62,506 nucleotides of DNA from Chloroflexota bacterium (GTDB lineage: Bacteria; Chloroflexota; Dehalococcoidia; GIF9; UBA5629): contig VGOP01000010.1 of the NCBI GenBank assembly GCA_016875875.1, forward strand, positions 1-62,506, in the 5' to 3' direction. The notes beneath the pieces were generated by a model. It saw only the letters and a program-made list of their open reading frames with translations, had not been told where the DNA came from and made no database searches. The position numbers and the translations under genes are program-made. Of this stretch, positions 1 through 62,506 are shown piece by piece. The first letter of the stretch is position 1. Every line of letters starts with the position of its first letter.

Positions 1-1111
1 CCATAAGAATCATCTCATCCCTATGCTGAGGACGAGTGACCACCAGCTGATACCGTCGAACCTCAGGAAATTTAGAAATCGCTTCATCCGTCTGCTTGGG
101 ATGGACAAACATCCCCCTCACCCTGACAGCCGCACCAGACCTCCCCATAATCTTCGGTAACCTGGGGGTTGTTCTCCCACAAGCACAGGGCTCATCATCA
201 AACATAGATAAGTCACCAGTGCCAAACCGAATCAAGGGATAAACTTCGTCAAACGGCGTGACTACCACCTCACCCTCCTCACCAGGACCAAGCTGCTCCC
301 CCGTCACTGGATCCACTATCTCAACTATGGCATCAGCAGTAATGTGCATACCGCACTGCTTATCACAACCTGTAGCTACAGTACCAATATCAGCCGTAGC
401 ATAAGAATCTCCACCCATACACATGATGCCGTATTTCTCCTGAAACATCTTCCGTAGTGGATCACCACCCATTTCCCCACCCACCATAGCAAACTTTAAG
501 TTGAAGTCCTTCTTGAAATCATAGCCCATCTCCTCAGCCTTATCTATAATAATCTTCAGAAAACTGGGAGTGCCAACGAAACCATGTACTTTAAGGTCAT
601 GCATAATCTGCACTTGCAGCTCAGTGTTTCCTGTACCTGAGGGAACAACGGTAAACCCCAGACTCCTAAGTAACTGGTCAACCCCCAAGCCAGCAGGCGT
701 TATGTGATACGACCACGTATTCATTACTATCTGCCCCTTGCCAATGTCTGACCCCAACCCACCTGGGCCAAAACCTCTCTTGCGTTGCGGGTCGTAGATA
801 GGGCCTGGCGATTGATATATCCTCTCCAGACTGTCAATGGGCACAGCAAGATAGCCACCAAAGGGAGGATTCTCCTTCTGAAGGGCGATCAGGTCATCCT
901 TTCTTAACATCGGAATCTTTTCCAAATCCTTAACACTACGAATGTCCTTAGGCTTCACTCCAGCTTTGTCGAAACGCTCTTTCACAGCCGGTGCCCGCTC
1001 ATAGGCATAAGCGATTATTTCCCTCATCCTCTCCTCCAAATACCCCTGTCTCTCTTTCGGAGGCATCCTCTCCAACTCATGGGGTAAAGGCCTAGATTCT
1101 TTCTTTTCCAT
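1..1111 (-). CDS. PaaK-like acyl-CoA ligase, copy 1 (3' end beyond window)
   Basis: This is an AMP-forming aryl/acyl-CoA ligase of the phenylacetate-CoA ligase (PaaK) family, read from an ATG at 1109-1111 off the left window edge. About 370 of an expected 441 codons are present. I found no nucleotide difference from the neighbouring complete copy, so the visible protein is the same. The start is preceded by an AGGAAG Shine-Dalgarno, but beyond nine bases the leader differs from that of copy 2, so the two copies have different upstream regions. The missing C-terminus may or may not be intact. A collapsed or chimeric assembly end is the main alternative to a true tandem duplicate. Confidence 0.75.
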   Translation of the reverse strand, partial: MEKKESRPLPHELERMPPKERQGYLEERMREIIAYAYERAPAVKERFDKAGVKPKDIRSVKDLEKIPMLRKDDLIALQKENPPFGGYLAVPIDSLERIYQSPGPIYDPQRKRGFGPGGLGSDIGKGQIVMNTWSYHITPAGLGVDQLLRSLGFTVVPSGTGNTELQVQIMHDLKVHGFVGTPSFLKIIIDKAEEMGYDFKKDFNLKFAMVGGEMGGDPLRKMFQEKYGIMCMGGDSYATADIGTVATGCDKQCGMHITADAIVEIVDPVTGEQLGPGEEGEVVVTPFDEVYPLIRFGTGDLSMFDDEPCACGRTTPRLPKIMGRSGAAVRVRGMFVHPKQTDEAISKFPEVRRYQLVVTRPQHRDEMILM

Positions 1112-1119
1112 GTCTTCCT
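1..1119. repeat. direct repeat, copy 1 (left edge open)
   Basis: Bases 1-1119 match 1451-2569 at a constant offset of 1450, with no mismatch seen in a line-by-line comparison. The right boundary is sharp: identity ends nine bases upstream of the ligase start codon. The left boundary lies outside the window. Confidence 0.9.
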
Positions 1120-1140
1120 TTCATTACAAAATAATTTGAA

Positions 1141-1182
1141 CGCTCAGATACTGAACTGAGCTAGCAAGTTAGTACCTGAGCG
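1141..1182. other. overlapping inverted repeats between the two ligase copies
   Basis: GCTCAG at 1142-1147 can pair with CTGAGC at 1156-1161. Alternatively, CGCTCAG at 1141-1147 can pair with CTGAGCG at 1176-1182. The stems are mutually exclusive and lie between the stop of copy 2 and the start of copy 1. They could be a weak terminator for copy 2 or a folded leader for copy 1. No long T-run follows on the minus strand. Confidence 0.35.
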
Positions 1183-1235
1183 ATTAGCGCTATGCAACCG
1201 CTAAAGCTGCTGAATTAACGCAGCCTGTATTATAG

Positions 1236-2561
1236 CTAATATGCTCTCTTATCAACAATCCGTTTGGCATCATCAGGAATGGCACCCTTGGCAACAAACT
1301 CCATGTGGTCAAACCTTACCTTACATACATCCCTGAAACTCTTATCCAGAGCACCCTTCAACTTCTCCTTATCAATAGCTGAGCTCACCACCAAGCTCAT
1401 CTCTGCCTTTGTCGCACCGACACGCTTCGTATATGCATCGGCAAGCTCAACCATAAGAATCATCTCATCCCTATGCTGAGGACGAGTGACCACCAGCTGA
1501 TACCGTCGAACCTCAGGAAATTTAGAAATCGCTTCATCCGTCTGCTTGGGATGGACAAACATCCCCCTCACCCTGACAGCCGCACCAGACCTCCCCATAA
1601 TCTTCGGTAACCTGGGGGTTGTTCTCCCACAAGCACAGGGCTCATCATCAAACATAGATAAGTCACCAGTGCCAAACCGAATCAAGGGATAAACTTCGTC
1701 AAACGGCGTGACTACCACCTCACCCTCCTCACCAGGACCAAGCTGCTCCCCCGTCACTGGATCCACTATCTCAACTATGGCATCAGCAGTAATGTGCATA
1801 CCGCACTGCTTATCACAACCTGTAGCTACAGTACCAATATCAGCCGTAGCATAAGAATCTCCACCCATACACATGATGCCGTATTTCTCCTGAAACATCT
1901 TCCGTAGTGGATCACCACCCATTTCCCCACCCACCATAGCAAACTTTAAGTTGAAGTCCTTCTTGAAATCATAGCCCATCTCCTCAGCCTTATCTATAAT
2001 AATCTTCAGAAAACTGGGAGTGCCAACGAAACCATGTACTTTAAGGTCATGCATAATCTGCACTTGCAGCTCAGTGTTTCCTGTACCTGAGGGAACAACG
2101 GTAAACCCCAGACTCCTAAGTAACTGGTCAACCCCCAAGCCAGCAGGCGTTATGTGATACGACCACGTATTCATTACTATCTGCCCCTTGCCAATGTCTG
2201 ACCCCAACCCACCTGGGCCAAAACCTCTCTTGCGTTGCGGGTCGTAGATAGGGCCTGGCGATTGATATATCCTCTCCAGACTGTCAATGGGCACAGCAAG
2301 ATAGCCACCAAAGGGAGGATTCTCCTTCTGAAGGGCGATCAGGTCATCCTTTCTTAACATCGGAATCTTTTCCAAATCCTTAACACTACGAATGTCCTTA
2401 GGCTTCACTCCAGCTTTGTCGAAACGCTCTTTCACAGCCGGTGCCCGCTCATAGGCATAAGCGATTATTTCCCTCATCCTCTCCTCCAAATACCCCTGTC
2501 TCTCTTTCGGAGGCATCCTCTCCAACTCATGGGGTAAAGGCCTAGATTCTTTCTTTTCCAT
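1236..2561 (-). CDS. PaaK-like (phenylacetate-CoA ligase family) AMP-forming ligase, copy 2
   Basis: This 441-residue cytoplasmic enzyme is expected to adenylate a carboxylic acid and transfer it to CoA. PaaK-family hallmarks are the FGTGDL segment, the CACGRTTPRLPKIMGR stretch near residue 315 and the C-terminal RGMFVHPKQ segment that starts the mobile domain. The usual Ser/Thr/Gly-rich phosphate loop (SSGTTG) near residue 100 is not recognisable. The corresponding region reads YQSPGPIYDPQR, so ATP handling may be altered or the substrate unusual. The start has a strong GGGGAGGAAG ribosome site. It is divergent from the sugar-phosphate operon. The real substrate (aromatic or other acid) cannot be told. 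Confidence 0.85.
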   Translation of the reverse strand: MEKKESRPLPHELERMPPKERQGYLEERMREIIAYAYERAPAVKERFDKAGVKPKDIRSVKDLEKIPMLRKDDLIALQKENPPFGGYLAVPIDSLERIYQSPGPIYDPQRKRGFGPGGLGSDIGKGQIVMNTWSYHITPAGLGVDQLLRSLGFTVVPSGTGNTELQVQIMHDLKVHGFVGTPSFLKIIIDKAEEMGYDFKKDFNLKFAMVGGEMGGDPLRKMFQEKYGIMCMGGDSYATADIGTVATGCDKQCGMHITADAIVEIVDPVTGEQLGPGEEGEVVVTPFDEVYPLIRFGTGDLSMFDDEPCACGRTTPRLPKIMGRSGAAVRVRGMFVHPKQTDEAISKFPEVRRYQLVVTRPQHRDEMILMVELADAYTKRVGATKAEMSLVVSSAIDKEKLKGALDKSFRDVCKVRFDHMEFVAKGAIPDDAKRIVDKRAY

Positions 2562-2569
2562 GTCTTCCT
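1451..2569. repeat. direct repeat, copy 2
   Basis: This is the second copy of the 1,119-bp repeat and covers codons 1 to about 370 of the complete ligase gene. It is separated from copy 1 by 331 bp, made of the 3' end of copy 2's gene plus about 116 bp of unique sequence. Confidence 0.9.
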
Positions 2570-2594
2570 CCCCTTCGAACCTGATTCGGATATA

Positions 2595-2623
2595 ATTATG
2601 CCTTATTTATCGAATCTACGCAA
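2595..2623 (-). promoter_or_regulatory. sigma70-like promoter for ligase copy 2
   Basis: On the minus strand, TTGCGT (2618-2623) and CATAAT (2595-2600) are 17 bp apart and lie 34 bp upstream of the ligase ATG. This sequence is not shared with copy 1. Confidence 0.5.
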
Positions 2624-2684
2624 GACTGGCCAGCATCAATAATTTCTCATCTTACGTTCAAGCAGCATCTCGCTCCATATGACC

Positions 2685-2740
2685 CGTTCATGAACGTCAC
2701 CATACGTCTGAACTTGATATATATAGCAAAAGGCTATATT
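2685..2740 (+). promoter_or_regulatory. palindrome and possible promoter upstream of the aldolase operon
   Basis: CGTTCATGAACG at 2685-2696 is a perfect 12-bp palindrome that could be an operator. Just downstream, TTGATA (2714-2719) and TATATT (2735-2740) resemble -35 and -10 boxes, but the 15-bp spacing is short. The evidence is weak. Confidence 0.3.
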
Positions 2741-2778
2741 CTTAATTACCAGAAAGTCACATATGGGAATGGGACAGA

Positions 2779-3777
2779 ATGACTAGACTAAGTACTGGCA
2801 AAATCAGGGGCTTGCAGCAGATTTCAACGCCTGAAGGGATCTTCATAATCTGCGCCATGGACCATAGAGGCTCCCTCAAGGCTATGATTGAAAAAGAGCA
2901 ACTTGATGACGAAGTTGATTATCAAGAAATCGTTGAACACAAGCTAGAACTATGTGCTGCTTTAGCCCCCTATACAAGCGCTGTCCTGCTAGACCCCAAT
3001 TATGGTGCCGCCCAGTGCATCTCCGGAGGAGTCCTCCCCGGGCACACTGGATTACTGGTTAGCATCGAAGCTACTGGCTACGAAAGTGACCCGCAAGGAC
3101 GAATAACCACCTTACTCAATGGCTGGAATGTAGAAAAAATCAGACGCATGGGTGCCTCAGCGGTCAAAATCCTGGTCTACTACCGACCCGATCTAACTGG
3201 TGTTGCCAATAGGCAATTGAATACAATACAGGTGGTGGCAGAAGAATGCCAGAAGTACGACATTCCCCTCCTCGTTGAACCAAAAACCTACCTCACAAAG
3301 GGTGAGGATACCGGGACATCCCAATTTGCTGCCCGGAAACCGAGCTTGGTAATTGAGACCGCCCGCCAGATTACGTCTTTGCCAATTGACGTACTTAAAG
3401 CGGAGTTTCCTGCCGACCTGAAATATGAAACTGACAGAGCGAGACTCATCGATTTCTGTCAACAATTGGACAAGGCTTCACAGGTGCCCTGGGTTATCCT
3501 AAGCGCTGGCGTAGACTACGAAACATTCCGAAAGGAAGTGGAAATTGCTTGCCAGGCAGGTGCTTCAGGATTCCTTGGCGGCCGGGCTATCTGGCAAGAA
3601 GCCATACATTTCGCAGACAAAAAGGAACGAATAAAATTCTTATCAACAATTGTGGCTGGCAGACTAAAGGAACTAGCCGAGATAGCCAAAAAATATGCAG
3701 TTCCCTGGTATCACAAACTTGGCATCAAGGGTCATGAATTGGTCACCATCCAAGAAAATTGGTATTTGAATTATTGA
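2779..3777 (+). CDS. LacD-type class I tagatose/fructose-1,6-bisphosphate aldolase
   Basis: At 332 residues this is the usual length of the LacD aldolase family, which splits ketohexose 1,6-bisphosphates into dihydroxyacetone phosphate and glyceraldehyde 3-phosphate. Family signs are the MDHRGSLKAMI segment near residue 28, VEPKTY near 165 and DVLKAEFP near 203-210, whose lysine should form the Schiff base. It is the first gene of a three-gene operon; pyruvate kinase starts 10 bp after its stop and a PfkB kinase follows. The ribosome site is weak. Whether the natural substrate is tagatose or fructose bisphosphate cannot be read from sequence, and family members are often promiscuous. Confidence 0.85.
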   Translation: MTRLSTGKIRGLQQISTPEGIFIICAMDHRGSLKAMIEKEQLDDEVDYQEIVEHKLELCAALAPYTSAVLLDPNYGAAQCISGGVLPGHTGLLVSIEATGYESDPQGRITTLLNGWNVEKIRRMGASAVKILVYYRPDLTGVANRQLNTIQVVAEECQKYDIPLLVEPKTYLTKGEDTGTSQFAARKPSLVIETARQITSLPIDVLKAEFPADLKYETDRARLIDFCQQLDKASQVPWVILSAGVDYETFRKEVEIACQAGASGFLGGRAIWQEAIHFADKKERIKFLSTIVAGRLKELAEIAKKYAVPWYHKLGIKGHELVTIQENWYLNY

Positions 3778-3787
3778 GTTAAGTGGA

Positions 3788-5230
3788 ATGTCTCTCGATA
3801 TCGCACGTACATCATACCGTAGAACAAAAATAATCTGCACGATAGGGCCAAGTACCAGCTCAACTTTAGTGATAAAAGAACTACTCCAAGCTGGCATGGA
3901 TGTAGCTAGAATCAACTTTTCCCACGGTACTCCTAAGGAGCACACCAAATACATAAAAACTCTTCGCCAAGCGGCTAAAAAGGCTGGGGTACCACTAGCC
4001 ATAATGCAAGACCTGCCCGGACCGAAAAATAGAACTGGCAAGCTGAAAAAAAGTGCTATTGAACTTAAAGAAAACGCCGATTTCATCCTCACTACGAGAG
4101 AAATTCTAGGAGACGAACACAGAGCATCCGTGGGCTTGCCCTACCTGCCAAGCATCGTCAAGCCCGGCGACATGATATTCCTCGATGATGGTGCTATAGA
4201 GCTTAGAGTAACAGCTCTTAGTAATACAGAGGTCAGCTGCCAAGTAGTAGTTGGAGGCATTCTTGGTGAGGATAAAGGTATCAATATACCGGGCGTAACT
4301 TGGGACGCCCCCACAATCACCGAAGAGGACTGGAATCATCTCATCTTTGGCTTGAGACATGATGTAGACGTTGTAGCCTTATCTTTCATTAGAGAAGCTA
4401 ACGATGTTCTCAAGGTGAGAAAATTCCTCCGGAAAAGAAAAAAGGCCCCAGTGCTTATTGCAAAAATTGAGAGGCGCGAAGCTCTGGATAACCTCGATAA
4501 AATATTAGAGGCAGCTGATGGCGCCATGGTCGCCCGTGGCGACCTTGGTATCGAGATCCCCATACAAAGGGTGCCTATAGTTCAAAAGGAAATCATCCAG
4601 AAGTGCAACCACTTGGGAAAGCCAGTTGTTGTAGCTACTCAAATGCTGGAGTCGATGGTTAATTCACCACGTCCCACCCGTGCTGAGGTTAGTGATGTAG
4701 CCAATGCTATCTTTAACGGTGCTGATGCCATCATGCTATCAGAAGAAACCGCTGTTGGTAGCTATCCGGTAGAAGCTGTATCTATGATGACACAGATCGC
4801 TCTGGAGGCAGAGGCTACCTTACCCTACGAAGAAATTCTGGCCAACAAAGGCAAAGACCTCCAACCTGAAACAGACGATGCCATCAGCTACGCTGCCTGT
4901 CATACTGCTCATCAACTGGGAGCTGCAGCTATCATTGCCTTCACTTCATCAGGAAGCACTGCACGGCGTGTCGCTAAGTATCGCCCCAAGGTACCAATTA
5001 TAGCTATTACCCCCAGCCAAACAACGCAGAGACAGTTGTCACTATCCTGGGGAGTACGCGCCTTTCAAATTCCCGAGCCTTCAAAAATAGCCGGCTTATT
5101 CTCCCGAGGAGCTAGGGTAGCTAAAAGAACTGGATTAGCTAATGATGGTGACTTAGTTGTTATCACCGGAGGTGTACCTATAGGCATTTCCGGCAGCACC
5201 AATCTACTGAAAGTGGAAAGAGTTAAATGA
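3788..5230 (+). CDS. pyk: pyruvate kinase
   Basis: This 480-residue enzyme transfers phosphate from phosphoenolpyruvate to ADP. It has the N-terminal KIICTIGPSTSS motif, ARINFSHG, the metal-site segment VARGDLGIEIP, the lysine segment IAKIERREAL and the VVVATQMLESM...RPTRAEVSDVANA signature. The length fits a two-domain core with the C-terminal allosteric domain (TSSGSTARRVAKYRP) and no extra PEP-utiliser domain. In DLPGPKNRTG the usual Ile after Lys is Asn, a minor change. It is coupled to the next gene by an ATGA overlap, so synthesis of the two is likely linked. Confidence 0.95.
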   Translation: MSLDIARTSYRRTKIICTIGPSTSSTLVIKELLQAGMDVARINFSHGTPKEHTKYIKTLRQAAKKAGVPLAIMQDLPGPKNRTGKLKKSAIELKENADFILTTREILGDEHRASVGLPYLPSIVKPGDMIFLDDGAIELRVTALSNTEVSCQVVVGGILGEDKGINIPGVTWDAPTITEEDWNHLIFGLRHDVDVVALSFIREANDVLKVRKFLRKRKKAPVLIAKIERREALDNLDKILEAADGAMVARGDLGIEIPIQRVPIVQKEIIQKCNHLGKPVVVATQMLESMVNSPRPTRAEVSDVANAIFNGADAIMLSEETAVGSYPVEAVSMMTQIALEAEATLPYEEILANKGKDLQPETDDAISYAACHTAHQLGAAAIIAFTSSGSTARRVAKYRPKVPIIAITPSQTTQRQLSLSWGVRAFQIPEPSKIAGLFSRGARVAKRTGLANDGDLVVITGGVPIGISGSTNLLKVERVK

Positions 5231-6156
5231 TTGCCACGTTGACTTTGAATCCGAGCCTGGACAAAACGGTTACCGTTGAGGAATTGGTGATAGATGAAGC
5301 CAATCGTTGGACTAGCTTGCGCCGAGACCCCGGTGGCAAAGGAATCAACGTCTCCCGGGTCGTCCACGAACTCGGAGGCGAGACAATCGCTTACGGCTTC
5401 ATAGGCGGCATTGACGGCGAAACATTAAAGCATCTTCTTCAACAACAAGGGGTCCCCTTTGACTTCACTCCAATTGAGGGAGAAATAAGGAGCAACTTCA
5501 TCATCACGGATTTAAAAACTCGCCGCCAAACCAGAATCGACGCTCCGGGACCACATATCCCAAGATACGAACTGGAAAAATTAATACAAAAAGTAACACA
5601 CATCAAGCCAAAACCTGATTTTCTTGTCTTCGCCGGCAGTGTTCCCCCCGGAATACCTGCTGACATCTACCGGCAACTAATAGAAAAGGCTAAAAATAGC
5701 GGTATAAAAACAGTGCTCGATTCGGATAATAAATGGTTACAAGAAGGAATAAAGGCTAAACCAAATGTCATTAAACCAAATGTGCACGAAGCCGAAGATC
5801 TGCTAGAAACACATCTGAGAGACGAAGCAGCAATTGTTGAGGCGGTGAAGACTCTGGTCAACCAAGGCATCGAAATTGCAACTATCTCCCGAAGCAAGGA
5901 TGGGCTTATAGTCGCCAACGGGGAAAAGATCCTAAAAGTAACACCACCCCAGGTAGAGATTCGCAGCACTGTAGGTGCCGGTGACTCAACTATAGCTGGG
6001 CTGGTGCTAAAACTAAGTCAGGGGCATGGGATTGAGGAAGCCTCTCGTTGGGCAGTAGCCTCCGGAACAGCAGCCACACTGACTCCGGGCACCGAACTCT
6101 GCCGCCGAGAGGACGTAGAAAGGCTTCTCCCTCAGGTTAAAGTAGAAATATTGTGA
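5227..6156 (+). CDS. PfkB-family 1-phosphofructokinase / tagatose-6-phosphate kinase
   Basis: This 309-residue ribokinase-fold sugar-phosphate kinase has the TLNPSLDKTV start typical of the FruK/LacC branch, the PGGKGINVSRVVHELGG substrate-binding motif near residue 37 and the GAGDSTIAGL motif with the catalytic aspartate near residue 254. The product would be a ketohexose bisphosphate, the substrate of the first gene's aldolase. The operon therefore encodes bisphosphate formation, its cleavage and the last step of glycolysis. The start ATG overlaps the pyk stop. FruK (fructose 1-phosphate) versus LacC (tagatose 6-phosphate) cannot be settled. No PTS gene is nearby. Confidence 0.85.
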   Translation: MIATLTLNPSLDKTVTVEELVIDEANRWTSLRRDPGGKGINVSRVVHELGGETIAYGFIGGIDGETLKHLLQQQGVPFDFTPIEGEIRSNFIITDLKTRRQTRIDAPGPHIPRYELEKLIQKVTHIKPKPDFLVFAGSVPPGIPADIYRQLIEKAKNSGIKTVLDSDNKWLQEGIKAKPNVIKPNVHEAEDLLETHLRDEAAIVEAVKTLVNQGIEIATISRSKDGLIVANGEKILKVTPPQVEIRSTVGAGDSTIAGLVLKLSQGHGIEEASRWAVASGTAATLTPGTELCRREDVERLLPQVKVEIL

Positions 6157-6228
6157 TATCTAAGGTCTCGTCAAATCGTGTTCTATGCCGCCAACAGAAA
6201 TTTGCCAGCAGAGAGGTTTTTTGTTCAA

Positions 6229-6870
6229 TCAATCTGCCAAATGGGCATTCAACTGTAGCAGGCTAGCTATAGAGTTTTGGTGGTCGGTTTGTCGTCTCCT
6301 ATCAAGGTAGAATGCCTGGATACCTATTTCCCTTGGGGCGACAAAATCAAATTGCCAGTTATCGCCAACATGAACTACCTGGCTAGGCTTAACTTCCATC
6401 ACCTGACACATTTTCAAGTAGAATTCGGATGTCTTCAGCTGCCTGTAATCTGTTAGCGAGGAAAAAATCTTGGTGAAGTAAGGCTCAATGTCCTGAAGAA
6501 GATGATGCAGAAAATCTCGCGTTGACCCAGAAGCTGCAACGAGTTTATATCTTGCACTTAATGATGCCAACACTTCTTTGACCTCTGGATAGTAGCGCAC
6601 TTTGCTCTCACACCTCTCCATAACTAAGTCAGGCGTGCCCAAGCCAAGCTTTTCAAACCAATATCGAACATCGTACCATTCCAATCTCTGGTCACCCACC
6701 TTCCGGTATTCCTCCTCAACGGTTTTCCTGGCCAACTCGAAATCAATACCATTCCTCTCAGCATAGCGTTCAGGAATGGCTTCAAACCAGACAGCATAGC
6801 TAAAGTCTGGCGTTACCAGCGTACCTTCAACATCAAAAGAAACTATCTTGACTTCGTCAAGATTAATCAT
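6229..6870 (-). CDS. HAD-superfamily hydrolase
   Basis: This 213-residue phosphatase-like protein has motif I FDVEGTLV near the N-terminus (nucleophile Asp, with Glu in place of the usual second Asp), motif II VAASGST, a lysine near KTSEFYLK and motif IV HVGDNWQFD. The spacing fits a Cof/REG-2-like HAD with a helical cap after motif I. The second Asp normally acts as acid/base; Glu there occurs in some HADs but makes phosphatase activity less certain. It is a single gene, divergent from the radical SAM operon and convergent with the sugar operon. The substrate is unknown, and no clear ribosome site precedes the ATG. Confidence 0.8.
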   Translation of the reverse strand: MINLDEVKIVSFDVEGTLVTPDFSYAVWFEAIPERYAERNGIDFELARKTVEEEYRKVGDQRLEWYDVRYWFEKLGLGTPDLVMERCESKVRYYPEVKEVLASLSARYKLVAASGSTRDFLHHLLQDIEPYFTKIFSSLTDYRQLKTSEFYLKMCQVMEVKPSQVVHVGDNWQFDFVAPREIGIQAFYLDRRRQTDHQNSIASLLQLNAHLAD

Positions 6871-6959
6871 CTGGATTAACTGTCATGAAAGAGGGGTAGA
6901 TGCTTCCGCTTCGCCACTTTCCCCACATATTAGCATCTTCATAAATCCGAAGTCTATTA

Positions 6960-6989
6960 TTGGAAATTTCGCCCGATAAAGTTTAAAAT
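6960..6989 (+). promoter_or_regulatory. promoter for the radical SAM / peptide importer operon
   Basis: TTGGAA (6960-6965) and TAAAAT (6984-6989) have 18-bp spacing. Transcription would start near 6996, leaving a leader of about 12 nt before the ATG at 7008. No Shine-Dalgarno is visible there. Confidence 0.5.
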
Positions 6990-7007
6990 TAAACACAAGC
7001 AAATATC

Positions 7008-8183
7008 ATGAACTTGGACTATCGCACCAGCACAAATAAATTAGCCGACTGTTCCTTTGAGTTAGGGCCAATAAGACCACCTAGTGAAGCCTATTCATTA
7101 CTGATAAGGGCAACCAGAAACTGCCCATGGAATCGATGCCAATTCTGTCCAGTTTATAAAGGACAAAAATTCGAACTCAGACCGGCTGAAGATATAATCA
7201 AGGATATAGAAACAGCCAAAGCCATCGCCGACGAGATAAAAGAACTCGCTTGGAGAATGGGTTATGGCAATCGACTCATGGATGTGGCTGCAACAATCTA
7301 CAACGGATACCAACATAATGCCACCATCTGCAACGTGGCTCTCTGGCTGTGGGCAGGTGGCAAATCTGCCTTTCTCCAAGATGCCAATACCCTGATAATG
7401 AGGACTCCTGACTTAGTCAAGGTAGTTTCCTTTTTGAAACAAGCTTTCCCTGAGCTTAACAGGATAACCTCATATGCCCGTTCAAAAACTGCCGCCAAGA
7501 AGTCGTTAGAGGAATTGAAAGAACTCAAAGATGCCGGGCTTTCCCGATTACACATCGGGATGGAAAGCGGCTCTAACCCTGTGCTCAGTTATGTGGAAAA
7601 AGGAGTTACGGCTGAGGAACATATCGTAGGCGGCAAGAAGGTAAAAGAAGCTGGTATTTCATTATGTGAATATGTGATGCCCGGACTTGGTGGCAGGAAA
7701 ATGTCATCAGACCACGTTATCGGGACAGCCACGGTTATAAATGAAATAGACCCCGATTATATCAGGCTGCGTAGTCTCCACATCCGCCCGGGTGTGCCCT
7801 TGTGGTCAAAAGTAGAAGCCGGCGATTTTGAACTCCAAACAGAAGACGAGGTGGTTGAGGAAATCGGCAAGTTCATCGAAAAGCTCGAAGTCACCAGCCA
7901 GCTTAAGAGCGACCATATATTGAATCTTCTACCCGAAGTAGAAGGTAAATTTCCAGAGGCAAAAACAGCCTGCCTAGCAACAATAAACAGATATCTAGCA
8001 TTGCCGCCCCAGGAAAGGCTCAATTTCAGACTGGGAAGAAGAGCCGGCCATTATGAGAAACTGGATGACCTCTACGATACGTATAAATATCAGAAGGTCG
8101 ATGAAGCTATCAAGCGTATTACCTCAGAAGCCCCAGACAGCATTGACAATATAATCCTTCAAATAAAGGGGAGTTTCATTTAG
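7008..8183 (+). CDS. radical SAM protein with a Cx4Cx2C cluster motif
   Basis: The 391-residue protein carries a cluster motif CPWNRCQFC near residue 39, which would bind a [4Fe-4S] cluster and S-adenosylmethionine. The spacing is Cx4Cx2C rather than the common Cx3Cx2C. Later segments RLHIGMESGSNPVLSYVEKG and YVMPGLGG fit the SAM-binding strands of the HemN/Elp3-like radical SAM fold. No B12-binding domain or extra C-terminal cluster motif is evident. It precedes a tiny basic ORF and a peptide-type ABC importer on the same strand. The substrate is unknown; a link to the imported compound is only suggested by position. Confidence 0.8.
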   Translation: MNLDYRTSTNKLADCSFELGPIRPPSEAYSLLIRATRNCPWNRCQFCPVYKGQKFELRPAEDIIKDIETAKAIADEIKELAWRMGYGNRLMDVAATIYNGYQHNATICNVALWLWAGGKSAFLQDANTLIMRTPDLVKVVSFLKQAFPELNRITSYARSKTAAKKSLEELKELKDAGLSRLHIGMESGSNPVLSYVEKGVTAEEHIVGGKKVKEAGISLCEYVMPGLGGRKMSSDHVIGTATVINEIDPDYIRLRSLHIRPGVPLWSKVEAGDFELQTEDEVVEEIGKFIEKLEVTSQLKSDHILNLLPEVEGKFPEAKTACLATINRYLALPPQERLNFRLGRRAGHYEKLDDLYDTYKYQKVDEAIKRITSEAPDSIDNIILQIKGSFI

Positions 8184-8197
8184 GAGTATTTAATTTT

Positions 8198-8323
8198 ATG
8201 TCAAGCAAAGGTTTTCTTAATCTGAATCGTTTCAAGTCAAGCAAGGCAATAAAACAGCAAACGAAGCGAAGAGCAGACGACAACCGAAATAAGTCAACAA
8301 AATCTAGAAAGGGTGACAGATGA
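8198..8323 (+). CDS. possible 41-residue basic small ORF
   Basis: An ATG at 8198, 11 nt after an AGGAG, opens a 41-codon frame whose TGA overlaps the ATG of the lipoprotein gene (ATGA), as in translational coupling. The peptide is very rich in Lys, Arg, Ser, Asn and Gln and lacks a signal peptide or cysteines. It could be a real small protein, a leader ORF that couples translation of the importer, or chance. No homologue is recognised. Confidence 0.3.
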   Translation: MSSKGFLNLNRFKSSKAIKQQTKRRADDNRNKSTKSRKGDR

Positions 8324-10038
8324 AGAAATCAGGAATTTTTATAACTCTATTAATGGCCCTGCTTACTTTGACCGCAGGTTGTGCCAAGGTCGAAGTTAAA
8401 AAAGGAGGTACCTTCATACAGGGAGTTTCGGGCGGTGATGCCGAGAGTTTAAACCGGATTCTGATCAGCGATGCCACTTCCGCAAGCTATTACGAGCATA
8501 CAGTGGACTCGCTAGCCACATACGACAACAAATTCAACATCCAACTGCGCTGCTTAGCTAAAGATGTAGAGGTATCACCAGACGGCCTGGTTTACACCAT
8601 AACCATCAGGGACGACCTCAAGTGGAGCGATGGCTCGCCGGCCACCGCCGAAGACTATGTCTACACACTGAAAAACCTGATGTTCTCCGACTGGCTGAAC
8701 TATCCGTACAAAGGAGACTGGCAAGAGGAGATAAATGGAGAGAAAGTATTTGTCACACCTGAGGTAGTCAATGCCACCACATTCAAAATAACCCGCCAAA
8801 CCGTTGACCCGGAGTTCGTCTATATCATCTACGACCTGTTCCCCTACCCCAAGTATATCGCCACCAAATACGAGGGCGATGTCAAGTCCTTTACCGAAGC
8901 ACCGGAGTTCAACAACCTCACCTATACGGGAAACTTGGGACCTTACCGCTTTAAAGAATGGAACAGAAATGACAGATATGTAGTGGAAAAGAATCCTGAA
9001 TATTACCTGGGGAAGGATATCGGAGCTCCCTATTTTGACCAATACATCGTAAAACTCTTCGGCACTCCAGCCACTAGGCAAGCAGCCCTAGAAGCCGGTG
9101 ACATAACCTACACTGGAATCGAGCCAGAACAAGCCAACAGATTCAGAAATATGGGTAATATCAAAGTGTACACCATACCAAGCGGAGGTTGCACCCTGTT
9201 AGCCTTTAATCAGAGAGCTAACGGCTGGGAAGGGTTGAAGAAGAAGTCCATCAGGCAAGCCATAGCCATGTCAATAAACAAAGAGACCATCACGCAATCT
9301 ATACTCCTCGGCTTCGCCGAGCCTGCCTTCAGCTTTATCCCGTCAATATCCCCATGGTATGACAAGGAAAACACGGTCAAATATGGAATAGGAGAGCTTT
9401 ATGACAAGAGAAAAGCCACTGAGATTTTCTACCAGGAAGGCTACGGAATGAAAAAAGAAGATGGCACCATAAAGGTCACCAAAAAGGACGGTGACCTTCT
9501 TCAGCTTATCCTGGCAACTAACCAAGGTAGCAAAGTGGCCGAAGACATAGCCTTCCAAGTAAGGCGGGATCTCCTTACCTTAGGTATAGAGACGCAGATA
9601 AAGCTGGTACCATGGTCTATGCTATTGAGACAATTCATGGAGAACAAAGTACCAGGGAGTGACCAGGAACCCCGAGACAACAATGGTCCTGAAGCAGTTA
9701 GCCAGGAGGCCTGGGACATAATGCTGTTGGGCTTTGGCAGTGATGTGCTGGCACCATCCGGAAGCCGTGTCTTCTACGCCACCGATGGAGGCCTTAATTT
9801 TATGGGCTATGCTAACCCCGAAGTAGACAATTTATTCAAACAGATTAAAACAAAAGAGGCGCTAGACAAAGAGTTCCGTAAACAAATCTACGCCAAACTA
9901 TCACTTCTGTTGTCTGATGACCTGCCTGTGGACTTCCTCCTTTATCACAGATCCAACCTAGGCTTTCAGAAGAACGTCGGGGGGATAGACCCTGGCCCCA
10001 GTATAGGCTACAACTACCACTTGTGGTATTTTGAATGA
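8320..10038 (+). CDS. ABC transporter substrate-binding lipoprotein, family 5 (peptide/nickel type)
   Basis: This 572-residue extracytoplasmic binding protein starts with a lipoprotein signal (MKK, hydrophobic stretch, lipobox LTAGC), so it should be anchored through Cys21 after Lgt processing; lgt is present near 38.3 kb. SBP_bac_5 features are ATYDNKFNIQLRCLAKDVEV near residue 67, the DLKWSDGSPATAEDYVYTL segment near residue 106 and KKSIRQAIAMSINKETI near residue 310. Family members bind oligopeptides, and some bind nickel, glutathione or sugars. It heads the importer genes dppBCDF. The long stretch before the permease has a degenerate intergenic repeat. Confidence 0.9.
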   Translation: MKKSGIFITLLMALLTLTAGCAKVEVKKGGTFIQGVSGGDAESLNRILISDATSASYYEHTVDSLATYDNKFNIQLRCLAKDVEVSPDGLVYTITIRDDLKWSDGSPATAEDYVYTLKNLMFSDWLNYPYKGDWQEEINGEKVFVTPEVVNATTFKITRQTVDPEFVYIIYDLFPYPKYIATKYEGDVKSFTEAPEFNNLTYTGNLGPYRFKEWNRNDRYVVEKNPEYYLGKDIGAPYFDQYIVKLFGTPATRQAALEAGDITYTGIEPEQANRFRNMGNIKVYTIPSGGCTLLAFNQRANGWEGLKKKSIRQAIAMSINKETITQSILLGFAEPAFSFIPSISPWYDKENTVKYGIGELYDKRKATEIFYQEGYGMKKEDGTIKVTKKDGDLLQLILATNQGSKVAEDIAFQVRRDLLTLGIETQIKLVPWSMLLRQFMENKVPGSDQEPRDNNGPEAVSQEAWDIMLLGFGSDVLAPSGSRVFYATDGGLNFMGYANPEVDNLFKQIKTKEALDKEFRKQIYAKLSLLLSDDLPVDFLLYHRSNLGFQKNVGGIDPGPSIGYNYHLWYFE

Positions 10039-10051
10039 AGCTCCATTTCCT

Positions 10052-10086
10052 GCCATCCTGAGCTAGACGAAGAATCTGGAGCAGAG
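10052..10086. repeat. degenerate copy of the CATTCTGAG-type intergenic repeat
   Basis: The segment GCCATCCTGAGCTAGACGAA followed by GAATCT resembles the repeat whose best copy is at 51418-51495. It lies in the 106-bp gap between the binding protein and the permease gene. The match is only partial. Confidence 0.4.
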
Positions 10087-10144
10087 CGACTGAAGAGTCT
10101 AGCCCTCTTGGCTCAGTTTTATGATGATGAGGTAAACATCCTTC

Positions 10145-11122
10145 ATGGGAAAAAGCTGGCTCAGGGATTACATAATCAAGAGGCTCATCTACACGGTCAT
10201 CATCGCCTGGGGCATACTGACCATCACTTTCATCCTGGTAAGAGTCGGCCCCAGTTCGCCTGCTGATAAGTATCTGGCAAATCTCGCTGCCCGAGGACAG
10301 GATATAGCACAGATAAGAGCTGCCATCGAGGCGCGGTATGGCCTGGACAAGCCTATCTACGAGCAATATGTAGACTATATGGGCAACCTGTTCCAAGGGA
10401 ACTGGGGATGGTCTTTCAGTACCTCGATGCCGGTAACCGAGCTAATCAAGTCCCACTGGATTTACTCTTTTCAGCTCATACTATTGAGCAGCCTATTCGC
10501 TGCTTTCCTTGGCATCTTAATCGGCATTTACTCGGCGGTTAAACAATACACCAAGACAGATTATGCTTTTACCTTTCTTTCCTTTATTGGAATATCGATA
10601 CCAAACTTCTGGCTCGGCATCATGCTGATTTTAGCCTTCTCAGTGAAACTCGGATTGTTCAAGACTTACTACGACACCACTTTGCCACTTTTCTCCCTTG
10701 ACAATCTAAAAGCGCTGGTCCTACCCGTTATAACCCTGGGCACAGGAATGCTAGCCGGCTATGTCAGATATACTAGGTCGGCTATGCTAGATAACTTGAG
10801 GAAAGCATTTGTCACCACCGCGCGAGCCAAGGGGCTGCCTGAGCGAACTGTTATCGGCAAACACGTCTTCAGGAACGCTATGCTGCCCCTCGTCACTATT
10901 ATAATGTTTGATTTAGGCAGCATCGTCTTCGGTGGAGCCTATCTTACCGAGATCATCTTCGGTATCCCTGGACTGGGACAAATATCCTTTAATGCCATCT
11001 TTGCCAATGATTATCCCGTGGTAGTAGCTGTAACCCTTATCGGGACATTTATAGTGCTTCTGGTCAACTTAATGACTGATATCACATACACTTATCTTGA
11101 CCCAAGGATAAGATATGATTGA
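10145..11122 (+). CDS. peptide-type ABC transporter permease (DppB-like)
   Basis: This 325-residue inner-membrane permease has an N-terminal transmembrane helix (YTVIIAWGILTITFILVRV) and GPSSPADK, the usual DppB N-terminal pattern. Five more hydrophobic segments follow, plus the EAA-like coupling loop around TTARAKGLPERTVIGKHVFRNA near residue 225, which contacts the ATPases. It forms the translocation channel with the DppC-like partner, whose gene overlaps by 8 bp. The reading frame is intact and of normal length. Confidence 0.92.
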   Translation: MGKSWLRDYIIKRLIYTVIIAWGILTITFILVRVGPSSPADKYLANLAARGQDIAQIRAAIEARYGLDKPIYEQYVDYMGNLFQGNWGWSFSTSMPVTELIKSHWIYSFQLILLSSLFAAFLGILIGIYSAVKQYTKTDYAFTFLSFIGISIPNFWLGIMLILAFSVKLGLFKTYYDTTLPLFSLDNLKALVLPVITLGTGMLAGYVRYTRSAMLDNLRKAFVTTARAKGLPERTVIGKHVFRNAMLPLVTIIMFDLGSIVFGGAYLTEIIFGIPGLGQISFNAIFANDYPVVVAVTLIGTFIVLLVNLMTDITYTYLDPRIRYD

Positions 11123-12077
11123 AAAGCTGCAAGATATCATTAGAAGGGTTAGCCAAGACTCGTGGCGCAACACACGGCTGCTTAATTACTACTGGCAAAG
11201 GACACAAAGAAACAAGCTAGCCGTGTTTGGTCTAACCTTCATAATCTTCCTGGTTTTATTGGCAATAATCGGCCCCTTCTTTACTCTGGACCCAACAGCA
11301 GCCAATTTCGAGGAAAAAAACATACCGCCCGTGGGTTTTACAATCGAACAGTTCGTTTACAACATAGAGACTGATGAATTCACTACTAAAGAAATTCCCG
11401 GAACCTGGAAACATCCGCTGGGCACGGATAGCAAAGGCCGCGATATGCTGGCGATGATAGTCTCTGGAGCCAGGGTATCACTGCTAGTTGGTTTAATCGC
11501 TACTCTCATAGCCATAATACTGGGAACGATTATAGGCGTCCTGTCAGCCTACCTGGGTGGCTGGACAGACAACGCTCTGATGAGATTCACTGACATTATG
11601 ATGACCTTCCCCTTCTTCCTACTGCTGGTGCTCATAATCTTTATTTTTGGACCAAGGCTGGCTTTCATAGTATTAGCAATAGGACTGACTGGCTGGACAG
11701 GTACTGCCAGGCTGATTCGAAGCGAATCTCTCTCGTTAAGGACACGAGAGTTTGTCGTTGCCGCTAAAGCCTTAGGCGCCAGTGATAACAGGGTCATCTT
11801 CCGCCATCTCATACCCAATGTCATCAGCCTGATTATAGTCATAGCCACTTTATCTATCCCGGGAGTAATCTTAGCTGAAGCCGCTTTGAGCTTTATCGGT
11901 TTGGGCGATCCCACAGTGCCCAGCTGGGGGATAATCTTAGAGGCCGGACAATATAGCCTTAACACTGCCTGGTGGGTAGCTGTGGAGCCAGGAATCATGC
12001 TCTTCCTAACAGTTCTTGCTTTTAACTTTTTGGGCGATGGACTGAGGGACGCCTTCGATCCCAAGAGCAACATATAG
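11115..12077 (+). CDS. peptide-type ABC transporter permease (DppC-like)
   Basis: This 320-residue permease has a DppC-type N-terminus: a cytoplasmic start, one helix (LAVFGLTFIIFLVLLAIIGP) and then a long periplasmic insert (about residues 57-100) ending in HPLGTDSKGRDMLAMIVSGA, a conserved family segment. The EAA loop is at VVAAKALGASDNRVIFRHLIPN near residue 215. It pairs with the preceding permease. The ATG lies inside the end of the upstream gene, so the two are probably translationally coupled. Confidence 0.92.
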   Translation: MIEKLQDIIRRVSQDSWRNTRLLNYYWQRTQRNKLAVFGLTFIIFLVLLAIIGPFFTLDPTAANFEEKNIPPVGFTIEQFVYNIETDEFTTKEIPGTWKHPLGTDSKGRDMLAMIVSGARVSLLVGLIATLIAIILGTIIGVLSAYLGGWTDNALMRFTDIMMTFPFFLLLVLIIFIFGPRLAFIVLAIGLTGWTGTARLIRSESLSLRTREFVVAAKALGASDNRVIFRHLIPNVISLIIVIATLSIPGVILAEAALSFIGLGDPTVPSWGIILEAGQYSLNTAWWVAVEPGIMLFLTVLAFNFLGDGLRDAFDPKSNI

Positions 12078-12085
12078 ACACTACA

Positions 12086-13054
12086 ATGGACAATGTGATA
12101 CTCAAGGTTGGCAATCTAAAGACATACTTCCTCACCAGCCGTGGCGTAGTCAAGGCGGTAGATGGTGTTGACTTCGAGCTCAGGCGCGGTGAATGCCTCT
12201 GCCTCGTTGGCGAATCCGGTTGCGGCAAGACAGTAACCGCACTATCCATTTTGCGCTTATTTGATAGCCCGCCAGGAAAAATAGTTGGCGGTCAAATAAA
12301 CTACGATAGCTTGGACCTAACCAAATGTTCTTCAAAGCAACTAAGACAAATTAGGGGCAAAGATATCGCTATAGTCTTCCAGGAAGCACAATCCGCCTTG
12401 AACCCAGTACTAACCATAGGTGACCAGATAATCGAGCAAATAAAACTCCACCTGCCATTGGATTACAGCAGGGCTAGAGACAGGGCTATGACCTTGCTCA
12501 ACGAAATGGGCATACCTTCAGCAGATAGAGTGATGAGTTACTATCCGCATCAGCTATCAGGTGGCATGAAACAGAGGGTACTCATAGCCATGAGCCTGTC
12601 CTGCGACCCACAAGTTCTAATCGCTGACGAACCAACCACCGCAGTAGATGTTACCATCAAGGCTCAGATACTGGACATATTTCGTGAACTGAAGACCAGG
12701 AGACAAATGTCGGTAATTTTTATAACTCACGACTTAGCAGTGGTGGCCGAAATAGGAGACCGAGCCGTGGTCATGTACGGTGGTAAAGACGTCGAGACAG
12801 CACCGGTCTCTGAAATAATCGGTAGCCCAAAGCATCCCTATACTTCCGGCCTAATCGAATGCCTGCCTGATACCTCCAAATCCGCAGATAGACTGGCATC
12901 GATTCCTGGAATAACACCCAACCCCCTGGAAATGCCTCAAGGTTGTGCTTTCCACCCCAGATGCCCTAAGGCAATGAGAATCTGCAACCAACAAGAGCCA
13001 TCAGAAATTATCATTTCTAAAGAGCACAAGGTAAGCTGCCACTTATACACATGA
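12086..13054 (+). CDS. peptide-type ABC transporter ATPase (DppD-like)
   Basis: This 322-residue ATPase powers the importer. It has Walker A GESGCGKT near residue 43, a Q-loop in VFQEAQSALNP, the ABC signature LSGGMKQRV, Walker B VLIADEP and the switch His in FITHDLAVV. The C-terminal extension has the oligopeptide-ATPase pattern CAFHPRCPKAMRIC...VSCHLY, which carries several cysteines. It lies 8 bp after the permease gene and overlaps the next ATPase by ATGA, so the two ATPases are probably made in equal amounts. Confidence 0.93.
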   Translation: MDNVILKVGNLKTYFLTSRGVVKAVDGVDFELRRGECLCLVGESGCGKTVTALSILRLFDSPPGKIVGGQINYDSLDLTKCSSKQLRQIRGKDIAIVFQEAQSALNPVLTIGDQIIEQIKLHLPLDYSRARDRAMTLLNEMGIPSADRVMSYYPHQLSGGMKQRVLIAMSLSCDPQVLIADEPTTAVDVTIKAQILDIFRELKTRRQMSVIFITHDLAVVAEIGDRAVVMYGGKDVETAPVSEIIGSPKHPYTSGLIECLPDTSKSADRLASIPGITPNPLEMPQGCAFHPRCPKAMRICNQQEPSEIIISKEHKVSCHLYT

Positions 13055-14037
13055 AACACAAGATAAATCACAAGCTACTACGGGTAAGTAAGCTAAAAAA
13101 GTATTATCCGATAACCGCCGGCCTATTCTCCCGGCATATAGGAGATATCAAAGCTGTAGACGGGGTAACTTTCGACATTGAAGAAAGAGAGGTCCTCGGC
13201 TTGGTTGGAGAATCAGGATGCGGCAAATCGACCCTGGGCAAAACAATCCCCAGGCTTGAGGAGCCAACCAGCGGAGAAATCCTGTACAAAGGAAAGGATG
13301 TTACTGAACTAGACAAAAGGGGGCTTAGGGAACTAAGGAGAGAAATACAAATAATATTCCAAGACCCCGATGCCTCACTCGACCCAAGAATGACTGTGGG
13401 TGATTCCATCTCTGAGCCACTGGTTATACACAAAATTGGCAACGAAAAGAAGCGAATAGAAAAGGTAGCCGAGTTAATGGAGCAGGTTGGTTTGGAAGCC
13501 AGACAAGTGAATCTATATCCACATGAGTTCAGCGGCGGTCAAAAACAACGTATCGGTATAGCTCGTGCCTTAGCCATGAACCCAAAGCTTATCATTGCTG
13601 ATGAACCAGTGAGCGCCCTGGATGTATCTATACAGGCTCAAATTCTAAATTTGATGATGGACATTCAAGAAAAGTTTGGGCTGGCTTATTTGTTTATCGC
13701 CCACGACCTGTCAGTGATAAAGCATATGGCGCGCAGAGTGGCCATAATGTATTTAGGAAAAATCGTTGAGCTAGCCAGCAAAAAAGAAACTTTCGACAAC
13801 CCTCTCCATCCTTATACTGAAGCACTTTTATCAGCCGTCCCCAGCTTTAAGCCAAAAGACAAAGATAGAATACTGTTGCGTGGCGATGTCCCCTCACCAC
13901 TAAACCCACCAACCGGCTGTCACTTCCACCCTAGATGCCATCGGGTATTACCGATCTGCAGTCAAGAGGAACCCGAGTTTGCCGAACTATCCGAAGGTCA
14001 TTTCGTGGCCTGCCACCTCTACACAGATAGGATTTGA
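13051..14037 (+). CDS. peptide-type ABC transporter ATPase (DppF/OppF-like)
   Basis: This 328-residue second ATPase has Walker A GESGCGKS near residue 56, Q-loop IIFQDPDASLDPR, signature FSGGQKQRI, Walker B LIIADEPVSALD and switch His in FIAHDLSVI. The CHFHPRCHRVLPIC C-terminal segment marks the Opp/Dpp family. It completes a binding protein + two permeases + two ATPases set. The operon ends in a palindromic AT-rich repeat rather than in an obvious T-tailed hairpin. Confidence 0.93.
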   Translation: MKHKINHKLLRVSKLKKYYPITAGLFSRHIGDIKAVDGVTFDIEEREVLGLVGESGCGKSTLGKTIPRLEEPTSGEILYKGKDVTELDKRGLRELRREIQIIFQDPDASLDPRMTVGDSISEPLVIHKIGNEKKRIEKVAELMEQVGLEARQVNLYPHEFSGGQKQRIGIARALAMNPKLIIADEPVSALDVSIQAQILNLMMDIQEKFGLAYLFIAHDLSVIKHMARRVAIMYLGKIVELASKKETFDNPLHPYTEALLSAVPSFKPKDKDRILLRGDVPSPLNPPTGCHFHPRCHRVLPICSQEEPEFAELSEGHFVACHLYTDRI

Positions 14038-14055
14038 ATTGACCCCAAAGACGGC

Positions 14056-14195
14056 AGAAATCCTAATCCCAAATCTCTAAACTCTAAACAAATTCAAAAC
14101 CACAAACACCAATGTTCAAAACACAGATGTTCCCAATTTAGAAAATTTGTATTTTGATATTGTTTGAGATTTAGGGTTTAGTATTTGGGATTTCT
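14056..14195. repeat. AT-rich long imperfect palindrome
   Basis: The left arm (14056-14099) and right arm (14152-14195) are imperfect reverse complements; both begin or end with AGAAATCC/GGATTTCT and contain CTAAACNCTAAA. The whole unit could fold into one long hairpin between the convergent dppF-like and elp3 genes. It looks like a non-autonomous intergenic repeat and may also stop transcription from both sides. Confidence 0.6.
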
Positions 14196-14211
14196 TTTCG
14201 CATGGTCAAGG

Positions 14212-15582
14212 CTACTCAACTAGCTCCTTAACCATATAGTCACCATCCAGTTCATAGCCATATTCAGAGCGGAAATATTCCCTGGCACCAACACCACTGA
14301 TAACGGCCATCTTCCTAGCTCTAAATTCGTCTCGGGCAATTCGTTCAGCTTCCTTGAGCAAATCACCGCCAAGCCCTCTATGTTGAGCTGTCCCACTCCA
14401 CTTCTCCCCCAGAGGAACCTCTGAACCGAAGACATGCAACTCCCTGACCATAGCTAAATCTCCGTTGCCAACTGCCGAGGAACCTACCCGCATCCGAAGC
14501 AGACCAAATACGGTCTCCTCCTCATCTTCAAAGGAAAGAAACACCTCCTTTCCTCCAGATGCCTCATAATCACGCCTTATCAGATTCGGCTCTCGTATTT
14601 TCCAGCCATCCCTCATGCGATGCCCGTATTCACGGCAACGGATGCAGTTACACCGAATGCCAATCTCTCCCATCCGTTTCTTCAGCGCGCTCCTCAATGC
14701 TAAATCTTTGCAGCCGGCAACGATGAATTTGCTAGGAATATCACGCATCACCCGAGGAATCCTGACATAGCCAGGGACCTTGGTCTTAATGCTTATCATC
14801 AAGCCTACCATCTCATCCATCGGATAAGGCTGATAACGGTCATCTCTGTACCATGCCTCAAGCTCGGTGCCAGCAATAACCAGCGTCGGATAAAGCTTTA
14901 GTCCATCAGGCCTGAAGTTATCATCATCAAAAAGTTCCCGAGATAATTCCAAATCGCGCTCTGGGCTCGAACCGGGCAATCCGGGCATCCAGTGATAATA
15001 AACTTTAAAACCGTGGTCTTTCAGTAACTTGGTAGCCCTCACTACCTCGGCTACATTATGTCCACGTTTCACTAACCGATAGATGTCATCGCCCAGTGTC
15101 TGCACCCCTAGCTCCACCCGGGTGGTGCCAAACTCCAGCATCCTCTTAATTTCCTCCTCCCGGCACCAATCAGGCCTGGTTTCAATGCAAAGCCCCACAC
15201 ATCTATGCTCAGCAATCTCATTCCTCTGCTTGGCTGCCTCCAAACTGGGGGACTCGTTGCCATTTAAGCCATCATAACAATCCTTTACAAATCGGTACTG
15301 ATAATCTTTAGGATAAGCCAGAAAGGTGCCTCCCATAACGATGAGTTCCACCTTGTCAGCCGGATGCCCCATATCCAGAAGAATCCTCAATCTCTCCTCA
15401 ACCTGTCTTCTAGGCTCATAATTACACATCTTGGCCCTGAGCACTGCCGGCGATTCCGGGGTATAGCTTTTAGGTGCATCAGGAAAAGTAGGGCAATAAA
15501 TGCATTCGCCAGGACAGCCTGTTGGCTTGCCCATGACAGCCACTGGAGTCACCCCAGATATAGTCCTTGAAATTTTTTTCAT
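14212..15582 (-). CDS. elp3: Elp3-type tRNA wobble-uridine radical SAM acetyltransferase
   Basis: This 456-residue enzyme carries out the radical SAM plus acetyl-CoA step of 5-carboxymethyluridine formation at U34 of tRNA. The N-terminal radical SAM domain has GCPGECIYCP near residue 22, IVMGGTFLAYP near 102 and ETRPDWCREEEIKRMLEFG near 160. A Cys cluster CNCIRCREYG lies near 315. The C-terminal GNAT domain (from about residue 355) has HRGLGGDLLKEAERIA, the acetyl-CoA loop, and ends SEYGYELDGDYMVKEL. It lacks the N-terminal extension of eukaryotic Elp3, as does the Dehalococcoides enzyme. No Elp1/2/4-6 genes are seen, as usual in bacteria. The divergent neighbour is a Trm9-like methyltransferase. 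Confidence 0.95.
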   Translation of the reverse strand: MKKISRTISGVTPVAVMGKPTGCPGECIYCPTFPDAPKSYTPESPAVLRAKMCNYEPRRQVEERLRILLDMGHPADKVELIVMGGTFLAYPKDYQYRFVKDCYDGLNGNESPSLEAAKQRNEIAEHRCVGLCIETRPDWCREEEIKRMLEFGTTRVELGVQTLGDDIYRLVKRGHNVAEVVRATKLLKDHGFKVYYHWMPGLPGSSPERDLELSRELFDDDNFRPDGLKLYPTLVIAGTELEAWYRDDRYQPYPMDEMVGLMISIKTKVPGYVRIPRVMRDIPSKFIVAGCKDLALRSALKKRMGEIGIRCNCIRCREYGHRMRDGWKIREPNLIRRDYEASGGKEVFLSFEDEEETVFGLLRMRVGSSAVGNGDLAMVRELHVFGSEVPLGEKWSGTAQHRGLGGDLLKEAERIARDEFRARKMAVISGVGAREYFRSEYGYELDGDYMVKELVE

Positions 15583-15601
15583 TCTATGCTTTCCTTAAGC
15601 A

Positions 15602-15632
15602 TGTAGCGCGAGGCCAAAGCCTCGCAACTACA
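15602..15632. repeat. REP-like palindrome (GCGAGGC stem)
   Basis: The outer arms TGTAG/CTACA enclose the hairpin GCGAGGC-CAAA-GCCTCGC (15608-15625). The same plan occurs at 36494-36549. It sits between the elp3 start and the methyltransferase start, where the promoter of either gene would be expected. Confidence 0.75.
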
Positions 15633-15641
15633 GGGTATGCC

Positions 15642-16316
15642 ATGACAAAGTTTATCAAATTCGTAGCTGTGTCAACAAATAGGGAGGTATTCGATGAGAT
15701 AGCTGAAAGCTGGTACCGGCTCAGGCATTGGTCTCGCTTCACCAAAGAGCTCGAGAGGATGGTAAACAGATGGCACAAAGGCAGGCTCTTAAATGTCGGT
15801 TGTGCCCATGGACCGGACTTTCTCCCTTTCAAGGACAACTTTGAGCTTTGGGGAGTAGATTTTTCTGCAAAAATGGCCGAACTGGCACAGAAATATGCCA
15901 CGAAATTCCACCTCAAGGTCGAATTGACAGTAGCTGATGCCACTTCTTTGCCATACATCGATAATACATTTGACTGGGCAATAGCGTTAGCCACCTACCA
16001 CCACATCCAGGGAGATAAGCAAAGACAAAAGGCTTTCCAAGAACTAAGGCGCGTCTTGAAACCCGGAGGTGAAGCCTTCATAACCGTGTGGAACAGATGG
16101 CAACCAAACTTCTGGCTAAGAAGCAAGGAGGTCACTATGCCCTGGAAATCGAGGGGCAAAATCCTTTACCGCTATTACTACCTCTTCTCCTATCCAGAAC
16201 TCCGCAGTTTATTAACTCGTGCTGGCTTCGAAATCGTCACCATGCTCCCGGAGAAATCATACCGTTTTCCACTCAAGTTCTTCTCTCGAAACATATGTGC
16301 CCTGGTTAAAAAATAG
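15642..16316 (+). CDS. class I SAM-dependent methyltransferase, Trm9/ALKBH8-like
   Basis: The frame is open from 15567, but that start would overlap elp3 and translate a REP element, so I choose ATG 15642 (225 residues). SAM motif I is LNVGCAHGPD (Gly-x-Cys instead of Gly-x-Gly), motif II GVDFS, with VADATSLPYIDNTFDWAIAL and RRVLKPGGEAFITVWNRWQ later. The segments ATYHHIQGDKQR...ELRRVLKPGGEAFITVW and LYRYYYLFSYPELRSLL resemble Trm9/ALKBH8, which methylate the carboxymethyluridine made by the Elp3 pathway. Divergence from elp3 supports that role, but a generic small-molecule methyltransferase remains possible. A Trm112 partner is not seen. Confidence 0.75.
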   Translation: MTKFIKFVAVSTNREVFDEIAESWYRLRHWSRFTKELERMVNRWHKGRLLNVGCAHGPDFLPFKDNFELWGVDFSAKMAELAQKYATKFHLKVELTVADATSLPYIDNTFDWAIALATYHHIQGDKQRQKAFQELRRVLKPGGEAFITVWNRWQPNFWLRSKEVTMPWKSRGKILYRYYYLFSYPELRSLLTRAGFEIVTMLPEKSYRFPLKFFSRNICALVKK

Positions 16317-16398
16317 TAATCTTAAACATTCATCTTGGAAATTCGAAATTATGTAGGATTTCTCCGCAGTAGCGGGCACGGATGAAGATAACCAAATC

Positions 16399-19300
16399 TT
16401 ATGAATCTGCTTTTGAACTGCCTTCTCCTTCACCTACCACCACCTCCTCCGGAGCCGTAGACAGAGCAATAGGCAAAAATGCTTCAACTAGCTTCGGGTC
16501 AAACTGAGTGCCAGAACAACGCTTGAGCTCTTGCAGTACTTTCTTATAGGACAGCTTACCACGATATGGCCGAGATGACGTCATGGCATCAAAGGCATCA
16601 GCTACAGAGAGAATTCGTGCCTCAATAGGGATAGCCTCACCCTTTAGCCCATCCGGGTAGCCAGCACCATCCCACCGTTCATGATGATAGAGAATAGCCG
16701 GAAGACAAGAAATCAAACTGACCACATGGCCAACTATAGTTGCCGACAATTTGGAATGCGATCGAATCAATTCCCATGATTCGACCTCAAGCTTACCAGC
16801 CTTATTAAGCACTTCGTCTGGAATGCCTACTTTGCCGATATCATGAAGCATAGCCGCAGTGCTGATTACAGCCACCTTCTCCGAAGGCAAACCAACAGCC
16901 TCAGCCAAAGCTACAGCATAACCAGTCACCTTCCGTGAATGACCATAAGTATACGGGTCTACAGTTTCAATAGTTGCTGCTAAGTTATAGATGATGCTCA
17001 AAACCTCTTTTTCGGTTGCAACTCTTGCATTAGCCGTCTCAGTCAAAGAAGGCAGCATCTTAGAGGCAACACAAGTCCGATTGCCTCCCGTCTCCTTAGC
17101 GTAATAGAGCGCCCTATCAGCAGCATTGATAACCTCGTCCGCTGTCACTCCATCGCTTGGCCAGGAAGCTAGACCCAGGCTGGCACTTATCCTGATATCC
17201 TTTTTGCTCATCTCAGCTGCAATCCTTCCCCGAACTCTCTCAGCCACCACAAGGGCATCATTGGTCGCCGATTGCGGCAAGATGATAGCAAACTCATCAC
17301 CTCCATAGCGAAAAGCTAGGTCAGTATTCCTTACCGCCCTGTTAATCAACTTACCCATTAGTTCCAGAATTTTATCACCAGCCACATGCCCCTGCGCGTC
17401 ATTGTAAGCTTTGAAGAAATCAAGGTCGAGAAGAATCAAAGACAGCATACTCCTGTAGCGAGAATGGCGGTCTATCTCCTGCTTCATGCATACATCAAAG
17501 TGACGGCGATTAAACAAATCTGTAAGTTGATCAATCCTAGCCCTCTGCTCAGCTTCAGCATAAAGACGGCTATTCTCAACCGGTACGGCAATCTGAGAAG
17601 CCAAGCGCTCCAGAAGACGAACCTGACCGGGAGTGTAAGCTTTCGGCTGACGACTAGCGATGATTAGACTGCCTATCACCTCACCTTTCACCACCAGTGG
17701 CAGATAAACAATCGACCGAATCCCCTGCTTTAAGTGATGTTCGCCGGTCCAGAACCTCCTGTTTTTCGCCAGGTCAGGCTCAACCAAAGCCTTTTTGCGT
17801 TTGGCTACCCACTCAGTCCCCGTGCCTTTAAGCGGTACCTTATCTCCCGCTTCCCAGTCTGACCCCACCCCCGTGGATAAAACCTCGAAGCACATTTCGT
17901 CACCTTCTATCAGGACAATCGTCGCCCAGTCGATGTCAACCACCTCCCTCAACTCAACTATAAAGGCATCGTACACCTCTCGTATGTTTAAACTGGAAGT
18001 AATGACTGTGGCCAGCCGGTTAACCAGAGCTAGTTCTTGCTCCCGCTTTCTGAGCTCCTCCTGGAGATACTCCTTCTCCAAGCTTGTTGCCACCTGGGCG
18101 GTGACAGTCTCAATCAGATTGACATCCTCAAGCGAGTACTTGCCAGATTCTCTTCTGCCTAACGCCAATACGGCAACCAAGTTACCGCGGCTTAGCAGAG
18201 GAAACAGTAATTCCATATCCAGAGCTTTTAGCCCATCATTTTCTTCAGCCCACATGCCACGAAATTCGGGAAGAATATCCAGATTTTCCCTGCTCAGATA
18301 TCGATTTTCTCGCTTCAGCCACTCCACAACAGGACTATCCTGTCTTACCCTCAATGACAAGTCATCTTCTTTCGCAGGCTGAGCAAATTGGACAACAATG
18401 TCATTGGTGCCAACTTCAGGAAACAGCAAATATGCCCGAGAACAACCCACAGCTTTGGTGATAGGTACAAGCAGCTCCATGCCAAACTCATCTAAGTTTG
18501 AAACAACGGGAGCTTTACGCCGAAGAAACTCAACTAGGTCCTCACGATAACCATACCTCTCGCCATAGAATATTTGATCGACTCTTCGGTAAAGGTAAAC
18601 ACGTGCCCGTGCCCAAAAGGCAGCTGCTGCAACAGCCGTAAGCAATCCCACGGCAAGAAAAGAGGCAAGGCTGTAGTCGACGTGCAGAACTACATGAATC
18701 AAGACAAGCCATAGCAAATACACCGCCATAAATATGCCAGCCATAAGACTATAAACAATCCCCCGGCGCATAACGAAGCGCATGTCCAGCAGCCGATGTC
18801 GTACAATGACATAGCTCAAAACAAAGGCATTAGTGAGGTTACCGACATGAGCAATGGGAAACTCCCTGCCAAAGCGAGTGACACTAACACCAATGAATGC
18901 ACTCAGAAGTGAAATGCCGAGAATTAAATAAACAAGTTGATTGCGCTTCTCAGGGTCAGCCAAAATCCTGAGTTTTCGTACCAGGAAATATACGTCCATA
19001 AAGGCCAAAGTGAATAGGAAAAACCCTAAAAGGTAAATCCAACTACCATATACAGGGGTAACGCCACCATTAACAATGACACTATGTGGCATATAACCGA
19101 GCGCCATCAGGACAATGCCCAATGCCGGTATACCGTAGGCAACAGGGAACTTGAAAGCCACAGTCCGGTAGAAAGAAGCTACAAAGTAGTGAGATTGCAC
19201 ACAAGTCAACAGGAATGCAAAGATAACAACCTGAACCAAGAGGAATTTATAAGCCATAAAGAAATCGCTACGACAAAAAATGTCGGTAAGACTCCAGAAC

Positions 19301-19428
19301 ACAGCAGCGCAAAGATAGGCGGCAAAAAGCCTTTGCTGCCTGTGCCACGGGCGATTATTAACAAGGGCAATAAATAGCGGGATATAGGCAATCGCAGCAA
19401 TTAGGGGAATCAAAGCATGTATATTCAT
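16399..19428 (-). CDS. membrane-bound GAF-GGDEF-HD-GYP cyclic-di-GMP signalling protein
   Basis: This 1,009-residue receptor has, in order: about eight hydrophobic segments (residues 1-280, similar to histidine-kinase 7TM input regions), one GAF-like region (about 300-450), a short coiled coil, a second GAF (about 475-630), GGDEF (RNTDLAFRYGGDEF near 710, with intact catalytic motif and the RxxD inhibitory site) and HD-GYP (HDIGK near 861, HHERWDGAGYPDG near 926). Both catalytic signatures are intact, so it could make and degrade cyclic di-GMP. It is a single gene with no partner nearby. The C-terminus is a short acidic tail. Confidence 0.93.
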   Translation of the reverse strand: MNIHALIPLIAAIAYIPLFIALVNNRPWHRQQRLFAAYLCAAVFWSLTDIFCRSDFFMAYKFLLVQVVIFAFLLTCVQSHYFVASFYRTVAFKFPVAYGIPALGIVLMALGYMPHSVIVNGGVTPVYGSWIYLLGFFLFTLAFMDVYFLVRKLRILADPEKRNQLVYLILGISLLSAFIGVSVTRFGREFPIAHVGNLTNAFVLSYVIVRHRLLDMRFVMRRGIVYSLMAGIFMAVYLLWLVLIHVVLHVDYSLASFLAVGLLTAVAAAAFWARARVYLYRRVDQIFYGERYGYREDLVEFLRRKAPVVSNLDEFGMELLVPITKAVGCSRAYLLFPEVGTNDIVVQFAQPAKEDDLSLRVRQDSPVVEWLKRENRYLSRENLDILPEFRGMWAEENDGLKALDMELLFPLLSRGNLVAVLALGRRESGKYSLEDVNLIETVTAQVATSLEKEYLQEELRKREQELALVNRLATVITSSLNIREVYDAFIVELREVVDIDWATIVLIEGDEMCFEVLSTGVGSDWEAGDKVPLKGTGTEWVAKRKKALVEPDLAKNRRFWTGEHHLKQGIRSIVYLPLVVKGEVIGSLIIASRQPKAYTPGQVRLLERLASQIAVPVENSRLYAEAEQRARIDQLTDLFNRRHFDVCMKQEIDRHSRYRSMLSLILLDLDFFKAYNDAQGHVAGDKILELMGKLINRAVRNTDLAFRYGGDEFAIILPQSATNDALVVAERVRGRIAAEMSKKDIRISASLGLASWPSDGVTADEVINAADRALYYAKETGGNRTCVASKMLPSLTETANARVATEKEVLSIIYNLAATIETVDPYTYGHSRKVTGYAVALAEAVGLPSEKVAVISTAAMLHDIGKVGIPDEVLNKAGKLEVESWELIRSHSKLSATIVGHVVSLISCLPAILYHHERWDGAGYPDGLKGEAIPIEARILSVADAFDAMTSSRPYRGKLSYKKVLQELKRCSGTQFDPKLVEAFLPIALSTAPEEVVVGEGEGSSKADS

Positions 19429-19518
19429 TTAAAGCATCATATTTTTACTTTGCCTAATTATGTCCCCAGCTTTGAGGGTTGTCAAGAGGGGTTGGGAAAG
19501 TCATTCAGCAATTCCCCC

Positions 19519-19549
19519 GTGTCATTGCGAGCCAAGCGTGGCAATCTCC
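19519..19549. repeat. GTCATTGCGAG-type intergenic repeat, half element
   Basis: GTGTCATTGCGAGCCAAGCG followed by GGCAATCTCC resembles the ends of other elements in this window (23191-23256 and the right end at 44647-44657). No matching right arm is seen nearby. Confidence 0.5.
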
Positions 19550-19607
19550 ACCAGCTCCCCACTGCGTCCAGGACTAGGCTTCGCCACCCCACACCCCACA
19601 ACCAGAA

Positions 19608-19631
19608 AGGGCAGACCCTAAGGCCTGCCCT
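19608..19631 (-). terminator. hairpin terminator downstream of the GH3-like gene
   Basis: AGGGCAG-A-CC loops over CTAA to GG-C-CTGCCCT, a near-perfect stem. On the minus strand it starts 35 bp after the GH3 stop and is followed by a short, interrupted T-tract, TTTCTGGTTG. It may act bidirectionally. Confidence 0.6.
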
Positions 19632-19666
19632 CATACAAGTCTGAAATCACCACACCAAATACAACT

Positions 19667-21349
19667 CTACCGCCTAGCCACTGCTTCAGCTTCAGCTTCA
19701 GCTACAACCTCTACCTCAGGCACAGCTTTCACCTTAGCTTTGAGCAGAGAGAGCTCTGTATCCGAGGGATTTATATGCCGCGGCTTCAGATGAGCTAAAT
19801 CGGCACCTTCAGCCCGCCGTTGAGCTATGTAATTGTCGAAGGCACCCTCAGGCAACAGGGTAACCTCTATTGGATTTGAGTCACCCGTGCGAGCTAGGTT
19901 TCCATAGAAAGTACCCTCATCAAACTTCCTGAGTTGCTCAAGCACTGCTGTGGCGACACCTTTTTCACTGGCAATATAGCCGTCTTTAAGCTCAAGATAA
20001 AGGTGAAGTACCGGCCTGCCTTCGACCATTTCCTTCCGCGCTGTCCAGTCTGCATAAGGGATATTGGTATTCTCTACCGCTTGCCATATTGTCTTTTCGG
20101 TCAGTCGCAAGAAGCCGGCGACATCGATAACGTCATCAGCCCGCATCTCAAATGCCATTTGCGGAATACCAATGCCCATATTTTCGTTTCTTAGCGAGGT
20201 TATTCTGATTATATCTCCGACCCTGTACCTGACCATAGCCCCACCATGGAAATTGGTGACGACCATCTCATATTTTTCACCAGCTTTAACCTCATCAAGC
20301 AAGACAGTCTTCGGCTGGTAGGAATTATCTAGTTGCCATTTAGAATACTCCGCCTCCGGGATGAACTCCAGGAAATTAAGGTTAGGAATAAAAGTCATTC
20401 CATCATAGTCCCAGGTCTGAGTAGATATGACGCCAGCTTCGGTGCAAGTGTAGGTATCCAAAGGATACCTACCCCATAGTTTTTTTATCTTCTCTTTTAA
20501 GACAACACCATCGGTACCACCGCACATAATCCCACTGACTGACCACAGGTCTCTGGGCAACATCTGGCGACGGGCTAGTTTGCTCTTAGCCAGCCCTTTG
20601 ATCAAACGAAGCAATACCTTTGGTTGAGACAAGAGAGGACGAATATCTCTCTTCTCCGACGGCCGGCTAAGCTTCTCCCCTACGGCAACAAGGACAATGG
20701 GTAAGCCGAAGAAGAAATCAAGCCCTCGGGACAGGGCTTGCTTGAAGCCGAGCTCAATCCTGTCTTCAAAGGACATCTTCTCAGCTTCTTCCAGAGGCGG
20801 CAAGAACTCCGGTGCGATTTCTTCCTTCATGATATAGGTCAAGACACCTGAAGTGTAAGGTCGCGGAGCTACAGTATAGACAACTTTTGGACAGTACTTA
20901 AGCCCGGAGACATCGCCCCTCTTCTTGCAACTGGCAAAAATCCCGATGCCAAACATCAATATCCCAAGTTCATGGCAAAATCTGGGAGTGACAGGTGCCC
21001 ATTTATACGGGGTTAGTCTAAAACCATATTCAGCTGACCTTCCGGTGCTATGCTGCCAGATTATAGGCTTCACTGGCAATGAATCTTCCCTGTATTCGGG
21101 AAGCTCGGGATAATAGTCAGCGTAAGTAGTGAGTGGCACCTGCTCTCTGAATTCCTCCACAGTCTCGGGCGTGGCATCGCGCATCAACTTCCTGCCCAGC
21201 TCACAATGCTTCAGCATCTCAATCTGCTCCAGCAGCAACCGCTTCTGAATAGCCATGAACTGCTCCAGACTGAGGTCAATGAAACCACAGCACATCTGCC
21301 ACAGCTCTTCATGCCTTCCCTGACGGAAAAGCTCAATAGGTTTAGACAC
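19667..21349 (-). CDS. GH3-family (auxin-responsive-like) acyl-adenylate ligase
   Basis: The protein is about 560 residues long and resembles GH3 acyl-acid amido synthetases, which adenylate a carboxylic acid and join it to an amine or amino acid. Clues are the helical N-terminus, QVPLTTYADYYPELPEY, the phosphate-loop equivalent HSTGRSAEYGFRLTPY near residue 100, TCTEAGVISTQ near 305 and RYRVGDIIRI near 375. The frame is open to 21376, but GTG 21349 is preferred because a perfect AGGAGG (21356-21361) lies six bases upstream. The C-terminus has a short Glu/Ala/Val repeat. The substrate is unknown. Two genes of the same strand lie about 255 bp upstream. Confidence 0.8.
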   Translation of the reverse strand: MSKPIELFRQGRHEELWQMCCGFIDLSLEQFMAIQKRLLLEQIEMLKHCELGRKLMRDATPETVEEFREQVPLTTYADYYPELPEYREDSLPVKPIIWQHSTGRSAEYGFRLTPYKWAPVTPRFCHELGILMFGIGIFASCKKRGDVSGLKYCPKVVYTVAPRPYTSGVLTYIMKEEIAPEFLPPLEEAEKMSFEDRIELGFKQALSRGLDFFFGLPIVLVAVGEKLSRPSEKRDIRPLLSQPKVLLRLIKGLAKSKLARRQMLPRDLWSVSGIMCGGTDGVVLKEKIKKLWGRYPLDTYTCTEAGVISTQTWDYDGMTFIPNLNFLEFIPEAEYSKWQLDNSYQPKTVLLDEVKAGEKYEMVVTNFHGGAMVRYRVGDIIRITSLRNENMGIGIPQMAFEMRADDVIDVAGFLRLTEKTIWQAVENTNIPYADWTARKEMVEGRPVLHLYLELKDGYIASEKGVATAVLEQLRKFDEGTFYGNLARTGDSNPIEVTLLPEGAFDNYIAQRRAEGADLAHLKPRHINPSDTELSLLKAKVKAVPEVEVVAEAEAEAVARR

Positions 21350-21604
21350 AATGCACCTCCTAACTAAATCTGACACACCCTACAGCGCATCGATAAAGTA
21401 CCTGACCTGCGCATAGCAATACCCGCGAACCTCATTAGGACTTTTTACCCATGACAATAGTACTATACCACCACCACAAGAGACACTGCAATAGGTTTTT
21501 AACCATTTTTACAGAAAATTTTTATGATTTGGATGCTCTGATTCAGGATTTCCCTTAGACGGGAGAGGACAAGGAGGCAAAGCAATCTGAAGATTTAAGC
21601 GGCT

Positions 21605-22279
21605 TTATCTTCTCCTAAACAGACTGAGAAACCTATCTTGGTACTCATAGAACAAGTCCCATCGCCTTAATTCAGCCACCAGCTCAGATGCCCAAGATGG
21701 GTCTCGTTTCGTTCTTTCAAAAAGCTCCTCGATGTGGTTCCTGGCATCCCTGGGCACACCAGCCGAATCCACATGTAAAAGCCCATGTCTTTCCAATTCA
21801 GCCACATTGCTCTGCACCGAGCCTCTGGTCAACTCGTAAGTAAACTTAAGCAACGATACATCCCACAGCCCTTCAACACCTTTAATGATAGCTGTCAATG
21901 GGTCGCGCTGGCTATCTATGCGCCGGTTGATTTTATCTACTATCGCACCCACAGGCTCAGAAACAATATTCATCTCCCTAGGCTCATTCTTGTAGGTGTA
22001 GAAAATGCCAGGCTCATGAGGGTCTCTTGCCGCCATCATCTCTATGAACCTTCTGGCCTGTAGGCTGAATCCTTCCAGATTAATAAGGTAGGACGGGGTA
22101 ACAATCTTTGGCCTGGCGGCAATCACCCTCCCCTCCCTGACCACGTTCACCCATTCGGCCAACTCGGTAACCAGATAGTAGTAAACATTGGTGGTGCCAA
22201 AGGTAGCCAGGCTCTGCGTAGGTGCCCTCAGCACCTCGGTATGTTCAATAGCATATTGAATTTTTTCATCAGCTTCCAT
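21605..22279 (-). CDS. conserved-looking protein of unknown function
   Basis: This 224-residue soluble protein has no signal peptide or cysteine cluster, and I recognise no family. The C-terminal half contains a possible winged-helix-like stretch (TYELTRGSVQSNVAELERHGLLHVD, around residues 145-170) followed by charged helices. It starts 18 bp after the metallo-hydrolase gene, so the two are probably co-transcribed, and the GH3-like gene follows. The residue pattern and codon use look like a genuine gene. A regulatory or substrate-binding role for the hydrolase/ligase pair is conceivable but not shown. Confidence 0.6.
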   Translation of the reverse strand: MEADEKIQYAIEHTEVLRAPTQSLATFGTTNVYYYLVTELAEWVNVVREGRVIAARPKIVTPSYLINLEGFSLQARRFIEMMAARDPHEPGIFYTYKNEPREMNIVSEPVGAIVDKINRRIDSQRDPLTAIIKGVEGLWDVSLLKFTYELTRGSVQSNVAELERHGLLHVDSAGVPRDARNHIEELFERTKRDPSWASELVAELRRWDLFYEYQDRFLSLFRRR

Positions 22280-22297
22280 AGAAGTCCAACCTAACAG

Positions 22298-23056
22298 CTA
22301 AAGAAACAGCTTAACCGCCTGAAAGTTACGCTCCACATTCAGTTTGCCTTTCACAATGTTACCATACTCGGTGCTGTGACCTGGAACCAAAAACTCCACA
22401 TCGAGCTGTGATAGCCTATCGATGCTTTTCTTAAGCAATGAAAGGCTGCCGCTAGGGAAATCAGTCCTGCCAATACTGCCATAGAAAACCACATCTCCCG
22501 TTATCAGAATCTTATTATCCGGCCAGTAAAGGCAAATCGAACCCGGAGAATGACCCGGAGTATGAAAAATCTGGAGTTCAACTTTGTTCTTAGCACCTAG
22601 ACTCAGGTTTCCCTCCTTAAGATAAAACAGAGGCGTGAACTGTGGCACTTTCACCCCTAGCATCGAGTACAGTTTCTTCCCCAATGTGTTACGAAATTCG
22701 TCTTCCTCCTCGGACAAGGTAATCCAGGCTTCACTTTCTTTGACCACCAGCTCGTTTGCCTGGCAGTGGTCAGGATGACTATGAGTATTTATTATCAATC
22801 CTATTTCACCAACCCCAAAGCTATTCCCCTCCATAGCCTTAATCAAGTAATCAAAGCAGGCCTCGCCGAATTCATTAGTTACGTGCCCCGGGTCAACAAT
22901 GACATGAGGTCGCTCACCCCGTAGCACATTAGCAAACAAACAAGTATTACAATTATTACCGCTTCCCTGCCAGACATAGCAGTAAAAGTCATCAGCAAGC
23001 TGCACAGACTCATAAGGTCTCGACGACCGATAAATCATATCCTTTACCAATCCCAC
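22298..23056 (-). CDS. metallo-beta-lactamase-fold hydrolase
   Basis: This 252-residue enzyme has the dinuclear metal motif INTHSHPDHCQANE (HxHxDH) near residue 92, FHTPGHSPGSICLYW near 166 and ITGDVVFYGSIGRTDFPSG near 183, with the last His in VPGHSTEYG. The pattern is that of glyoxalase II-like and related thioester hydrolases. Next to an acyl-adenylating GH3-like enzyme, a thioester or ester substrate is plausible, but this is inference. It is the first gene of a minus-strand group of two or three genes. An intergenic repeat lies just upstream. Confidence 0.85.
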   Translation of the reverse strand: MGLVKDMIYRSSRPYESVQLADDFYCYVWQGSGNNCNTCLFANVLRGERPHVIVDPGHVTNEFGEACFDYLIKAMEGNSFGVGEIGLIINTHSHPDHCQANELVVKESEAWITLSEEEDEFRNTLGKKLYSMLGVKVPQFTPLFYLKEGNLSLGAKNKVELQIFHTPGHSPGSICLYWPDNKILITGDVVFYGSIGRTDFPSGSLSLLKKSIDRLSQLDVEFLVPGHSTEYGNIVKGKLNVERNFQAVKLFL

Positions 23057-23057
23057 C

Positions 23058-23106
23058 TGTCATTTTGAGAGAACAGAGTGACTGAAGAATCTCAGTCAGG
23101 ATGATA
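23058..23106. repeat. TGTCATTTTGAG-type intergenic repeat
   Basis: The left end TGTCATTTTGAG, then GAAGAATCTCAGTCAGGATG, is a diverged member of the family best seen at 51418-51495. It lies right at the start of the metallo-hydrolase gene. Confidence 0.5.
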
Positions 23107-23190
23107 ACTAAGCATCCTCGAACAGTAACTTTGAATATATTAAAATTATAAGGTAAAATTCAAGCCAAAACCAATTCACAGGATTTTCCC

Positions 23191-23256
23191 TGTCATCGCG
23201 ACAGGTATAAGTCTAGAAGCAATACCAAAAACTTTCACGCTTCGCTCGCAATGACA
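23191..23256. repeat. 66-bp element with TGTCAT/ATGACA inverted ends
   Basis: The ends TGTCATCGCGA (23191-23201) and TCGCAATGACA (23246-23256) are inverted repeats with one mismatch. The right end supplies the ATGACA that opens the following reading frame. It looks like a small non-autonomous (MITE-like) element. Confidence 0.6.
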
Positions 23257-23832
23257 AAGAGTAGACAAGTGAGAGAGATTAAGAGCGCTTGGGAAATCGC
23301 CCAGGAAAAGGCTAGTAAACTAGGCGAGCTATCACCTGAAGAACGGGAGAAACAAAGACAAGACCGGTGCCGCCTAATCGGGAAATCGCTGGCTGAGAAG
23401 TACCTCAGCCAGTATGATACCCACCTTCTCCAAGCCGAACTCAGCAAACATAGTGCCCAAGATAAAGACTTAATAAGCGAAGCAGCAATTCACCGACTCA
23501 TTAAAGGGATCGACCTAAAGTACGACCAAACGTTAGACAAAATAAGTCAAGGTATTCTAACCCTAACCAATACTGCAACGGCTATAGAAACTCTAGGCAA
23601 AATAAAAGAGCTTTTCCAGGAATATGATGAGGCTGAAAACAGAGAAGGCCAAGAGATAGAAAAGGCTGGCAGGGAGTTACTCCACCAGTTAAGAATCTCT
23701 GGCTCCGCCATCAGCCAGATTAATATTCGAGCCAAAGAGGAATGGGATAAAAAGCTGAACCAATTGACTGGTCCCTTTGAAGAGAGCTTGAACCGCCTCA
23801 AACATGATTTCTTAAGTAATGCACGTGTTTAA
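23251..23832 (+). CDS. coiled-coil protein of unknown function
   Basis: This 193-residue, highly charged, almost wholly helical protein has heptad-like stretches over most of its length (for example residues 100-185) and no signal peptide or cysteine pairs. The N-terminal SAWEIAQEKASKLGELSPEEREKQRQ pattern recalls small Chloroflexota unknowns. The only ATG is inside the terminal repeat of a MITE-like element and has no Shine-Dalgarno. A GTG seven codons in also lacks one, so expression may rely on leaderless translation. It converges with rtcA, six bases from its stop. The function is unknown. Confidence 0.6.
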   Translation: MTKSRQVREIKSAWEIAQEKASKLGELSPEEREKQRQDRCRLIGKSLAEKYLSQYDTHLLQAELSKHSAQDKDLISEAAIHRLIKGIDLKYDQTLDKISQGILTLTNTATAIETLGKIKELFQEYDEAENREGQEIEKAGRELLHQLRISGSAISQINIRAKEEWDKKLNQLTGPFEESLNRLKHDFLSNARV

Positions 23833-23838
23833 ATTCGC

Positions 23839-24888
23839 CTAACGAGAGCTATAACCGATGCCCTTTATCTTGATATGATTGCCAACTATCTCCGTCTTAG
23901 CGCCAGAGCTACCTAAAATATGTTCTACAAGCCATAAGTTAGCCTCAACATGGTCGGTCATTCGGGGTATAACATACTCTGTTACACCATCAGCCAAGGC
24001 GGCATAGATTACCAACTGGTCTGCTAAAAACCTATCAACTGTGGCCCCAGACCTGATATCTTGAATAAGATTGTTCGCCACATAACTGCCGATGCTCTCA
24101 GCTCGCCTTCCTTTCTTCCCAGCTCTATCCGAGCCAAAAAGACAGGCTTCAGTTTCCGCCCAAATGGCTAAGGCAGCACCTTCATGACTAGCTGAAGTAT
24201 CATAAATCACCTCTATTTTGGCATTATAATCCTCTTGCTTGAGTATTCGGTGACACTCCCTTGCCATTCGGTCACTAACACTAGCCTGCTCCAAGTGGGA
24301 ACAAATGGCAATCCCTTTTATCCCACTGTCTCCACCACAGCCAACAAGCTCGATAGGCTTAATCCTCCCTGCCACCGGCTCGACGCTAACCTTGATGATG
24401 CCGCCGCCTTGTTCGGCATAGCCGGGGCGCCTGAGCTCTAAATCAGCCTTTATTCCCATCTTATACAAGGTAGGGAAAAGAACGTATTTCATGTGATATG
24501 CCGAAGGGGCAAAATCCTGGAAGAGTCCACCTGATATATCAAAGGTACTTGGCCCTCTTGCAAAACAAGCTAAAGGCAACAAGGTCATAGCCAGCATTGT
24601 AGTTGAGCCACCGGTACCTATATCCCATTTGTAGTCGCCGCCTTTTATCTCCCGACCCGGCTTGTATCTTATCTCCATCGAGCCCACATCTGCCCCTTGA
24701 ACTACACCCTGCGATATATCGCGGCAAGCCAGAACTGATTGATGATGCTGATGCCGTAAACCAGGCTTATCCCTGCCCGCCCGGATATTACACATGCACA
24801 GTTCTTCAACGAGCAAAGTAGCCAGACTTATACCATAGCGCAGCAGTGTCCCACTACCTGACTTGACTGAGCCGTCTAGTTCTATCAC
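23839..24888 (-). CDS. rtcA: RNA 3'-terminal phosphate cyclase
   Basis: This 349-residue enzyme converts RNA 3'-phosphates to 2',3'-cyclic phosphates using ATP. RtcA signatures are the start IELDGSVKSGSGTLLRYG, IRAGRDKPGLRHQHHQSV near residue 37, ELVGCGGDSGIKG near 178 and FLADQLVIYAALADG near 284. The His expected to be adenylated is present in MTDHVEANL near 309. The length matches the family. No rtcB, rtcR or archease gene is beside it, so it is an orphan here. It converges with the coiled-coil gene. Confidence 0.93.
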   Translation of the reverse strand: MIELDGSVKSGSGTLLRYGISLATLLVEELCMCNIRAGRDKPGLRHQHHQSVLACRDISQGVVQGADVGSMEIRYKPGREIKGGDYKWDIGTGGSTTMLAMTLLPLACFARGPSTFDISGGLFQDFAPSAYHMKYVLFPTLYKMGIKADLELRRPGYAEQGGGIIKVSVEPVAGRIKPIELVGCGGDSGIKGIAICSHLEQASVSDRMARECHRILKQEDYNAKIEVIYDTSASHEGAALAIWAETEACLFGSDRAGKKGRRAESIGSYVANNLIQDIRSGATVDRFLADQLVIYAALADGVTEYVIPRMTDHVEANLWLVEHILGSSGAKTEIVGNHIKIKGIGYSSR

Positions 24889-25012
24889 CTGAGTCCAATG
24901 TTACTTTTATCAGTGCTTGTAAAGTCTGATAGATTAGAAGTTAAAGTCACCCAAAATTACCGCATGAGGTCAAGGAACTATACTACACCTGAATTATTAC
25001 GTGGTTGGCAAA

Positions 25013-25867
25013 CTAAGCCAAGTTCATAACCTGACGCATAGCAGAATCAACATTCCTATGCGTATCCTCGGTAGCGTCCTCAATTATCATATTGGTCACT
25101 TGTAATAATCTATTCTGCTCGGCGCTCCCCAAGCACTCCAACAATTCCTCCACCCTTCTCGCTAACTGTACTTGGTGTTCTAAAGAAATATTCTTCGACG
25201 ACCGTGGCAGTGCCAATAAGGGATGAGCAAAAAGTGTCGGCTTAAGCAAAGTTGTCAGGTAGATAAATTTAGCCTGGCGATTTGTCTGAGCCAACTTCCA
25301 AGCTGATTTATCCTGTTCTGAAGGTTGTAGCCACTCTAAGCCAAAAGCAAACTGGGAATCAATGAAGTCATGCTGAACTAGAAATCTCGTGGCTTCGAAA
25401 TCTTTAACCGCCACAGATACATAGTAAAGAGCCTGGTCCAGTACAGGCGAATCAAGTGCCTTAATCACAGCTATATTACGGCAATCCTCGGGAACTTTGA
25501 AAATATAATACTCAAGCGAACCATGGATGGCGCTATGAGCTACTACGTGCCTCACTGCTCCCAACCTGGCCAATTTGCTAAGCTTGGCCAATTTCTCCAA
25601 GCAGCAAATTACCCGAGGATAACCGCGCCAGGCATCATGAGTGCAAAAGAAACCCTCGTCACCGCCAGTAGTAATGCCTAGTCTAAGCTTATCCTCTTTA
25701 AGCAAGCCTCGCATGTTGGATTCCCTATCCACCACATGAATTTCAACTTTGTACGGAACTCTAGGCCCGAATCCCCGATAGCAATCGCGGAATGTGCTTT
25801 CAATGTCCCTCTTAAAAGCCCAGGGGATACCACCACTGGTAATGATATTTAGCTCAACGGTCGCCAT
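25013..25867 (-). CDS. unknown protein with a zincin-like HxxxH segment
   Basis: The open frame begins with a TTG at 25891, but ATG 25867 (284 residues) is the more likely start. No family is recognised. Near residue 105 it has RHVVAHSAIHGSLEYY, which resembles the HExxH helix of metallopeptidases with Val in place of the catalytic Glu. A third His follows four residues on. Soluble, no signal peptide, helical C-terminus. It may be a metal-binding protein that has lost peptidase activity, or the similarity may be chance. It is a single gene, divergent from the HIT gene. Confidence 0.6.
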   Translation of the reverse strand: MATVELNIITSGGIPWAFKRDIESTFRDCYRGFGPRVPYKVEIHVVDRESNMRGLLKEDKLRLGITTGGDEGFFCTHDAWRGYPRVICCLEKLAKLSKLARLGAVRHVVAHSAIHGSLEYYIFKVPEDCRNIAVIKALDSPVLDQALYYVSVAVKDFEATRFLVQHDFIDSQFAFGLEWLQPSEQDKSAWKLAQTNRQAKFIYLTTLLKPTLFAHPLLALPRSSKNISLEHQVQLARRVEELLECLGSAEQNRLLQVTNMIIEDATEDTHRNVDSAMRQVMNLA

Positions 25868-25915
25868 ATCTGCCGATAACAAAGATAACAATGTTAGTCA
25901 GCAAAGTCAATATCA

Positions 25916-25944
25916 TTGCAATTAGCTATGAAGACATGTAAGAT
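25916..25944 (+). promoter_or_regulatory. promoter for the HIT gene
   Basis: TTGCAA (25916-25921) and TAAGAT (25939-25944) have 17-bp spacing, with the ATG 27 bp downstream of the -10 box. Confidence 0.4.
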
Positions 25945-25971
25945 AATGCGAGATAGAAACAGAAGACAAAA

Positions 25972-26457
25972 ATGGAACAAATCTGGGCGCCATGGCGAAT
26001 AGAATACATACGTCAAGCTGAAAAAGGCGGCTGCTTTCTGTGCGAGAAACCTAAAGAAGCCAACGATGAGTCCAACCTAATCCTTCGGCGGGGCAAAGGC
26101 AACTTCATAATTCTGAACTTCTTCCCCTATAATCCAGGACATCTGATGGTAGCACCTTATCGCCACATAGGCCACCTTGACGGGCTGACAGATGAAGAGG
26201 CAAAGGAGCACTTCGAACTGGTTAAGCAGAGCCTCAGATTGTTAATCGAAGTAATAAAACCAGCCGGTTTCAACATCGGCATGAATCTAGGCAAGGTAGC
26301 TGGGGCTGGGGTAGATGACCATCTTCACACCCACATAGTACCTCGATGGCGGGGTGACACAAACTTCATGCCGGTGATTTCGAATACCAAAGTTTTACCT
26401 GAGGCATTAGCAGCGACTTACAACAAGTTGAAGGATGGTTTGCGGATTGTCTCTTAG
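25972..26457 (+). CDS. HIT-family nucleotide hydrolase/phosphorylase
   Basis: This 161-residue cytoplasmic HIT protein has the catalytic triad DDHLHTHIVPRW (HxHxHxx) near residue 115 and an N-terminal CFLCEKP pair that may bind zinc with later histidines. The opening MEQIWAPWRIEYI and FPYNPGHLMVAPYRHIG match the bacterial/archaeal Ap4A-phosphorylase-like branch, which acts on dinucleoside polyphosphates or adenylated compounds. It ends 3 bp before the convergent pheA stop. The exact substrate is unknown. Confidence 0.9.
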   Translation: MEQIWAPWRIEYIRQAEKGGCFLCEKPKEANDESNLILRRGKGNFIILNFFPYNPGHLMVAPYRHIGHLDGLTDEEAKEHFELVKQSLRLLIEVIKPAGFNIGMNLGKVAGAGVDDHLHTHIVPRWRGDTNFMPVISNTKVLPEALAATYNKLKDGLRIVS

Positions 26458-26460
26458 CTG

Positions 26461-27276
26461 TCAATCGCCGGCACGGGGATAAGAGCCAAGTATTTTAATG
26501 AAATTGGTTTTCTGTTTAAGCTCCGTCAGGGCTTCCTGCCAAACTCTATCATCTATGTGCCCTTCAAAATCAACATAGAATATATATTCCCATGGTTTAT
26601 CTTTACTGGGCCTTGATTCCAACTTTGTCAGGTTCATGCCCCTGGTGGCAAAAGCCCCCAAGCAAGCATATAACGCTCCAGGAAGGTTCTTGGTGCCAAA
26701 GACCAGAGACGTCTTACTTTTCGGTGCAGGCTGAGCCTTCTTCTTGGAGATAACAAAGAATCTGGTGTAGTTATTGACATTGGTCTCAATCTTCTCCGCC
26801 AGGGTCTCCAGACCATAAATCTGAGCTGCTCGCTTGCTTGCCACAGCAGCACATCCCTTCAGACCAGCTTCCTTTATCCTTTTGGCGCTACCAGCAGTAT
26901 CATAGGTAGGCACAATGTCAGCCTTGAGCCTCCTCAAAAACTCCTCGCACTGGGCTAAGGCCTGAGGGTGTGAATAGATCACCTTTATTCTATCCAGACT
27001 TTCCCCAGGCAAAGCCATCAAACAATGGCTTATCCTGAGATGAATTTCACCGAAAATATTTAGAGGATAACTTAACAACATATCATAGGTATCATTAATG
27101 CTGCCGGCTTGAGAATTCTCCACCGGAACCACACCGAAATCGACATCATCTCTAAGCACAGCTTCAAAAACATCGCCTATATAACGGTTGGGGGAAAGCT
27201 CGGCATCCTCAAAGAAGGTGACTACGGCATCTTCACTGAATGCTCCACTCTCCCCCTGAAAAGCAACCTTAGTCAT
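26461..27276 (-). CDS. pheA: prephenate dehydratase with ACT domain
   Basis: This monofunctional enzyme converts prephenate to phenylpyruvate for phenylalanine synthesis. The catalytic domain starts KVAFQGESGAFSEDAV, has VVPVENSQAGSINDTYDML near residue 52 and NNYTRFFVISKK near 168 (the TRF motif). The ACT domain has PGALYACLGAFATRGMNLTKLESRP, where ESRP is the phenylalanine-binding signature, so feedback inhibition by Phe is expected. The open frame extends to a TTG at 27294, but ATG 27276 gives the typical MTKVAFQGE start. It is the last gene of the permease-Usp-RCK run, an unusual place for an amino-acid gene. Confidence 0.93.
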   Translation of the reverse strand: MTKVAFQGESGAFSEDAVVTFFEDAELSPNRYIGDVFEAVLRDDVDFGVVPVENSQAGSINDTYDMLLSYPLNIFGEIHLRISHCLMALPGESLDRIKVIYSHPQALAQCEEFLRRLKADIVPTYDTAGSAKRIKEAGLKGCAAVASKRAAQIYGLETLAEKIETNVNNYTRFFVISKKKAQPAPKSKTSLVFGTKNLPGALYACLGAFATRGMNLTKLESRPSKDKPWEYIFYVDFEGHIDDRVWQEALTELKQKTNFIKILGSYPRAGD

Positions 27277-27296
27277 TCCTCTGCCCCACACCAAGG

Positions 27297-27959
27297 CTAG
27301 TCGCTAGCCAATTTCTCTTGCAGAGTCTGCTCGCTGTCAGTAGTTGTTAAAGCGATGATGCGGTCATTAACCTCCAGGATAGTATCGGCTGTAGGCACTT
27401 GAGGCTTCTGTCCATTGCGTATTAGCAGAGCTAAAATAGAATCGGAAGGTAATGACAGCTCCTTAACCGACTTACCCGCTGATTTCGACCCCTCCAGTAT
27501 TTTGACCTCAACTATTTCCATCTTCTCCTCCCCCATGGTCAAGAGGTGAATTAGCGGATGCGTGGGTATTTTCTCTTCGATATGCTCCAGAATAAGGTTG
27601 GTAACACTGATGGGACAGTCAACACCCAGCTTCCTAAAGATTTCTTCATTTTTAGGATCGTTGACCCGAGCTATGGTCCGCGGTACACCAAATTTGTGCT
27701 TAGCCACCTGGCAAGCCACCAGGTTATCTTCATCCTCATCGGTAGCTGCTATAAATACCTCAGCCCTAGATACCCCAGCCTCGGCCAGAGTAGTTACTTC
27801 ACAACCGTCACCCCTCACACACACACTTCCCAGCTCATCCTCAAAATTTTCACACTTAGTGGCATCCCTATCCAGCACCAATACCTCGTGCTTCTCCTTG
27901 AGTAGCGCTTTACACAAGTGATAACCAACGCTGCCCCCACCGATGATAATTATGTACAT
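27297..27959 (-). CDS. TrkA-like RCK protein (RCK-N plus TrkA-C domains)
   Basis: This 220-residue regulatory subunit has an NAD(H)/nucleotide-binding Rossmann domain (IIIIGGGSVGYHLCKALL near the start, LDRDATKC after strand 2, FIAATDEDEDNLVACQVAK near 70) and a C-terminal TrkA-C domain (from about residue 135; KELSLPSDSILALLIRNG). Such proteins gate K+ channels or transporters in response to nucleotides. No TrkH/KtrB channel is in the window; the membrane partner in this operon is the KimA-like permease. The single-RCK sister follows upstream, 19 bp away. Confidence 0.88.
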   Translation of the reverse strand: MYIIIIGGGSVGYHLCKALLKEKHEVLVLDRDATKCENFEDELGSVCVRGDGCEVTTLAEAGVSRAEVFIAATDEDEDNLVACQVAKHKFGVPRTIARVNDPKNEEIFRKLGVDCPISVTNLILEHIEEKIPTHPLIHLLTMGEEKMEIVEVKILEGSKSAGKSVKELSLPSDSILALLIRNGQKPQVPTADTILEVNDRIIALTTTDSEQTLQEKLASD

Positions 27960-27978
27960 CTCTGCAGTTTCACCTCTT

Positions 27979-28380
27979 TCACGTAGCCAGAAGCTTATCC
28001 CTTAGCAATTGGGCAAAGACAGTTGTCGGGCTGACAGCCTCAAGCCCAAGCGCCTCATACACGTCTTTGCGCAACGGGTCGTATATGCGACAGATTACCT
28101 TCGGAACATTAAATATGTTTTTAGCAATCTGGGCTGCCATAACGTTGCGATTATCGCCTTGAGTCACTGCTACAAAGGCATCAGCTTCCCCGATACCAGC
28201 TTTCCTTAGCATCTCTTCGTCAGTACCATCACCAACCAGCGCTGTACCTCCGAAACTTGGCGGCAACCGTCTAAAACTATGGGCATCCACATCTAGAACA
28301 GTTATCTTATGCCCATCAGCATCGAGTAAGCTGGCCAGTTGAGCGCCAACCCGACCGCACCCCATAATAATAATCTTCAT
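27979..28380 (-). CDS. TrkA-N (RCK) domain protein, Rossmann domain only
   Basis: This 133-residue protein consists of one RCK-N domain: IIIMGCGRVGAQLASLLDADG at the start, TVLDVDAHSFRRL, VGDGTDEEMLRKAG and AVTQGDNRNVMAAQIAKN. No TrkA-C domain is present. The frame is open upstream into the Usp gene, but the ATG at 28380 has a GAGGTGAG ribosome site and gives the expected N-terminus. It is paired with a full RCK protein, as in two-subunit Trk/Ktr gating rings. A heteromeric ring with its neighbour is an inference. Confidence 0.87.
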   Translation of the reverse strand: MKIIIMGCGRVGAQLASLLDADGHKITVLDVDAHSFRRLPPSFGGTALVGDGTDEEMLRKAGIGEADAFVAVTQGDNRNVMAAQIAKNIFNVPKVICRIYDPLRKDVYEALGLEAVSPTTVFAQLLRDKLLAT

Positions 28381-28385
28381 AATTC

Positions 28386-28817
28386 TCACCTCAAGCCCAT
28401 CGGTTCGCGGTACAGCAGGACACGGCAAGGCGCTTCCTCTAAAACATAAGGTATGACTCTGCCCAAGTTAAAAACACCGAAACGCTTCTTGTGCGTAAAA
28501 CCCATCAAAATTAAATCAACCTCTTTTTCCATTGCCTCATCTACAATAGCCGGCCCTGCATCTCGTCCCTGAATTAAATCCGTCTCAATTTCATAATCCC
28601 TGTTAGAAGCAATATCTTCAGCACGAGCTAATGTCTCTTCAGCCCTACGTATTTCAGATTCGATTACAGCGTCCAAAGGCAGACTGCGCTTGACTTCAAT
28701 GACATAAACAACAAAAATCTTTGCCTTAGGTTTCTTAGCCAGGTCGCAGGCTAACTTCACAACCTCCACATCAGAATCCTTGCCGTTTACCGCGACTAAT
28801 ATTCTTTCAAGTCTCAT
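28386..28817 (-). CDS. universal stress protein (UspA family)
   Basis: This 143-residue Usp-fold protein has the ILVAVNGKDSDVEVVKLA start, VDLILMGFTHKKRFGVFNLG and a final RVLLYREP strand. The nucleotide-binding GxxGx9G(S/T) motif is only partly kept: the Gly-Ser pair reads LGR. Binding of ATP or a related nucleotide is therefore uncertain. It sits 44 bp after the permease and 5 bp before the RCK gene. In B. subtilis KimA a Usp-like domain is fused to the permease C-terminus, so this gene may supply the same part as a separate chain. Confidence 0.87.
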   Translation of the reverse strand: MRLERILVAVNGKDSDVEVVKLACDLAKKPKAKIFVVYVIEVKRSLPLDAVIESEIRRAEETLARAEDIASNRDYEIETDLIQGRDAGPAIVDEAMEKEVDLILMGFTHKKRFGVFNLGRVIPYVLEEAPCRVLLYREPMGLR

Positions 28818-28861
28818 CAGACCGCGTTATCCATTATAGTTTTGCCCGACAAGTTGTGCAA

Positions 28862-30403
28862 TCATTCTTTATCACCCGTAAGTCCAGTCGGCGAACCATC
28901 TGTTTGACTTGGAGACACGCGCCTCAGCCGGCGAAAAAGAAAATACATACCAAACCCGAACGCCATCCAGGCCAAGCCGACCCAGCGACTATACGGTTGC
29001 ATTATCAACACTACTATCCAGATAGCAGTAGTGCCTAACAAGCCAAGGATTGTTGTAACAGGTAAATCCCGTTGACCAATCTGAACATTCCAGCCAAGTT
29101 TAAAGGGTCTGGGAATATCCGGCTTCCTTACTCGTAAAGCCAGGATGGATAGGTGCGCCAGGGCAAAAGAAAGCATTGAGCCGAAAGCATAAAGCCCACC
29201 TAAGTTAGCGAACACATCGGGACCAAAAAAGCCTGGCATCTGCAAAACAAGCGCTATTAGAGTAAAAACGATTATAGAAATATAAGGAGTTTTAGAACGA
29301 GGATGTACACGGCTCAGCTCTGCCGGTATAAGCTGAAACCTTCCTAGAGAAAATGCTAGGCGGGAAATGCCCAATAGTCCAGCATTTGTGGCTATAAATA
29401 ATATGGTTGCCGCTAACAACGCTACCAGCACCGGAAGCACACTGCGCAGCCCCTGTAAAACATAGGCAACAACAATCTGATGAGCTGGCTCAGAAAACCC
29501 CTTTGTCAACTCGTTAGGAACAATAGCTGCAGAAAGGTTGTGGGCAATGCCAGCTACAGGGTCCGTTGCCCAATTAGAACCCAACTCAGCCGGTGTCATT
29601 GCTGAAAAAGCAGACACGGAGATACCTGCGAATATGACTAAGACAACGATAGTCATTAAAACTAACGCTCTGGGGGCCCTCACTTGAGGACGCCTGGTCT
29701 CTTCAGCCATCTGTGACACAGTCTCCAAACCGGTAAAAGCAATAGCGGCTATGGCCACGCCGAAAATCAAATTTGGAGTCGATGGCCAGTAACCGGTAAT
29801 TCGTTCCCAAAAGACTACCGGATTGAAGAGAATCAACAAAGCCAACACTATGATCAACACCTGAGTAGCAATGTCGAGAATAGCCAAAGAGAAGTTCAGC
29901 CGTGATGACTCCCTGACGCCGATGACGTTAATCATCATAAGTATGCACACGATGCCCATGGCAGCCCCTGTATGGATTATCGGCGATGCTTTCAGTGGTT
30001 CCCAGAAATAACCGAGGTAGGAAGGGATGGTGTAGGCAGAAATGGAGATAGTAACAATATAACCGAACATGAGAGCCCAGCCGGCGATAAACCCCGTTAG
30101 GTCATTAAAACCATGGCGAGCAAAGCTGGCAGAGCCACCAGCTTCAGGAAACATGGCTGTACCTTCGGCATAAGTGAGAGCGGTGAAAACGAACAAGATG
30201 CCAGCTATACCTAAGACTATAGGCGTTGCCCCCAGAGCCACCAGAGCCACAAGACCCAAAGCATAATAAATGGAGGAGCCGACATCGCCATAGGCGGTAC
30301 TGAACAATCCGGGAATACCGAGGACCCGCCGTAGAGGATGTAATTTAACTCGGGGACTGCGGACGAACTTATCGCCCAGCTTGGGCTGCCAATCATTACG
30401 CAC
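28862..30403 (-). CDS. APC-superfamily permease, KimA-like candidate K+ importer
   Basis: The 513-residue inner-membrane transporter has about 12 helices. It would normally be called an amino-acid permease, but residues recalled for K+ binding in KimA line up by spacing: D40 and Y47 (AYGDVGSSIYY), Y115, T118 and S122 (GYIVTISIS), and T224 and E227 (FTGLE). The NVIGVRES segment after helix 4 also recalls KimA. The partners (Usp, two RCK proteins) fit K+ transport. Against this, AEETRRP after helix 6 is a general APC feature. The start is GTG 30403. The C-terminus is short, without the fused Usp domain of KimA. Confidence 0.75.
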   Translation of the reverse strand: MRNDWQPKLGDKFVRSPRVKLHPLRRVLGIPGLFSTAYGDVGSSIYYALGLVALVALGATPIVLGIAGILFVFTALTYAEGTAMFPEAGGSASFARHGFNDLTGFIAGWALMFGYIVTISISAYTIPSYLGYFWEPLKASPIIHTGAAMGIVCILMMINVIGVRESSRLNFSLAILDIATQVLIIVLALLILFNPVVFWERITGYWPSTPNLIFGVAIAAIAFTGLETVSQMAEETRRPQVRAPRALVLMTIVVLVIFAGISVSAFSAMTPAELGSNWATDPVAGIAHNLSAAIVPNELTKGFSEPAHQIVVAYVLQGLRSVLPVLVALLAATILFIATNAGLLGISRLAFSLGRFQLIPAELSRVHPRSKTPYISIIVFTLIALVLQMPGFFGPDVFANLGGLYAFGSMLSFALAHLSILALRVRKPDIPRPFKLGWNVQIGQRDLPVTTILGLLGTTAIWIVVLIMQPYSRWVGLAWMAFGFGMYFLFRRLRRVSPSQTDGSPTGLTGDKE

Positions 30404-30434
30404 AGATAATTGTTTTTGCTCCCGTTATCGGCGA

Positions 30435-30463
30435 ATTGTAGTCTTGTTCTCAATCGTTGTCAA
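30435..30463 (-). promoter_or_regulatory. strong promoter of the permease-Usp-RCK-pheA operon
   Basis: On the minus strand, TTGACA (30458-30463) and TACAAT (30435-30440) have an ideal 17-bp spacer. The transcript would start near 30428, leaving about 25 nt of leader, too short for a riboswitch such as the c-di-AMP type. Confidence 0.8.
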
Positions 30464-30505
30464 TAGGTTTTCACCCTCTAGAGGCCTTTGGCTATATTTT
30501 GTCAA

Positions 30506-30535
30506 TTGAATCGCATATAGCCGCTCAGCTATAAT
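30506..30535 (+). promoter_or_regulatory. promoter of the tRNA-His / tRNA-Arg unit
   Basis: TTGAAT (30506-30511) and a consensus TATAAT (30530-30535) have an 18-bp spacer and lie 17 bp before the tRNA-His gene. It is divergent from the permease promoter. Confidence 0.7.
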
Positions 30536-30552
30536 AACTAACTGTGACCCAT

Positions 30553-30630
30553 GGTGAGCGTAGCCGAGTGGTTTAAGGCGCCAGGTTGTGGCCCTGGAGA
30601 ACGAGGGTTCGAATCCCTCCGCTCACCCCA
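30553..30630 (+). tRNA. tRNA-His (GTG anticodon), CCA encoded
   Basis: Acceptor GTGAGCG (30554-30560) pairs with CGCTCAC (30620-30626). The extra G at -1 (30553) faces C73 (30627), the identity mark of tRNA-His. Anticodon stem CCAGG/CCTGG encloses loop TTGTGGC with GTG at 30588-30590. The T-arm is GAGGG-TTCGAAT-CCCTC, and CCA is encoded at 30628-30630. Confidence 0.97.
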
Positions 30631-30675
30631 ATTTTAACAAGCCTTCAAGAAAGCGGGGAGCCCACAGCATCACTT

Positions 30676-30752
30676 GCGCCTATAGCTCAGCGGACAAGAG
30701 CACCGGTCTTCGGAACCGGGGGTCGTGGGTTCGAATCCCTCTAGGCGCGCCA
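30676..30752 (+). tRNA. tRNA-Arg (TCG anticodon), CCA encoded
   Basis: Acceptor GCGCCTA (30676-30682) pairs with TAGGCGC (30742-30748), D-stem GCTC/GAGC. Anticodon stem CCGGT/ACCGG encloses loop CTTCGGA with TCG at 30710-30712, for CGA codons. The T-stem GTGGG/CCCTC has a T-T mismatch at the second pair (30726 with 30740). CCA is encoded at 30750-30752. Confidence 0.95.
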
Positions 30753-30802
30753 TTTATCTATTTATACCAGCACCCCTCGCACTGCCTAATTTCATCTCCA
30801 TT

Positions 30803-30833
30803 AGCTTGCTTCCGTTTTTTTAGGGAACAAGCT
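30803..30833. other. inverted repeat upstream of the next gene
   Basis: AGCTTGCTTCC (30803-30813) and GGAACAAGCT (30824-30833) are near-perfect inverted arms around a T-rich loop. TATGAT follows at 30835-30840 and could be a -10 box. It may be an operator or the end of the tRNA unit; the T-run is in the loop, so it is not a standard terminator. Confidence 0.35.
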
Positions 30834-30864
30834 GTATGATAAACTAAGAGGAAGGAGCACGAAC

Positions 30865-31509
30865 ATGACACAGGAATTAGGCAAAATAGAAAAACCCGAA
30901 GCTGCAAGCTTCAAAAAGGGAAGGAAACTTTTACTCGTTCCATTGATATACTCACACAAAGACGCCCCCTCTGAGTACACCGAGAGATATGAACTCTACT
31001 GGAAGCAGGTGGCAGAACACGTAGTCAACCTTGAAGCGAAAATAGGCACTGTTAACCGGGTCTACCACGAATCAATCAGCTTAGGTGGCGATGACGGCCT
31101 CAAGATTATGGAGAGACTGAACCCAAAAAGCTATCAAATCGCCAAGCAAAAGTGCCAAGATGGTGCCAAACTTGAGGTGATAGAAGATAAGGAATTAGCA
31201 GAGGAAACCATCGACTGGGAGAGATGCTTATTTATCGGATTCCTGAGCGATAAAGTAGCCAAGAAAGTGTCTGAATTCTACATCGAAGCTTCAAGGAAAA
31301 GATATGAACATATCAGCAAAAGCATAGACGAAACGCTGAAAGCCGATGAAACAGCCATGCTGTTCATTAGAGAGGGACACATACTACAATTTACCGAAGA
31401 CCTAGAGGTATTCAGTGTGTCACCTCCGGCCCTTGATGAAATTCACCGCTGGCTTCGCGACCGCGCACCGGCAAAAGAACCGGAAGGCGATAGCCAATCA
31501 GAAACTTGA
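30865..31509 (+). CDS. conserved-looking protein of unknown function
   Basis: This 214-residue soluble protein has an excellent ribosome site (AGGAAGGAG). No signal peptide or metal-binding cluster is seen. Notable stretches are KKGRKLLLVPLIYSHKDAPSEY near residue 18, a long helical middle and a compact C-terminus AMLFIREGHILQF...PPALDEIHRWLRDR. I recognise no named family. It stands between the tRNA pair and the GerW-type operon, and has its own likely -10 box. No role can be assigned. Confidence 0.7.
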   Translation: MTQELGKIEKPEAASFKKGRKLLLVPLIYSHKDAPSEYTERYELYWKQVAEHVVNLEAKIGTVNRVYHESISLGGDDGLKIMERLNPKSYQIAKQKCQDGAKLEVIEDKELAEETIDWERCLFIGFLSDKVAKKVSEFYIEASRKRYEHISKSIDETLKADETAMLFIREGHILQFTEDLEVFSVSPPALDEIHRWLRDRAPAKEPEGDSQSET

Positions 31510-31560
31510 ATCTGCTCTAACATTTTGATAACCTGCTCTTCTAGGCATACTTTTACACCG

Positions 31561-31569
31561 TGGTATAAT
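31561..31569 (+). promoter_or_regulatory. extended -10 promoter for the gerW-type operon
   Basis: TGGTATAAT at 31561-31569 fits TGnTATAAT (TG at 31561-31562, box at 31564-31569). No convincing -35 box is seen. The ATG is 36 bp downstream of the box. Confidence 0.5.
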
Positions 31570-31605
31570 ATCCTACATTGCAGGAGAACGCCCTAGGAGG
31601 AAATT

Positions 31606-31989
31606 ATGGATGACGTTGAGAAACTAATTAAAACAACACTCGGAGAAATCGAGAAAGTTATTGACGCCAAGACCGTTGTCGGTGAACCCATAACTATCGA
31701 GGGTACAACTCTGATTCCCTTGATGAGCGTTGGCTTTGGCTTTGCTGCCGGCGGTGGCTCGGGTAAGGGAGAGACCAAAGAGACCTCAGAGGGTGGAGGC
31801 AGTGGCAGCGGGGGCGGTGCCGGGGTAAGACCCATTGCTGTCATAGTCATCGATAAGGACGGCGTCAGGATAGAGCCAATAAAGGGGGGTATGGCAACAG
31901 CCATAGAGAAATTGAGCGAAACCATACCTGATATTGCGGCAAAACTCACCGAAAGATGGGGAGAAAGGAAAAAAGAAGGGGAAAAATAG
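31606..31989 (+). CDS. GerW/YtfJ-family protein
   Basis: This 127-residue member of the spore protein YtfJ/GerW family starts DDVEKLIKTTLGEIEKVIDAKTVVGEPI, followed by the conserved TLIPLMSVGFGFAAGGG and a Gly-rich loop, then RPIAVIVIDKDGVRIEPI. The family was named for a Bacillus spore protein but is widespread in non-spore-formers; nothing here suggests sporulation. The ribosome site AGGAGG is strong. The next gene is the DUF2953 protein, a pairing also known in Firmicutes (ytfI-ytfJ). Confidence 0.9.
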   Translation: MDDVEKLIKTTLGEIEKVIDAKTVVGEPITIEGTTLIPLMSVGFGFAAGGGSGKGETKETSEGGGSGSGGGAGVRPIAVIVIDKDGVRIEPIKGGMATAIEKLSETIPDIAAKLTERWGERKKEGEK

Positions 31990-32595
31990 TTGTGGGCAAT
32001 TGTTGTTCTAGCTAGCCTAGCGGTACTCATCACACTTCTCCTCTGTGTTCCACTCGACCTGGTACTCCGTACAAACATGGCCGGAAGACCCAAATTCAGC
32101 ATGAGATTAGTATGGCTCTTCGGCCTGATCAGTCACGAATTAAGGCCAGGAGAGAAGAGGCTTGAGAAAGAGAAAGCTACTGAACATAAACAGAAGCCAA
32201 AAAACTGGACACTGGGGATAAGACTCACGTTAGAAGTCCTGCGAACCAAAGGTCTCCTAAGACAATTTGGTAGCTTCCTGAAAAGAATTCTCAGACACAT
32301 TAAGATTAGGGAACTCGTAGCAAACCTCAAGGTAGGGCTTGATAATCCGGCTGATACAGGCTTACTATTTGCCTTTGCAGCACCAGTTAATCTACTTCTG
32401 AGTTATTTCTCGCCTCACCCGATAAAGATCGAGCCTTCATTTGCCGGCGAGGCTATTATCGAAGGTCATCTTTACGGAACGTTAAGGCTGAGGCCTATCC
32501 AATTGGCTGCACCTCTGATTGGATTCGCCTTCTCATTGCCCACATTGCGAGCTGCGAAGAAATTGGTTTTGTCTAAATGGAAAAGAAAAAGGTAA
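31990..32595 (+). CDS. DUF2953 (YtfI-like) membrane protein
   Basis: This 201-residue protein has an N-terminal helix (AIVVLASLAVLITLLLCVPLDLVL) followed by a basic soluble part. Near residue 115 the segment VGLDNPADTGLLFAFAAPVN is the DUF2953 core. It begins with TTG directly after the GerW stop, so the two are translationally coupled. In Firmicutes the same pair is conserved, which suggests a common function, still undefined. A small membrane protein overlaps its end by 19 bp. Confidence 0.85.
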   Translation: MWAIVVLASLAVLITLLLCVPLDLVLRTNMAGRPKFSMRLVWLFGLISHELRPGEKRLEKEKATEHKQKPKNWTLGIRLTLEVLRTKGLLRQFGSFLKRILRHIKIRELVANLKVGLDNPADTGLLFAFAAPVNLLLSYFSPHPIKIEPSFAGEAIIEGHLYGTLRLRPIQLAAPLIGFAFSLPTLRAAKKLVLSKWKRKR

Positions 32596-32831
32596 CAATC
32601 GGCGGCCCTGTCGCAATAGCCGGAATAACTCTAATCTTGGTAACAAGATTATCGCTTAACTGCCAGCCCAGCGGCAGCAGTATCTTTTTCTCTGGCGTTA
32701 AACAACCTGTCAGAGTAGTGGTGGCTTCGCCATCAGCAAAGAAAGCCTTCGACGTCACCGGAAAGGAAATTTCACTAGACCAGCTTTTAAAAGAAACCCC
32801 TGGTCTAGCCGGTATGCTGGAAAGAGCGTAA
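32577..32831 (+). CDS. small single-helix membrane protein
   Basis: This 84-residue protein begins inside the end of the DUF2953 gene (19-bp overlap) and has one hydrophobic segment (VAIAGITLILVTRLSL, about residues 12-27). A short soluble tail ends DVTGKEISLDQLLKETPGL. No family is recognised. The tight overlap supports a real third member of the GerW/DUF2953 operon. The start codon is ATG without a clear Shine-Dalgarno, as expected for re-initiation. Confidence 0.6.
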   Translation: MEKKKVTIGGPVAIAGITLILVTRLSLNCQPSGSSIFFSGVKQPVRVVVASPSAKKAFDVTGKEISLDQLLKETPGLAGMLERA

Positions 32832-32894
32832 CTCGTTCCACATCTGGTACTGCGGAAGTGCTACTGACTAGAATCAACCGCGAAACTGTGGCCT

Positions 32895-33803
32895 CTAGAT
32901 GACAATGTTCAGTGCCCCAGGTAGTACACTGAAGCGGGCTGGTGCTTCTCCAAGAAGTTCACCATCAGCCTGGACAGCCGACGTTAATGTCGGACTTATC
33001 TCTACCTCCCGTGCTCGCATCAAGGTCACCTTCGGGTGGGTGAGGTGAGTGCCTCTGTAGATTCTGGGAATTGACATGATAAGGTCCGGCTTGGTTATAT
33101 CATCTATTATCACCAAGTCAAAAAAACCATCACCCGGGTCAGCATTAGGTGCCGGCATCATACCTCCACCTCCATACCTGCCGTTGTTCAGCAGGACAGT
33201 GCAAATCCTTCTTTCCCCATGTTCTCCATCCACTGTGATGGACACATCCCTGTTTTCGTAGGACATAAGGGTAGAGAATAGTCCCATCAGATAGGAAGGC
33301 ATATCACCCAGAGCCTTAAATTTCTCAGTAGTTGCCCTAACAACTTCAGCATCGAAACCAATGCCGGCAAAATTCACAAACAACCGCTTCTTCCGTTGTC
33401 CATCCTTGGTATATTCAACGACACCGAGGTCTACCGTGCGCCTGCCAGGGCTTAGAAGACATTGACAAGCTTCTTTATAACGACGAGGCACACCGATGGT
33501 ACGGATGTAATCGGCGCCCGTTCCTGTATTTACGATACCCACTGCCACATTAGCACTGCCACCAGCCTCATGTAAGCCATTCACTATCTCATGTATAGTT
33601 CCGTCACCACCCACAGATACCACGATTTCATAGCCCTTCTTGACTGCCGATTTAGCCAGCTCTATGGCATGACCAGGAGCTTCGGTAACATCATGCTCGA
33701 AGTCTAGCCCCAAACTCTTCAGCAGGCTCATAATCTGCGGCCATTTCTTGGCAGTCTTTCCCGCACCAGCGGCTGGATTAACTATAACTCTCATACGTGC
33801 CAC
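32895..33803 (-). CDS. diacylglycerol kinase-family lipid kinase (DgkB/YegS type)
   Basis: This 302-residue soluble kinase phosphorylates diacylglycerol or a related lipid with ATP. Motifs are IVNPAAGAGKTAKKWP near residue 7, SVGGDGTIHEIVNGL near 64 (the GGDGT catalytic loop), NFAGIGFDAEVV near 140, RYGGGGMMPAPNADPGDGFFDL near 210 and SAVQADGELLG near the end. The start is GTG 33803 because an AGGAGG lies nine bases upstream; an ATG three codons in is the alternative. It is divergent from the PAC2 gene. Confidence 0.92.
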   Translation of the reverse strand: MARMRVIVNPAAGAGKTAKKWPQIMSLLKSLGLDFEHDVTEAPGHAIELAKSAVKKGYEIVVSVGGDGTIHEIVNGLHEAGGSANVAVGIVNTGTGADYIRTIGVPRRYKEACQCLLSPGRRTVDLGVVEYTKDGQRKKRLFVNFAGIGFDAEVVRATTEKFKALGDMPSYLMGLFSTLMSYENRDVSITVDGEHGERRICTVLLNNGRYGGGGMMPAPNADPGDGFFDLVIIDDITKPDLIMSIPRIYRGTHLTHPKVTLMRAREVEISPTLTSAVQADGELLGEAPARFSVLPGALNIVI

Positions 33804-33984
33804 GTTCGCTTTCCTCCTCGTGCATTAGGTTTATGTATCACACGCTTTACCCCAAAAGTATAACATGCCAGTCAATGCCTAGCATAACAAGGACAATTCT
33901 GCTACATTTCTTTACCATTACCAGTTATGTTAGACTGAAAGGACAGAAAAAGGAGCTTTAGTCGTTTCTAAACTTGGAACTGAG

Positions 33985-34875
33985 ATGGAAATAAGTGAAA
34001 CAGCCATACACAAACTGCCAGAACTTCGCAATCCCGATTTTATAGCTGCCCTTGCTGGCTGGTCTGATGCCGCCCAGGTTGCCACCGGAACTGTCCTTTA
34101 TTTAGCCAGGGGCCTGAATGCCACCGGGTTTGCTCATATAGAAGGTGACCAATTCTACGACTTCTCCACTACACGCCCTGAGGTAACTGTTGACAGGGGA
34201 TTAATAACATCGCTACAACTGCCACACAACAGTCTTCTCTTCTGGAGAAACCCGAAAGCTGACCATGATTTGGTTTTGCTTCACGGCATCGAACCTCAAC
34301 GCCACTGGCAGAAATTCATTGACACAATCCTGGACTTAGCCAGCAAACTCAAGGTCCGGAGAATGTACGCCTTAGGTGGGCTCCATGACAGTATCCCTCA
34401 CACAAAAGAGCCGAGGATATCCGGCGTAGTAAATAGAGCCAGCCTCTTAAACGTGCTCCAAAAGCATCATATTGAACCAATAAACTACCAAGGACCAAGC
34501 GGCCTGCACAGCTTGCTGCTGACCAACTGCGCCCGGAGAGACATAGAAGCCATCAGCCTCTGGGGGCATGCTCCCTTCTACGTCCGGGTCGAGACCAATC
34601 CCATGGTCTGCCTCGGGCTCGTCAAAAAGTTGACCGAGTTGCTGGAAATTGAAATCGACTTTGCGGAACTCATAAAAGCTGGCGAACACCTGCAGGATAT
34701 GCTGAACCAGCTCTTGGCTGACAACAAGGAACTGCAACTCTACATCCAGAAGCTGGAGGAACAATACGAAATTGAAGGCATCACGCCTAGAGAGCCATCG
34801 CCCGGTGCCGACAGGATTATCAAGGAGGTAGAGGACTTTCTGCGCAGTCAACGCCGCAAGGGAGAAACACAATAA
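33985..34875 (+). CDS. PAC2-family protein
   Basis: This 296-residue protein resembles the PAC2 family, named for proteasome assembly chaperones but common in bacteria and archaea of unknown role. The N-terminus has NPDFIAALAGWSDAAQVATGTVLYL, then LLFWRN and a MYALGGLHDSIPHTKEPRISG segment near residue 130. The C-terminus (about 225-296) is a coiled-coil tail QDMLNQLLADNKELQLYIQKLEEQYE. No proteasome subunit gene is in the window. Single gene. Confidence 0.85.
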   Translation: MEISETAIHKLPELRNPDFIAALAGWSDAAQVATGTVLYLARGLNATGFAHIEGDQFYDFSTTRPEVTVDRGLITSLQLPHNSLLFWRNPKADHDLVLLHGIEPQRHWQKFIDTILDLASKLKVRRMYALGGLHDSIPHTKEPRISGVVNRASLLNVLQKHHIEPINYQGPSGLHSLLLTNCARRDIEAISLWGHAPFYVRVETNPMVCLGLVKKLTELLEIEIDFAELIKAGEHLQDMLNQLLADNKELQLYIQKLEEQYEIEGITPREPSPGADRIIKEVEDFLRSQRRKGETQ

Positions 34876-34918
34876 TTAACTCGCCTGCTAAACTTATAGC
34901 AACTATGTTATTTATTAA

Positions 34919-35137
34919 CTATCGTGAAATCTCGATAACTTTGTCGCGGCTTCCGAAGCCACTTGAGATGGTTACCTGTTTCTGCGGAACTTCAAAATAG
35001 TCGGCCAACAATTTAATGACTGCCTTGTTGGCCTTGCCTTCTTTAGCAGGTTCCTTTACCCTCACCAGAAACCCACCACCTTCCCTAATAACTTCATCGG
35101 TTTTCGAATTGGGAACCACCTTGACTCTAACCTTCAC
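34919..35137 (-). CDS. DUF167 / YggU-family small protein
   Basis: This 72-residue protein of the UPF0235 family has the typical start VRVKVVPNSKTDEV, the core VRVKEPAKEGKANKAVIKLLADYF and the ending VTISSGFGSRDKVIEI. The function is not established. Its start overlaps the end of mtaB by 11 bp, so it is co-translated with the tRNA-modification enzyme. Confidence 0.92.
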   Translation of the reverse strand: MKVRVKVVPNSKTDEVIREGGGFLVRVKEPAKEGKANKAVIKLLADYFEVPQKQVTISSGFGSRDKVIEISR

Positions 35138-36398
35138 TTATAATCTCCCCCCATAACCCCTGATCATGCAATCGAACCAGACGTGCCGATCGAAGCTGAT
35201 TGGTCAATGGCTCACTGCTTTGAGTGAAAACCCGAATATAGTTGTGGCTAAGTCCGGAATATATCCCGCTGCCGGGAGTAACCTCCTTTTCCCACAAGAC
35301 AGTCATGTTCTGCCCCAAGAATCGCTGACAGAATTTGCGCACACTCCGTTGAGCCAGCTCCAGCATCCGCTGACTGCACTCTTTCTTCAGCTTGTCATTA
35401 ATCTGCCCTGACATCCTTGCCGCCAACGTCCCCGGTCGGGAGGAATAACTGAAAACATGAATATTAGCAAAATCAATTTCCTGACAAAAGCGATAGCTTC
35501 CCTCAAACTCCTCAACGTTTTCACCGGGAAAACCCACCATAATATCTGTAGTTATAGAAGTATCAGGTACAATCTTTCGAATCAAAGACGCCGCTTGCCT
35601 ATAATCAGCAACTGAATAACGGCGCCTCATCCGTCCAAGAACACTGTCACTACCACTCTGTAATGCCAGATGGAAGTGACGACATAAACGAGGGTCTTGC
35701 CACAGGCTGAGGAGCTCTGGCGAGATGTCCTGAGGCTGTAAAGATGAAAGATGCAGCCGTTCCACGCCCGTAACTTCAAGAACCTGCTCAACCAATTGCT
35801 TAAGATTCATCCCGTTGTGCTTATAGCCGCCGATTTTAGTCCCAGTGAGTACCACTTCCTTATAGCCAGCAGCGACCCTTGTCTTCACCTCGCTAACTAC
35901 ATCCGCCATCGGCAGGCAATGCTCTCGGCCACGCACCTGAGGCACAATGCAATAGGTACAGAAATCGTTACAGCCATCCTGAATCTTTATGAAACTGCGA
36001 ACCCGACTAACGCCATCGGCCACAATCTGCCCCGGTGAATAATGAGCCACAGGAGCATGCCCATCTTTTAGCATGTCCAGAAGATGCATCTTCCGCTCAT
36101 TGCCCACAACAAGACCAGCACCGACCTGAGCCAGTTCCTGAGGAGTTCTTTGTGCATAACAGCCGGTGGCGATAATTAAGGCTCCTGGATTTCTTGCCCG
36201 CCACAGCCTCACTAAATGCCGTGATTTGCGGTCGGCGATGTGAGTAACCGTACAGGTGTTTAAGACATAAATATCTGCCCCGTCACCGCTAACAACACGA
36301 TATCCGGCCTCGGCAAATTGTCTAGCCAGCAATTCGCTCTCGGCTTGATTAAGTTTGCATCCCAGGGTATGAAAGGCTACTTTTAAGTTATCCTCCAT
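35127..36398 (-). CDS. mtaB: tRNA t6A37 methylthiotransferase (MtaB)
   Basis: This 423-residue enzyme adds a methylthio group to t6A at position 37 of tRNA. The N-terminal UPF0004 domain starts VAFHTLGCKLNQAES (the MtaB-specific pattern) with NTCTVTHIADRKSR and IIATGCYAQR completing the auxiliary cluster cysteines. The radical SAM motif CNDFCTYC lies near residue 142. A C-terminal TRAM-like domain (from about 365) should bind tRNA. Length and motifs are intact. With Elp3 in the same window, two anticodon-loop modification enzymes are present. Confidence 0.93.
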   Translation of the reverse strand: MEDNLKVAFHTLGCKLNQAESELLARQFAEAGYRVVSGDGADIYVLNTCTVTHIADRKSRHLVRLWRARNPGALIIATGCYAQRTPQELAQVGAGLVVGNERKMHLLDMLKDGHAPVAHYSPGQIVADGVSRVRSFIKIQDGCNDFCTYCIVPQVRGREHCLPMADVVSEVKTRVAAGYKEVVLTGTKIGGYKHNGMNLKQLVEQVLEVTGVERLHLSSLQPQDISPELLSLWQDPRLCRHFHLALQSGSDSVLGRMRRRYSVADYRQAASLIRKIVPDTSITTDIMVGFPGENVEEFEGSYRFCQEIDFANIHVFSYSSRPGTLAARMSGQINDKLKKECSQRMLELAQRSVRKFCQRFLGQNMTVLWEKEVTPGSGIYSGLSHNYIRVFTQSSEPLTNQLRSARLVRLHDQGLWGEIISEG

Positions 36399-36493
36399 AA
36401 TCTTAACTCATTACTGAATCCACTACTAATAGCAATAGTGTCCCGTAGCAATTTATTCGGTAGGCTGCAACATCTTTAGATTACTTACCCCCC

Positions 36494-36549
36494 ATGTAGC
36501 AGCGACCCTAAATGGTCGCTTCGGCGAGGCTAAAGCCTCGCCACTACAT
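36494..36549. repeat. REP-like compound palindrome
   Basis: The outer arms ATGTAG/CTACAT enclose two hairpins: GCGACC-CTAAAT-GGTCGC and GGCGAGGC-TAAA-GCCTCGCC. The second hairpin and outer arms match the element at 15602-15632. It lies in the 282-bp gap upstream of mtaB and recJ. Confidence 0.8.
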
Positions 36550-36680
36550 ATCAACAAACAGACTAGTAACAATTATATTTACCTCGTGCTTACCAGGTCA
36601 ATTAAGATTTCCCCGTTCTGACTTGCGGGCGGTAATAACTTGTGGTATAAATCAGGCAATCGGATGTCCGAGGCACAGGC

Positions 36681-38360
36681 TTGAGCCGCACCCATTGGAG
36701 ACTACTAACCCCAGCCAAACCAACGAGCGACATACCTGGGATTCACCAGCTATTGGCTCAACTGCTTTGCAATCGAGGCATCTCAGAATCCTCCCAAATC
36801 GAGGCCTTCCTGAATGCTGACAGCCGACTCGAAGCCGACCCATTTCTTCTCCCTGACATGCCTCAAGCGGTAAGCAGGACTTATCAGGCTCTACTTTCCG
36901 GTGAGGAAATCGCCATCTACGGTGACTTTGACGCTGATGGCATAACCGCCACGGCATTACTCGTTCAAGGGCTTTCAGCACTTGGGGGCAAAGTCATTCC
37001 CTATATACCCCACCGTTACCGTGAAGGCTACGGCTTGCAAGTAGCTGCTCTGGAAAAGCTCCGCAAACAAGGCATCAGCCTTATCATCACCGTCGACACT
37101 GGCATTACTGCCATTACTGAAATCCAAAAAGCCCGAAAGATGGGAATAGACATAATCATCACCGACCACCACCTACCGCTAGCTTCTCTGCCGCCAGCCT
37201 TGGCAGTGGTTAACCCTAAACGAAGCGATTCCGCTTGCCAATCAACCGAACTTGCTGGGGTAGGTGTCGCTTTCAAACTTTTTCAGGCACTCCTTAAGGG
37301 CAGTGGCCGGGAAGAATTACTGAACAGGTTATTAGACCTGGTAGCTTTAGGCACCGTAACCGATATGGTGCCACTGACTGGCGACAATCGCTACTGGGTG
37401 AAGCGTGGGCTTGAACTTCTTAACAATACCGAGCGCCTCGGGCTTCAAGAGATGATGCGCGGTGCCAGCCTAAAACCGGGTAATCTCGATACTGAAAGTA
37501 TATCCTGGATATTAGGACCTCGCCTCAATGCCGCCGGTAGACTTGATGATGCTGCCACAAGCTACCAATTGCTCCTCACACAAGACCCAAAAGAGGCTGC
37601 CTCACTGGCTTTAGAGCTAGAGGGAAAGAATGCCAAAAGGCAACGGCTAACCAGCGAACTGCTGGAACGAGCCAGAAAAAGGATAATTGCTACCGGAACC
37701 GACTTCCCGCTGCTGATGACAGGTGAAGAAGACTACCCAGCAGGTGTTATGGGGCTTGTCGCCGGCAGATTATCGGAAGAGTTCTACCGCCCGGTACTCA
37801 TTTTCAAATTTGGTGCCGATATATGCCGTGGCAGCGGGCGGAGCATACCTGAGTTTGACCTAATGGCCGCCCTAAAAGACTGCCGCGACCTTTTATCTAA
37901 CTTTGGTGGCCATACTAAGGCAGCCGGCTTCACCGTACCCACCACCAACCTCACTCAACTCCAAAAGCGGCTCCTCACTCTGGCTGAAGCTCAACTGGCT
38001 GGCCTAGACCTCCGTCCTCACATTGACATCGATGCGGAAGTGCCCCTATCGATCTTCACCGGGGAAACCTTCACTCAAATACAACGGCTGGCCCCGTTTG
38101 GCTCCGGCAATCCATTACCCGTCTTTGTCAGTCGCCATGTCGAAATCGTTGACCAGCGTCAGATTGGCAGCCAGGGTGAACATCTGGGACTAAAACTGAA
38201 ACAAGCAAATATGGTCTGGGACGCTATCGGCTTCCGGCTTGGCAACCGTGCTCAAGAAACAACCACTTATCTGGATATCGCCTACAATTTGGAAGTGGAC
38301 CGCTGGAACGATGGGCACAGGCTTCGACTTAAGCTCCTCGATTTTGACCCGTCTCATTGA
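36681..38360 (+). CDS. recJ: single-stranded-DNA-specific exonuclease RecJ
   Basis: This 559-residue 5'-3' exonuclease acts in recombination and mismatch repair. DHH-family motifs are YGDFDADGITAT near residue 80, VDTGITA near 136, TDHHLPLASLPPALAVVNPK near 160 and the DHHA1 motif FGGHTKAAGFTVP near 410. The C-terminal OB-fold region follows (FGSGNPLPVF near 472). The start is TTG 36681, giving MSRTHWRLLTP, the usual opening. Its last 32 bp overlap the convergent lgt gene. Confidence 0.95.
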   Translation: MSRTHWRLLTPAKPTSDIPGIHQLLAQLLCNRGISESSQIEAFLNADSRLEADPFLLPDMPQAVSRTYQALLSGEEIAIYGDFDADGITATALLVQGLSALGGKVIPYIPHRYREGYGLQVAALEKLRKQGISLIITVDTGITAITEIQKARKMGIDIIITDHHLPLASLPPALAVVNPKRSDSACQSTELAGVGVAFKLFQALLKGSGREELLNRLLDLVALGTVTDMVPLTGDNRYWVKRGLELLNNTERLGLQEMMRGASLKPGNLDTESISWILGPRLNAAGRLDDAATSYQLLLTQDPKEAASLALELEGKNAKRQRLTSELLERARKRIIATGTDFPLLMTGEEDYPAGVMGLVAGRLSEEFYRPVLIFKFGADICRGSGRSIPEFDLMAALKDCRDLLSNFGGHTKAAGFTVPTTNLTQLQKRLLTLAEAQLAGLDLRPHIDIDAEVPLSIFTGETFTQIQRLAPFGSGNPLPVFVSRHVEIVDQRQIGSQGEHLGLKLKQANMVWDAIGFRLGNRAQETTTYLDIAYNLEVDRWNDGHRLRLKLLDFDPSH

Positions 38361-39153
38361 CCTCGCTGACACCTGCTGGGGACGGTTGCTTCGCCCGATA
38401 ACGCCACATCCTGACAATAAGCCAAGGCACTGTTACCAGAAGTATTATTATGCCAATTAACTGAGCCTGCTGCAAACCGAAAAGGAAAGGCTCTCCTGCT
38501 CGCACAAACCTTATGCTCAGGTCACCAGCAGCATACAGGGCGAGGTAGAGTAGAAAGAGCGAGCCCTGCGGCTTGAGTCGGGTGCGTAACGACCAGAGTA
38601 TGCCAAATCCTATCAAGTTCCAGAGCAGGTGATAAATCTGTGTAGGCTGGAATGTCTCATCAAGGGGACAATAACTGCCCGGATTCGTATAAACCACGCC
38701 CCAGGGCAAAGACGTAGGCAACCCGTAGCAGCAGCCATTTATGAGGCAGCCAATCCTGCCTATAGCCTGCCCCAGAATTGCCCCTGGAGCAGCAACATCG
38801 CCTATTTGCCAAAAGGAGAGCTTCTTAACCCAGCAATAAATCAACACTGCTATTAAGGCGCCCAGAACTGCTCCGTAAACGGTCAAGCCAGCAAAGTTAA
38901 GTATCTGCGTAGGATTAGCCATATAATAATCCCACTTATCAATGACATGAAACAATCGTGAAACTAAAACACCACCGATGACCGCCCATAAGCCCATACT
39001 ATAAATGTGGTCCTCAGCCAGACCGACACGTCTCGCCTCCAGCAAAGCGATGGCAATCACTGCCACAATAGCCATGACCACCATAATCCCATACCATCTC
39101 ACCTCAAAAGCACCAAGGCTGAAAGCCACAGGACTGATGTTTATAGTAATCAT
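38329..39153 (-). CDS. lgt: prolipoprotein diacylglyceryl transferase
   Basis: This 274-residue, seven-helix membrane enzyme transfers diacylglycerol to the lipobox cysteine of prolipoproteins. The Lgt signature GRIGCLINGCCYG lies near residue 137, and the N-terminal VRWYGIMVVMA segment is also typical. Likely clients in this window are the ABC binding protein at 8.3 kb and the PKD-like lipoprotein at 46.1 kb. It lies 13 bp after ftsY and overlaps the recJ end tail to tail. The C-terminus is a short hydrophilic tail. Confidence 0.95.
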   Translation of the reverse strand: MITINISPVAFSLGAFEVRWYGIMVVMAIVAVIAIALLEARRVGLAEDHIYSMGLWAVIGGVLVSRLFHVIDKWDYYMANPTQILNFAGLTVYGAVLGALIAVLIYCWVKKLSFWQIGDVAAPGAILGQAIGRIGCLINGCCYGLPTSLPWGVVYTNPGSYCPLDETFQPTQIYHLLWNLIGFGILWSLRTRLKPQGSLFLLYLALYAAGDLSIRFVRAGEPFLFGLQQAQLIGIIILLVTVPWLIVRMWRYRAKQPSPAGVSEVNETGQNRGA

Positions 39154-39166
39154 TCTTTTCTCCTAT

Positions 39167-40075
39167 CTACGAAAAAATCGCCTCGACAAAGGTGTTAGCA
39201 TCAAAGGTAGCTATATCGTCAAGCTGCTCGCCAGTCCCAATGTAGGTAATGGGAATTTTCAGCTCATCACAGATCGCCAGTACTATCCCACCTTTGGCAG
39301 TGCCATCAAGTTTAGCCAGAAAAATTCTATTCACTCCCACCGCTTCAGTGAAATGTCTAGCCTGAGCCAGGCCATTCTGACCGGTAGTGGCATCAATTAC
39401 CAGCAACACCTCTTGAGGCATCTCGTACTTACCGGACACACGCTTTATCTTTTTGAGCTCCTCCATGAGGTTAAACTTGGTATGGAGACGGCCGGCGGTG
39501 TCAATTATAACCACCTGAGCCTGTCGGCTTTGAGCTGCCTGAAGAGCATCATAGACCACTGCACCCGGGTCACCGCCAGGTTGATGAGCCACGACCTCCA
39601 CCTTTACCCGTTCACCCCAGTGCTTAAGCTGGTCAATAGCCGCAGCCCTGAAGGTATCAGCAGCAGCCAGAATGACTTTCTTACCCTCATTCTTGAAACC
39701 ATGGGCGAGCTTAGCAATGCTCGTCGTCTTGCCCGAGCCATTTACCCCCACTACCAGAATAATTTGCGTACCGGCTGACTTCGAAATATTCGCCACTCCA
39801 ACTTCTGCCTTCAGCAGGTTCACCATCTCCTCCTTTAGGACTGCACGTATCTGTGTCCCTTCGCTCAGCTTTTCCGTTCTAATTCGCTGCTTTACCTTTT
39901 CGATTAGCTTCTGCGTGGTAGCCACACCAACATCTGCGGCAATTAGCAACCCCTCCAGCTCATCCCAAACCTCATCTTCTACCCTGGTTCGGTCGAAAAG
40001 ACTGGCAACCTTACCAAACCAGCTCTCCCGGCTACGCTTCACACCTTGTTGAGTCTTATTCAGTGAATCCAGCAT
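39167..40075 (-). CDS. ftsY: signal recognition particle receptor FtsY
   Basis: This SRP-receptor GTPase of about 302 residues docks ribosome-SRP complexes at the membrane. It has a helical N domain, the G1 loop GVNGSGKTT near residue 111, DTFRAAAIDQLKHW, G3 IDTAGRLHTKFNLMEEL and G4-like AKLDGTAKGG. The usual acidic A domain is absent or very short. The open frame starts at a TTG (40096), but ATG 40075 gives a typical start. It forms a secretion/lipoprotein pair with lgt. Region 40076-40203 upstream of the next gene is short and unremarkable. Confidence 0.95.
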   Translation of the reverse strand: MLDSLNKTQQGVKRSRESWFGKVASLFDRTRVEDEVWDELEGLLIAADVGVATTQKLIEKVKQRIRTEKLSEGTQIRAVLKEEMVNLLKAEVGVANISKSAGTQIILVVGVNGSGKTTSIAKLAHGFKNEGKKVILAAADTFRAAAIDQLKHWGERVKVEVVAHQPGGDPGAVVYDALQAAQSRQAQVVIIDTAGRLHTKFNLMEELKKIKRVSGKYEMPQEVLLVIDATTGQNGLAQARHFTEAVGVNRIFLAKLDGTAKGGIVLAICDELKIPITYIGTGEQLDDIATFDANTFVEAIFS

Positions 40076-40203
40076 ATCAGCACAACGACTTCTCAAATCT
40101 CAGCCATATTAGCACACAGTCTGAGAATGGGCAAAAAGATTTAACGAGTTTCCTGTAAATTGAAGGGGATTCAAACTACGTTAGACTGCACATTCGATCA
40201 GAG

Positions 40204-40821
40204 CTAATGGTCTATTTCGTCGTGATGATGCTGGTCGCCACCCACAAAGAGATGAGCATATACTATATCGCTGAAGCAGCAAGGAAGCCAAACTGCAAGA
40301 AATAGAAACAAGAAGACAAAAGGAAGTAAAGGAAGCCAGTTCGCCACACTAAATGCGGTGAAATAGAATAGAGATGCCCAGGTACTCAAAAATATATGTG
40401 CCGCATGCGGGAGTTTGGTTGCAGGTCGCAGATAACCTATGGCAATACCTAGAAACGCCGCTGGATTTACCAGCCACCACTCCTCTATAAAAGGTACATG
40501 AAATTCTATCGTGATTCTGAGTGACTCTCCACCGAGATAGGGAATTATACAATCGCTTAATGTGGCTATACCAATCGAGCCGGTATAACCGACTAAAATC
40601 GCCGCCCAGAGCTTACCCACGCTGTACCGCTTATACATTGCTGTGGTGACAATGGCACTGAATAAAACATGGGCGGGATGTAAAATATAAAAAATGGTCT
40701 CAGAGATATTAGAAGGTGTCTTGGCAAGAATTACGATAGCCATTACAACGATGCCGGAGACCGCTCCAGCAGCGGTAAATGGGGCATGTTTGGCTAGTTC
40801 AATTCCTATTCTTCTAAGCAT
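40204..40821 (-). CDS. membrane protein with His-rich C-terminus, co-operonic with Zur-like regulator
   Basis: This protein of about 205 residues has five or six hydrophobic segments and ends in a His/Asp-rich tail (GGDQHHHDEIDH) that could bind metal. No transporter family is recognised. The start ATG 40821 follows GGTGG; earlier TTG and GTG codons are also in frame. The gene begins 24 bp after the Fur-family gene and should share its metal-controlled promoter. A role in zinc (or other metal) handling or sensing is inferred from the tail and the operon, not from homology. Confidence 0.65.
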   Translation of the reverse strand: MLRRIGIELAKHAPFTAAGAVSGIVVMAIVILAKTPSNISETIFYILHPAHVLFSAIVTTAMYKRYSVGKLWAAILVGYTGSIGIATLSDCIIPYLGGESLRITIEFHVPFIEEWWLVNPAAFLGIAIGYLRPATKLPHAAHIFLSTWASLFYFTAFSVANWLPLLPFVFLFLFLAVWLPCCFSDIVYAHLFVGGDQHHHDEIDH

Positions 40822-40845
40822 GAGAGCCACCAAATAAGTCTGGAA

Positions 40846-41283
40846 TCAAGACCTCGCCGAAGCCATACATCCAGAGCAAATACCGGAAAACTCGGAGAAG
40901 TGTTGCTCAGCCTGAAAGCCAAACTCCTGAGCAATTGCATTCTCCTCTTCACACAGTGCTTTGTCTGCATATTCACGAAGAGCGCCGCACTGACGACAAA
41001 CCACGAAGCGATGGCACCCACCCCCTTCTCCAAGCGTACATTTCACAAATCCCCCCACCAGCAACACCTTGTGCGCCAGGTGAAGAAAGCAAAGAAGGTC
41101 AAGTACACGGTAGATGGTTACGTGGTTAAGATATTCGCCTTTTCGCTGCAGAATTTCTTGTATATCGTAAGGCGAGACAGGACTCTGCACCTCCGCTAAA
41201 ACCTTGAGCACGCGCTTTCGCGGCTCAGTTACCCTGTAGCCTCTGCTCCGCAAGACCTCGAGCGCAACATGAATCTGAGCCAT
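40846..41283 (-). CDS. Fur-family metal-responsive regulator, probably Zur-like
   Basis: This 145-residue DNA-binding repressor has a winged-helix N-terminus (RSRGYRVTEPRKRVLKVLAEVQSPVSPYDIQEIL, recognition region YLNHVTIYRVLDLL), then HRFVVCRQCGALREY and CSGC, the two CxxC pairs of the structural zinc site. The regulatory site HRF...C pattern fits Fur/Zur/PerR; Zur is favoured by the TGCAAC...GTTGCA operator and the His-tailed partner. The upstream palindrome overlaps its -35 box, so it should repress itself. The exact metal cannot be proved from sequence. Confidence 0.88.
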   Translation of the reverse strand: MAQIHVALEVLRSRGYRVTEPRKRVLKVLAEVQSPVSPYDIQEILQRKGEYLNHVTIYRVLDLLCFLHLAHKVLLVGGFVKCTLGEGGGCHRFVVCRQCGALREYADKALCEEENAIAQEFGFQAEQHFSEFSGICSGCMASARS

Positions 41284-41290
41284 AGTCTCA

Positions 41291-41331
41291 ATTTTATGAT
41301 ATTGCTATTGTAAATGCAACAATGTTGCATT
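41291..41331 (-). promoter_or_regulatory. Fur/Zur-type operator overlapping the promoter
   Basis: AATGCAAC-AAT-GTTGCATT (41313-41331) is a perfect 8-bp inverted repeat. On the minus strand TTGCAT (41314-41319) serves as -35 and TAAAAT (41291-41296) as -10, spaced 17 bp. Transcription would start almost at the ATG, so the mRNA may be leaderless. Confidence 0.75.
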
Positions 41332-41365
41332 AGTATTCACACCTCAATACTTACTGCCAAAGAAG

Positions 41366-41374
41366 TGGTAAAAT
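41366..41374 (+). promoter_or_regulatory. extended -10 element for the following gene
   Basis: TGGTAAAAT fits a TGn extended -10 box; the ATG of the next gene lies 38 bp downstream. No clear -35 box is seen. Confidence 0.35.
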
Positions 41375-41412
41375 GGGGTCATAAGCAATATTGAGGATGA
41401 AGGAGGCAGAAC

Positions 41413-42096
41413 ATGACAATACAGCTACGGAATGGAATGATGATAAGCATCGACGCAGCCAAGAAAGTTATAATCAATTATTACAGTAATATGGGAAAGG
41501 AGGAAGAGGAAAAGGGAGTTCATGGATATGATAAAGCCAAATTGCAAGAGGATAATCTCTTTCCTGAACACCAGATAATGCAAGCAATAGGTCTGATGTA
41601 TAAACTTGGCGGCCACGGAATACCACACAAATATGTTCAGTTGCTTATTCAAAAAAGATGTGAAATCGAATCTCAGCTACAAAGAGTACCCACCAAGATA
41701 AGCATATTAGACAGACATGATGAAATTCCGTGGAGTGAACTTAAGTCGCTCTTCGATATTTTCCGTATACCTTACGTGAGCATCCCACGCCTGACAAAAA
41801 TACTACACAAAAAACGGCCAAACATGATACCTATTTTAGATAGCGTTGTGGTAGGAAAATACCTACAGCCTCTCCTAGAAAAACAAGGAGTAGCAAGTAT
41901 TCGTGAAGAAACACTGAGGGCAGTTTATTGTATTAAAGAGCTTAAAAAAGATGCAGACACGAATAAGGAAGCTTTGACAGAGCTTCAGAATTATTGCAAG
42001 AAAAGATGGTACGATATTTCAGTCATAAGAGTGCTAGACATTCTACTGTGGTCATGTCTCGGCCCCTTCAAAGAGAGACTATGCAAAGATTGTTAA
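41413..42096 (+). CDS. DUF6308-like protein of unknown function
   Basis: This 227-residue soluble protein has a strong GGAGG ribosome site. The stretch LHKKRPNMIPILDSVVVGKYL near residue 137 recalls DUF6308 proteins, known mainly from actinobacteria and without a defined function. It appears richer in AT and lysine/isoleucine than its neighbours, and may be a recent acquisition. The last 4 bp overlap the convergent helicase gene. I see no toxin, nuclease or transmembrane signature. Confidence 0.55.
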   Translation: MTIQLRNGMMISIDAAKKVIINYYSNMGKEEEEKGVHGYDKAKLQEDNLFPEHQIMQAIGLMYKLGGHGIPHKYVQLLIQKRCEIESQLQRVPTKISILDRHDEIPWSELKSLFDIFRIPYVSIPRLTKILHKKRPNMIPILDSVVVGKYLQPLLEKQGVASIREETLRAVYCIKELKKDADTNKEALTELQNYCKKRWYDISVIRVLDILLWSCLGPFKERLCKDC

Positions 42097-44372
42097 ATGC
42101 CCAGCAGCCCCTGCAGCAATACCAAGGCTGCTTTTTTATCCAGTGGCTCGTTGTTATTGCCACACTTGGGCGATTGAATGCAGCTAGGACAGCCTTCCTG
42201 GCAGGGGCATTCCTCAATTGCCTGCAAGGTGGCTGACCATAGCTCTTTTACCATCTCAAAGCCCTTTGCAGCAATACCGATCCCACCGGGATAAGCATCA
42301 TAGATAAAGACTTGTGCCTTCCCCGTGTCAGGATGAAAAGGAGTAGAGACACCGCCGATGTCATTGCGGTCACACAAGGCAAATAGAGGCAGCATAGCGA
42401 TAGCCGCATGTTCGGTGGCGTGCAAGCCGCCGGCAAAATCCAGTCCAACCTCAGCTACCCTCTCAATGGCTGCCTCCGGCAAGTCAAACCACAGAGCCTG
42501 GGTGAGGAAACGCAGGGGCGGCAAGTCAAGAGGCTCCTCACCAATGACCTCTTCCGTAAACTGCATCTTCTTCTTAAAACCAACTACAGTATTACTCACA
42601 TCCACTTCCCCAAGACGGACTTTTATACCTAAGCAATCCCTCTCATGCTCAGTCTTCAGAATCCTGATGTCGGTTAATTCTTTTGTTTGTGTGTAATAGG
42701 GAACATCGGTCGGCATTACTATAGCCGCGCGATTCTCGAGGTCGAGCTTCTGCACCAAATATGACTCACCCTGGTGGAGATAAATAGCTCCGGGATGTAT
42801 TTGGAAAAAGGCTACACTGGCTTCTACTGTCTCCATTAAATCGTAGCCGCGAGAAGCATCGATAACAGTGTAATTCTTACCCGATGTAGACCTGATGTTA
42901 ATCTCCCGGGCCGGATGCGAAATTCTGGGAGAAAGATACCATCGCCCGCTGCTTTTTCTAAGCCTGCCCCCCCTTTCCAACTCGGAGAGCGCTCGATCAA
43001 AAGCGACGCCAAAAACCGCACTATCCCCATCAGCCAAAGGCTGCTCCCAGGCAGCACAAAGAAGATGTGGCTTCAGAATATTGATGTTCTCCGAGTTTAT
43101 CAACGCATTCTCAAAATTTTTTTGGAAAAACAAAACGGGGTGGTGCATGTAATACTGATCGAGTGGATTATCCTGAGCAATAAGAAAGCTCAAAGAGTCG
43201 CCGACCCCTCTACCACTCCGGCCTGCCTGCTGCCAGGCGCTGGCAATGCTCCCCGGATATCCGACAAGCACGGTGGCTTCAAGGTCACCGATATCAATTC
43301 CCAGTTCTAAGGCAGTGGTTGCTACAACACCAAGAAGATGGCCGTCGAATAATTCCCGCTCAATCTGCCGCCTGTCTTCGGGAAGATAACCTGCTCGATA
43401 AGGCTTAATTAGCCGACCCAGAGAAGAGCCCAGCTGCTCCCGAGTATAGATATAAATCAGTTCGGTCAGTTTCCGGGTTCGGGTAAAAACAAGGCTACGG
43501 ATACTTTTTCGGACGAGTTCAGTGAAAAGAAAGGTGGCTTCGCTATTGGAGCTGTGTCGGCCTGTCTCTATCTCATCAATAAGCGGTGGATTCCAGAAGA
43601 CAAAAGACTTGCCTCCGTGAGGCGAACCATCCTCATTGATTACCTCGAAAGGCAGCCCGACGAGCCTTTCCGCATGTTCTTTAGGATTGGCAATAGTTGC
43701 CGAGCAACAAATAAACTGGGGATTAGAGCCGTAAGAGGCACACAGGCGGCGCAGGCGGCGCAAAATATTGGCTACATGAGAGCCAAAAACCCCACGGTAG
43801 ACATGAGCTTCATCAATCACTACGTATTTCAAGTTGCGAAACAGCCTCGACCAAGATTTATGATTAGGCAAGATGCCCAAATGAAGCATATCAGGATTGG
43901 TGAGCACAACCTTAGCTTTCCTTTTTATCCCAGCTCGCTCCGATGGCGGCGTATCTCCATCAAACGTAGCACAGCCCCCAAAAGAAATAATCTCGGGACA
44001 ACCCAGTTCATTCAAGCCCCTTAGTTGGTCTTGAGCCAAAGCCTTCGTCGGAAAAAGATACAAAGCCCGGCTGCTCGGGTCTTTTAGCATCGTCTCTAAA
44101 ACCGCCAGGTTATAGCACAATGTCTTGCCGCTGGCACTGGCTGTGGCGACCATTACATTCTTGCCACGGCGAGCTTCATTAATCGCATTCGCCTGATGAG
44201 TATAAAGTGACAATATACATGAAGATTCAAGGCGCGCTTGCAAAGCAGGATGGAGAGGCTTATCTAATTCGCCAAAAGTGGCATCATGCGGCGGAATAGG
44301 CTGGACGTGGACAATCTGTTGCTTATAATCAGGTAAAGTCAGGAGGTGATGAAGAAAGGCATCAACATACAT
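42093..44372 (-). CDS. DEAD/DEAH-box helicase with DUF1998 (MrfA/YprA/Hrq1 type)
   Basis: This 759-residue superfamily 2 helicase has motif I TASASGKT near residue 77, motif II VIDEAHVYRG near 190, motif III CSATIANP near 225 and motif VI QQAGRSGRG near 390. The C-terminal DUF1998/zinc domain ends CPCQEGCPSCIQSPKCGN, four conserved cysteines. In B. subtilis MrfA this layout acts with the MrfB nuclease in repair of mitomycin-type DNA damage; no mrfB-like gene is adjacent. Length and motifs are complete. Confidence 0.92.
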   Translation of the reverse strand: MYVDAFLHHLLTLPDYKQQIVHVQPIPPHDATFGELDKPLHPALQARLESSCILSLYTHQANAINEARRGKNVMVATASASGKTLCYNLAVLETMLKDPSSRALYLFPTKALAQDQLRGLNELGCPEIISFGGCATFDGDTPPSERAGIKRKAKVVLTNPDMLHLGILPNHKSWSRLFRNLKYVVIDEAHVYRGVFGSHVANILRRLRRLCASYGSNPQFICCSATIANPKEHAERLVGLPFEVINEDGSPHGGKSFVFWNPPLIDEIETGRHSSNSEATFLFTELVRKSIRSLVFTRTRKLTELIYIYTREQLGSSLGRLIKPYRAGYLPEDRRQIERELFDGHLLGVVATTALELGIDIGDLEATVLVGYPGSIASAWQQAGRSGRGVGDSLSFLIAQDNPLDQYYMHHPVLFFQKNFENALINSENINILKPHLLCAAWEQPLADGDSAVFGVAFDRALSELERGGRLRKSSGRWYLSPRISHPAREINIRSTSGKNYTVIDASRGYDLMETVEASVAFFQIHPGAIYLHQGESYLVQKLDLENRAAIVMPTDVPYYTQTKELTDIRILKTEHERDCLGIKVRLGEVDVSNTVVGFKKKMQFTEEVIGEEPLDLPPLRFLTQALWFDLPEAAIERVAEVGLDFAGGLHATEHAAIAMLPLFALCDRNDIGGVSTPFHPDTGKAQVFIYDAYPGGIGIAAKGFEMVKELWSATLQAIEECPCQEGCPSCIQSPKCGNNNEPLDKKAALVLLQGLLGI

Positions 44373-44412
44373 TGAAATCTACTAAATATAATTGATACTT
44401 CAGCAGAGACCA

Positions 44413-44657
44413 AAATGTCATTCTGAGCGCGGCGAAGAATCTCCCATTTGAAGGGACATCAAAATTCAAATACCAAAAATCAAAATGACAGGTAAAAATG
44501 CAAAAATTTAATTTTGTTCTTTACACGCGAACTTGTTTGAAGCCATATCCTTATTTTTGACTTTTGCTTTGTCATTTTGCATTTTAATGTTTAATTTTTA
44601 CATTTAATCCAAGAGCGCCACATCACCCCAATGCAATCGGGGCTCCTCGCAATGACA
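44413..44657. repeat. composite intergenic repeat element, AT-rich
   Basis: This fills most of a 307-bp gap. The left end AATGTCATTCTGAGCG (44413 onward) belongs to the family at 51418; the right end CTCGCAATGACA (44646-44657) matches that at 23256. Between them is an AT-rich imperfect palindrome (about 44461-44612) with arms containing AAAATGACA/TGTCATTTT and AAAAATGCAAAA/ATTTTGCATTTT. No gene is seen in this gap. Confidence 0.6.
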
Positions 44658-44679
44658 GGCAAGCATTACTAAGCACTCT

Positions 44680-44973
44680 CTATGGGCCAGATAAAATCTC
44701 TATCTGCTGGTCTACGATTTCCAGCTCTGAGTAATTATTGACTATAAAGCTGATCACCTTCGATAAAGTCTCATCAACATGCTGGTTGTGGTTGCTAACG
44801 CAGGTTATACCCAAAGTTGCCAGCTGCCACAAATCTTGGTCATCCACCTCAGCTATAGAGATATTGTAATGGCTCCGAAGCCGAGAGATAATAGATTTCA
44901 CTATTCGCCTTTTATCCTTAAGCGATTGACTCTCCGAAAGATGAAGTTTTATCCGGCAGATACCAGCATTCAT
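44680..44973 (-). CDS. DUF503 / YlxP-like small protein
   Basis: This 97-residue protein has the family pattern ICRIKLHLSESQSLKDKRRIVKSIISRLRSHYNISIAEVDDQDLWQLATLGITCVSN, covering nearly its whole length, with a C-terminal QIEIL. DUF503 proteins have a ferredoxin-like fold and are often near translation or ribosome-maturation genes (rbfA region), with no proven role. Here it is isolated, followed by repeats and preceded by the zinc-ribbon gene's terminator. Confidence 0.9.
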   Translation of the reverse strand: MNAGICRIKLHLSESQSLKDKRRIVKSIISRLRSHYNISIAEVDDQDLWQLATLGITCVSNHNQHVDETLSKVISFIVNNYSELEIVDQQIEILSGP

Positions 44974-45017
44974 TTCTTCACAACAAGCGGCAAATAAACC
45001 AGCTTTATCGAAAAAAA

Positions 45018-45054
45018 GACCCCTCTCAGCGGGGAGACTGATGAGAGGGGTGTC
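45018..45054 (-). terminator. Rho-independent terminator of the zinc-ribbon gene
   Basis: CCCCTCTCA (45020-45028) pairs with TGAGAGGGG (45042-45050). On the minus strand the hairpin is followed by seven T residues (the A-run at 45011-45017). It starts about 10 bp after the stop of the gene at 45063. Confidence 0.9.
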
Positions 45055-45062
45055 GGGCTATT

Positions 45063-45356
45063 TTAGCGACTCTCTTTCACTTCCGCGTAACAGGTGCTAC
45101 AATAAATAGGCCGGTCATCTCTGGGTTCGAAAGGCACCTCGCATTCAGTACCACATTTGGCACATACTGCTTTGTGCATCTCTCTAGGTTGACCATAGCC
45201 CCGGTAGCGACTCTGCCGTTTAGCTGCTCGGCACTCTGGGCACCGACCAGGCTCATTCTGTAGCCCTCGTGACTTGTAAAACTCTTGCTCGCCTACGGTA
45301 AAAGTGAAGCTACTACCGCAGTCTTTACAAGTCAAAGTCTTGTCCGCTAGAGCCAT
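45063..45356 (-). CDS. zinc-ribbon protein
   Basis: This 97-residue basic protein has three zinc-binding modules: CKDCGSSFTFTVGEQEFYKSRG...CPEC (residues 10-42), CAKCGTEC near 68 and CSTC near 87. The first half matches the probable zinc-ribbon domain seen in many Chloroflexota proteins; the second half is a CxxC-type ribbon of the kind found in nucleic-acid-binding proteins. Function unknown. It is a single gene with a strong terminator. Confidence 0.85.
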   Translation of the reverse strand: MALADKTLTCKDCGSSFTFTVGEQEFYKSRGLQNEPGRCPECRAAKRQSRYRGYGQPREMHKAVCAKCGTECEVPFEPRDDRPIYCSTCYAEVKESR

Positions 45357-45506
45357 CTATGCCTCCTTATGAAAGTTATGCCCTGTTTCTGTTGCAGTCT
45401 CTAACGGCTCAAGACCTCTATATCCATTGCCAAGAAGAATACCCTGGCAAGCTGGTCTCCCCACTATACGAGGAAGCCGAGCTAGGAAACGGCACCAGCC
45501 AGGTTT

Positions 45507-45536
45507 TTGCATACATTACCTAGTGTAGTTTATAAT
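45507..45536 (+). promoter_or_regulatory. promoter for the MauE-like / lipoprotein operon
   Basis: TTGCAT (45507-45512) and consensus TATAAT (45531-45536) have an 18-bp spacer; the leader is about 40 nt and contains the direct repeat AGTCAAGTCAAGTCA. Ribosome site GGAG precedes ATG 45581. Confidence 0.75.
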
Positions 45537-45580
45537 AATGAGTCAAGTCAAGTCATCACAATTGGTCGGAGATTGGTATT

Positions 45581-46135
45581 ATGTCAGACGCTACTGAAGC
45601 AAGCCGTCAGCGGGCGAGGTCAATAGTAAGCCTAGTAGCCGGCATCATAATAGGGCTTACTCTGTTGATAGCCGGCAGTGGTAAGGTATTTGCTTTCGGT
45701 GAGATGCCCGGGCAAACCATGCAGTTCATCGGTGCCATTCTGCCGGATGCCTGGCTAACGCCGGGAGTGGCTTATTTCATTGGTTATATATTCTTCCCGT
45801 ATATCATCCCTTGGACAGAGCTAGCCTTAGGCATACTCCTTCTCCTGCGCATTTGGCCACGCCTCATCGCAACTCTCTGCCTGCCTCTCACTGCAGCCTT
45901 TATGGCCAATAACTACTGGCTCATCAGCCACGGAACTACAAAATTCTCTTCCTGCGAATGCTTCGGTATATGGGAAGAGCTGTTTGGGACACCGACACCC
46001 CTGCAATCGCTCTCAATTGATATTGTACTTTTCGCCCTGGCTCTGATTATAATATTCGTGCATCCAGGCGGTTTCCTGTCTTCGCCACCGTGGCTAGCTA
46101 AGGTCAGGAAGGTAGCAAAAAGGGAAGATAAATAA
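45581..46135 (+). CDS. MauE/DoxX-like membrane protein
   Basis: This 184-residue membrane protein has about four helices. The layout (first helix IVSLVAGIIIGLTLLIAGSGKVFAF, then PWTELALGILLLL and a cysteine pair in SSCECFGIWEE) resembles MauE/DoxX-type proteins, which often work in periplasmic disulfide or electron handling. The CEC pair near residue 126 is the only cysteine cluster. It is co-transcribed with a secreted lipoprotein 10 bp downstream, which may be its partner. Confidence 0.75.
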   Translation: MSDATEASRQRARSIVSLVAGIIIGLTLLIAGSGKVFAFGEMPGQTMQFIGAILPDAWLTPGVAYFIGYIFFPYIIPWTELALGILLLLRIWPRLIATLCLPLTAAFMANNYWLISHGTTKFSSCECFGIWEELFGTPTPLQSLSIDIVLFALALIIIFVHPGGFLSSPPWLAKVRKVAKREDK

Positions 46136-46145
46136 GGAATACATT

Positions 46146-46856
46146 ATGAGAAGATTTATATTAAACACATCACCAATGCACTATCCTTACAGGTTAGGCA
46201 TCTTGCTGCTGATTACTGCTCTGCTTCTGAGCAGCGCCTGCAACATATCATCTCCACCGCCCACGCCACCGCCCCCACCAAACCAACCACCCACCATTAA
46301 TTCCCTAACAGCGGAAAATGAGGCCCTCACTTTATCGGAATCCCAGATAATATGTGAAGCCAACGATGCCGATAGCGATAATTTGACGTATCAGTGGTCG
46401 GCTGATGGTGGGATCATTAAAGGGGAAGGCAGTAGTATCACCTGGGTCGCTCCCGATACCGCCGGCAGTTACACTATTGCAGTCACGATAACTGACGACA
46501 AAGGTGGTACGGTTGGTGAGTCGACGACGATAGCTGTTATAGACAAGCCCAACCAACCGCCAACCATAACCAGTGTGACAAAAGACGGAAATCCGCCGGA
46601 CGAGGAGAATCGAGTCAGACAATGGACAACAGTGACACTTCAATGCAACGCTCAGGACCCGGATGGTGACAATTTAAGTTACCTGTGGAGAAGCACAGGT
46701 GGCCCAATTAGCGGAGAGGGGAGTACGGTTGGCTGGACTTCCCCCGGTGTTAACGGCGACTATACAGTCACCGTCGTGGTAACCGATGGTAGAGGTGGTA
46801 AGACTGAGGCGTCTATTGTCTTTAAAGTGCTTTGCTGCGGCGGCGGTCGAATCTAA
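46146..46856 (+). CDS. lipoprotein with two PKD/Ig-like domains
   Basis: This 236-residue surface protein has a lipoprotein signal (hydrophobic LGILLLITALLLSSAC lipobox near residue 32), a Pro-rich linker (PPPTPPPPPNQPP) and two tandem beta-rich repeats: NDADSDNLTYQWSADGG...GSYTIAVTITDDKGG and NAQDPDGDNLSYLWRSTGG...GDYTVTVVVTDGRGG. These are PKD/cadherin-like modules common in extracellular adhesion or binding proteins. The C-terminus VLCCGGGRI has a free Cys pair. It shares an operon with the MauE-like gene. Confidence 0.85.
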   Translation: MRRFILNTSPMHYPYRLGILLLITALLLSSACNISSPPPTPPPPPNQPPTINSLTAENEALTLSESQIICEANDADSDNLTYQWSADGGIIKGEGSSITWVAPDTAGSYTIAVTITDDKGGTVGESTTIAVIDKPNQPPTITSVTKDGNPPDEENRVRQWTTVTLQCNAQDPDGDNLSYLWRSTGGPISGEGSTVGWTSPGVNGDYTVTVVVTDGRGGKTEASIVFKVLCCGGGRI

Positions 46857-46883
46857 AGCATTTGCATAAGCTGTTGCACCAAC

Positions 46884-47606
46884 TCATAAAGATACAAGCT
46901 TCACGTCACCCCACATACCTATTCTATCGTCTTTGATTATGACTACGCCAACCAGCCCAGCAATAGCCTGAGCCTGTTCAATCGCCACATCAATATCGTC
47001 GGCAGTTCTAACTCTATTACCAATGGCCGTAGCTGTAGCATCAGCCAGAGTCGTGGAATGCGAAAGGACAACCACGGCATCAGCAGCACCAAAACTTAGA
47101 GAATGTCCCACAGTTCCTGAAGAAGTGCATACCCCCAAAGGCATTTCACCAGGACTTATCTCCAGAGCAATTCTGCCAGTGAAGGCAGACTCGCCGGCAT
47201 AAACACCAATCAGCCTGGGTTGTGAAATCTTCATAAAGATATCACCGCCATTTTCAACAATTACCTCTGGTGTGTGGGCAAGAAGGTCTTTGCCCACAGC
47301 CTCAGCAATAGCGCCAGCCACAGCTGCCATTGGCCCAACGCCGGCTATCTGACCAGCTTGTGCCATATCTCTAACAATAGCCGGAGCATCATCACCGACA
47401 AAACAGGGCTCCAGGCTGTGGAGGAAAAGCGGATGGCTTGTGATATACTCTTCAAGCGGCGTGCGGTTTTTGATGACTGCTGCCATGGCTTCGGCCTCGA
47501 GGTTGCTTGCCGCTCGAATATAGAGGTCAGTCTCCTTAACAGTGACATCGAAGGAAACTAAACCATCGTCTTTAATCCAGCGGCGATAGGTCCTCGGCTG
47601 GTACAT
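46884..47606 (-). CDS. UPF0280 (ApbE-like) protein of the homocysteine cluster
   Basis: This 240-residue protein of the UPF0280/COG2122 family, distantly related to ApbE, has the Ala-rich AGVGPMAAVAGAIAEAVG near residue 88, ENGGDIFMKI near 118, VCTSSGTVGHSLSFGAADAV near 158 and TLADATATAIGN near 185. In Methanosarcina a COG2122 protein works with DUF39 and NIL-ferredoxin proteins in sulfur insertion leading to homocysteine. Its ATG directly abuts the TGA of the NIL-ferredoxin gene, so co-production is certain if expressed. Confidence 0.88.
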   Translation of the reverse strand: MYQPRTYRRWIKDDGLVSFDVTVKETDLYIRAASNLEAEAMAAVIKNRTPLEEYITSHPLFLHSLEPCFVGDDAPAIVRDMAQAGQIAGVGPMAAVAGAIAEAVGKDLLAHTPEVIVENGGDIFMKISQPRLIGVYAGESAFTGRIALEISPGEMPLGVCTSSGTVGHSLSFGAADAVVVLSHSTTLADATATAIGNRVRTADDIDVAIEQAQAIAGLVGVVIIKDDRIGMWGDVKLVSL

Positions 47607-48020
47607 TCAGAAATACAGCTCCATGGCTCGAGGCGGACAGGCTTTGACACATAGCTCGCAGACAACGCACTTGTTATTGTCGAAAGTCACCTTCCGAGTC
47701 TTCGGCTCAACAGAAAAGGCTCCGGTAGGACACAAAGTAATGCAGGCGCCACAATGGGTACATCTCGATTCATTCCAAACCACATCCTGGCTCAGCGATT
47801 GAATCTTTACCCCGGTCTCAGTCAGATACTTCACCCCCTTGTCATAGCTCCTCTGCTCTCCGGCTAACTCCATGACCAAAAGCCCCTCCTCCCCAGGGGT
47901 AACTGAAGCCTTGAGAATATTAAACTCCAGGTCAAAGTCTTTCACCAATTTGTAGACTATGGGCTCATTTGTCAAACGCTTCGGAAAGTGCAAAACCAAT
48001 CTCTTCGAAACAGTAGCCAT
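47607..48020 (-). CDS. NIL-domain ferredoxin
   Basis: This 137-residue protein has a NIL domain (residues about 5-75; LVLHFPKRLTNEPIVYKLVKDFDLEFNILKASV) followed by two [4Fe-4S] motifs: CTHCGACITLCPTG near residue 88 and CVVCELCVKACPP near 118. Such proteins supply electrons to the DUF39-type homocysteine synthase in archaea and some anaerobes. It lies 15 bp after the DUF39 gene and abuts the UPF0280 gene, giving the known three-protein set. Confidence 0.92.
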   Translation of the reverse strand: MATVSKRLVLHFPKRLTNEPIVYKLVKDFDLEFNILKASVTPGEEGLLVMELAGEQRSYDKGVKYLTETGVKIQSLSQDVVWNESRCTHCGACITLCPTGAFSVEPKTRKVTFDNNKCVVCELCVKACPPRAMELYF

Positions 48021-48035
48021 ACTCTCCCTCCTTCG

Positions 48036-49241
48036 TTACGGAATCGGACGTTCCTCAAGCGGCTTAAAGACGATCCCCGATTCCACACCGGGCAAAGGTG
48101 CCACCGGCTCAGTCAGCAAGAACTCACCCTTCTTTATCCACTCCTTCAAAATGCCGGCAATTTCCACTGCTCCTGGGTAGCTGGACAGAGAAGCAGTGGG
48201 AACTTCCTGACCCTGAACTTTTATCGTTCCGCTCTTGAGCTCAGCATAGCTGATCTCAGTCAGAATGTCCGGCTTTCTTTGGGGATAAGCTTCGGCGTAG
48301 TCGACCACAGGCGCAAAAATCTCAGCATCTGTCACCAATGTGTAGCGGAGTATTTCTTCAGATAGAACAGGTATGGGTACACCGATGCCCACGGTCAAGG
48401 TGCAGCCATAACCAAGAAAGCTCGTGCCCACTAGCCATTCGGGTTTCATTTGCTTCAAATCACCGATTACGGCAAGTGTGCCGGCACCTCTTCTCGGCAC
48501 GCCATTGTCGCCTCGCAAAACACTAGGATTATGCTGTGTGCCCTGCCAGGCAACATAACCAATGCCGCCACCGAGAAATATCTTAGTGCCGATGCCGATA
48601 GTTTTATAATATGGGTCATTAAATAACGGAGAAAGTTGACCGGAAGTTGAATAATTGGCATTGCCCAGCTTCGGTTTGAGCACCCCCATGTAAGTATAAA
48701 TAATTCGGTCAGACAGATTGACCGCCACATTGTAATTCTGGTATGCATTCCTCATATTAAATAAAACTGCCTCATTCATATCCTTGATACTAATCAAGGT
48801 TTCCAGCTTCCGTCTGGGGTAGCAATCGGTGCCATAGGCAGTAGCCACCAGCCTGACATCCTTGCCGGCCACTAGCTCTTCTATTACATGTCCGCCGCCG
48901 TATCTGAACTCGCCGGGATAGATTCTATTCTTGGGGTCATCATCAGGCAAAGCCGTTGCCCCCAAGAAGACGTCCACAGCGGCTACTCCTGTATAAGCAG
49001 GAACATCATTTAAATAGACCTTGCCTCCACCGAGCTTAATCCTCGGCTTGGTATGCCCGACGTTGAAATAAGCGCCCGAGGAGCACATAGGCCCGAAGGT
49101 GCCAGTAGTTACCACATCAACTTCGTTAGCCGCCTGGCTGATACCCTTTTTCTTGGCGATATCAATTATTTCCTCAGCAGTAACTACTACTGCCTGACCC
49201 TTTTTGATTTTTTCATTAATTTCAGCAATTGTCTTTGCCAT
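48036..49241 (-). CDS. DUF39 / HcyBio-type homocysteine biosynthesis protein
   Basis: This 401-residue COG1900 protein is required, with the NIL-ferredoxin, for homocysteine formation from aspartate semialdehyde and sulfide in methanogens. Family features are TTGTFGPMCSSGAYFNVGH near residue 45 (with the conserved Cys), DVFLGATAL near 90 and GIGTKIFLGGGIGYVAWQGTQH near 212. Unlike some archaeal members it has no C-terminal CBS or ferredoxin domains; these are supplied by neighbouring genes. It has a strong GGGGGTGAGG ribosome site and leads the sulfur cluster after Thi4. Confidence 0.92.
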   Translation of the reverse strand: MAKTIAEINEKIKKGQAVVVTAEEIIDIAKKKGISQAANEVDVVTTGTFGPMCSSGAYFNVGHTKPRIKLGGGKVYLNDVPAYTGVAAVDVFLGATALPDDDPKNRIYPGEFRYGGGHVIEELVAGKDVRLVATAYGTDCYPRRKLETLISIKDMNEAVLFNMRNAYQNYNVAVNLSDRIIYTYMGVLKPKLGNANYSTSGQLSPLFNDPYYKTIGIGTKIFLGGGIGYVAWQGTQHNPSVLRGDNGVPRRGAGTLAVIGDLKQMKPEWLVGTSFLGYGCTLTVGIGVPIPVLSEEILRYTLVTDAEIFAPVVDYAEAYPQRKPDILTEISYAELKSGTIKVQGQEVPTASLSSYPGAVEIAGILKEWIKKGEFLLTEPVAPLPGVESGIVFKPLEERPIP

Positions 49242-49256
49242 ATTGCCTCACCCCCC

Positions 49257-50027
49257 CTAGCGCTTAGTTTTCTTAAGCAAATCCATAGCCAGCTCCGCAG
49301 CCTTTCTGCCCGAAAGAAGCATACCACCAAAGATGGCTCCCATCCGGGAACCACCAAAGACGGCGTTGGCTGCCATACCAGTAACCAGAAGGCCGGGACA
49401 AACCTGTCTGGTGTTTTTCACTATTTCCTTTTCGCCAACTTCAGCCCACATCGACTTCTCACCACGAACTTCCACCCCAGCTCTTGTTTTTCTGGCCACT
49501 ATGCGGCAAACCTCAGCATCATGACCCGTGGCATCTATTGCCAGCTTGGCTCTTACAGCCAGCGGGTCAACATGCAGGTTCGCCAGAGACACAGCACTCC
49601 AGTTTAGCACCAGGCCAGTTATTCTGTCATCCTGGCGAATCATAACATCCTCAACGCTCAGCAGATTGAATATCTTGACCCCGGCCTTTATGCACCGGGA
49701 GCACAGGGTTGACACCGCCTCAACGGCATCAGCAACGTAATAACCCTTTTGATACTGCTTGGCCGAGATGCCTAGCTCGTCCAGAATCTCTTTTGCCTCA
49801 CTTTGAACCACAATACGATTAAACATCATGCCACCACCCCACATGCCACCACCAACGCTTAGCTTTCTCTCAAATATAGCTACTTTCACATTGCTCTTCG
49901 CCAGGTAATAGCCAGCAACCATGCCTGACGGCCCGGCTCCGGCTATAGCTACATCCACCTCCATCGAATCGAGCAAATCTTCCAGATAACTCTCAGCTAT
50001 CGCCTTAGATATAATTACTTCATCCAT
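49257..50027 (-). CDS. thi4: Thi4-family sulfide-dependent thiazole synthase
   Basis: This FAD/NAD-dependent enzyme of about 256 residues makes the thiazole part of thiamin. It has the dinucleotide motif [18 protein letters not shown] near residue 24, [18 protein letters not shown] near 50, DATGHDAEV near 163 and [24 protein letters not shown] near the end. In the position of the yeast suicide cysteine, this protein has His (NLHVDP), the mark of the catalytic, sulfide-using Thi4 of anaerobes. Such proteins were once misnamed ribose-1,5-bisphosphate isomerase. ATG 50027 with AGAGGTAG is preferred over the TTG at 50042. Confidence 0.9.
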
Positions 50028-50072
50028 TTTTCTACCTCTCAAAACACAGCCCGGAGATAAACAGAATCACTC

Positions 50073-51329
50073 CTATGTAGCTCTTGTGAGCAATCTAATA
50101 AGCTCCGCTGGTAACACAGTCTTTTGCTCGCCGGTCACCATATTCCGCAAAGTCACCGCGCCGCTTTTCACCTCATCCTCGCCAATAATCGCCACGTAAT
50201 TACTGCCAAGGCTGTTAGCCTGCCTCAACTGACCCTTTAAACTTCTATCGCCAGTAGCTACTATGGCCGCAATGCCGTCTTTACGTAGAATGGAGGCAAT
50301 CTTCACTGCTTCCAGATTAGCCTCATTCCCTAGATGAGCAATAAAAACCGGCGATACCTGCAAATCCGGCACAGGGACTTTCTGCCTCTTCAAATTGAGC
50401 ACAATCCGCTCCATACCAGCAGCAAAGCCGATAGCCGACGTAGGTTTACCACCTAGTTCCTCGATAAGGTCATCATATCGTCCACCACCACCTAGAGCGC
50501 TTTGAGCTCCTTCTCCCAAAGGCTGAATCTCAAAAACCGTCCTCGTGTAATAATCCAAACCACGCACCAGCCTGTGATTTATGTCAAAGGGAAGCTTCAA
50601 GGCCTCCAGGTATCCAATTACAGCTTCAAAATGTGCCTTACACTCCCGGCACAAATAGTCGGTGCTCTTCGGTGCCGCCTCTGCCACATCGTAGCAAGAA
50701 GCCTTCTTACAATCGAGCAAACGCAATGGATTCTTCTCAAACCTGGTCTTACAATCTGAACACAAGCCGCCCAGACGGGCAGAATAATAATGCTTCAAGC
50801 CCTCCAGGTACTTGAGTCGGCATACCTTACAGCCGATGCTATTGAGATACAGGTAAAGACCGCCAAGCCCCAATGACTTAAAAAACTGCCATGCCATCTC
50901 GACAACCTCGGCATCCAGAGCCGGGTCGGCATCACCGATAGCCTCAAAGCCGAACTGATAGTGCTGTCTGTAGCGTCCCGCCTGCGGCCGCTCATACCTG
51001 AAGATGGCAGCCAGGTAGTAAAGCTTGACCGGCTGAGGCAAATTGTCCATGCCGTGTTCAAGATAGGCTCGGCACACCGGTGCCGTACCTTCCGGCCGGA
51101 GAGCCAGCATATTGCCACTCCTGTCTTCGAAGGTATACATCTCCTTGGTAACGATATCGGTGCCTTCGCCTATGCTTCTGGTGAAAAGCTGAGAGTCCTC
51201 AAAAGCGGGGGTATCGAGGCGCTGGTATCCATAAAGTCGGCACAGGGCGATTGCCCTGTCCTCAACATACCTCCAGTAGCCCTGCTCGTCAGGCAAAATA
51301 TCCGCAGTACCTCGAGGTGCTTTATACAA
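50073..51329 (-). CDS. hisS: histidyl-tRNA synthetase
   Basis: This 418-residue class II enzyme charges the tRNA-His encoded at 30.5 kb. It has PRGTADILPDEQ at the start, motif 2 YLAAIFRYERPQAGRYRQHYQFGFE near residue 105, the histidine-specific LVRGLDYYTRTVFEI near 257 and ALGGGGRYDDLIEELGG near 282. A cysteine-rich insert (CKVC, CSDC, CKKASC, CREC, residues about 165-230) resembles the zinc-binding insert of some HisRS. The start is a TTG preceded by GGGGG. It converges with nothing; a 433-bp gene-free stretch lies upstream. Confidence 0.96.
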   Translation of the reverse strand: MYKAPRGTADILPDEQGYWRYVEDRAIALCRLYGYQRLDTPAFEDSQLFTRSIGEGTDIVTKEMYTFEDRSGNMLALRPEGTAPVCRAYLEHGMDNLPQPVKLYYLAAIFRYERPQAGRYRQHYQFGFEAIGDADPALDAEVVEMAWQFFKSLGLGGLYLYLNSIGCKVCRLKYLEGLKHYYSARLGGLCSDCKTRFEKNPLRLLDCKKASCYDVAEAAPKSTDYLCRECKAHFEAVIGYLEALKLPFDINHRLVRGLDYYTRTVFEIQPLGEGAQSALGGGGRYDDLIEELGGKPTSAIGFAAGMERIVLNLKRQKVPVPDLQVSPVFIAHLGNEANLEAVKIASILRKDGIAAIVATGDRSLKGQLRQANSLGSNYVAIIGEDEVKSGAVTLRNMVTGEQKTVLPAELIRLLTRAT

Positions 51330-51417
51330 CAGAAGTAATCCCCCTTTAGAAGCTACATTATAACAGATAGCTTCGATGAAGGCATTCAGAGTACAGGAGG
51401 TTGTCTACAAACGGTGG

Positions 51418-51495
51418 AATGTCATTCTGAGCGAAGCGAAGAATCTGTGAGATTCTTAGTCGTCCCAATTTGTTGGGACTCCTCAGAATGACATT
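51418..51495. repeat. 78-bp MITE-like palindromic element (best copy)
   Basis: The ends AATGTCATTCTGAG (51418-51431) and CTCAGAATGACATT (51482-51495) are perfect 14-bp inverted repeats. Inside, AGAATCT-GTG-AGATTCT and GTCCC-AATTTGTT-GGGAC form further hairpins. This is the most complete member of the family seen at 10052, 23058 and 44413. It lies in a gene-free stretch from 51330 to 51762. Confidence 0.85.
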
Positions 51496-51525
51496 AATAA
51501 ACAATCTCGTACTGAAGGAGTTCAG

Positions 51526-51614
51526 ATGTCAACCAACCTGGAGAGAAAATCTCAATAGTCCATGCGGCAGAGCGATACCACCTCCTGACCAAAACGATGG
51601 ATTGTGTTCCCTAG
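51526..51614 (+). pseudogene. short gene remnant after the repeat
   Basis: ATG 51526 has a good AAGGAG site but meets TAG after ten codons (51556-51558). A -1 shift at that point gives 19 more codons (51555-51611) in plausible protein sequence (IVHAAERYHLLTKTMDCVP) before the next stop. It looks like the start of a decayed gene or mobile element. The rest of the gap to 51762 shows nothing recognisable. Confidence 0.3.
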
Positions 51615-51762
51615 TCTTGGCACAGATTGCGCTCCTCGCTACCTGCTAGGCGGGGTGTCCTGTTAACTAATTTGACTTTACGAAAACACTGACTCAAGGA
51701 GTGACTTGTTATCGTTGTTTATAGGGTTCGAACCAAGGTTGATTGGCCCCCAACCAGCTCTG

Positions 51763-52269
51763 TCATCTTCTCTGGGGTTCACCCCACGCGCTGGAACCTG
51801 TAGGCCCAGGGCCGCTCTGCCATTCCGCAATTAAGCTCTGCCTCATTTGTATTAGCCTGGCACCAATATCGGCGGCAAGATTTTCCATGATTGTGTATCC
51901 TATATGAGGATGTTGGTGAAGCAGAGCTAGTAAATCAGTACCCCGAATACGGATTTCCTCACCATCCTCAGCACATATCGCACTGGCAGAATGATTATAT
52001 GGCGCTACCAAGGCAGACCATCCAAAGACTTCTCCCGGCAGGGCTTGATGAACCCTGACGTACTTGTTCCACGGCTTTTTAACCCAGGTCACGATATCGA
52101 CCTTGCCGCTACAGCATATATGTAGATTCGTTGCCCTGGTCCCCTCCTCCAAAATACGATCACCCTCATGTAAGGTGTGCAGGTGACAAAGCTCCGCTAT
52201 TTTATCTAAATCACTGTCAGTTAGACCTTTGAAGAGTTCAAACTCCTTCACACGTTGTACAGTAACCAT
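51763..52269 (-). CDS. cyclic-nucleotide-binding-fold protein without DNA-binding domain
   Basis: This 168-residue protein is a single cNMP-binding beta-barrel (FELFKGLTDSDLDKIAELCHLHTLHEGDRILEEGT at the start, LPGEVFGWSALVAPYNHSASA near residue 78) with the helical C-terminus of Crp proteins but no helix-turn-helix. The Arg that holds the nucleotide phosphate is His here, so cAMP binding is doubtful. It is the last gene of the minus-strand run from hdrA through kinase and response regulators, and probably a signalling partner of those. Ribosome site GGAGGG is strong. Confidence 0.85.
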   Translation of the reverse strand: MVTVQRVKEFELFKGLTDSDLDKIAELCHLHTLHEGDRILEEGTRATNLHICCSGKVDIVTWVKKPWNKYVRVHQALPGEVFGWSALVAPYNHSASAICAEDGEEIRIRGTDLLALLHQHPHIGYTIMENLAADIGARLIQMRQSLIAEWQSGPGPTGSSAWGEPQRR

Positions 52270-52348
52270 TCCTTATCCCTCCTTCTTTTTTTGACACAAT
52301 TATGCCTGCTTCGCTAACATCCTATTTTGACGCAACACGTATTTGAGA

Positions 52349-52954
52349 CTACGTTCCTGAACGAGTCCCCAACCATTCTCTATACGGGCACAGTCTTTCG
52401 GTAACAGGTAACTGTCTGAGCTCGTTGATTTCGTCTTCGCTGACAACTGCTATGGTTCCGTATCTATCATGTATATCTTGGGCAAATCCACAGCAGCTAC
52501 ATTCATAATTGTGTGTGCATAGCTGGAACGATACAGCTCCAAGTTCCAACCAGTCTTCCTTCTCTGGCAACTTTTTTTCCACTACCTCTTGCAGTGCCCC
52601 TTTGATTGTCTTTTCCAGATCCTCAACCTTGAAAGGCTTGGGCAAATATTCGAGAAGGCCTAAACGTCGTGCCTTATCTCGTGTTTCGATTGAAGGATAA
52701 GCAGTAATCATTATCCCTTTAGTCTTAGGCTTAAGGTTTTTAGCCTGCTCGAATACTTGCAGACCATCTACACCCGGCAGCCTTAGATCAAGAACCAGAA
52801 CGCCAAAGTCCTCTTTCGCGATCCTTACTAAGGCTTCTTCTCCGGTTTCAACACACTCCACATCATACCCATCATCCACCAGCCAGTCCCGCACACTTTC
52901 TCTCACCACAGCCTCATCTTCTACGAGCAGTATCTTTCCTTTCTTAGCTTCCAT
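52349..52954 (-). CDS. response regulator with Cys-rich output domain, paralogue 1
   Basis: This 201-residue protein has a receiver domain (LLVEDEAVVRESVRDWL, phospho-Asp in VLVLDLRLPGVDGL near residue 55, K in YLPKPFK near 105) and a short C-terminal domain (about 135-201) with LELGAVSFQLCTHNYECSCC, then GFAQDIHDRYGTI and ERLCPY. The five cysteines could bind metal, Fe-S or act as a redox switch. No DNA-binding or enzymatic output is seen. A similar NYxC..C segment occurs, from memory, in GcvH-like redox proteins of other anaerobes. It has a close paralogue upstream. Confidence 0.85.
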   Translation of the reverse strand: MEAKKGKILLVEDEAVVRESVRDWLVDDGYDVECVETGEEALVRIAKEDFGVLVLDLRLPGVDGLQVFEQAKNLKPKTKGIMITAYPSIETRDKARRLGLLEYLPKPFKVEDLEKTIKGALQEVVEKKLPEKEDWLELGAVSFQLCTHNYECSCCGFAQDIHDRYGTIAVVSEDEINELRQLPVTERLCPYREWLGTRSGT

Positions 52955-53078
52955 GTTTCCCCCCTTGTGAAATCTATAGAAATACTCGCTTTATCAGTAC
53001 GCTAAATATTATTTCTTTCACCTCCCTCCACTTCGATCTTACTTATTGTGTAATACGCCTCCGAACGCCTTTTTGTTG

Positions 53079-53702
53079 CTACACAGATACTAGATCAGAT
53101 CTTTCCTTCTTCACAAAATGCACTGATGTATAGCGGCACAACCTTTGACTGCCGGGTAATTGCTTAAGCTTTGCAACTTCATTCTCGCCAATTACTGATA
53201 TAGTGCCGAATCTATCCTGTATGTCCTGGGCAAACGCGCAGTGGCCGCACTCATAGTTGCGAGTGCATAATCTAAAAGATACAGCTCCGAGTTCTAGCCA
53301 GACATGCTTATCCTTTAGCTTCTTTTGTTCAACTTCGTCCAACGCTCCACTTATTATCTTTTCCAAGTCCTCAATCTTGAAAGGTTTAGGTAAATAGTCG
53401 AGAAGCCCTATTTCTTTTGCCTTTTCCAGTGTCTCCTTGGAAGGATAGGCAGTAATGATTATCCCTTTGATCTCGGGTTTTACGTCCTTAGCTTCCTCGA
53501 ATGCGTGCAAACCGTCAACTCCTGGTAGTCTTAGATCAAAAACTATAACACCGAATTCTTCCTTCTTTATTCTCTCAACGGCTTCTTCTCCAGATTCAGC
53601 AACTTCAACCTCATATCCATCACCCACTAGCCACTCCTGCAACGCCTCCCTCAACACTGTCTCATCTTCTACCAGCAGAATCTTCCTTTTTTTGACTTTC
53701 AT
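53079..53702 (-). CDS. response regulator with Cys-rich output domain, paralogue 2
   Basis: This response regulator of about 207 residues has the same plan as its downstream neighbour: receiver domain (LLVEDETVLREALQEWL, VIVFDLRLPGVDGL, YLPKPFK) and an output domain LELGAVSFRLCTRNYECGHC with AFAQDIQDRFGTI and QRLCRY. The frame extends to 53762 inside the kinase gene, but the ATG at 53702 has a GGGAG site and starts KVKKRKILLVEDE. It begins 10 bp after the kinase stop, so it is the likely cognate partner. The two paralogues probably arose by tandem duplication. Confidence 0.85.
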   Translation of the reverse strand: MKVKKRKILLVEDETVLREALQEWLVGDGYEVEVAESGEEAVERIKKEEFGVIVFDLRLPGVDGLHAFEEAKDVKPEIKGIIITAYPSKETLEKAKEIGLLDYLPKPFKIEDLEKIISGALDEVEQKKLKDKHVWLELGAVSFRLCTRNYECGHCAFAQDIQDRFGTISVIGENEVAKLKQLPGSQRLCRYTSVHFVKKERSDLVSV

Positions 53703-53712
53703 CATCTTCTCC

Positions 53713-55878
53713 CTATAAGCTGTCAACCGTGACGGCATTACCTCTTTCGGAGGTTTCCTCATGGTGTAGGGGTAAATAGATAGTAAAGGTAGCCCCCTCC
53801 CCCTCCTTACTTTGTACTTCTATTCTTCCATGGTGCCGTTGGATGATTCCATAAGATATAGCCAAACCCAGACCTACGCCCTTTACCTCATGTTTTGTGG
53901 TGAAGAAGGGTGTGAATAGCTTGCGCATATTTTCTGAAGAAATCCCACAACCTGTGTCCTGGACCTCTATCTTGAGCTGACCATTGTTAACTGAGGTGCG
54001 GAGGGTTAGCTTGCCTCCCTGAGGCATTGCCTGAATAGCGTTCAAAATAAGGTTAGTGCAGACCTGATAAAGCTGGTCAAAGTCAGCCATTAGATTAGGC
54101 AGGGAGGGCTCAAGCTCTTTTACTATTTGGATGTGCTGTAACTCAGCCGAGTGAGCAGCAAGGTCAAAGGCTCGGTTGATAACGTCGTTTAGGTTCAACT
54201 GCCGAAACGCTGGGGGCGACTGCCGAGCGAAATCAAGGAGATTTCGGATTAATTTTGTGCTGCGAGTGAGTTCTGCTTCCATTTTAGATAGGTAGCCGAG
54301 GGCAACTTCCTTGGGAATATTGTCGCCTCCTACCTTCTTGGCCAGCAATTGGGTATAGGCGAGTACACCGGAGAGAGGATTGTTGACTTCGTGAGCAATG
54401 GAGGCAGCTAACTGACCCAGCGATGTCAGTTTCTCAGCCTGGATTAGCTGCTCCTGGCTTTCCTTTAGCCGCTGATGAGACTCGCTGAGCTCTCGGTAAG
54501 CTGCACTCAATTTGTCTTGCATCTCTTTTTCTTTGGTCACATCCCTGGCAATATTCTGGAAACCCTTTAGCTTGCCGTCTTCTCTAATCAGGTTGGTGGT
54601 CAGTTTTAGAATCCTTCCGGTTTCATCTTTGCTAATCAGGCGCTGCTCGTATGGTTGTTCTACCGTTTCTCCCAAGAATAGTTTACGCCTAATTTGTCTG
54701 GCTAAACTGAGACCTTCCTCCGCCAGGAAATCTCTTACATTCATCCCTAGCAGTTCTTTGGAGCTATAGCCGGTCAATTCCTCAGTAGCTTTGTTGGCAG
54801 CTATAATATTACCATGTGAGTCATGTATCCAGATGGCATCGTGTGCATCTTCAAATATCTCGCGATACCGTCTTTCTGAGGCCAAGGCTTGTCGTGCTGC
54901 CAAACGCTCTCTTTGGTAAAGCTGGGAATTCTCAATACCAATGCCAATCTGACTACCTATGGTAGTAAGCAACTCCACTTCCTCACCCAAGAATTGTCGC
55001 GACTCACGCATAGCCCCGGCGAGAGTACCCACTACTTTCCCCTTAGATTTCAGCGGCACAATAACCTCGGCTCGCATTCCCTCTCGTCTCACTATCCCCC
55101 TAGTAAGTCTAGGGTCTTGAGCGGCATCCTCTATCAGCAGTGGTTCCCCGGTCTGGGCAACGCGGCCGTTGAAGCCCTCCCCTACCTTTAGTCCTTTTAG
55201 CCCGGCAACAAACTCCTCAGATACTTCCCGGTAGGTTATAAGCTTAAGCTCTTGCTTATCTTCGTCCAAAAGAAATATCAGGACAATATCCAAGCCCATT
55301 ACCTGCTTAATCTTATCGACGACTGCGCTTAATATATCCTCCAACTCCAAAGATTGACTGACGATGTCTGAAATCTCATTTAAGGCAGAAAGTCGTTTCT
55401 CATTACTTCTTGCGACCTGATATGCGGATTCAAGCTGCTGGTCAGCCGCCTCCAGCTTTGACAGCATTTGTTGCCGGCGCTCCCTTTCTTTTCTGAAGCG
55501 GTCAAACCACAGATTTATTAGAACGCCCAAGAGGATGACAGCAGTGGTCTCAAGCAAAGCATCAGGGAAATATTCTGAGACTAAGAAAACCCGAGGTAGC
55601 ATAATGACAGACGCCATTGCTAAGCTGACAAATCCCGCCGTCGTGCCAAAGACAAAAGCGGCGTAGCTGACCGGCACCAGAAGGAGAATACGCTCCAAAG
55701 CGTGCCGGCTGAGACCCAGAAATGAGAAGAGAGATGATGAACTGGTCGAGAGTATCTGCTGCGGGTAATACAACACTATGACAATGGCAAAGATTACTAC
55801 CACTGCCCAGAAATGGGGATTGGTTAGGATATTGAGGTGGCGACTAATCGTATGTACATCAAGATGTTTAGTATTCAT
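53713..55878 (-). CDS. membrane sensor histidine kinase (GAF-PAS-HisKA-HATPase)
   Basis: This 721-residue kinase has three or four N-terminal helices (about residues 20-125), a coiled coil, GAF (about 165-315), PAS (about 335-450), HisKA with SIAHEVNNPLSGVLAYTQLL near 493 (phospho-His) and a HATPase domain with N box NLILNAIQAM, G1 DTGCGIS and G2 GVGLGLAIS. Nothing marks the ligand; the GAF or PAS domain may bind a flavin, heme or small molecule. It overlaps the FlxA-like gene by 11 bp, so sensor and redox complex are made from one transcript. Confidence 0.93.
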   Translation of the reverse strand: MNTKHLDVHTISRHLNILTNPHFWAVVVIFAIVIVLYYPQQILSTSSSSLFSFLGLSRHALERILLLVPVSYAAFVFGTTAGFVSLAMASVIMLPRVFLVSEYFPDALLETTAVILLGVLINLWFDRFRKERERRQQMLSKLEAADQQLESAYQVARSNEKRLSALNEISDIVSQSLELEDILSAVVDKIKQVMGLDIVLIFLLDEDKQELKLITYREVSEEFVAGLKGLKVGEGFNGRVAQTGEPLLIEDAAQDPRLTRGIVRREGMRAEVIVPLKSKGKVVGTLAGAMRESRQFLGEEVELLTTIGSQIGIGIENSQLYQRERLAARQALASERRYREIFEDAHDAIWIHDSHGNIIAANKATEELTGYSSKELLGMNVRDFLAEEGLSLARQIRRKLFLGETVEQPYEQRLISKDETGRILKLTTNLIREDGKLKGFQNIARDVTKEKEMQDKLSAAYRELSESHQRLKESQEQLIQAEKLTSLGQLAASIAHEVNNPLSGVLAYTQLLAKKVGGDNIPKEVALGYLSKMEAELTRSTKLIRNLLDFARQSPPAFRQLNLNDVINRAFDLAAHSAELQHIQIVKELEPSLPNLMADFDQLYQVCTNLILNAIQAMPQGGKLTLRTSVNNGQLKIEVQDTGCGISSENMRKLFTPFFTTKHEVKGVGLGLAISYGIIQRHHGRIEVQSKEGEGATFTIYLPLHHEETSERGNAVTVDSL

Positions 55879-56740
55879 CAGATATAAAATTCCTTATCTG
55901 GGCATAGGTGAACACCGGCCCATCACGGCACACATATAAGTTTCCGATATTACATCGCCCGCACTTGCCTATTCCGCACTTCATTCTTTTTTCCAGAGTA
56001 GTTATCATTTGCCCTGGGACGAAGCCGAGTTTTTCCAGAACTGGAAAGGTCAGCCTTATCATAATGGGTGGGCCGCAAACAACGGCTATTGCCTTTTTAG
56101 CTGAAGGAGCTATTTGCTCCAATACCGCTGGGACAAAACCCTCTCTTCCCATCCAGTTCTTATCACCTTTATCAACAGTAGTTATCATGTTTATTGTTTT
56201 ATCCTGATTCCAGATATCAAGATCATACTTGAAGCACAGGTCTACAGGACTACGTGCTCCATATATTATATCTATATTTTCGTATTTATCTCTATTGTCT
56301 AATACGTTCCAGATGAGAGAGCGAAGCGGCGCTAGACCGATTCCGCCACCAACGAAAACGAGATTCTTGCCCCGCATCAGCTCAAAGGGAAAACTGTTAC
56401 CATAAGGCCCCCTGAAACCAATCTCGGTACCAATGCTGAGGCGATGCATGGCATTGGTTACCACCCCCACCCTGTTGATAGTGCACTCTAAATGGCCGTT
56501 TCTGGTAGGGCTGGAGGAAATGCAGAAGGTGGCTTCTCCTATGCCAAAGATAGAAAGTTCGGCAAATTGACCTGATTCAAAGGTAAACTCTTTACGCAGT
56601 TTCCCGTCCTTGAAATTGAAATGGAGGGTTCTGATAGAGGGCGTTTCTTCAATAATTTTGTCTATTACTACTAGATGTGGTAAATAGACATTGTCTTGGG
56701 CAAGAAGTTTTTTTCTTTGGTTAATATCAGTAATAGCCAT
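55868..56740 (-). CDS. FlxA-like FAD/NAD(P)-binding oxidoreductase subunit
   Basis: This 290-residue protein of the ferredoxin-NADP reductase fold resembles FlxA, AsrB and HydG-type subunits. FAD-site segment is ATFCISSSPTRNG near residue 70, the NAD site LVFVGGGIGLAPLRSLIWN near 127 and VVCGPPIMI near 220. The C-terminal CGIGKCGRCNIGNLYVCRDGPVF cysteines bind a [2Fe-2S] cluster. It would be the pyridine-nucleotide entry point of the HdrA/Flx complex. Ordered after the two Fe-S subunits and directly before the kinase. Confidence 0.88.
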   Translation of the reverse strand: MAITDINQRKKLLAQDNVYLPHLVVIDKIIEETPSIRTLHFNFKDGKLRKEFTFESGQFAELSIFGIGEATFCISSSPTRNGHLECTINRVGVVTNAMHRLSIGTEIGFRGPYGNSFPFELMRGKNLVFVGGGIGLAPLRSLIWNVLDNRDKYENIDIIYGARSPVDLCFKYDLDIWNQDKTINMITTVDKGDKNWMGREGFVPAVLEQIAPSAKKAIAVVCGPPIMIRLTFPVLEKLGFVPGQMITTLEKRMKCGIGKCGRCNIGNLYVCRDGPVFTYAQIRNFISDEY

Positions 56741-56769
56741 CTTTCACTTACCCAACTATTTTGTCCATG

Positions 56770-57810
56770 TTATTTCTCACTCCGAGATGTGGCACTGGCT
56801 GGTAAACTACTTAGGACTTGGCTAATATCCCAATTCACTGGACACAACCGTATACACCTGCCACAACCAGTACAGGCAGTAATGTCAAAGTTCATTGGGT
56901 AAAATTCGTATTTATGGCATACCCTTTGCCTTACCCGCCTCCATTTTTCCTCTCTCGGATTTTCCATGGGCATCTTGGTATAAAGTCTGAAACTGCAACT
57001 ATCCCACCCTCTATATCTTGCCCCTTGCTTCTTAATCAACTCATCGCAAATATCGAAACAGAAACAAGTGGGGCAAAGGAAAGTGCAGACACCACAGCTA
57101 ATACACTTGGCGGCGACTTTCTCCCAATAATCCTTGTCGCTGAAGCAAGCCTGTAACTTCTTCGCGATTTCTTTTGTATCGACCTTTTTTATCACCATGT
57201 CGGAAAGTGCTGCTTTTTCCGACTTCGCTTTAGCACCATCAGCTTTAGTGGCCTGTTTCACCAAACTGGTCGCTGCCAGCAACTCTTCACCCTTATCAGT
57301 AATTTCTTCGATTAAGAATTCATCCCCAATATCGGTGAACATCAGGTCAACATCGGCTGACTCCGTGGGTTTGAGCCCTAATGAAGTACAGAAACAGCTA
57401 TCATAAGGATTGGTGCAGCTAAGACCGATGAGCACGGTGTTCTTTCTTTTTGATACGTAGTAGGGGTCTTCACATGTCTCGGTAAAGACCTTATCTACCA
57501 TAGCTATGCCTCTGGCGTCACAGGGCCGGATGCCAAAAATAAGCTGCTTTTGCTCATCTTGCGGTATTTCTATATGGTAGCCATCTTCGTTTTTCTTGAA
57601 GCTGAACATTCTCTCCATGGAAGGGAGAAAATTAGCTTTACAGGGGATGACTGTGTTTCTATACCAATCTAAGAAGCTGACATCTATACCATCCCATCTG
57701 ACCATCTTGGCAATGTTTTCCTCTTTAAATGGAACAAACACGTTCAACCGCTGGTTCCACATGCCAAGGAGTTTAGCTATTTCTTTTTTGCCGATCTTCT
57801 TAGTGGCCAC
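56770..57810 (-). CDS. FlxB/AsrA-like Fe-S electron-transfer subunit
   Basis: This 346-residue protein has an N-terminal region like the anaerobic sulfite reductase A / hydrogenase beta family (GIRPCDARGIAMVDKVF near residue 92, a GLSCTNPYDSCFCTSLG cysteine set near 130) and two C-terminal [4Fe-4S] motifs: CISCGVCTFLCPTC near 240 and CTGCGRCIRLCPVNW near 315. It should wire electrons between the FAD/NAD subunit and HdrA. A Lys/Ala-rich linker at about 195-215 is atypical. The start is GTG 57810 after GGGGG. Confidence 0.88.
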   Translation of the reverse strand: MATKKIGKKEIAKLLGMWNQRLNVFVPFKEENIAKMVRWDGIDVSFLDWYRNTVIPCKANFLPSMERMFSFKKNEDGYHIEIPQDEQKQLIFGIRPCDARGIAMVDKVFTETCEDPYYVSKRKNTVLIGLSCTNPYDSCFCTSLGLKPTESADVDLMFTDIGDEFLIEEITDKGEELLAATSLVKQATKADGAKAKSEKAALSDMVIKKVDTKEIAKKLQACFSDKDYWEKVAAKCISCGVCTFLCPTCFCFDICDELIKKQGARYRGWDSCSFRLYTKMPMENPREEKWRRVRQRVCHKYEFYPMNFDITACTGCGRCIRLCPVNWDISQVLSSLPASATSRSEK

Positions 57811-57821
57811 CTGTCCCCCTT

Positions 57822-58784
57822 TTACATGATCAAGTCTTCGGCCTCCACAGGCTCGTAGGCCGTCATTAACGCCGGTGCATCCTTATCTATTCCTGCCTGA
57901 TAATGGAACATCTCGTCAACTAATTCGGACATCTTTTTGGACAAGCTTCTTAGCGGGATATTCTGCGGACAAACACGTTCGCACTCACCGCAGTCAGTGC
58001 ATCTTCCAGCGACATGTATATTTCTAATTACCTGAAACATGAGATTATCCTGCCACTGTGAAACGGGTGATATCCATTGCGGCTGGGACTCCTCAACAAA
58101 GCACCGCTCGCAAAAACAAGCCGGGCATACCTGACGACACGCGTAGCACCGGATGCAACGACTGAGCTGTTTTTTCCAGAATGCCCATCTCTGTTCCGGA
58201 ACCATATCCTCTAGTTGCTTAATCCTCCTCAGGCTCAACTCTTTATCACCAATCGCGTTAGTTGGTATACCCACCAGGATATCGTATTCCTGAGGGGTGG
58301 GAGACTCACAGCCGAGGCAGTGTTCAAATAAGACTTCCTTTGTGGGTAACTCTGTTTTCTGCCCGCCAATAATTACTGCTACCTTTTCTCCTTGCAGGGC
58401 AATATCATCAATTTCATCCCTGTCCTTATTTACTAACTGTTCCACCTTCGCTATATCAATCAACCCGGAGCAAGGAACGCCAATAATTACCACGTCGTCT
58501 CTACTCACCTGATTATCCTGTATGAGACTAACAACGGAGCGACTATCGCAACCTTTAGCGACTATGCCTACGCGTCCCGGTACCTCAGTTAGGAATTTAG
58601 CTAGATTATTTACTATGAACGGGTTAATTACTAAAGATGCCACCTCCTCTTTCTCTCTGGTAATCAAAGGAGTAGCGGTGAATTTCAGGCTCCCTCGGGC
58701 AAAGCCAACTATATGGTCGGCTTTCCCCTCATCTAGCAGTTTCCTAGCCTCTTTCCGTAGCTCTTGTTCCATATTACTGTCCAT
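57822..58784 (-). CDS. FlxC/FrhB-like Fe-S subunit
   Basis: This 320-residue protein has an N-terminal region similar to coenzyme F420 hydrogenase beta-type proteins (GRVGIVAKGCDSRSVVSLIQ near residue 70, VIIGVPCSGLIDIAKVE near 100, FEHCLGCESPTPQEYDI near 150). Two [4Fe-4S] motifs follow, CIRCYACRQVCPACFCERC near 210 and CTDCGECERVCPQNIP near 263. It shares its general plan with the next gene and may stem from the same ancestor. The first ATG overlaps mvhD by 11 bp; a second ATG four codons in is possible. Role in the HdrA complex is inferred from position. Confidence 0.85.
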   Translation of the reverse strand: MDSNMEQELRKEARKLLDEGKADHIVGFARGSLKFTATPLITREKEEVASLVINPFIVNNLAKFLTEVPGRVGIVAKGCDSRSVVSLIQDNQVSRDDVVIIGVPCSGLIDIAKVEQLVNKDRDEIDDIALQGEKVAVIIGGQKTELPTKEVLFEHCLGCESPTPQEYDILVGIPTNAIGDKELSLRRIKQLEDMVPEQRWAFWKKQLSRCIRCYACRQVCPACFCERCFVEESQPQWISPVSQWQDNLMFQVIRNIHVAGRCTDCGECERVCPQNIPLRSLSKKMSELVDEMFHYQAGIDKDAPALMTAYEPVEAEDLIM

Positions 58785-59226
58785 CTTCGGAGAATAATCT
58801 ATTAGGTCCCACTTCTTCTACATCTTTAACTACGGCGGCAACTACCTGGGCAAACTTCGCACCTTCTGACGCCGATACCCAGCTCGCCCTAAACCGTTCT
58901 TCCGGAATACCCATATACTCTAAGAATTTCTTGGTTAACGCAATTCTTCTTCTGGCACGGTAGTTTCCCGTTTGGTAATGGCAGTCACCGGGATGACAGC
59001 CGGACACCAAAACACCATCAAAACCCAGACGCAAACCCTTAAGGATTAACAGTGGATCAACTCTTCCCGAACACGGCACCTTCAATATTTTCACGTTGGC
59101 TGGATATTTCTTACGACCGGATCCAGCTAAATCAGCGCCGGCATAGCTACACCATTTACATAAGAACCCGACTATTCTGGGCTCCCATTCTGATTTACGT
59201 TCCATCTTATTACGCCTCGTTTCCAT
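58774..59226 (-). CDS. mvhD: MvhD/FlxD-type Fe-S subunit
   Basis: This 150-residue subunit binds a [2Fe-2S] cluster and passes electrons to HdrA in methanogen and sulfate-reducer complexes. Family cysteines are in GFLCKWCSYAGADLAG, KVPCSGRVDP and VSGCHPGDCHYQTGN. The first ATG is 26 bp from the hdrA stop. An ATG seven codons in (59205), with GAGG nine bases upstream, gives the shorter typical N-terminus. No hydrogenase subunit genes are near, so it is FlxD-like rather than part of a hydrogenase. Confidence 0.93.
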   Translation of the reverse strand: METRRNKMERKSEWEPRIVGFLCKWCSYAGADLAGSGRKKYPANVKILKVPCSGRVDPLLILKGLRLGFDGVLVSGCHPGDCHYQTGNYRARRRIALTKKFLEYMGIPEERFRASWVSASEGAKFAQVVAAVVKDVEEVGPNRLFSEDGQ

Positions 59227-59251
59227 GAGTTAGCGCAGAATCAAAGCAAGC

Positions 59252-62200
59252 TTATACAAGCATGCCTTCAATTTCCGCTACAAGCTGTTCACTCGTATAG
59301 TGTTTAAGGCTTACCGAACCACTAAAGCAACCGCCAACGCAGGCGCCGCAGCCTTTGCACAAGGCTTCATTGACACGACACACTTTCTTTTCTTCAACAA
59401 AGGTAATGGCACTATAAGGGCAGACACGCATGCAGAGCTGGCATCCGGAACAAATCTTTTCGTCGACGAAAGAAGTAGCTGTTTCAATCTCCACATTGGC
59501 CTGACCAATCATTGACAGAACCTCAGCCGCTGCCCCGGATGCTTGAGCCACGGTATCCGGAATATCCTTGGGACCCTGGCAACAACCAATCACGAAGACG
59601 CCATCAGTAGTGGTAGCTACAGGGTCTAACTTAGGATGCCTCTCCAGGAAAAAGCCGTCGGCACCTCTGCTTACGTTGAACAAACGGCTAGTATTCTGAG
59701 CATCTTTCTGCGGTTCTATAGCGGTACTCAGAATAACCATATCCGCTGGCAAACGGCATTGAAGTCCCGGGTGAATTTCCTCTTCATATTGAACAATTAG
59801 CTTGCCTTTCTCCGCAGGTGTTTCGGCTATATTCGTGACACCACTGGGACGAGCTTCAATAAATATGCTGCCCTCTCTGACAATTCGGTTGTAGAACTCC
59901 TCAAAGCCCTTACCGAAGGCTCTGATGTCAACATAGAATTCATAGGCCTGAGCCCCGGGAAGATGTTCTCTTATGAGATGGCTAAATTTCAGGGAATACA
60001 TACAACAAACACGGGAGCAGTACTCATGATAGTTCTTATCTCTGCTGCCGACGCAATGGATAATAGCTATTGTCTTAGGCTCCGAACCATCTTTAAGAAG
60101 AACGTGACCCTCAGTCGGCCCAGCAGCATTAACCATTCGTTCGAACTCGAGTGCAGTGACAACGTTGTCAAAGCGTCCGTACCCATATTCATAGACACCG
60201 CTGGGTTTAAACAAGTCATAGCCAGTAGCTACGATGATATTGCCAACTTCTACTTCAACCACCTCGTCTTTCATTTTGTGATCTATTGCCTCACGCTCAC
60301 AAACCTTGACACACTCCAGGCATTCAGAGCAAACAGCACAATTCAAACAACGTTTGGCCTCTTCGACAGCCAATTCTTCATTAAAGCCCAACTCTACTTC
60401 TGCAAAGCCCTGCCGTTTGTCCAGTTCGAGCACTGGCATAGTCTTTCGCGCCTTTATTGCTATACCTTCTTTTGAGACCTCTTTTACCCTTTCAGGGCGG
60501 GTTGGTCTGCCCTTCTTCAGGTCTATTCCCCTAAGATAATGGTCTACAGAAATAGCCGCCTCTTTACCAGCTTCGATAGCAGAAATAACATCATCTGGAC
60601 CAGACACAACGTCGCCACCGGCAAAAACACCTTCGATATTCGTCTGCAAGGTAACGGGGTCAACTGCTACAGTCGCGAAACTGGTATATTCAAGCTCCTT
60701 GGCCAGGGCTGACTTATCCACAACCTGTCCAACAGCCATGATTACATTATCAGCAGGTATATCAAATTCCGAACCTCTAATCGGTATTGGACGTCGACGC
60801 CCACTCTCGTCAGGTTCGCCCAGCTGCATCCGAATACATCGAATATGAGTTAACTGACCTTTTTCCGTCAGAATTGCTACCGGCGCTGCCAGAACATGAA
60901 TCTTCACTCCTTCATGCTCCCCCTCTTCCACCTCGGTACGAAGAGCAGGCATTTCGGCTCGAGAGCGCCGATATACTATAGTAACCTCTTCGGCTCCCAA
61001 GCGTTTAGCCACTCTGGCACTATCTACTGCCGCATTGCCACCACCGATAACTACTACGCGCTTTCCAATTTTAACCTTCCTCCCTGAGTTTACCTGTCTC
61101 AGGAAATCAAGTGAATAAGACACACCCCTGGCATCCTCATTTGGAATACCCATCTTCTGGCTCATACCAGCACCAACACCAAGGAATATGGCGTCATAAC
61201 CTTCACTAAAGACTTCCTTGAAGTCCTTCACTGGGGTGTTTGTCTTTATCTCTACTCCCAATTTTTCAATGTATCTTATTTCATTATCCAGTATTTTCTT
61301 CGGCAATCTGTATTCAGGTATAGCGTAACGCATTAGGCCGCCGGCTTTGGGCGCAGCTTCAAAGACAGTAACCCCGTATCCCATCCTCACTAGGTCATAG
61401 GCACAAGCTAAACCAGCCGGCCCAGAGCCGATGATGGCTACACTCTCTGGTTTTGTCTTTTCAACCGGAGCTACCTTTCCCTTGCCCTCCCTGAGTTCAT
61501 AGTCAGCCATAAAGCGCTTTAGATAGCGAATGGCTATTGGTTCATCAACTTTTCCTCTTTCGCAGTCAACTTCACAGGGATGGGTACAAACTCGCCCACA
61601 AACACCAGCAAACGGCTGTGTCCTTCTGAATACCTCGAGGGCTTCCTTATATTTACCCCGTGAAATAAGGGCTATGTATCCCTGTGCGTCAACCCCAGCT
61701 GGACAAGCAGTCCGACATGGCGGAGCGCCTCGCTTGTCGATGATAAAAACATTAGGAACAGCCTGAGGAAAGGGACGATATGTTGCCTTTCTTTTAGCCA
61801 ATCCCAAGTTAAACTCAGAAGGTACTTCCACCGGGCATACAATCTCACACTCAGCACAACCACTACACTTCTTAATATCTACATACCGCGCTTTCTTCCT
61901 AATTTTGACTTTGAAATTACCAATATAGCCCGATACCCCTTCAACTTCGCTGTAGCTCATTACATCAATGTTGGGATGCTGTCCTACCAGTGTCATCTTG
62001 GGAGTAAGTATACAGGCTGAGCAATCAAGGGTAGGAAACGTCTTGTCCAGTTGTGCCATGTGCCCACCAATGCTGGGAGTTCTTTCTACCAGATAAACTT
62101 TATGCCCTGAATCAGCAATTTCCAGTGCCGCCTGGATGCCGGCAATACCACCGCCTACCACCAGGGTATCAGGATTAATAGGAACCTGCCTGACCTCCAG

Positions 62201-62506
62201 GGCGTCATGATAATAAATCCGACTTACCGCAGCGCTCACCAGTGCCTTGGCTTTACCCGTAGCCCCATCATGGTCTTCGGTAACCCATGAGCACTGTTCA
62301 CGAATATTCGCCATTTGAAACAGGTAGGGATTAATCCCGGCATCCTGACAAACACGTCGGAATGTGGGCTCATGCAGTGTCGGCGAGCAAGAAGCCACAA
62401 TTATACGATTGAGACCTGCTGTTTTGATATCCTCTTTAATCAGGTTTTGCCCCGGCTCAGAGCACATGAACTTGTAGTCGCGAGCTACTGCTACTGAATC
62501 TAAATC
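59252..62506 (-). CDS. hdrA: HdrA with inserted GltD-like NAD(P)H module (5' end beyond window)
   Basis: The frame stays open to the window edge, and the 13 codons upstream of the first ATG read like HdrA (DSVAVARDYKF), so the true start is outside. At least 1,084 residues: HdrA FAD domain (VVGGGIAGIQAALEIADSG, CSACILTPKM; numbering from the internal ATG, about residues 100-200), ferredoxin motif CSGCAECEIVCPV, a GltD/NfnB-like insertion of about 400 residues (CRTACPAGVDAQGY, AIIGSGPAGLACAYDL, VVIGGGNAAVDSARVA), a CLNCAVCSECLEC cluster, the second HdrA half and two C-terminal [4Fe-4S] motifs. HdrA is the bifurcating flavin centre of heterodisulfide-type complexes. hdrB and hdrC are not in view. 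Confidence 0.92.
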   Translation of the reverse strand, partial: DLDSVAVARDYKFMCSEPGQNLIKEDIKTAGLNRIIVASCSPTLHEPTFRRVCQDAGINPYLFQMANIREQCSWVTEDHDGATGKAKALVSAAVSRIYYHDALEVRQVPINPDTLVVGGGIAGIQAALEIADSGHKVYLVERTPSIGGHMAQLDKTFPTLDCSACILTPKMTLVGQHPNIDVMSYSEVEGVSGYIGNFKVKIRKKARYVDIKKCSGCAECEIVCPVEVPSEFNLGLAKRKATYRPFPQAVPNVFIIDKRGAPPCRTACPAGVDAQGYIALISRGKYKEALEVFRRTQPFAGVCGRVCTHPCEVDCERGKVDEPIAIRYLKRFMADYELREGKGKVAPVEKTKPESVAIIGSGPAGLACAYDLVRMGYGVTVFEAAPKAGGLMRYAIPEYRLPKKILDNEIRYIEKLGVEIKTNTPVKDFKEVFSEGYDAIFLGVGAGMSQKMGIPNEDARGVSYSLDFLRQVNSGRKVKIGKRVVVIGGGNAAVDSARVAKRLGAEEVTIVYRRSRAEMPALRTEVEEGEHEGVKIHVLAAPVAILTEKGQLTHIRCIRMQLGEPDESGRRRPIPIRGSEFDIPADNVIMAVGQVVDKSALAKELEYTSFATVAVDPVTLQTNIEGVFAGGDVVSGPDDVISAIEAGKEAAISVDHYLRGIDLKKGRPTRPERVKEVSKEGIAIKARKTMPVLELDKRQGFAEVELGFNEELAVEEAKRCLNCAVCSECLECVKVCEREAIDHKMKDEVVEVEVGNIIVATGYDLFKPSGVYEYGYGRFDNVVTALEFERMVNAAGPTEGHVLLKDGSEPKTIAIIHCVGSRDKNYHEYCSRVCCMYSLKFSHLIREHLPGAQAYEFYVDIRAFGKGFEEFYNRIVREGSIFIEARPSGVTNIAETPAEKGKLIVQYEEEIHPGLQCRLPADMVILSTAIEPQKDAQNTSRLFNVSRGADGFFLERHPKLDPVATTTDGVFVIGCCQGPKDIPDTVAQASGAAAEVLSMIGQANVEIETATSFVDEKICSGCQLCMRVCPYSAITFVEEKKVCRVNEALCKGCGACVGGCFSGSVSLKHYTSEQLVAEIEGMLV

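Follow-up and report, generated by a model that had tools for sequence, protein, structure and literature searches.

Two paralogous response regulators of a Dehalococcoidia genome, RR1 and RR2, were found to end in a short tail with four conserved cysteines, which is a shortened variant of a larger eight-Cys module. The domain appears to be new, and both proteins are of a known kind, i.e. response regulators with an unusual effector. With about even chances, we read RR1 and RR2 as phosphorylation-switched, metal-binding protein-contact modules for redox metabolism. Both genes stand at the end of an operon in the window (the whole stretch of DNA analyzed, 62,506 nucleotides), in which the following features were located:

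59252 to 62467, minus strand: HdrA-like protein with a Fer4_20/Pyr_redox_2 (GltD-like) part
58774 to 59226, minus strand: FlpD/MvhD protein
57822 to 58784, minus strand: 4Fe-4S protein, FlxC-like by position and domains
56770 to 57810, minus strand: Fer4_22 protein, FlxB-like by domains
55868 to 56740, minus strand: NAD-binding DHODB-type Fe-S reductase subunit, FlxA-like by domains
53713 to 55878, minus strand: histidine kinase with N-terminal hydrophobic segments, GAF, PAS, HisKA and HATPase_c, the presumed partner of the regulators
53079 to 53702, minus strand: RR1, response regulator of 207 aa, receiver (phosphoacceptor D56, T84, K106) and four-Cys tail
53130 to 53300, minus strand: Cys module of RR1, W135 to Y191, with C146, C152, C155 and C189
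52349 to 52954, minus strand: RR2, paralogue of RR1, 201 aa, receiver and four-Cys tail
52382 to 52552, minus strand: Cys module of RR2, with a final LCPY and one additional Cys

The operon order is HdrA-like protein, FlpD, two 4Fe-4S proteins, DHODB-type reductase, kinase, RR1 and RR2. The kinase gene overlaps the preceding gene by 11 nt and stops 10 nt ahead of RR1, for which the ATG at 53702 was taken as the start codon; the RR1 frame opens at 53762, yet a start there would overlap the kinase gene. Promoter and terminator scans gave results no better than those for shuffled sequence. The first seven genes occur in the same order at loci L032, L033 and L035 and in part at L034, and the order kinase, then regulator is kept at L032, L034 and L035 and, with the kinase as two frames, at L033. 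At the latter locus, a receiver-only protein without Cys tail (8300-8677) follows the short regulator and is itself followed by a second kinase-like frame. Domains and order fit a FlxABCD-HdrABC operon, of which HdrB and HdrC were not identified in the window; by its domains we take the operon to resemble FlxABCD-Hdr modules, and the assignment of the subunits is presumptive. A 168-aa protein with a cyclic-nucleotide-binding domain and without a detected DNA-binding domain is encoded 79 nt past RR2 (51763-52269, minus strand). Genes of the HcyBio, NIL/4Fe-4S and Thi4 families lie in a row at 46884-50042 (minus strand), and a 240-aa protein among them has no Pfam match at 1e-5.

The receiver domain PF00072 was assigned to RR1 and RR2 by Pfam (9.2e-25 and 1.7e-26, respectively), and a fold comparison with the PDB matched the receivers. 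D56 is present in both sequences, and E12, D13, T84 and K106 are conserved in the alignment of the short relatives; both proteins have the acidic pocket, the phosphoacceptor Asp, the Thr and the Lys of a response regulator. They share with PF00072 response regulators the complete receiver and a cognate-type kinase gene immediately upstream, but differ in having the four-Cys module and no known DNA-binding, enzymatic or other output. Pfam and the other domain searches detected no DNA-binding output domain in RR1 or RR2, and the GCV_H domain (PF01597) is absent from both according to Pfam. RR1 and RR2 are 66% identical over 191 aa compared. A recent tandem duplication is unsupported, as the nearest row to RR1 is L032 and not RR2 in a tree with weak support at most inner branches.

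The initial annotation had reported a segment LELGAVSF..LCT.NYEC..C.FAQDI.DR.GTI in both proteins, and the segment is present in both, with the ORFs located as described there. The LC.Y assigned to the end of the proteins is likewise found in RR1 and RR2; it is not only a terminus, since in longer relatives it opens a second copy of the unit. A first search of 294 genomes of the window's class yielded short relatives and longer regulators with this second Cys copy. A wider scan of 84,980 species gave at least 79 loci. Scans of this kind work with short patterns and a capped output (80 of 117 matches), so that the counts are lower bounds; most relatives come from metagenome-assembled genomes. 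The architectures are as follows:

L032 to L041: short regulators of the window type, one of them incomplete
Most of L042 to L061: long regulators with receiver, TPR-like linker and two Cys units
Most of L062 to L110: GcvH-like proteins with two Cys units at the front
L013: HoxU-like Fe-S protein with one Cys unit at the C-terminus
L055: 93-aa frame with one Cys unit
L045: histidine kinase with TPR and two units in its N-terminal part

The module consists of two units, each C-x12-C-x5-C-x2-C. All eight Cys (C20, C33, C39, C42, C89, C102, C108 and C111 of the first row, numbered C1 to C8) are invariant in the 61-row alignment of the two-unit forms. The short forms, all 12 of them, keep C2 to C5 and lack C1 and C6 to C8 together; C2, C3 and C4 belong to unit 1, and C5 is the Cys of CRY. 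RR1 and RR2 retain C2 to C5 alone and are a shortened variant of the full module. A few loci encode two units without a visible receiver. GcvH-like relatives, which the initial annotation had mentioned, do exist, as GCV_H was found in 40 of the 61 module rows; where the lipoyl position could be read in GcvH-like relatives with these Cys, it has no Lys (32 of 32 rows). The module occurs in at least four protein architectures, and the curated libraries have no entry for this domain in any of them. The tail had been called an output domain; a C-terminal Cys domain on a receiver is indeed present, and the output role is presumptive, considering that the L045 kinase bears the module at its input end. 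The records of L036 and L053 are titled Deltaproteobacteria and Eisenbacteria, respectively, and both loci resemble those of Dehalococcoidia. The L036 contig matches G256, a genome of the same class as the window. L036 and L053 may be mislabeled or stray contigs.

All four Cys (C146, C152, C155 and C189 in RR1 numbering) are retained in 12 of 12 short relatives, so that they do not vary in these homologs, and they are also invariant across 13 aligned tails including distant long forms. Mean pairwise identity among the short forms amounts to 81% in the tail but drops to 71% in the receiver and to 35% in the linker. Since the tail is conserved beyond the receiver and its Cys are constrained, the earlier view of Cys conservation as a sign of function is supported.

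Neither single proteins nor profiles gave an accepted match for the Cys tail in Pfam, NCBIfam or the PDB sequences, in which matches were sub-threshold or at chance level; this agrees with the proposal of an undescribed domain. Members scanned singly had no accepted family across the Cys part either. Confident PDB fold matches comprised receiver-containing proteins and, for the model of a GcvH-like protein, H-proteins, and nothing else. The CHY zinc finger (PF05495) was rejected as the identity of the module: RR1 and RR2 have no hit, and the weak profile matches in the Cys region of 35 of the 61 members (E up to 1) stay well under the curated cut-off, with 19.2 bits scored among the relatives compared to a cut-off of 31.3 bits. 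No published description of the module came up in a literature library that lacks most subscription journals, whether GcvH-like Cys proteins were searched for or archaemetzincin in combination with GcvH or Hdr.

The long-form loci typically encode a divergent sigma-54 and a sigma-54 activator, along with a kinase in which one domain is [FeFe]-hydrogenase-like, and these loci adjoin HdrA and FlpD or genes of NuoE, NuoF and HoxU type. The divergent sigma-54 of Dehalococcoidia (~370 aa) adjoins a histidine kinase, the sensor part of which is [FeFe]-hydrogenase-like (Fe_hyd_lg_C); examples of this pairing are L042 3459-4571, L057 1303-3294 and equivalents. The long Cys regulators of Dehalococcoidia (L042-L058) resemble RR1 and RR2 in the receiver, the homologous Cys module and the redox genes alongside, but differ in the TPR-like linker, the two complete units and the sigma-54 and activator nearby. 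At L036-L039, a short regulator adjoins a long one. At L007, a divergent short form lies between an AIRS_C protein, presumably HypE-like, and a HycI-type maturation protease. At L045 (10852-11850), a HoxU-like 2Fe-2S/4Fe-4S protein with a fused receiver is encoded downstream from NuoE- and NuoF-like genes. The usual order in Desulfobacterota is PAS/GAF kinase, sigma-54 activator, M54 archaemetzincin-type peptidase and eight-Cys GcvH-like protein, and HdrA is often found in these loci (L062-L110; e.g. L071, L090, L092). The Desulfobacterota GcvH-like proteins have a homologous Cys module, and theirs also adjoins a kinase, in addition to the activator; unlike them, RR1 and RR2 have no GCV_H and a shortened module.

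No sigma-54 and no sigma-54 activator were found in the window genome, which is 96.75% complete and in which above-noise matches to the unit are two, i.e. those in RR1 and RR2. A sigma-54-dependent mechanism was rejected for this genome. Among genomes with the short form alone in a Flx/Hdr-like operon, sigma-54 was absent from G000, G268, G651, G650, G653 and G654 as far as these incomplete genomes extend (G268 and G651 have a contig in common), which argues that the short form is independent of sigma-54 here. Of the genomes that encode a full-length module regulator, eight were tested, and all of these have sigma-54. G652 encodes a two-unit protein without visible receiver and a short form, and sigma-54 was not found in it. 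DVU2394 of Desulfovibrio vulgaris is a sigma-54-type regulator. That species has an operon of the FlxABCD-HdrABC type with two-component control (DVU2394, DVU2405-2397; PMC3333781). The window shares with it the connection of two-component genes to an Hdr-type redox operon, but the window genome has no sigma-54, and HdrB and HdrC were not recognized.

In the AlphaFold model, the receiver has high confidence and the Cys region moderate confidence (about 62-75). Residues 136-142 and 191-198 were predicted as strands and residues 145 and 188 as bridges, and a helix begins immediately past C155. In the model of the GcvH-like protein, residues in a strand or bridge coincide with the first two Cys of both units or directly precede them. 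Judging from these secondary-structure strings, C5 may stand in for C1 in the short form. The pattern suggests that C2 to C5 of the short forms make up one four-Cys metal site, with C146, C152 and C155 of unit 1 and C189, which would be the first Cys of a complete unit 2; the joint loss of C1 and C6 to C8 would be expected for such a site. The metal would most likely be Zn, and an Fe-S cluster is less favored. A site within one unit is also possible, as the HoxU-like tail of L013 has four Cys (C1-C4) inside one unit.

A tentative alternative attributes to the tail a thiol switch or an Fe-S cluster that is oxygen- or redox-labile, by which the regulator itself would sense redox conditions and integrate them with the kinase signal. 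It is in line with the anaerobic hosts and Fe-S-rich operons, with the [FeFe]-hydrogenase-like kinase of the long-form loci and with the N-terminal two-unit module of the L045 kinase, according to which the module may sense instead of signal. However, a structural Zn site would likewise be compatible with the C-x5-C-x2-C spacing and a helix behind the CxxC, and the sub-threshold profile matches are zinc fingers.

According to the preferred reading, i.e. the phosphorylation-switched contact module, the adjacent GAF/PAS kinase would phosphorylate D56. Phosphorylation would then alter the contact of the metal-bound tail with a protein partner, which would be made or broken. The partner would probably be a subunit of the upstream-encoded Flx/Hdr-like electron-transfer complex or its regulator, and the effector would be a small four-Cys metal site, not a DNA-binding domain. 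This reading is based on the conservation of the tail and its Cys in short and two-unit forms, the joint Cys loss, the model and the receiver residues; on the conserved kinase and Flx/Hdr-like gene order in a genome without sigma-54 and activator; and on module relatives that adjoin, or are fused with, genes of HdrA, of NuoE/NuoF/HoxU type or of hydrogenase maturation. Points against it are the moderate confidence of the model in the Cys region, the four Cys inside one unit of the HoxU-like tail, the module at the input end of a kinase, and RR2, which is without the last strand of the other short forms.

It is rather doubtful that receiver and Cys tail are a regulatory subunit attached directly to the electron-transfer complex, altering its activity and not gene expression. 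The missing DNA-binding domain, the conserved operon with Flx/Hdr-like genes and the Cys unit terminating the HoxU-like subunit of L013 fit this proposal, and the receiver-HoxU fusion at L045 leaves room for direct control of an enzyme complex instead of transcription; the long-form relatives with their sigma-54 and activator point to transcription at those loci. That the two-unit module has decayed in the short forms and left a tail without function is highly improbable, and this was rejected on grounds of conservation: C1 and most of unit 2 are missing and RR2 has lost the last strand, but identity is higher in the tail than in the receiver, none of the four Cys varies, and short and long forms occur side by side at L036-L039.

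Probably, the module connects signalling with the redox enzymes of anaerobic metabolism. Conceivably, although we regard this as unlikely, the C-x12-C-x5-C-x2-C units form a hitherto undescribed metal-binding module that is exchanged among response regulators, histidine kinases, GcvH-like proteins and hydrogenase-type subunits; it would sense the redox state of Hdr/Flx/Nuo-type electron-transfer complexes and inform two-component signalling. Little is understood about how anaerobes tune their Hdr-type, electron-bifurcating and hydrogenase-like complexes to the redox state. A module that is small, conserved and joins two-component signalling to such operons in two phyla is a concrete handle on this question, and it would give a name to a domain for which the curated libraries have none.
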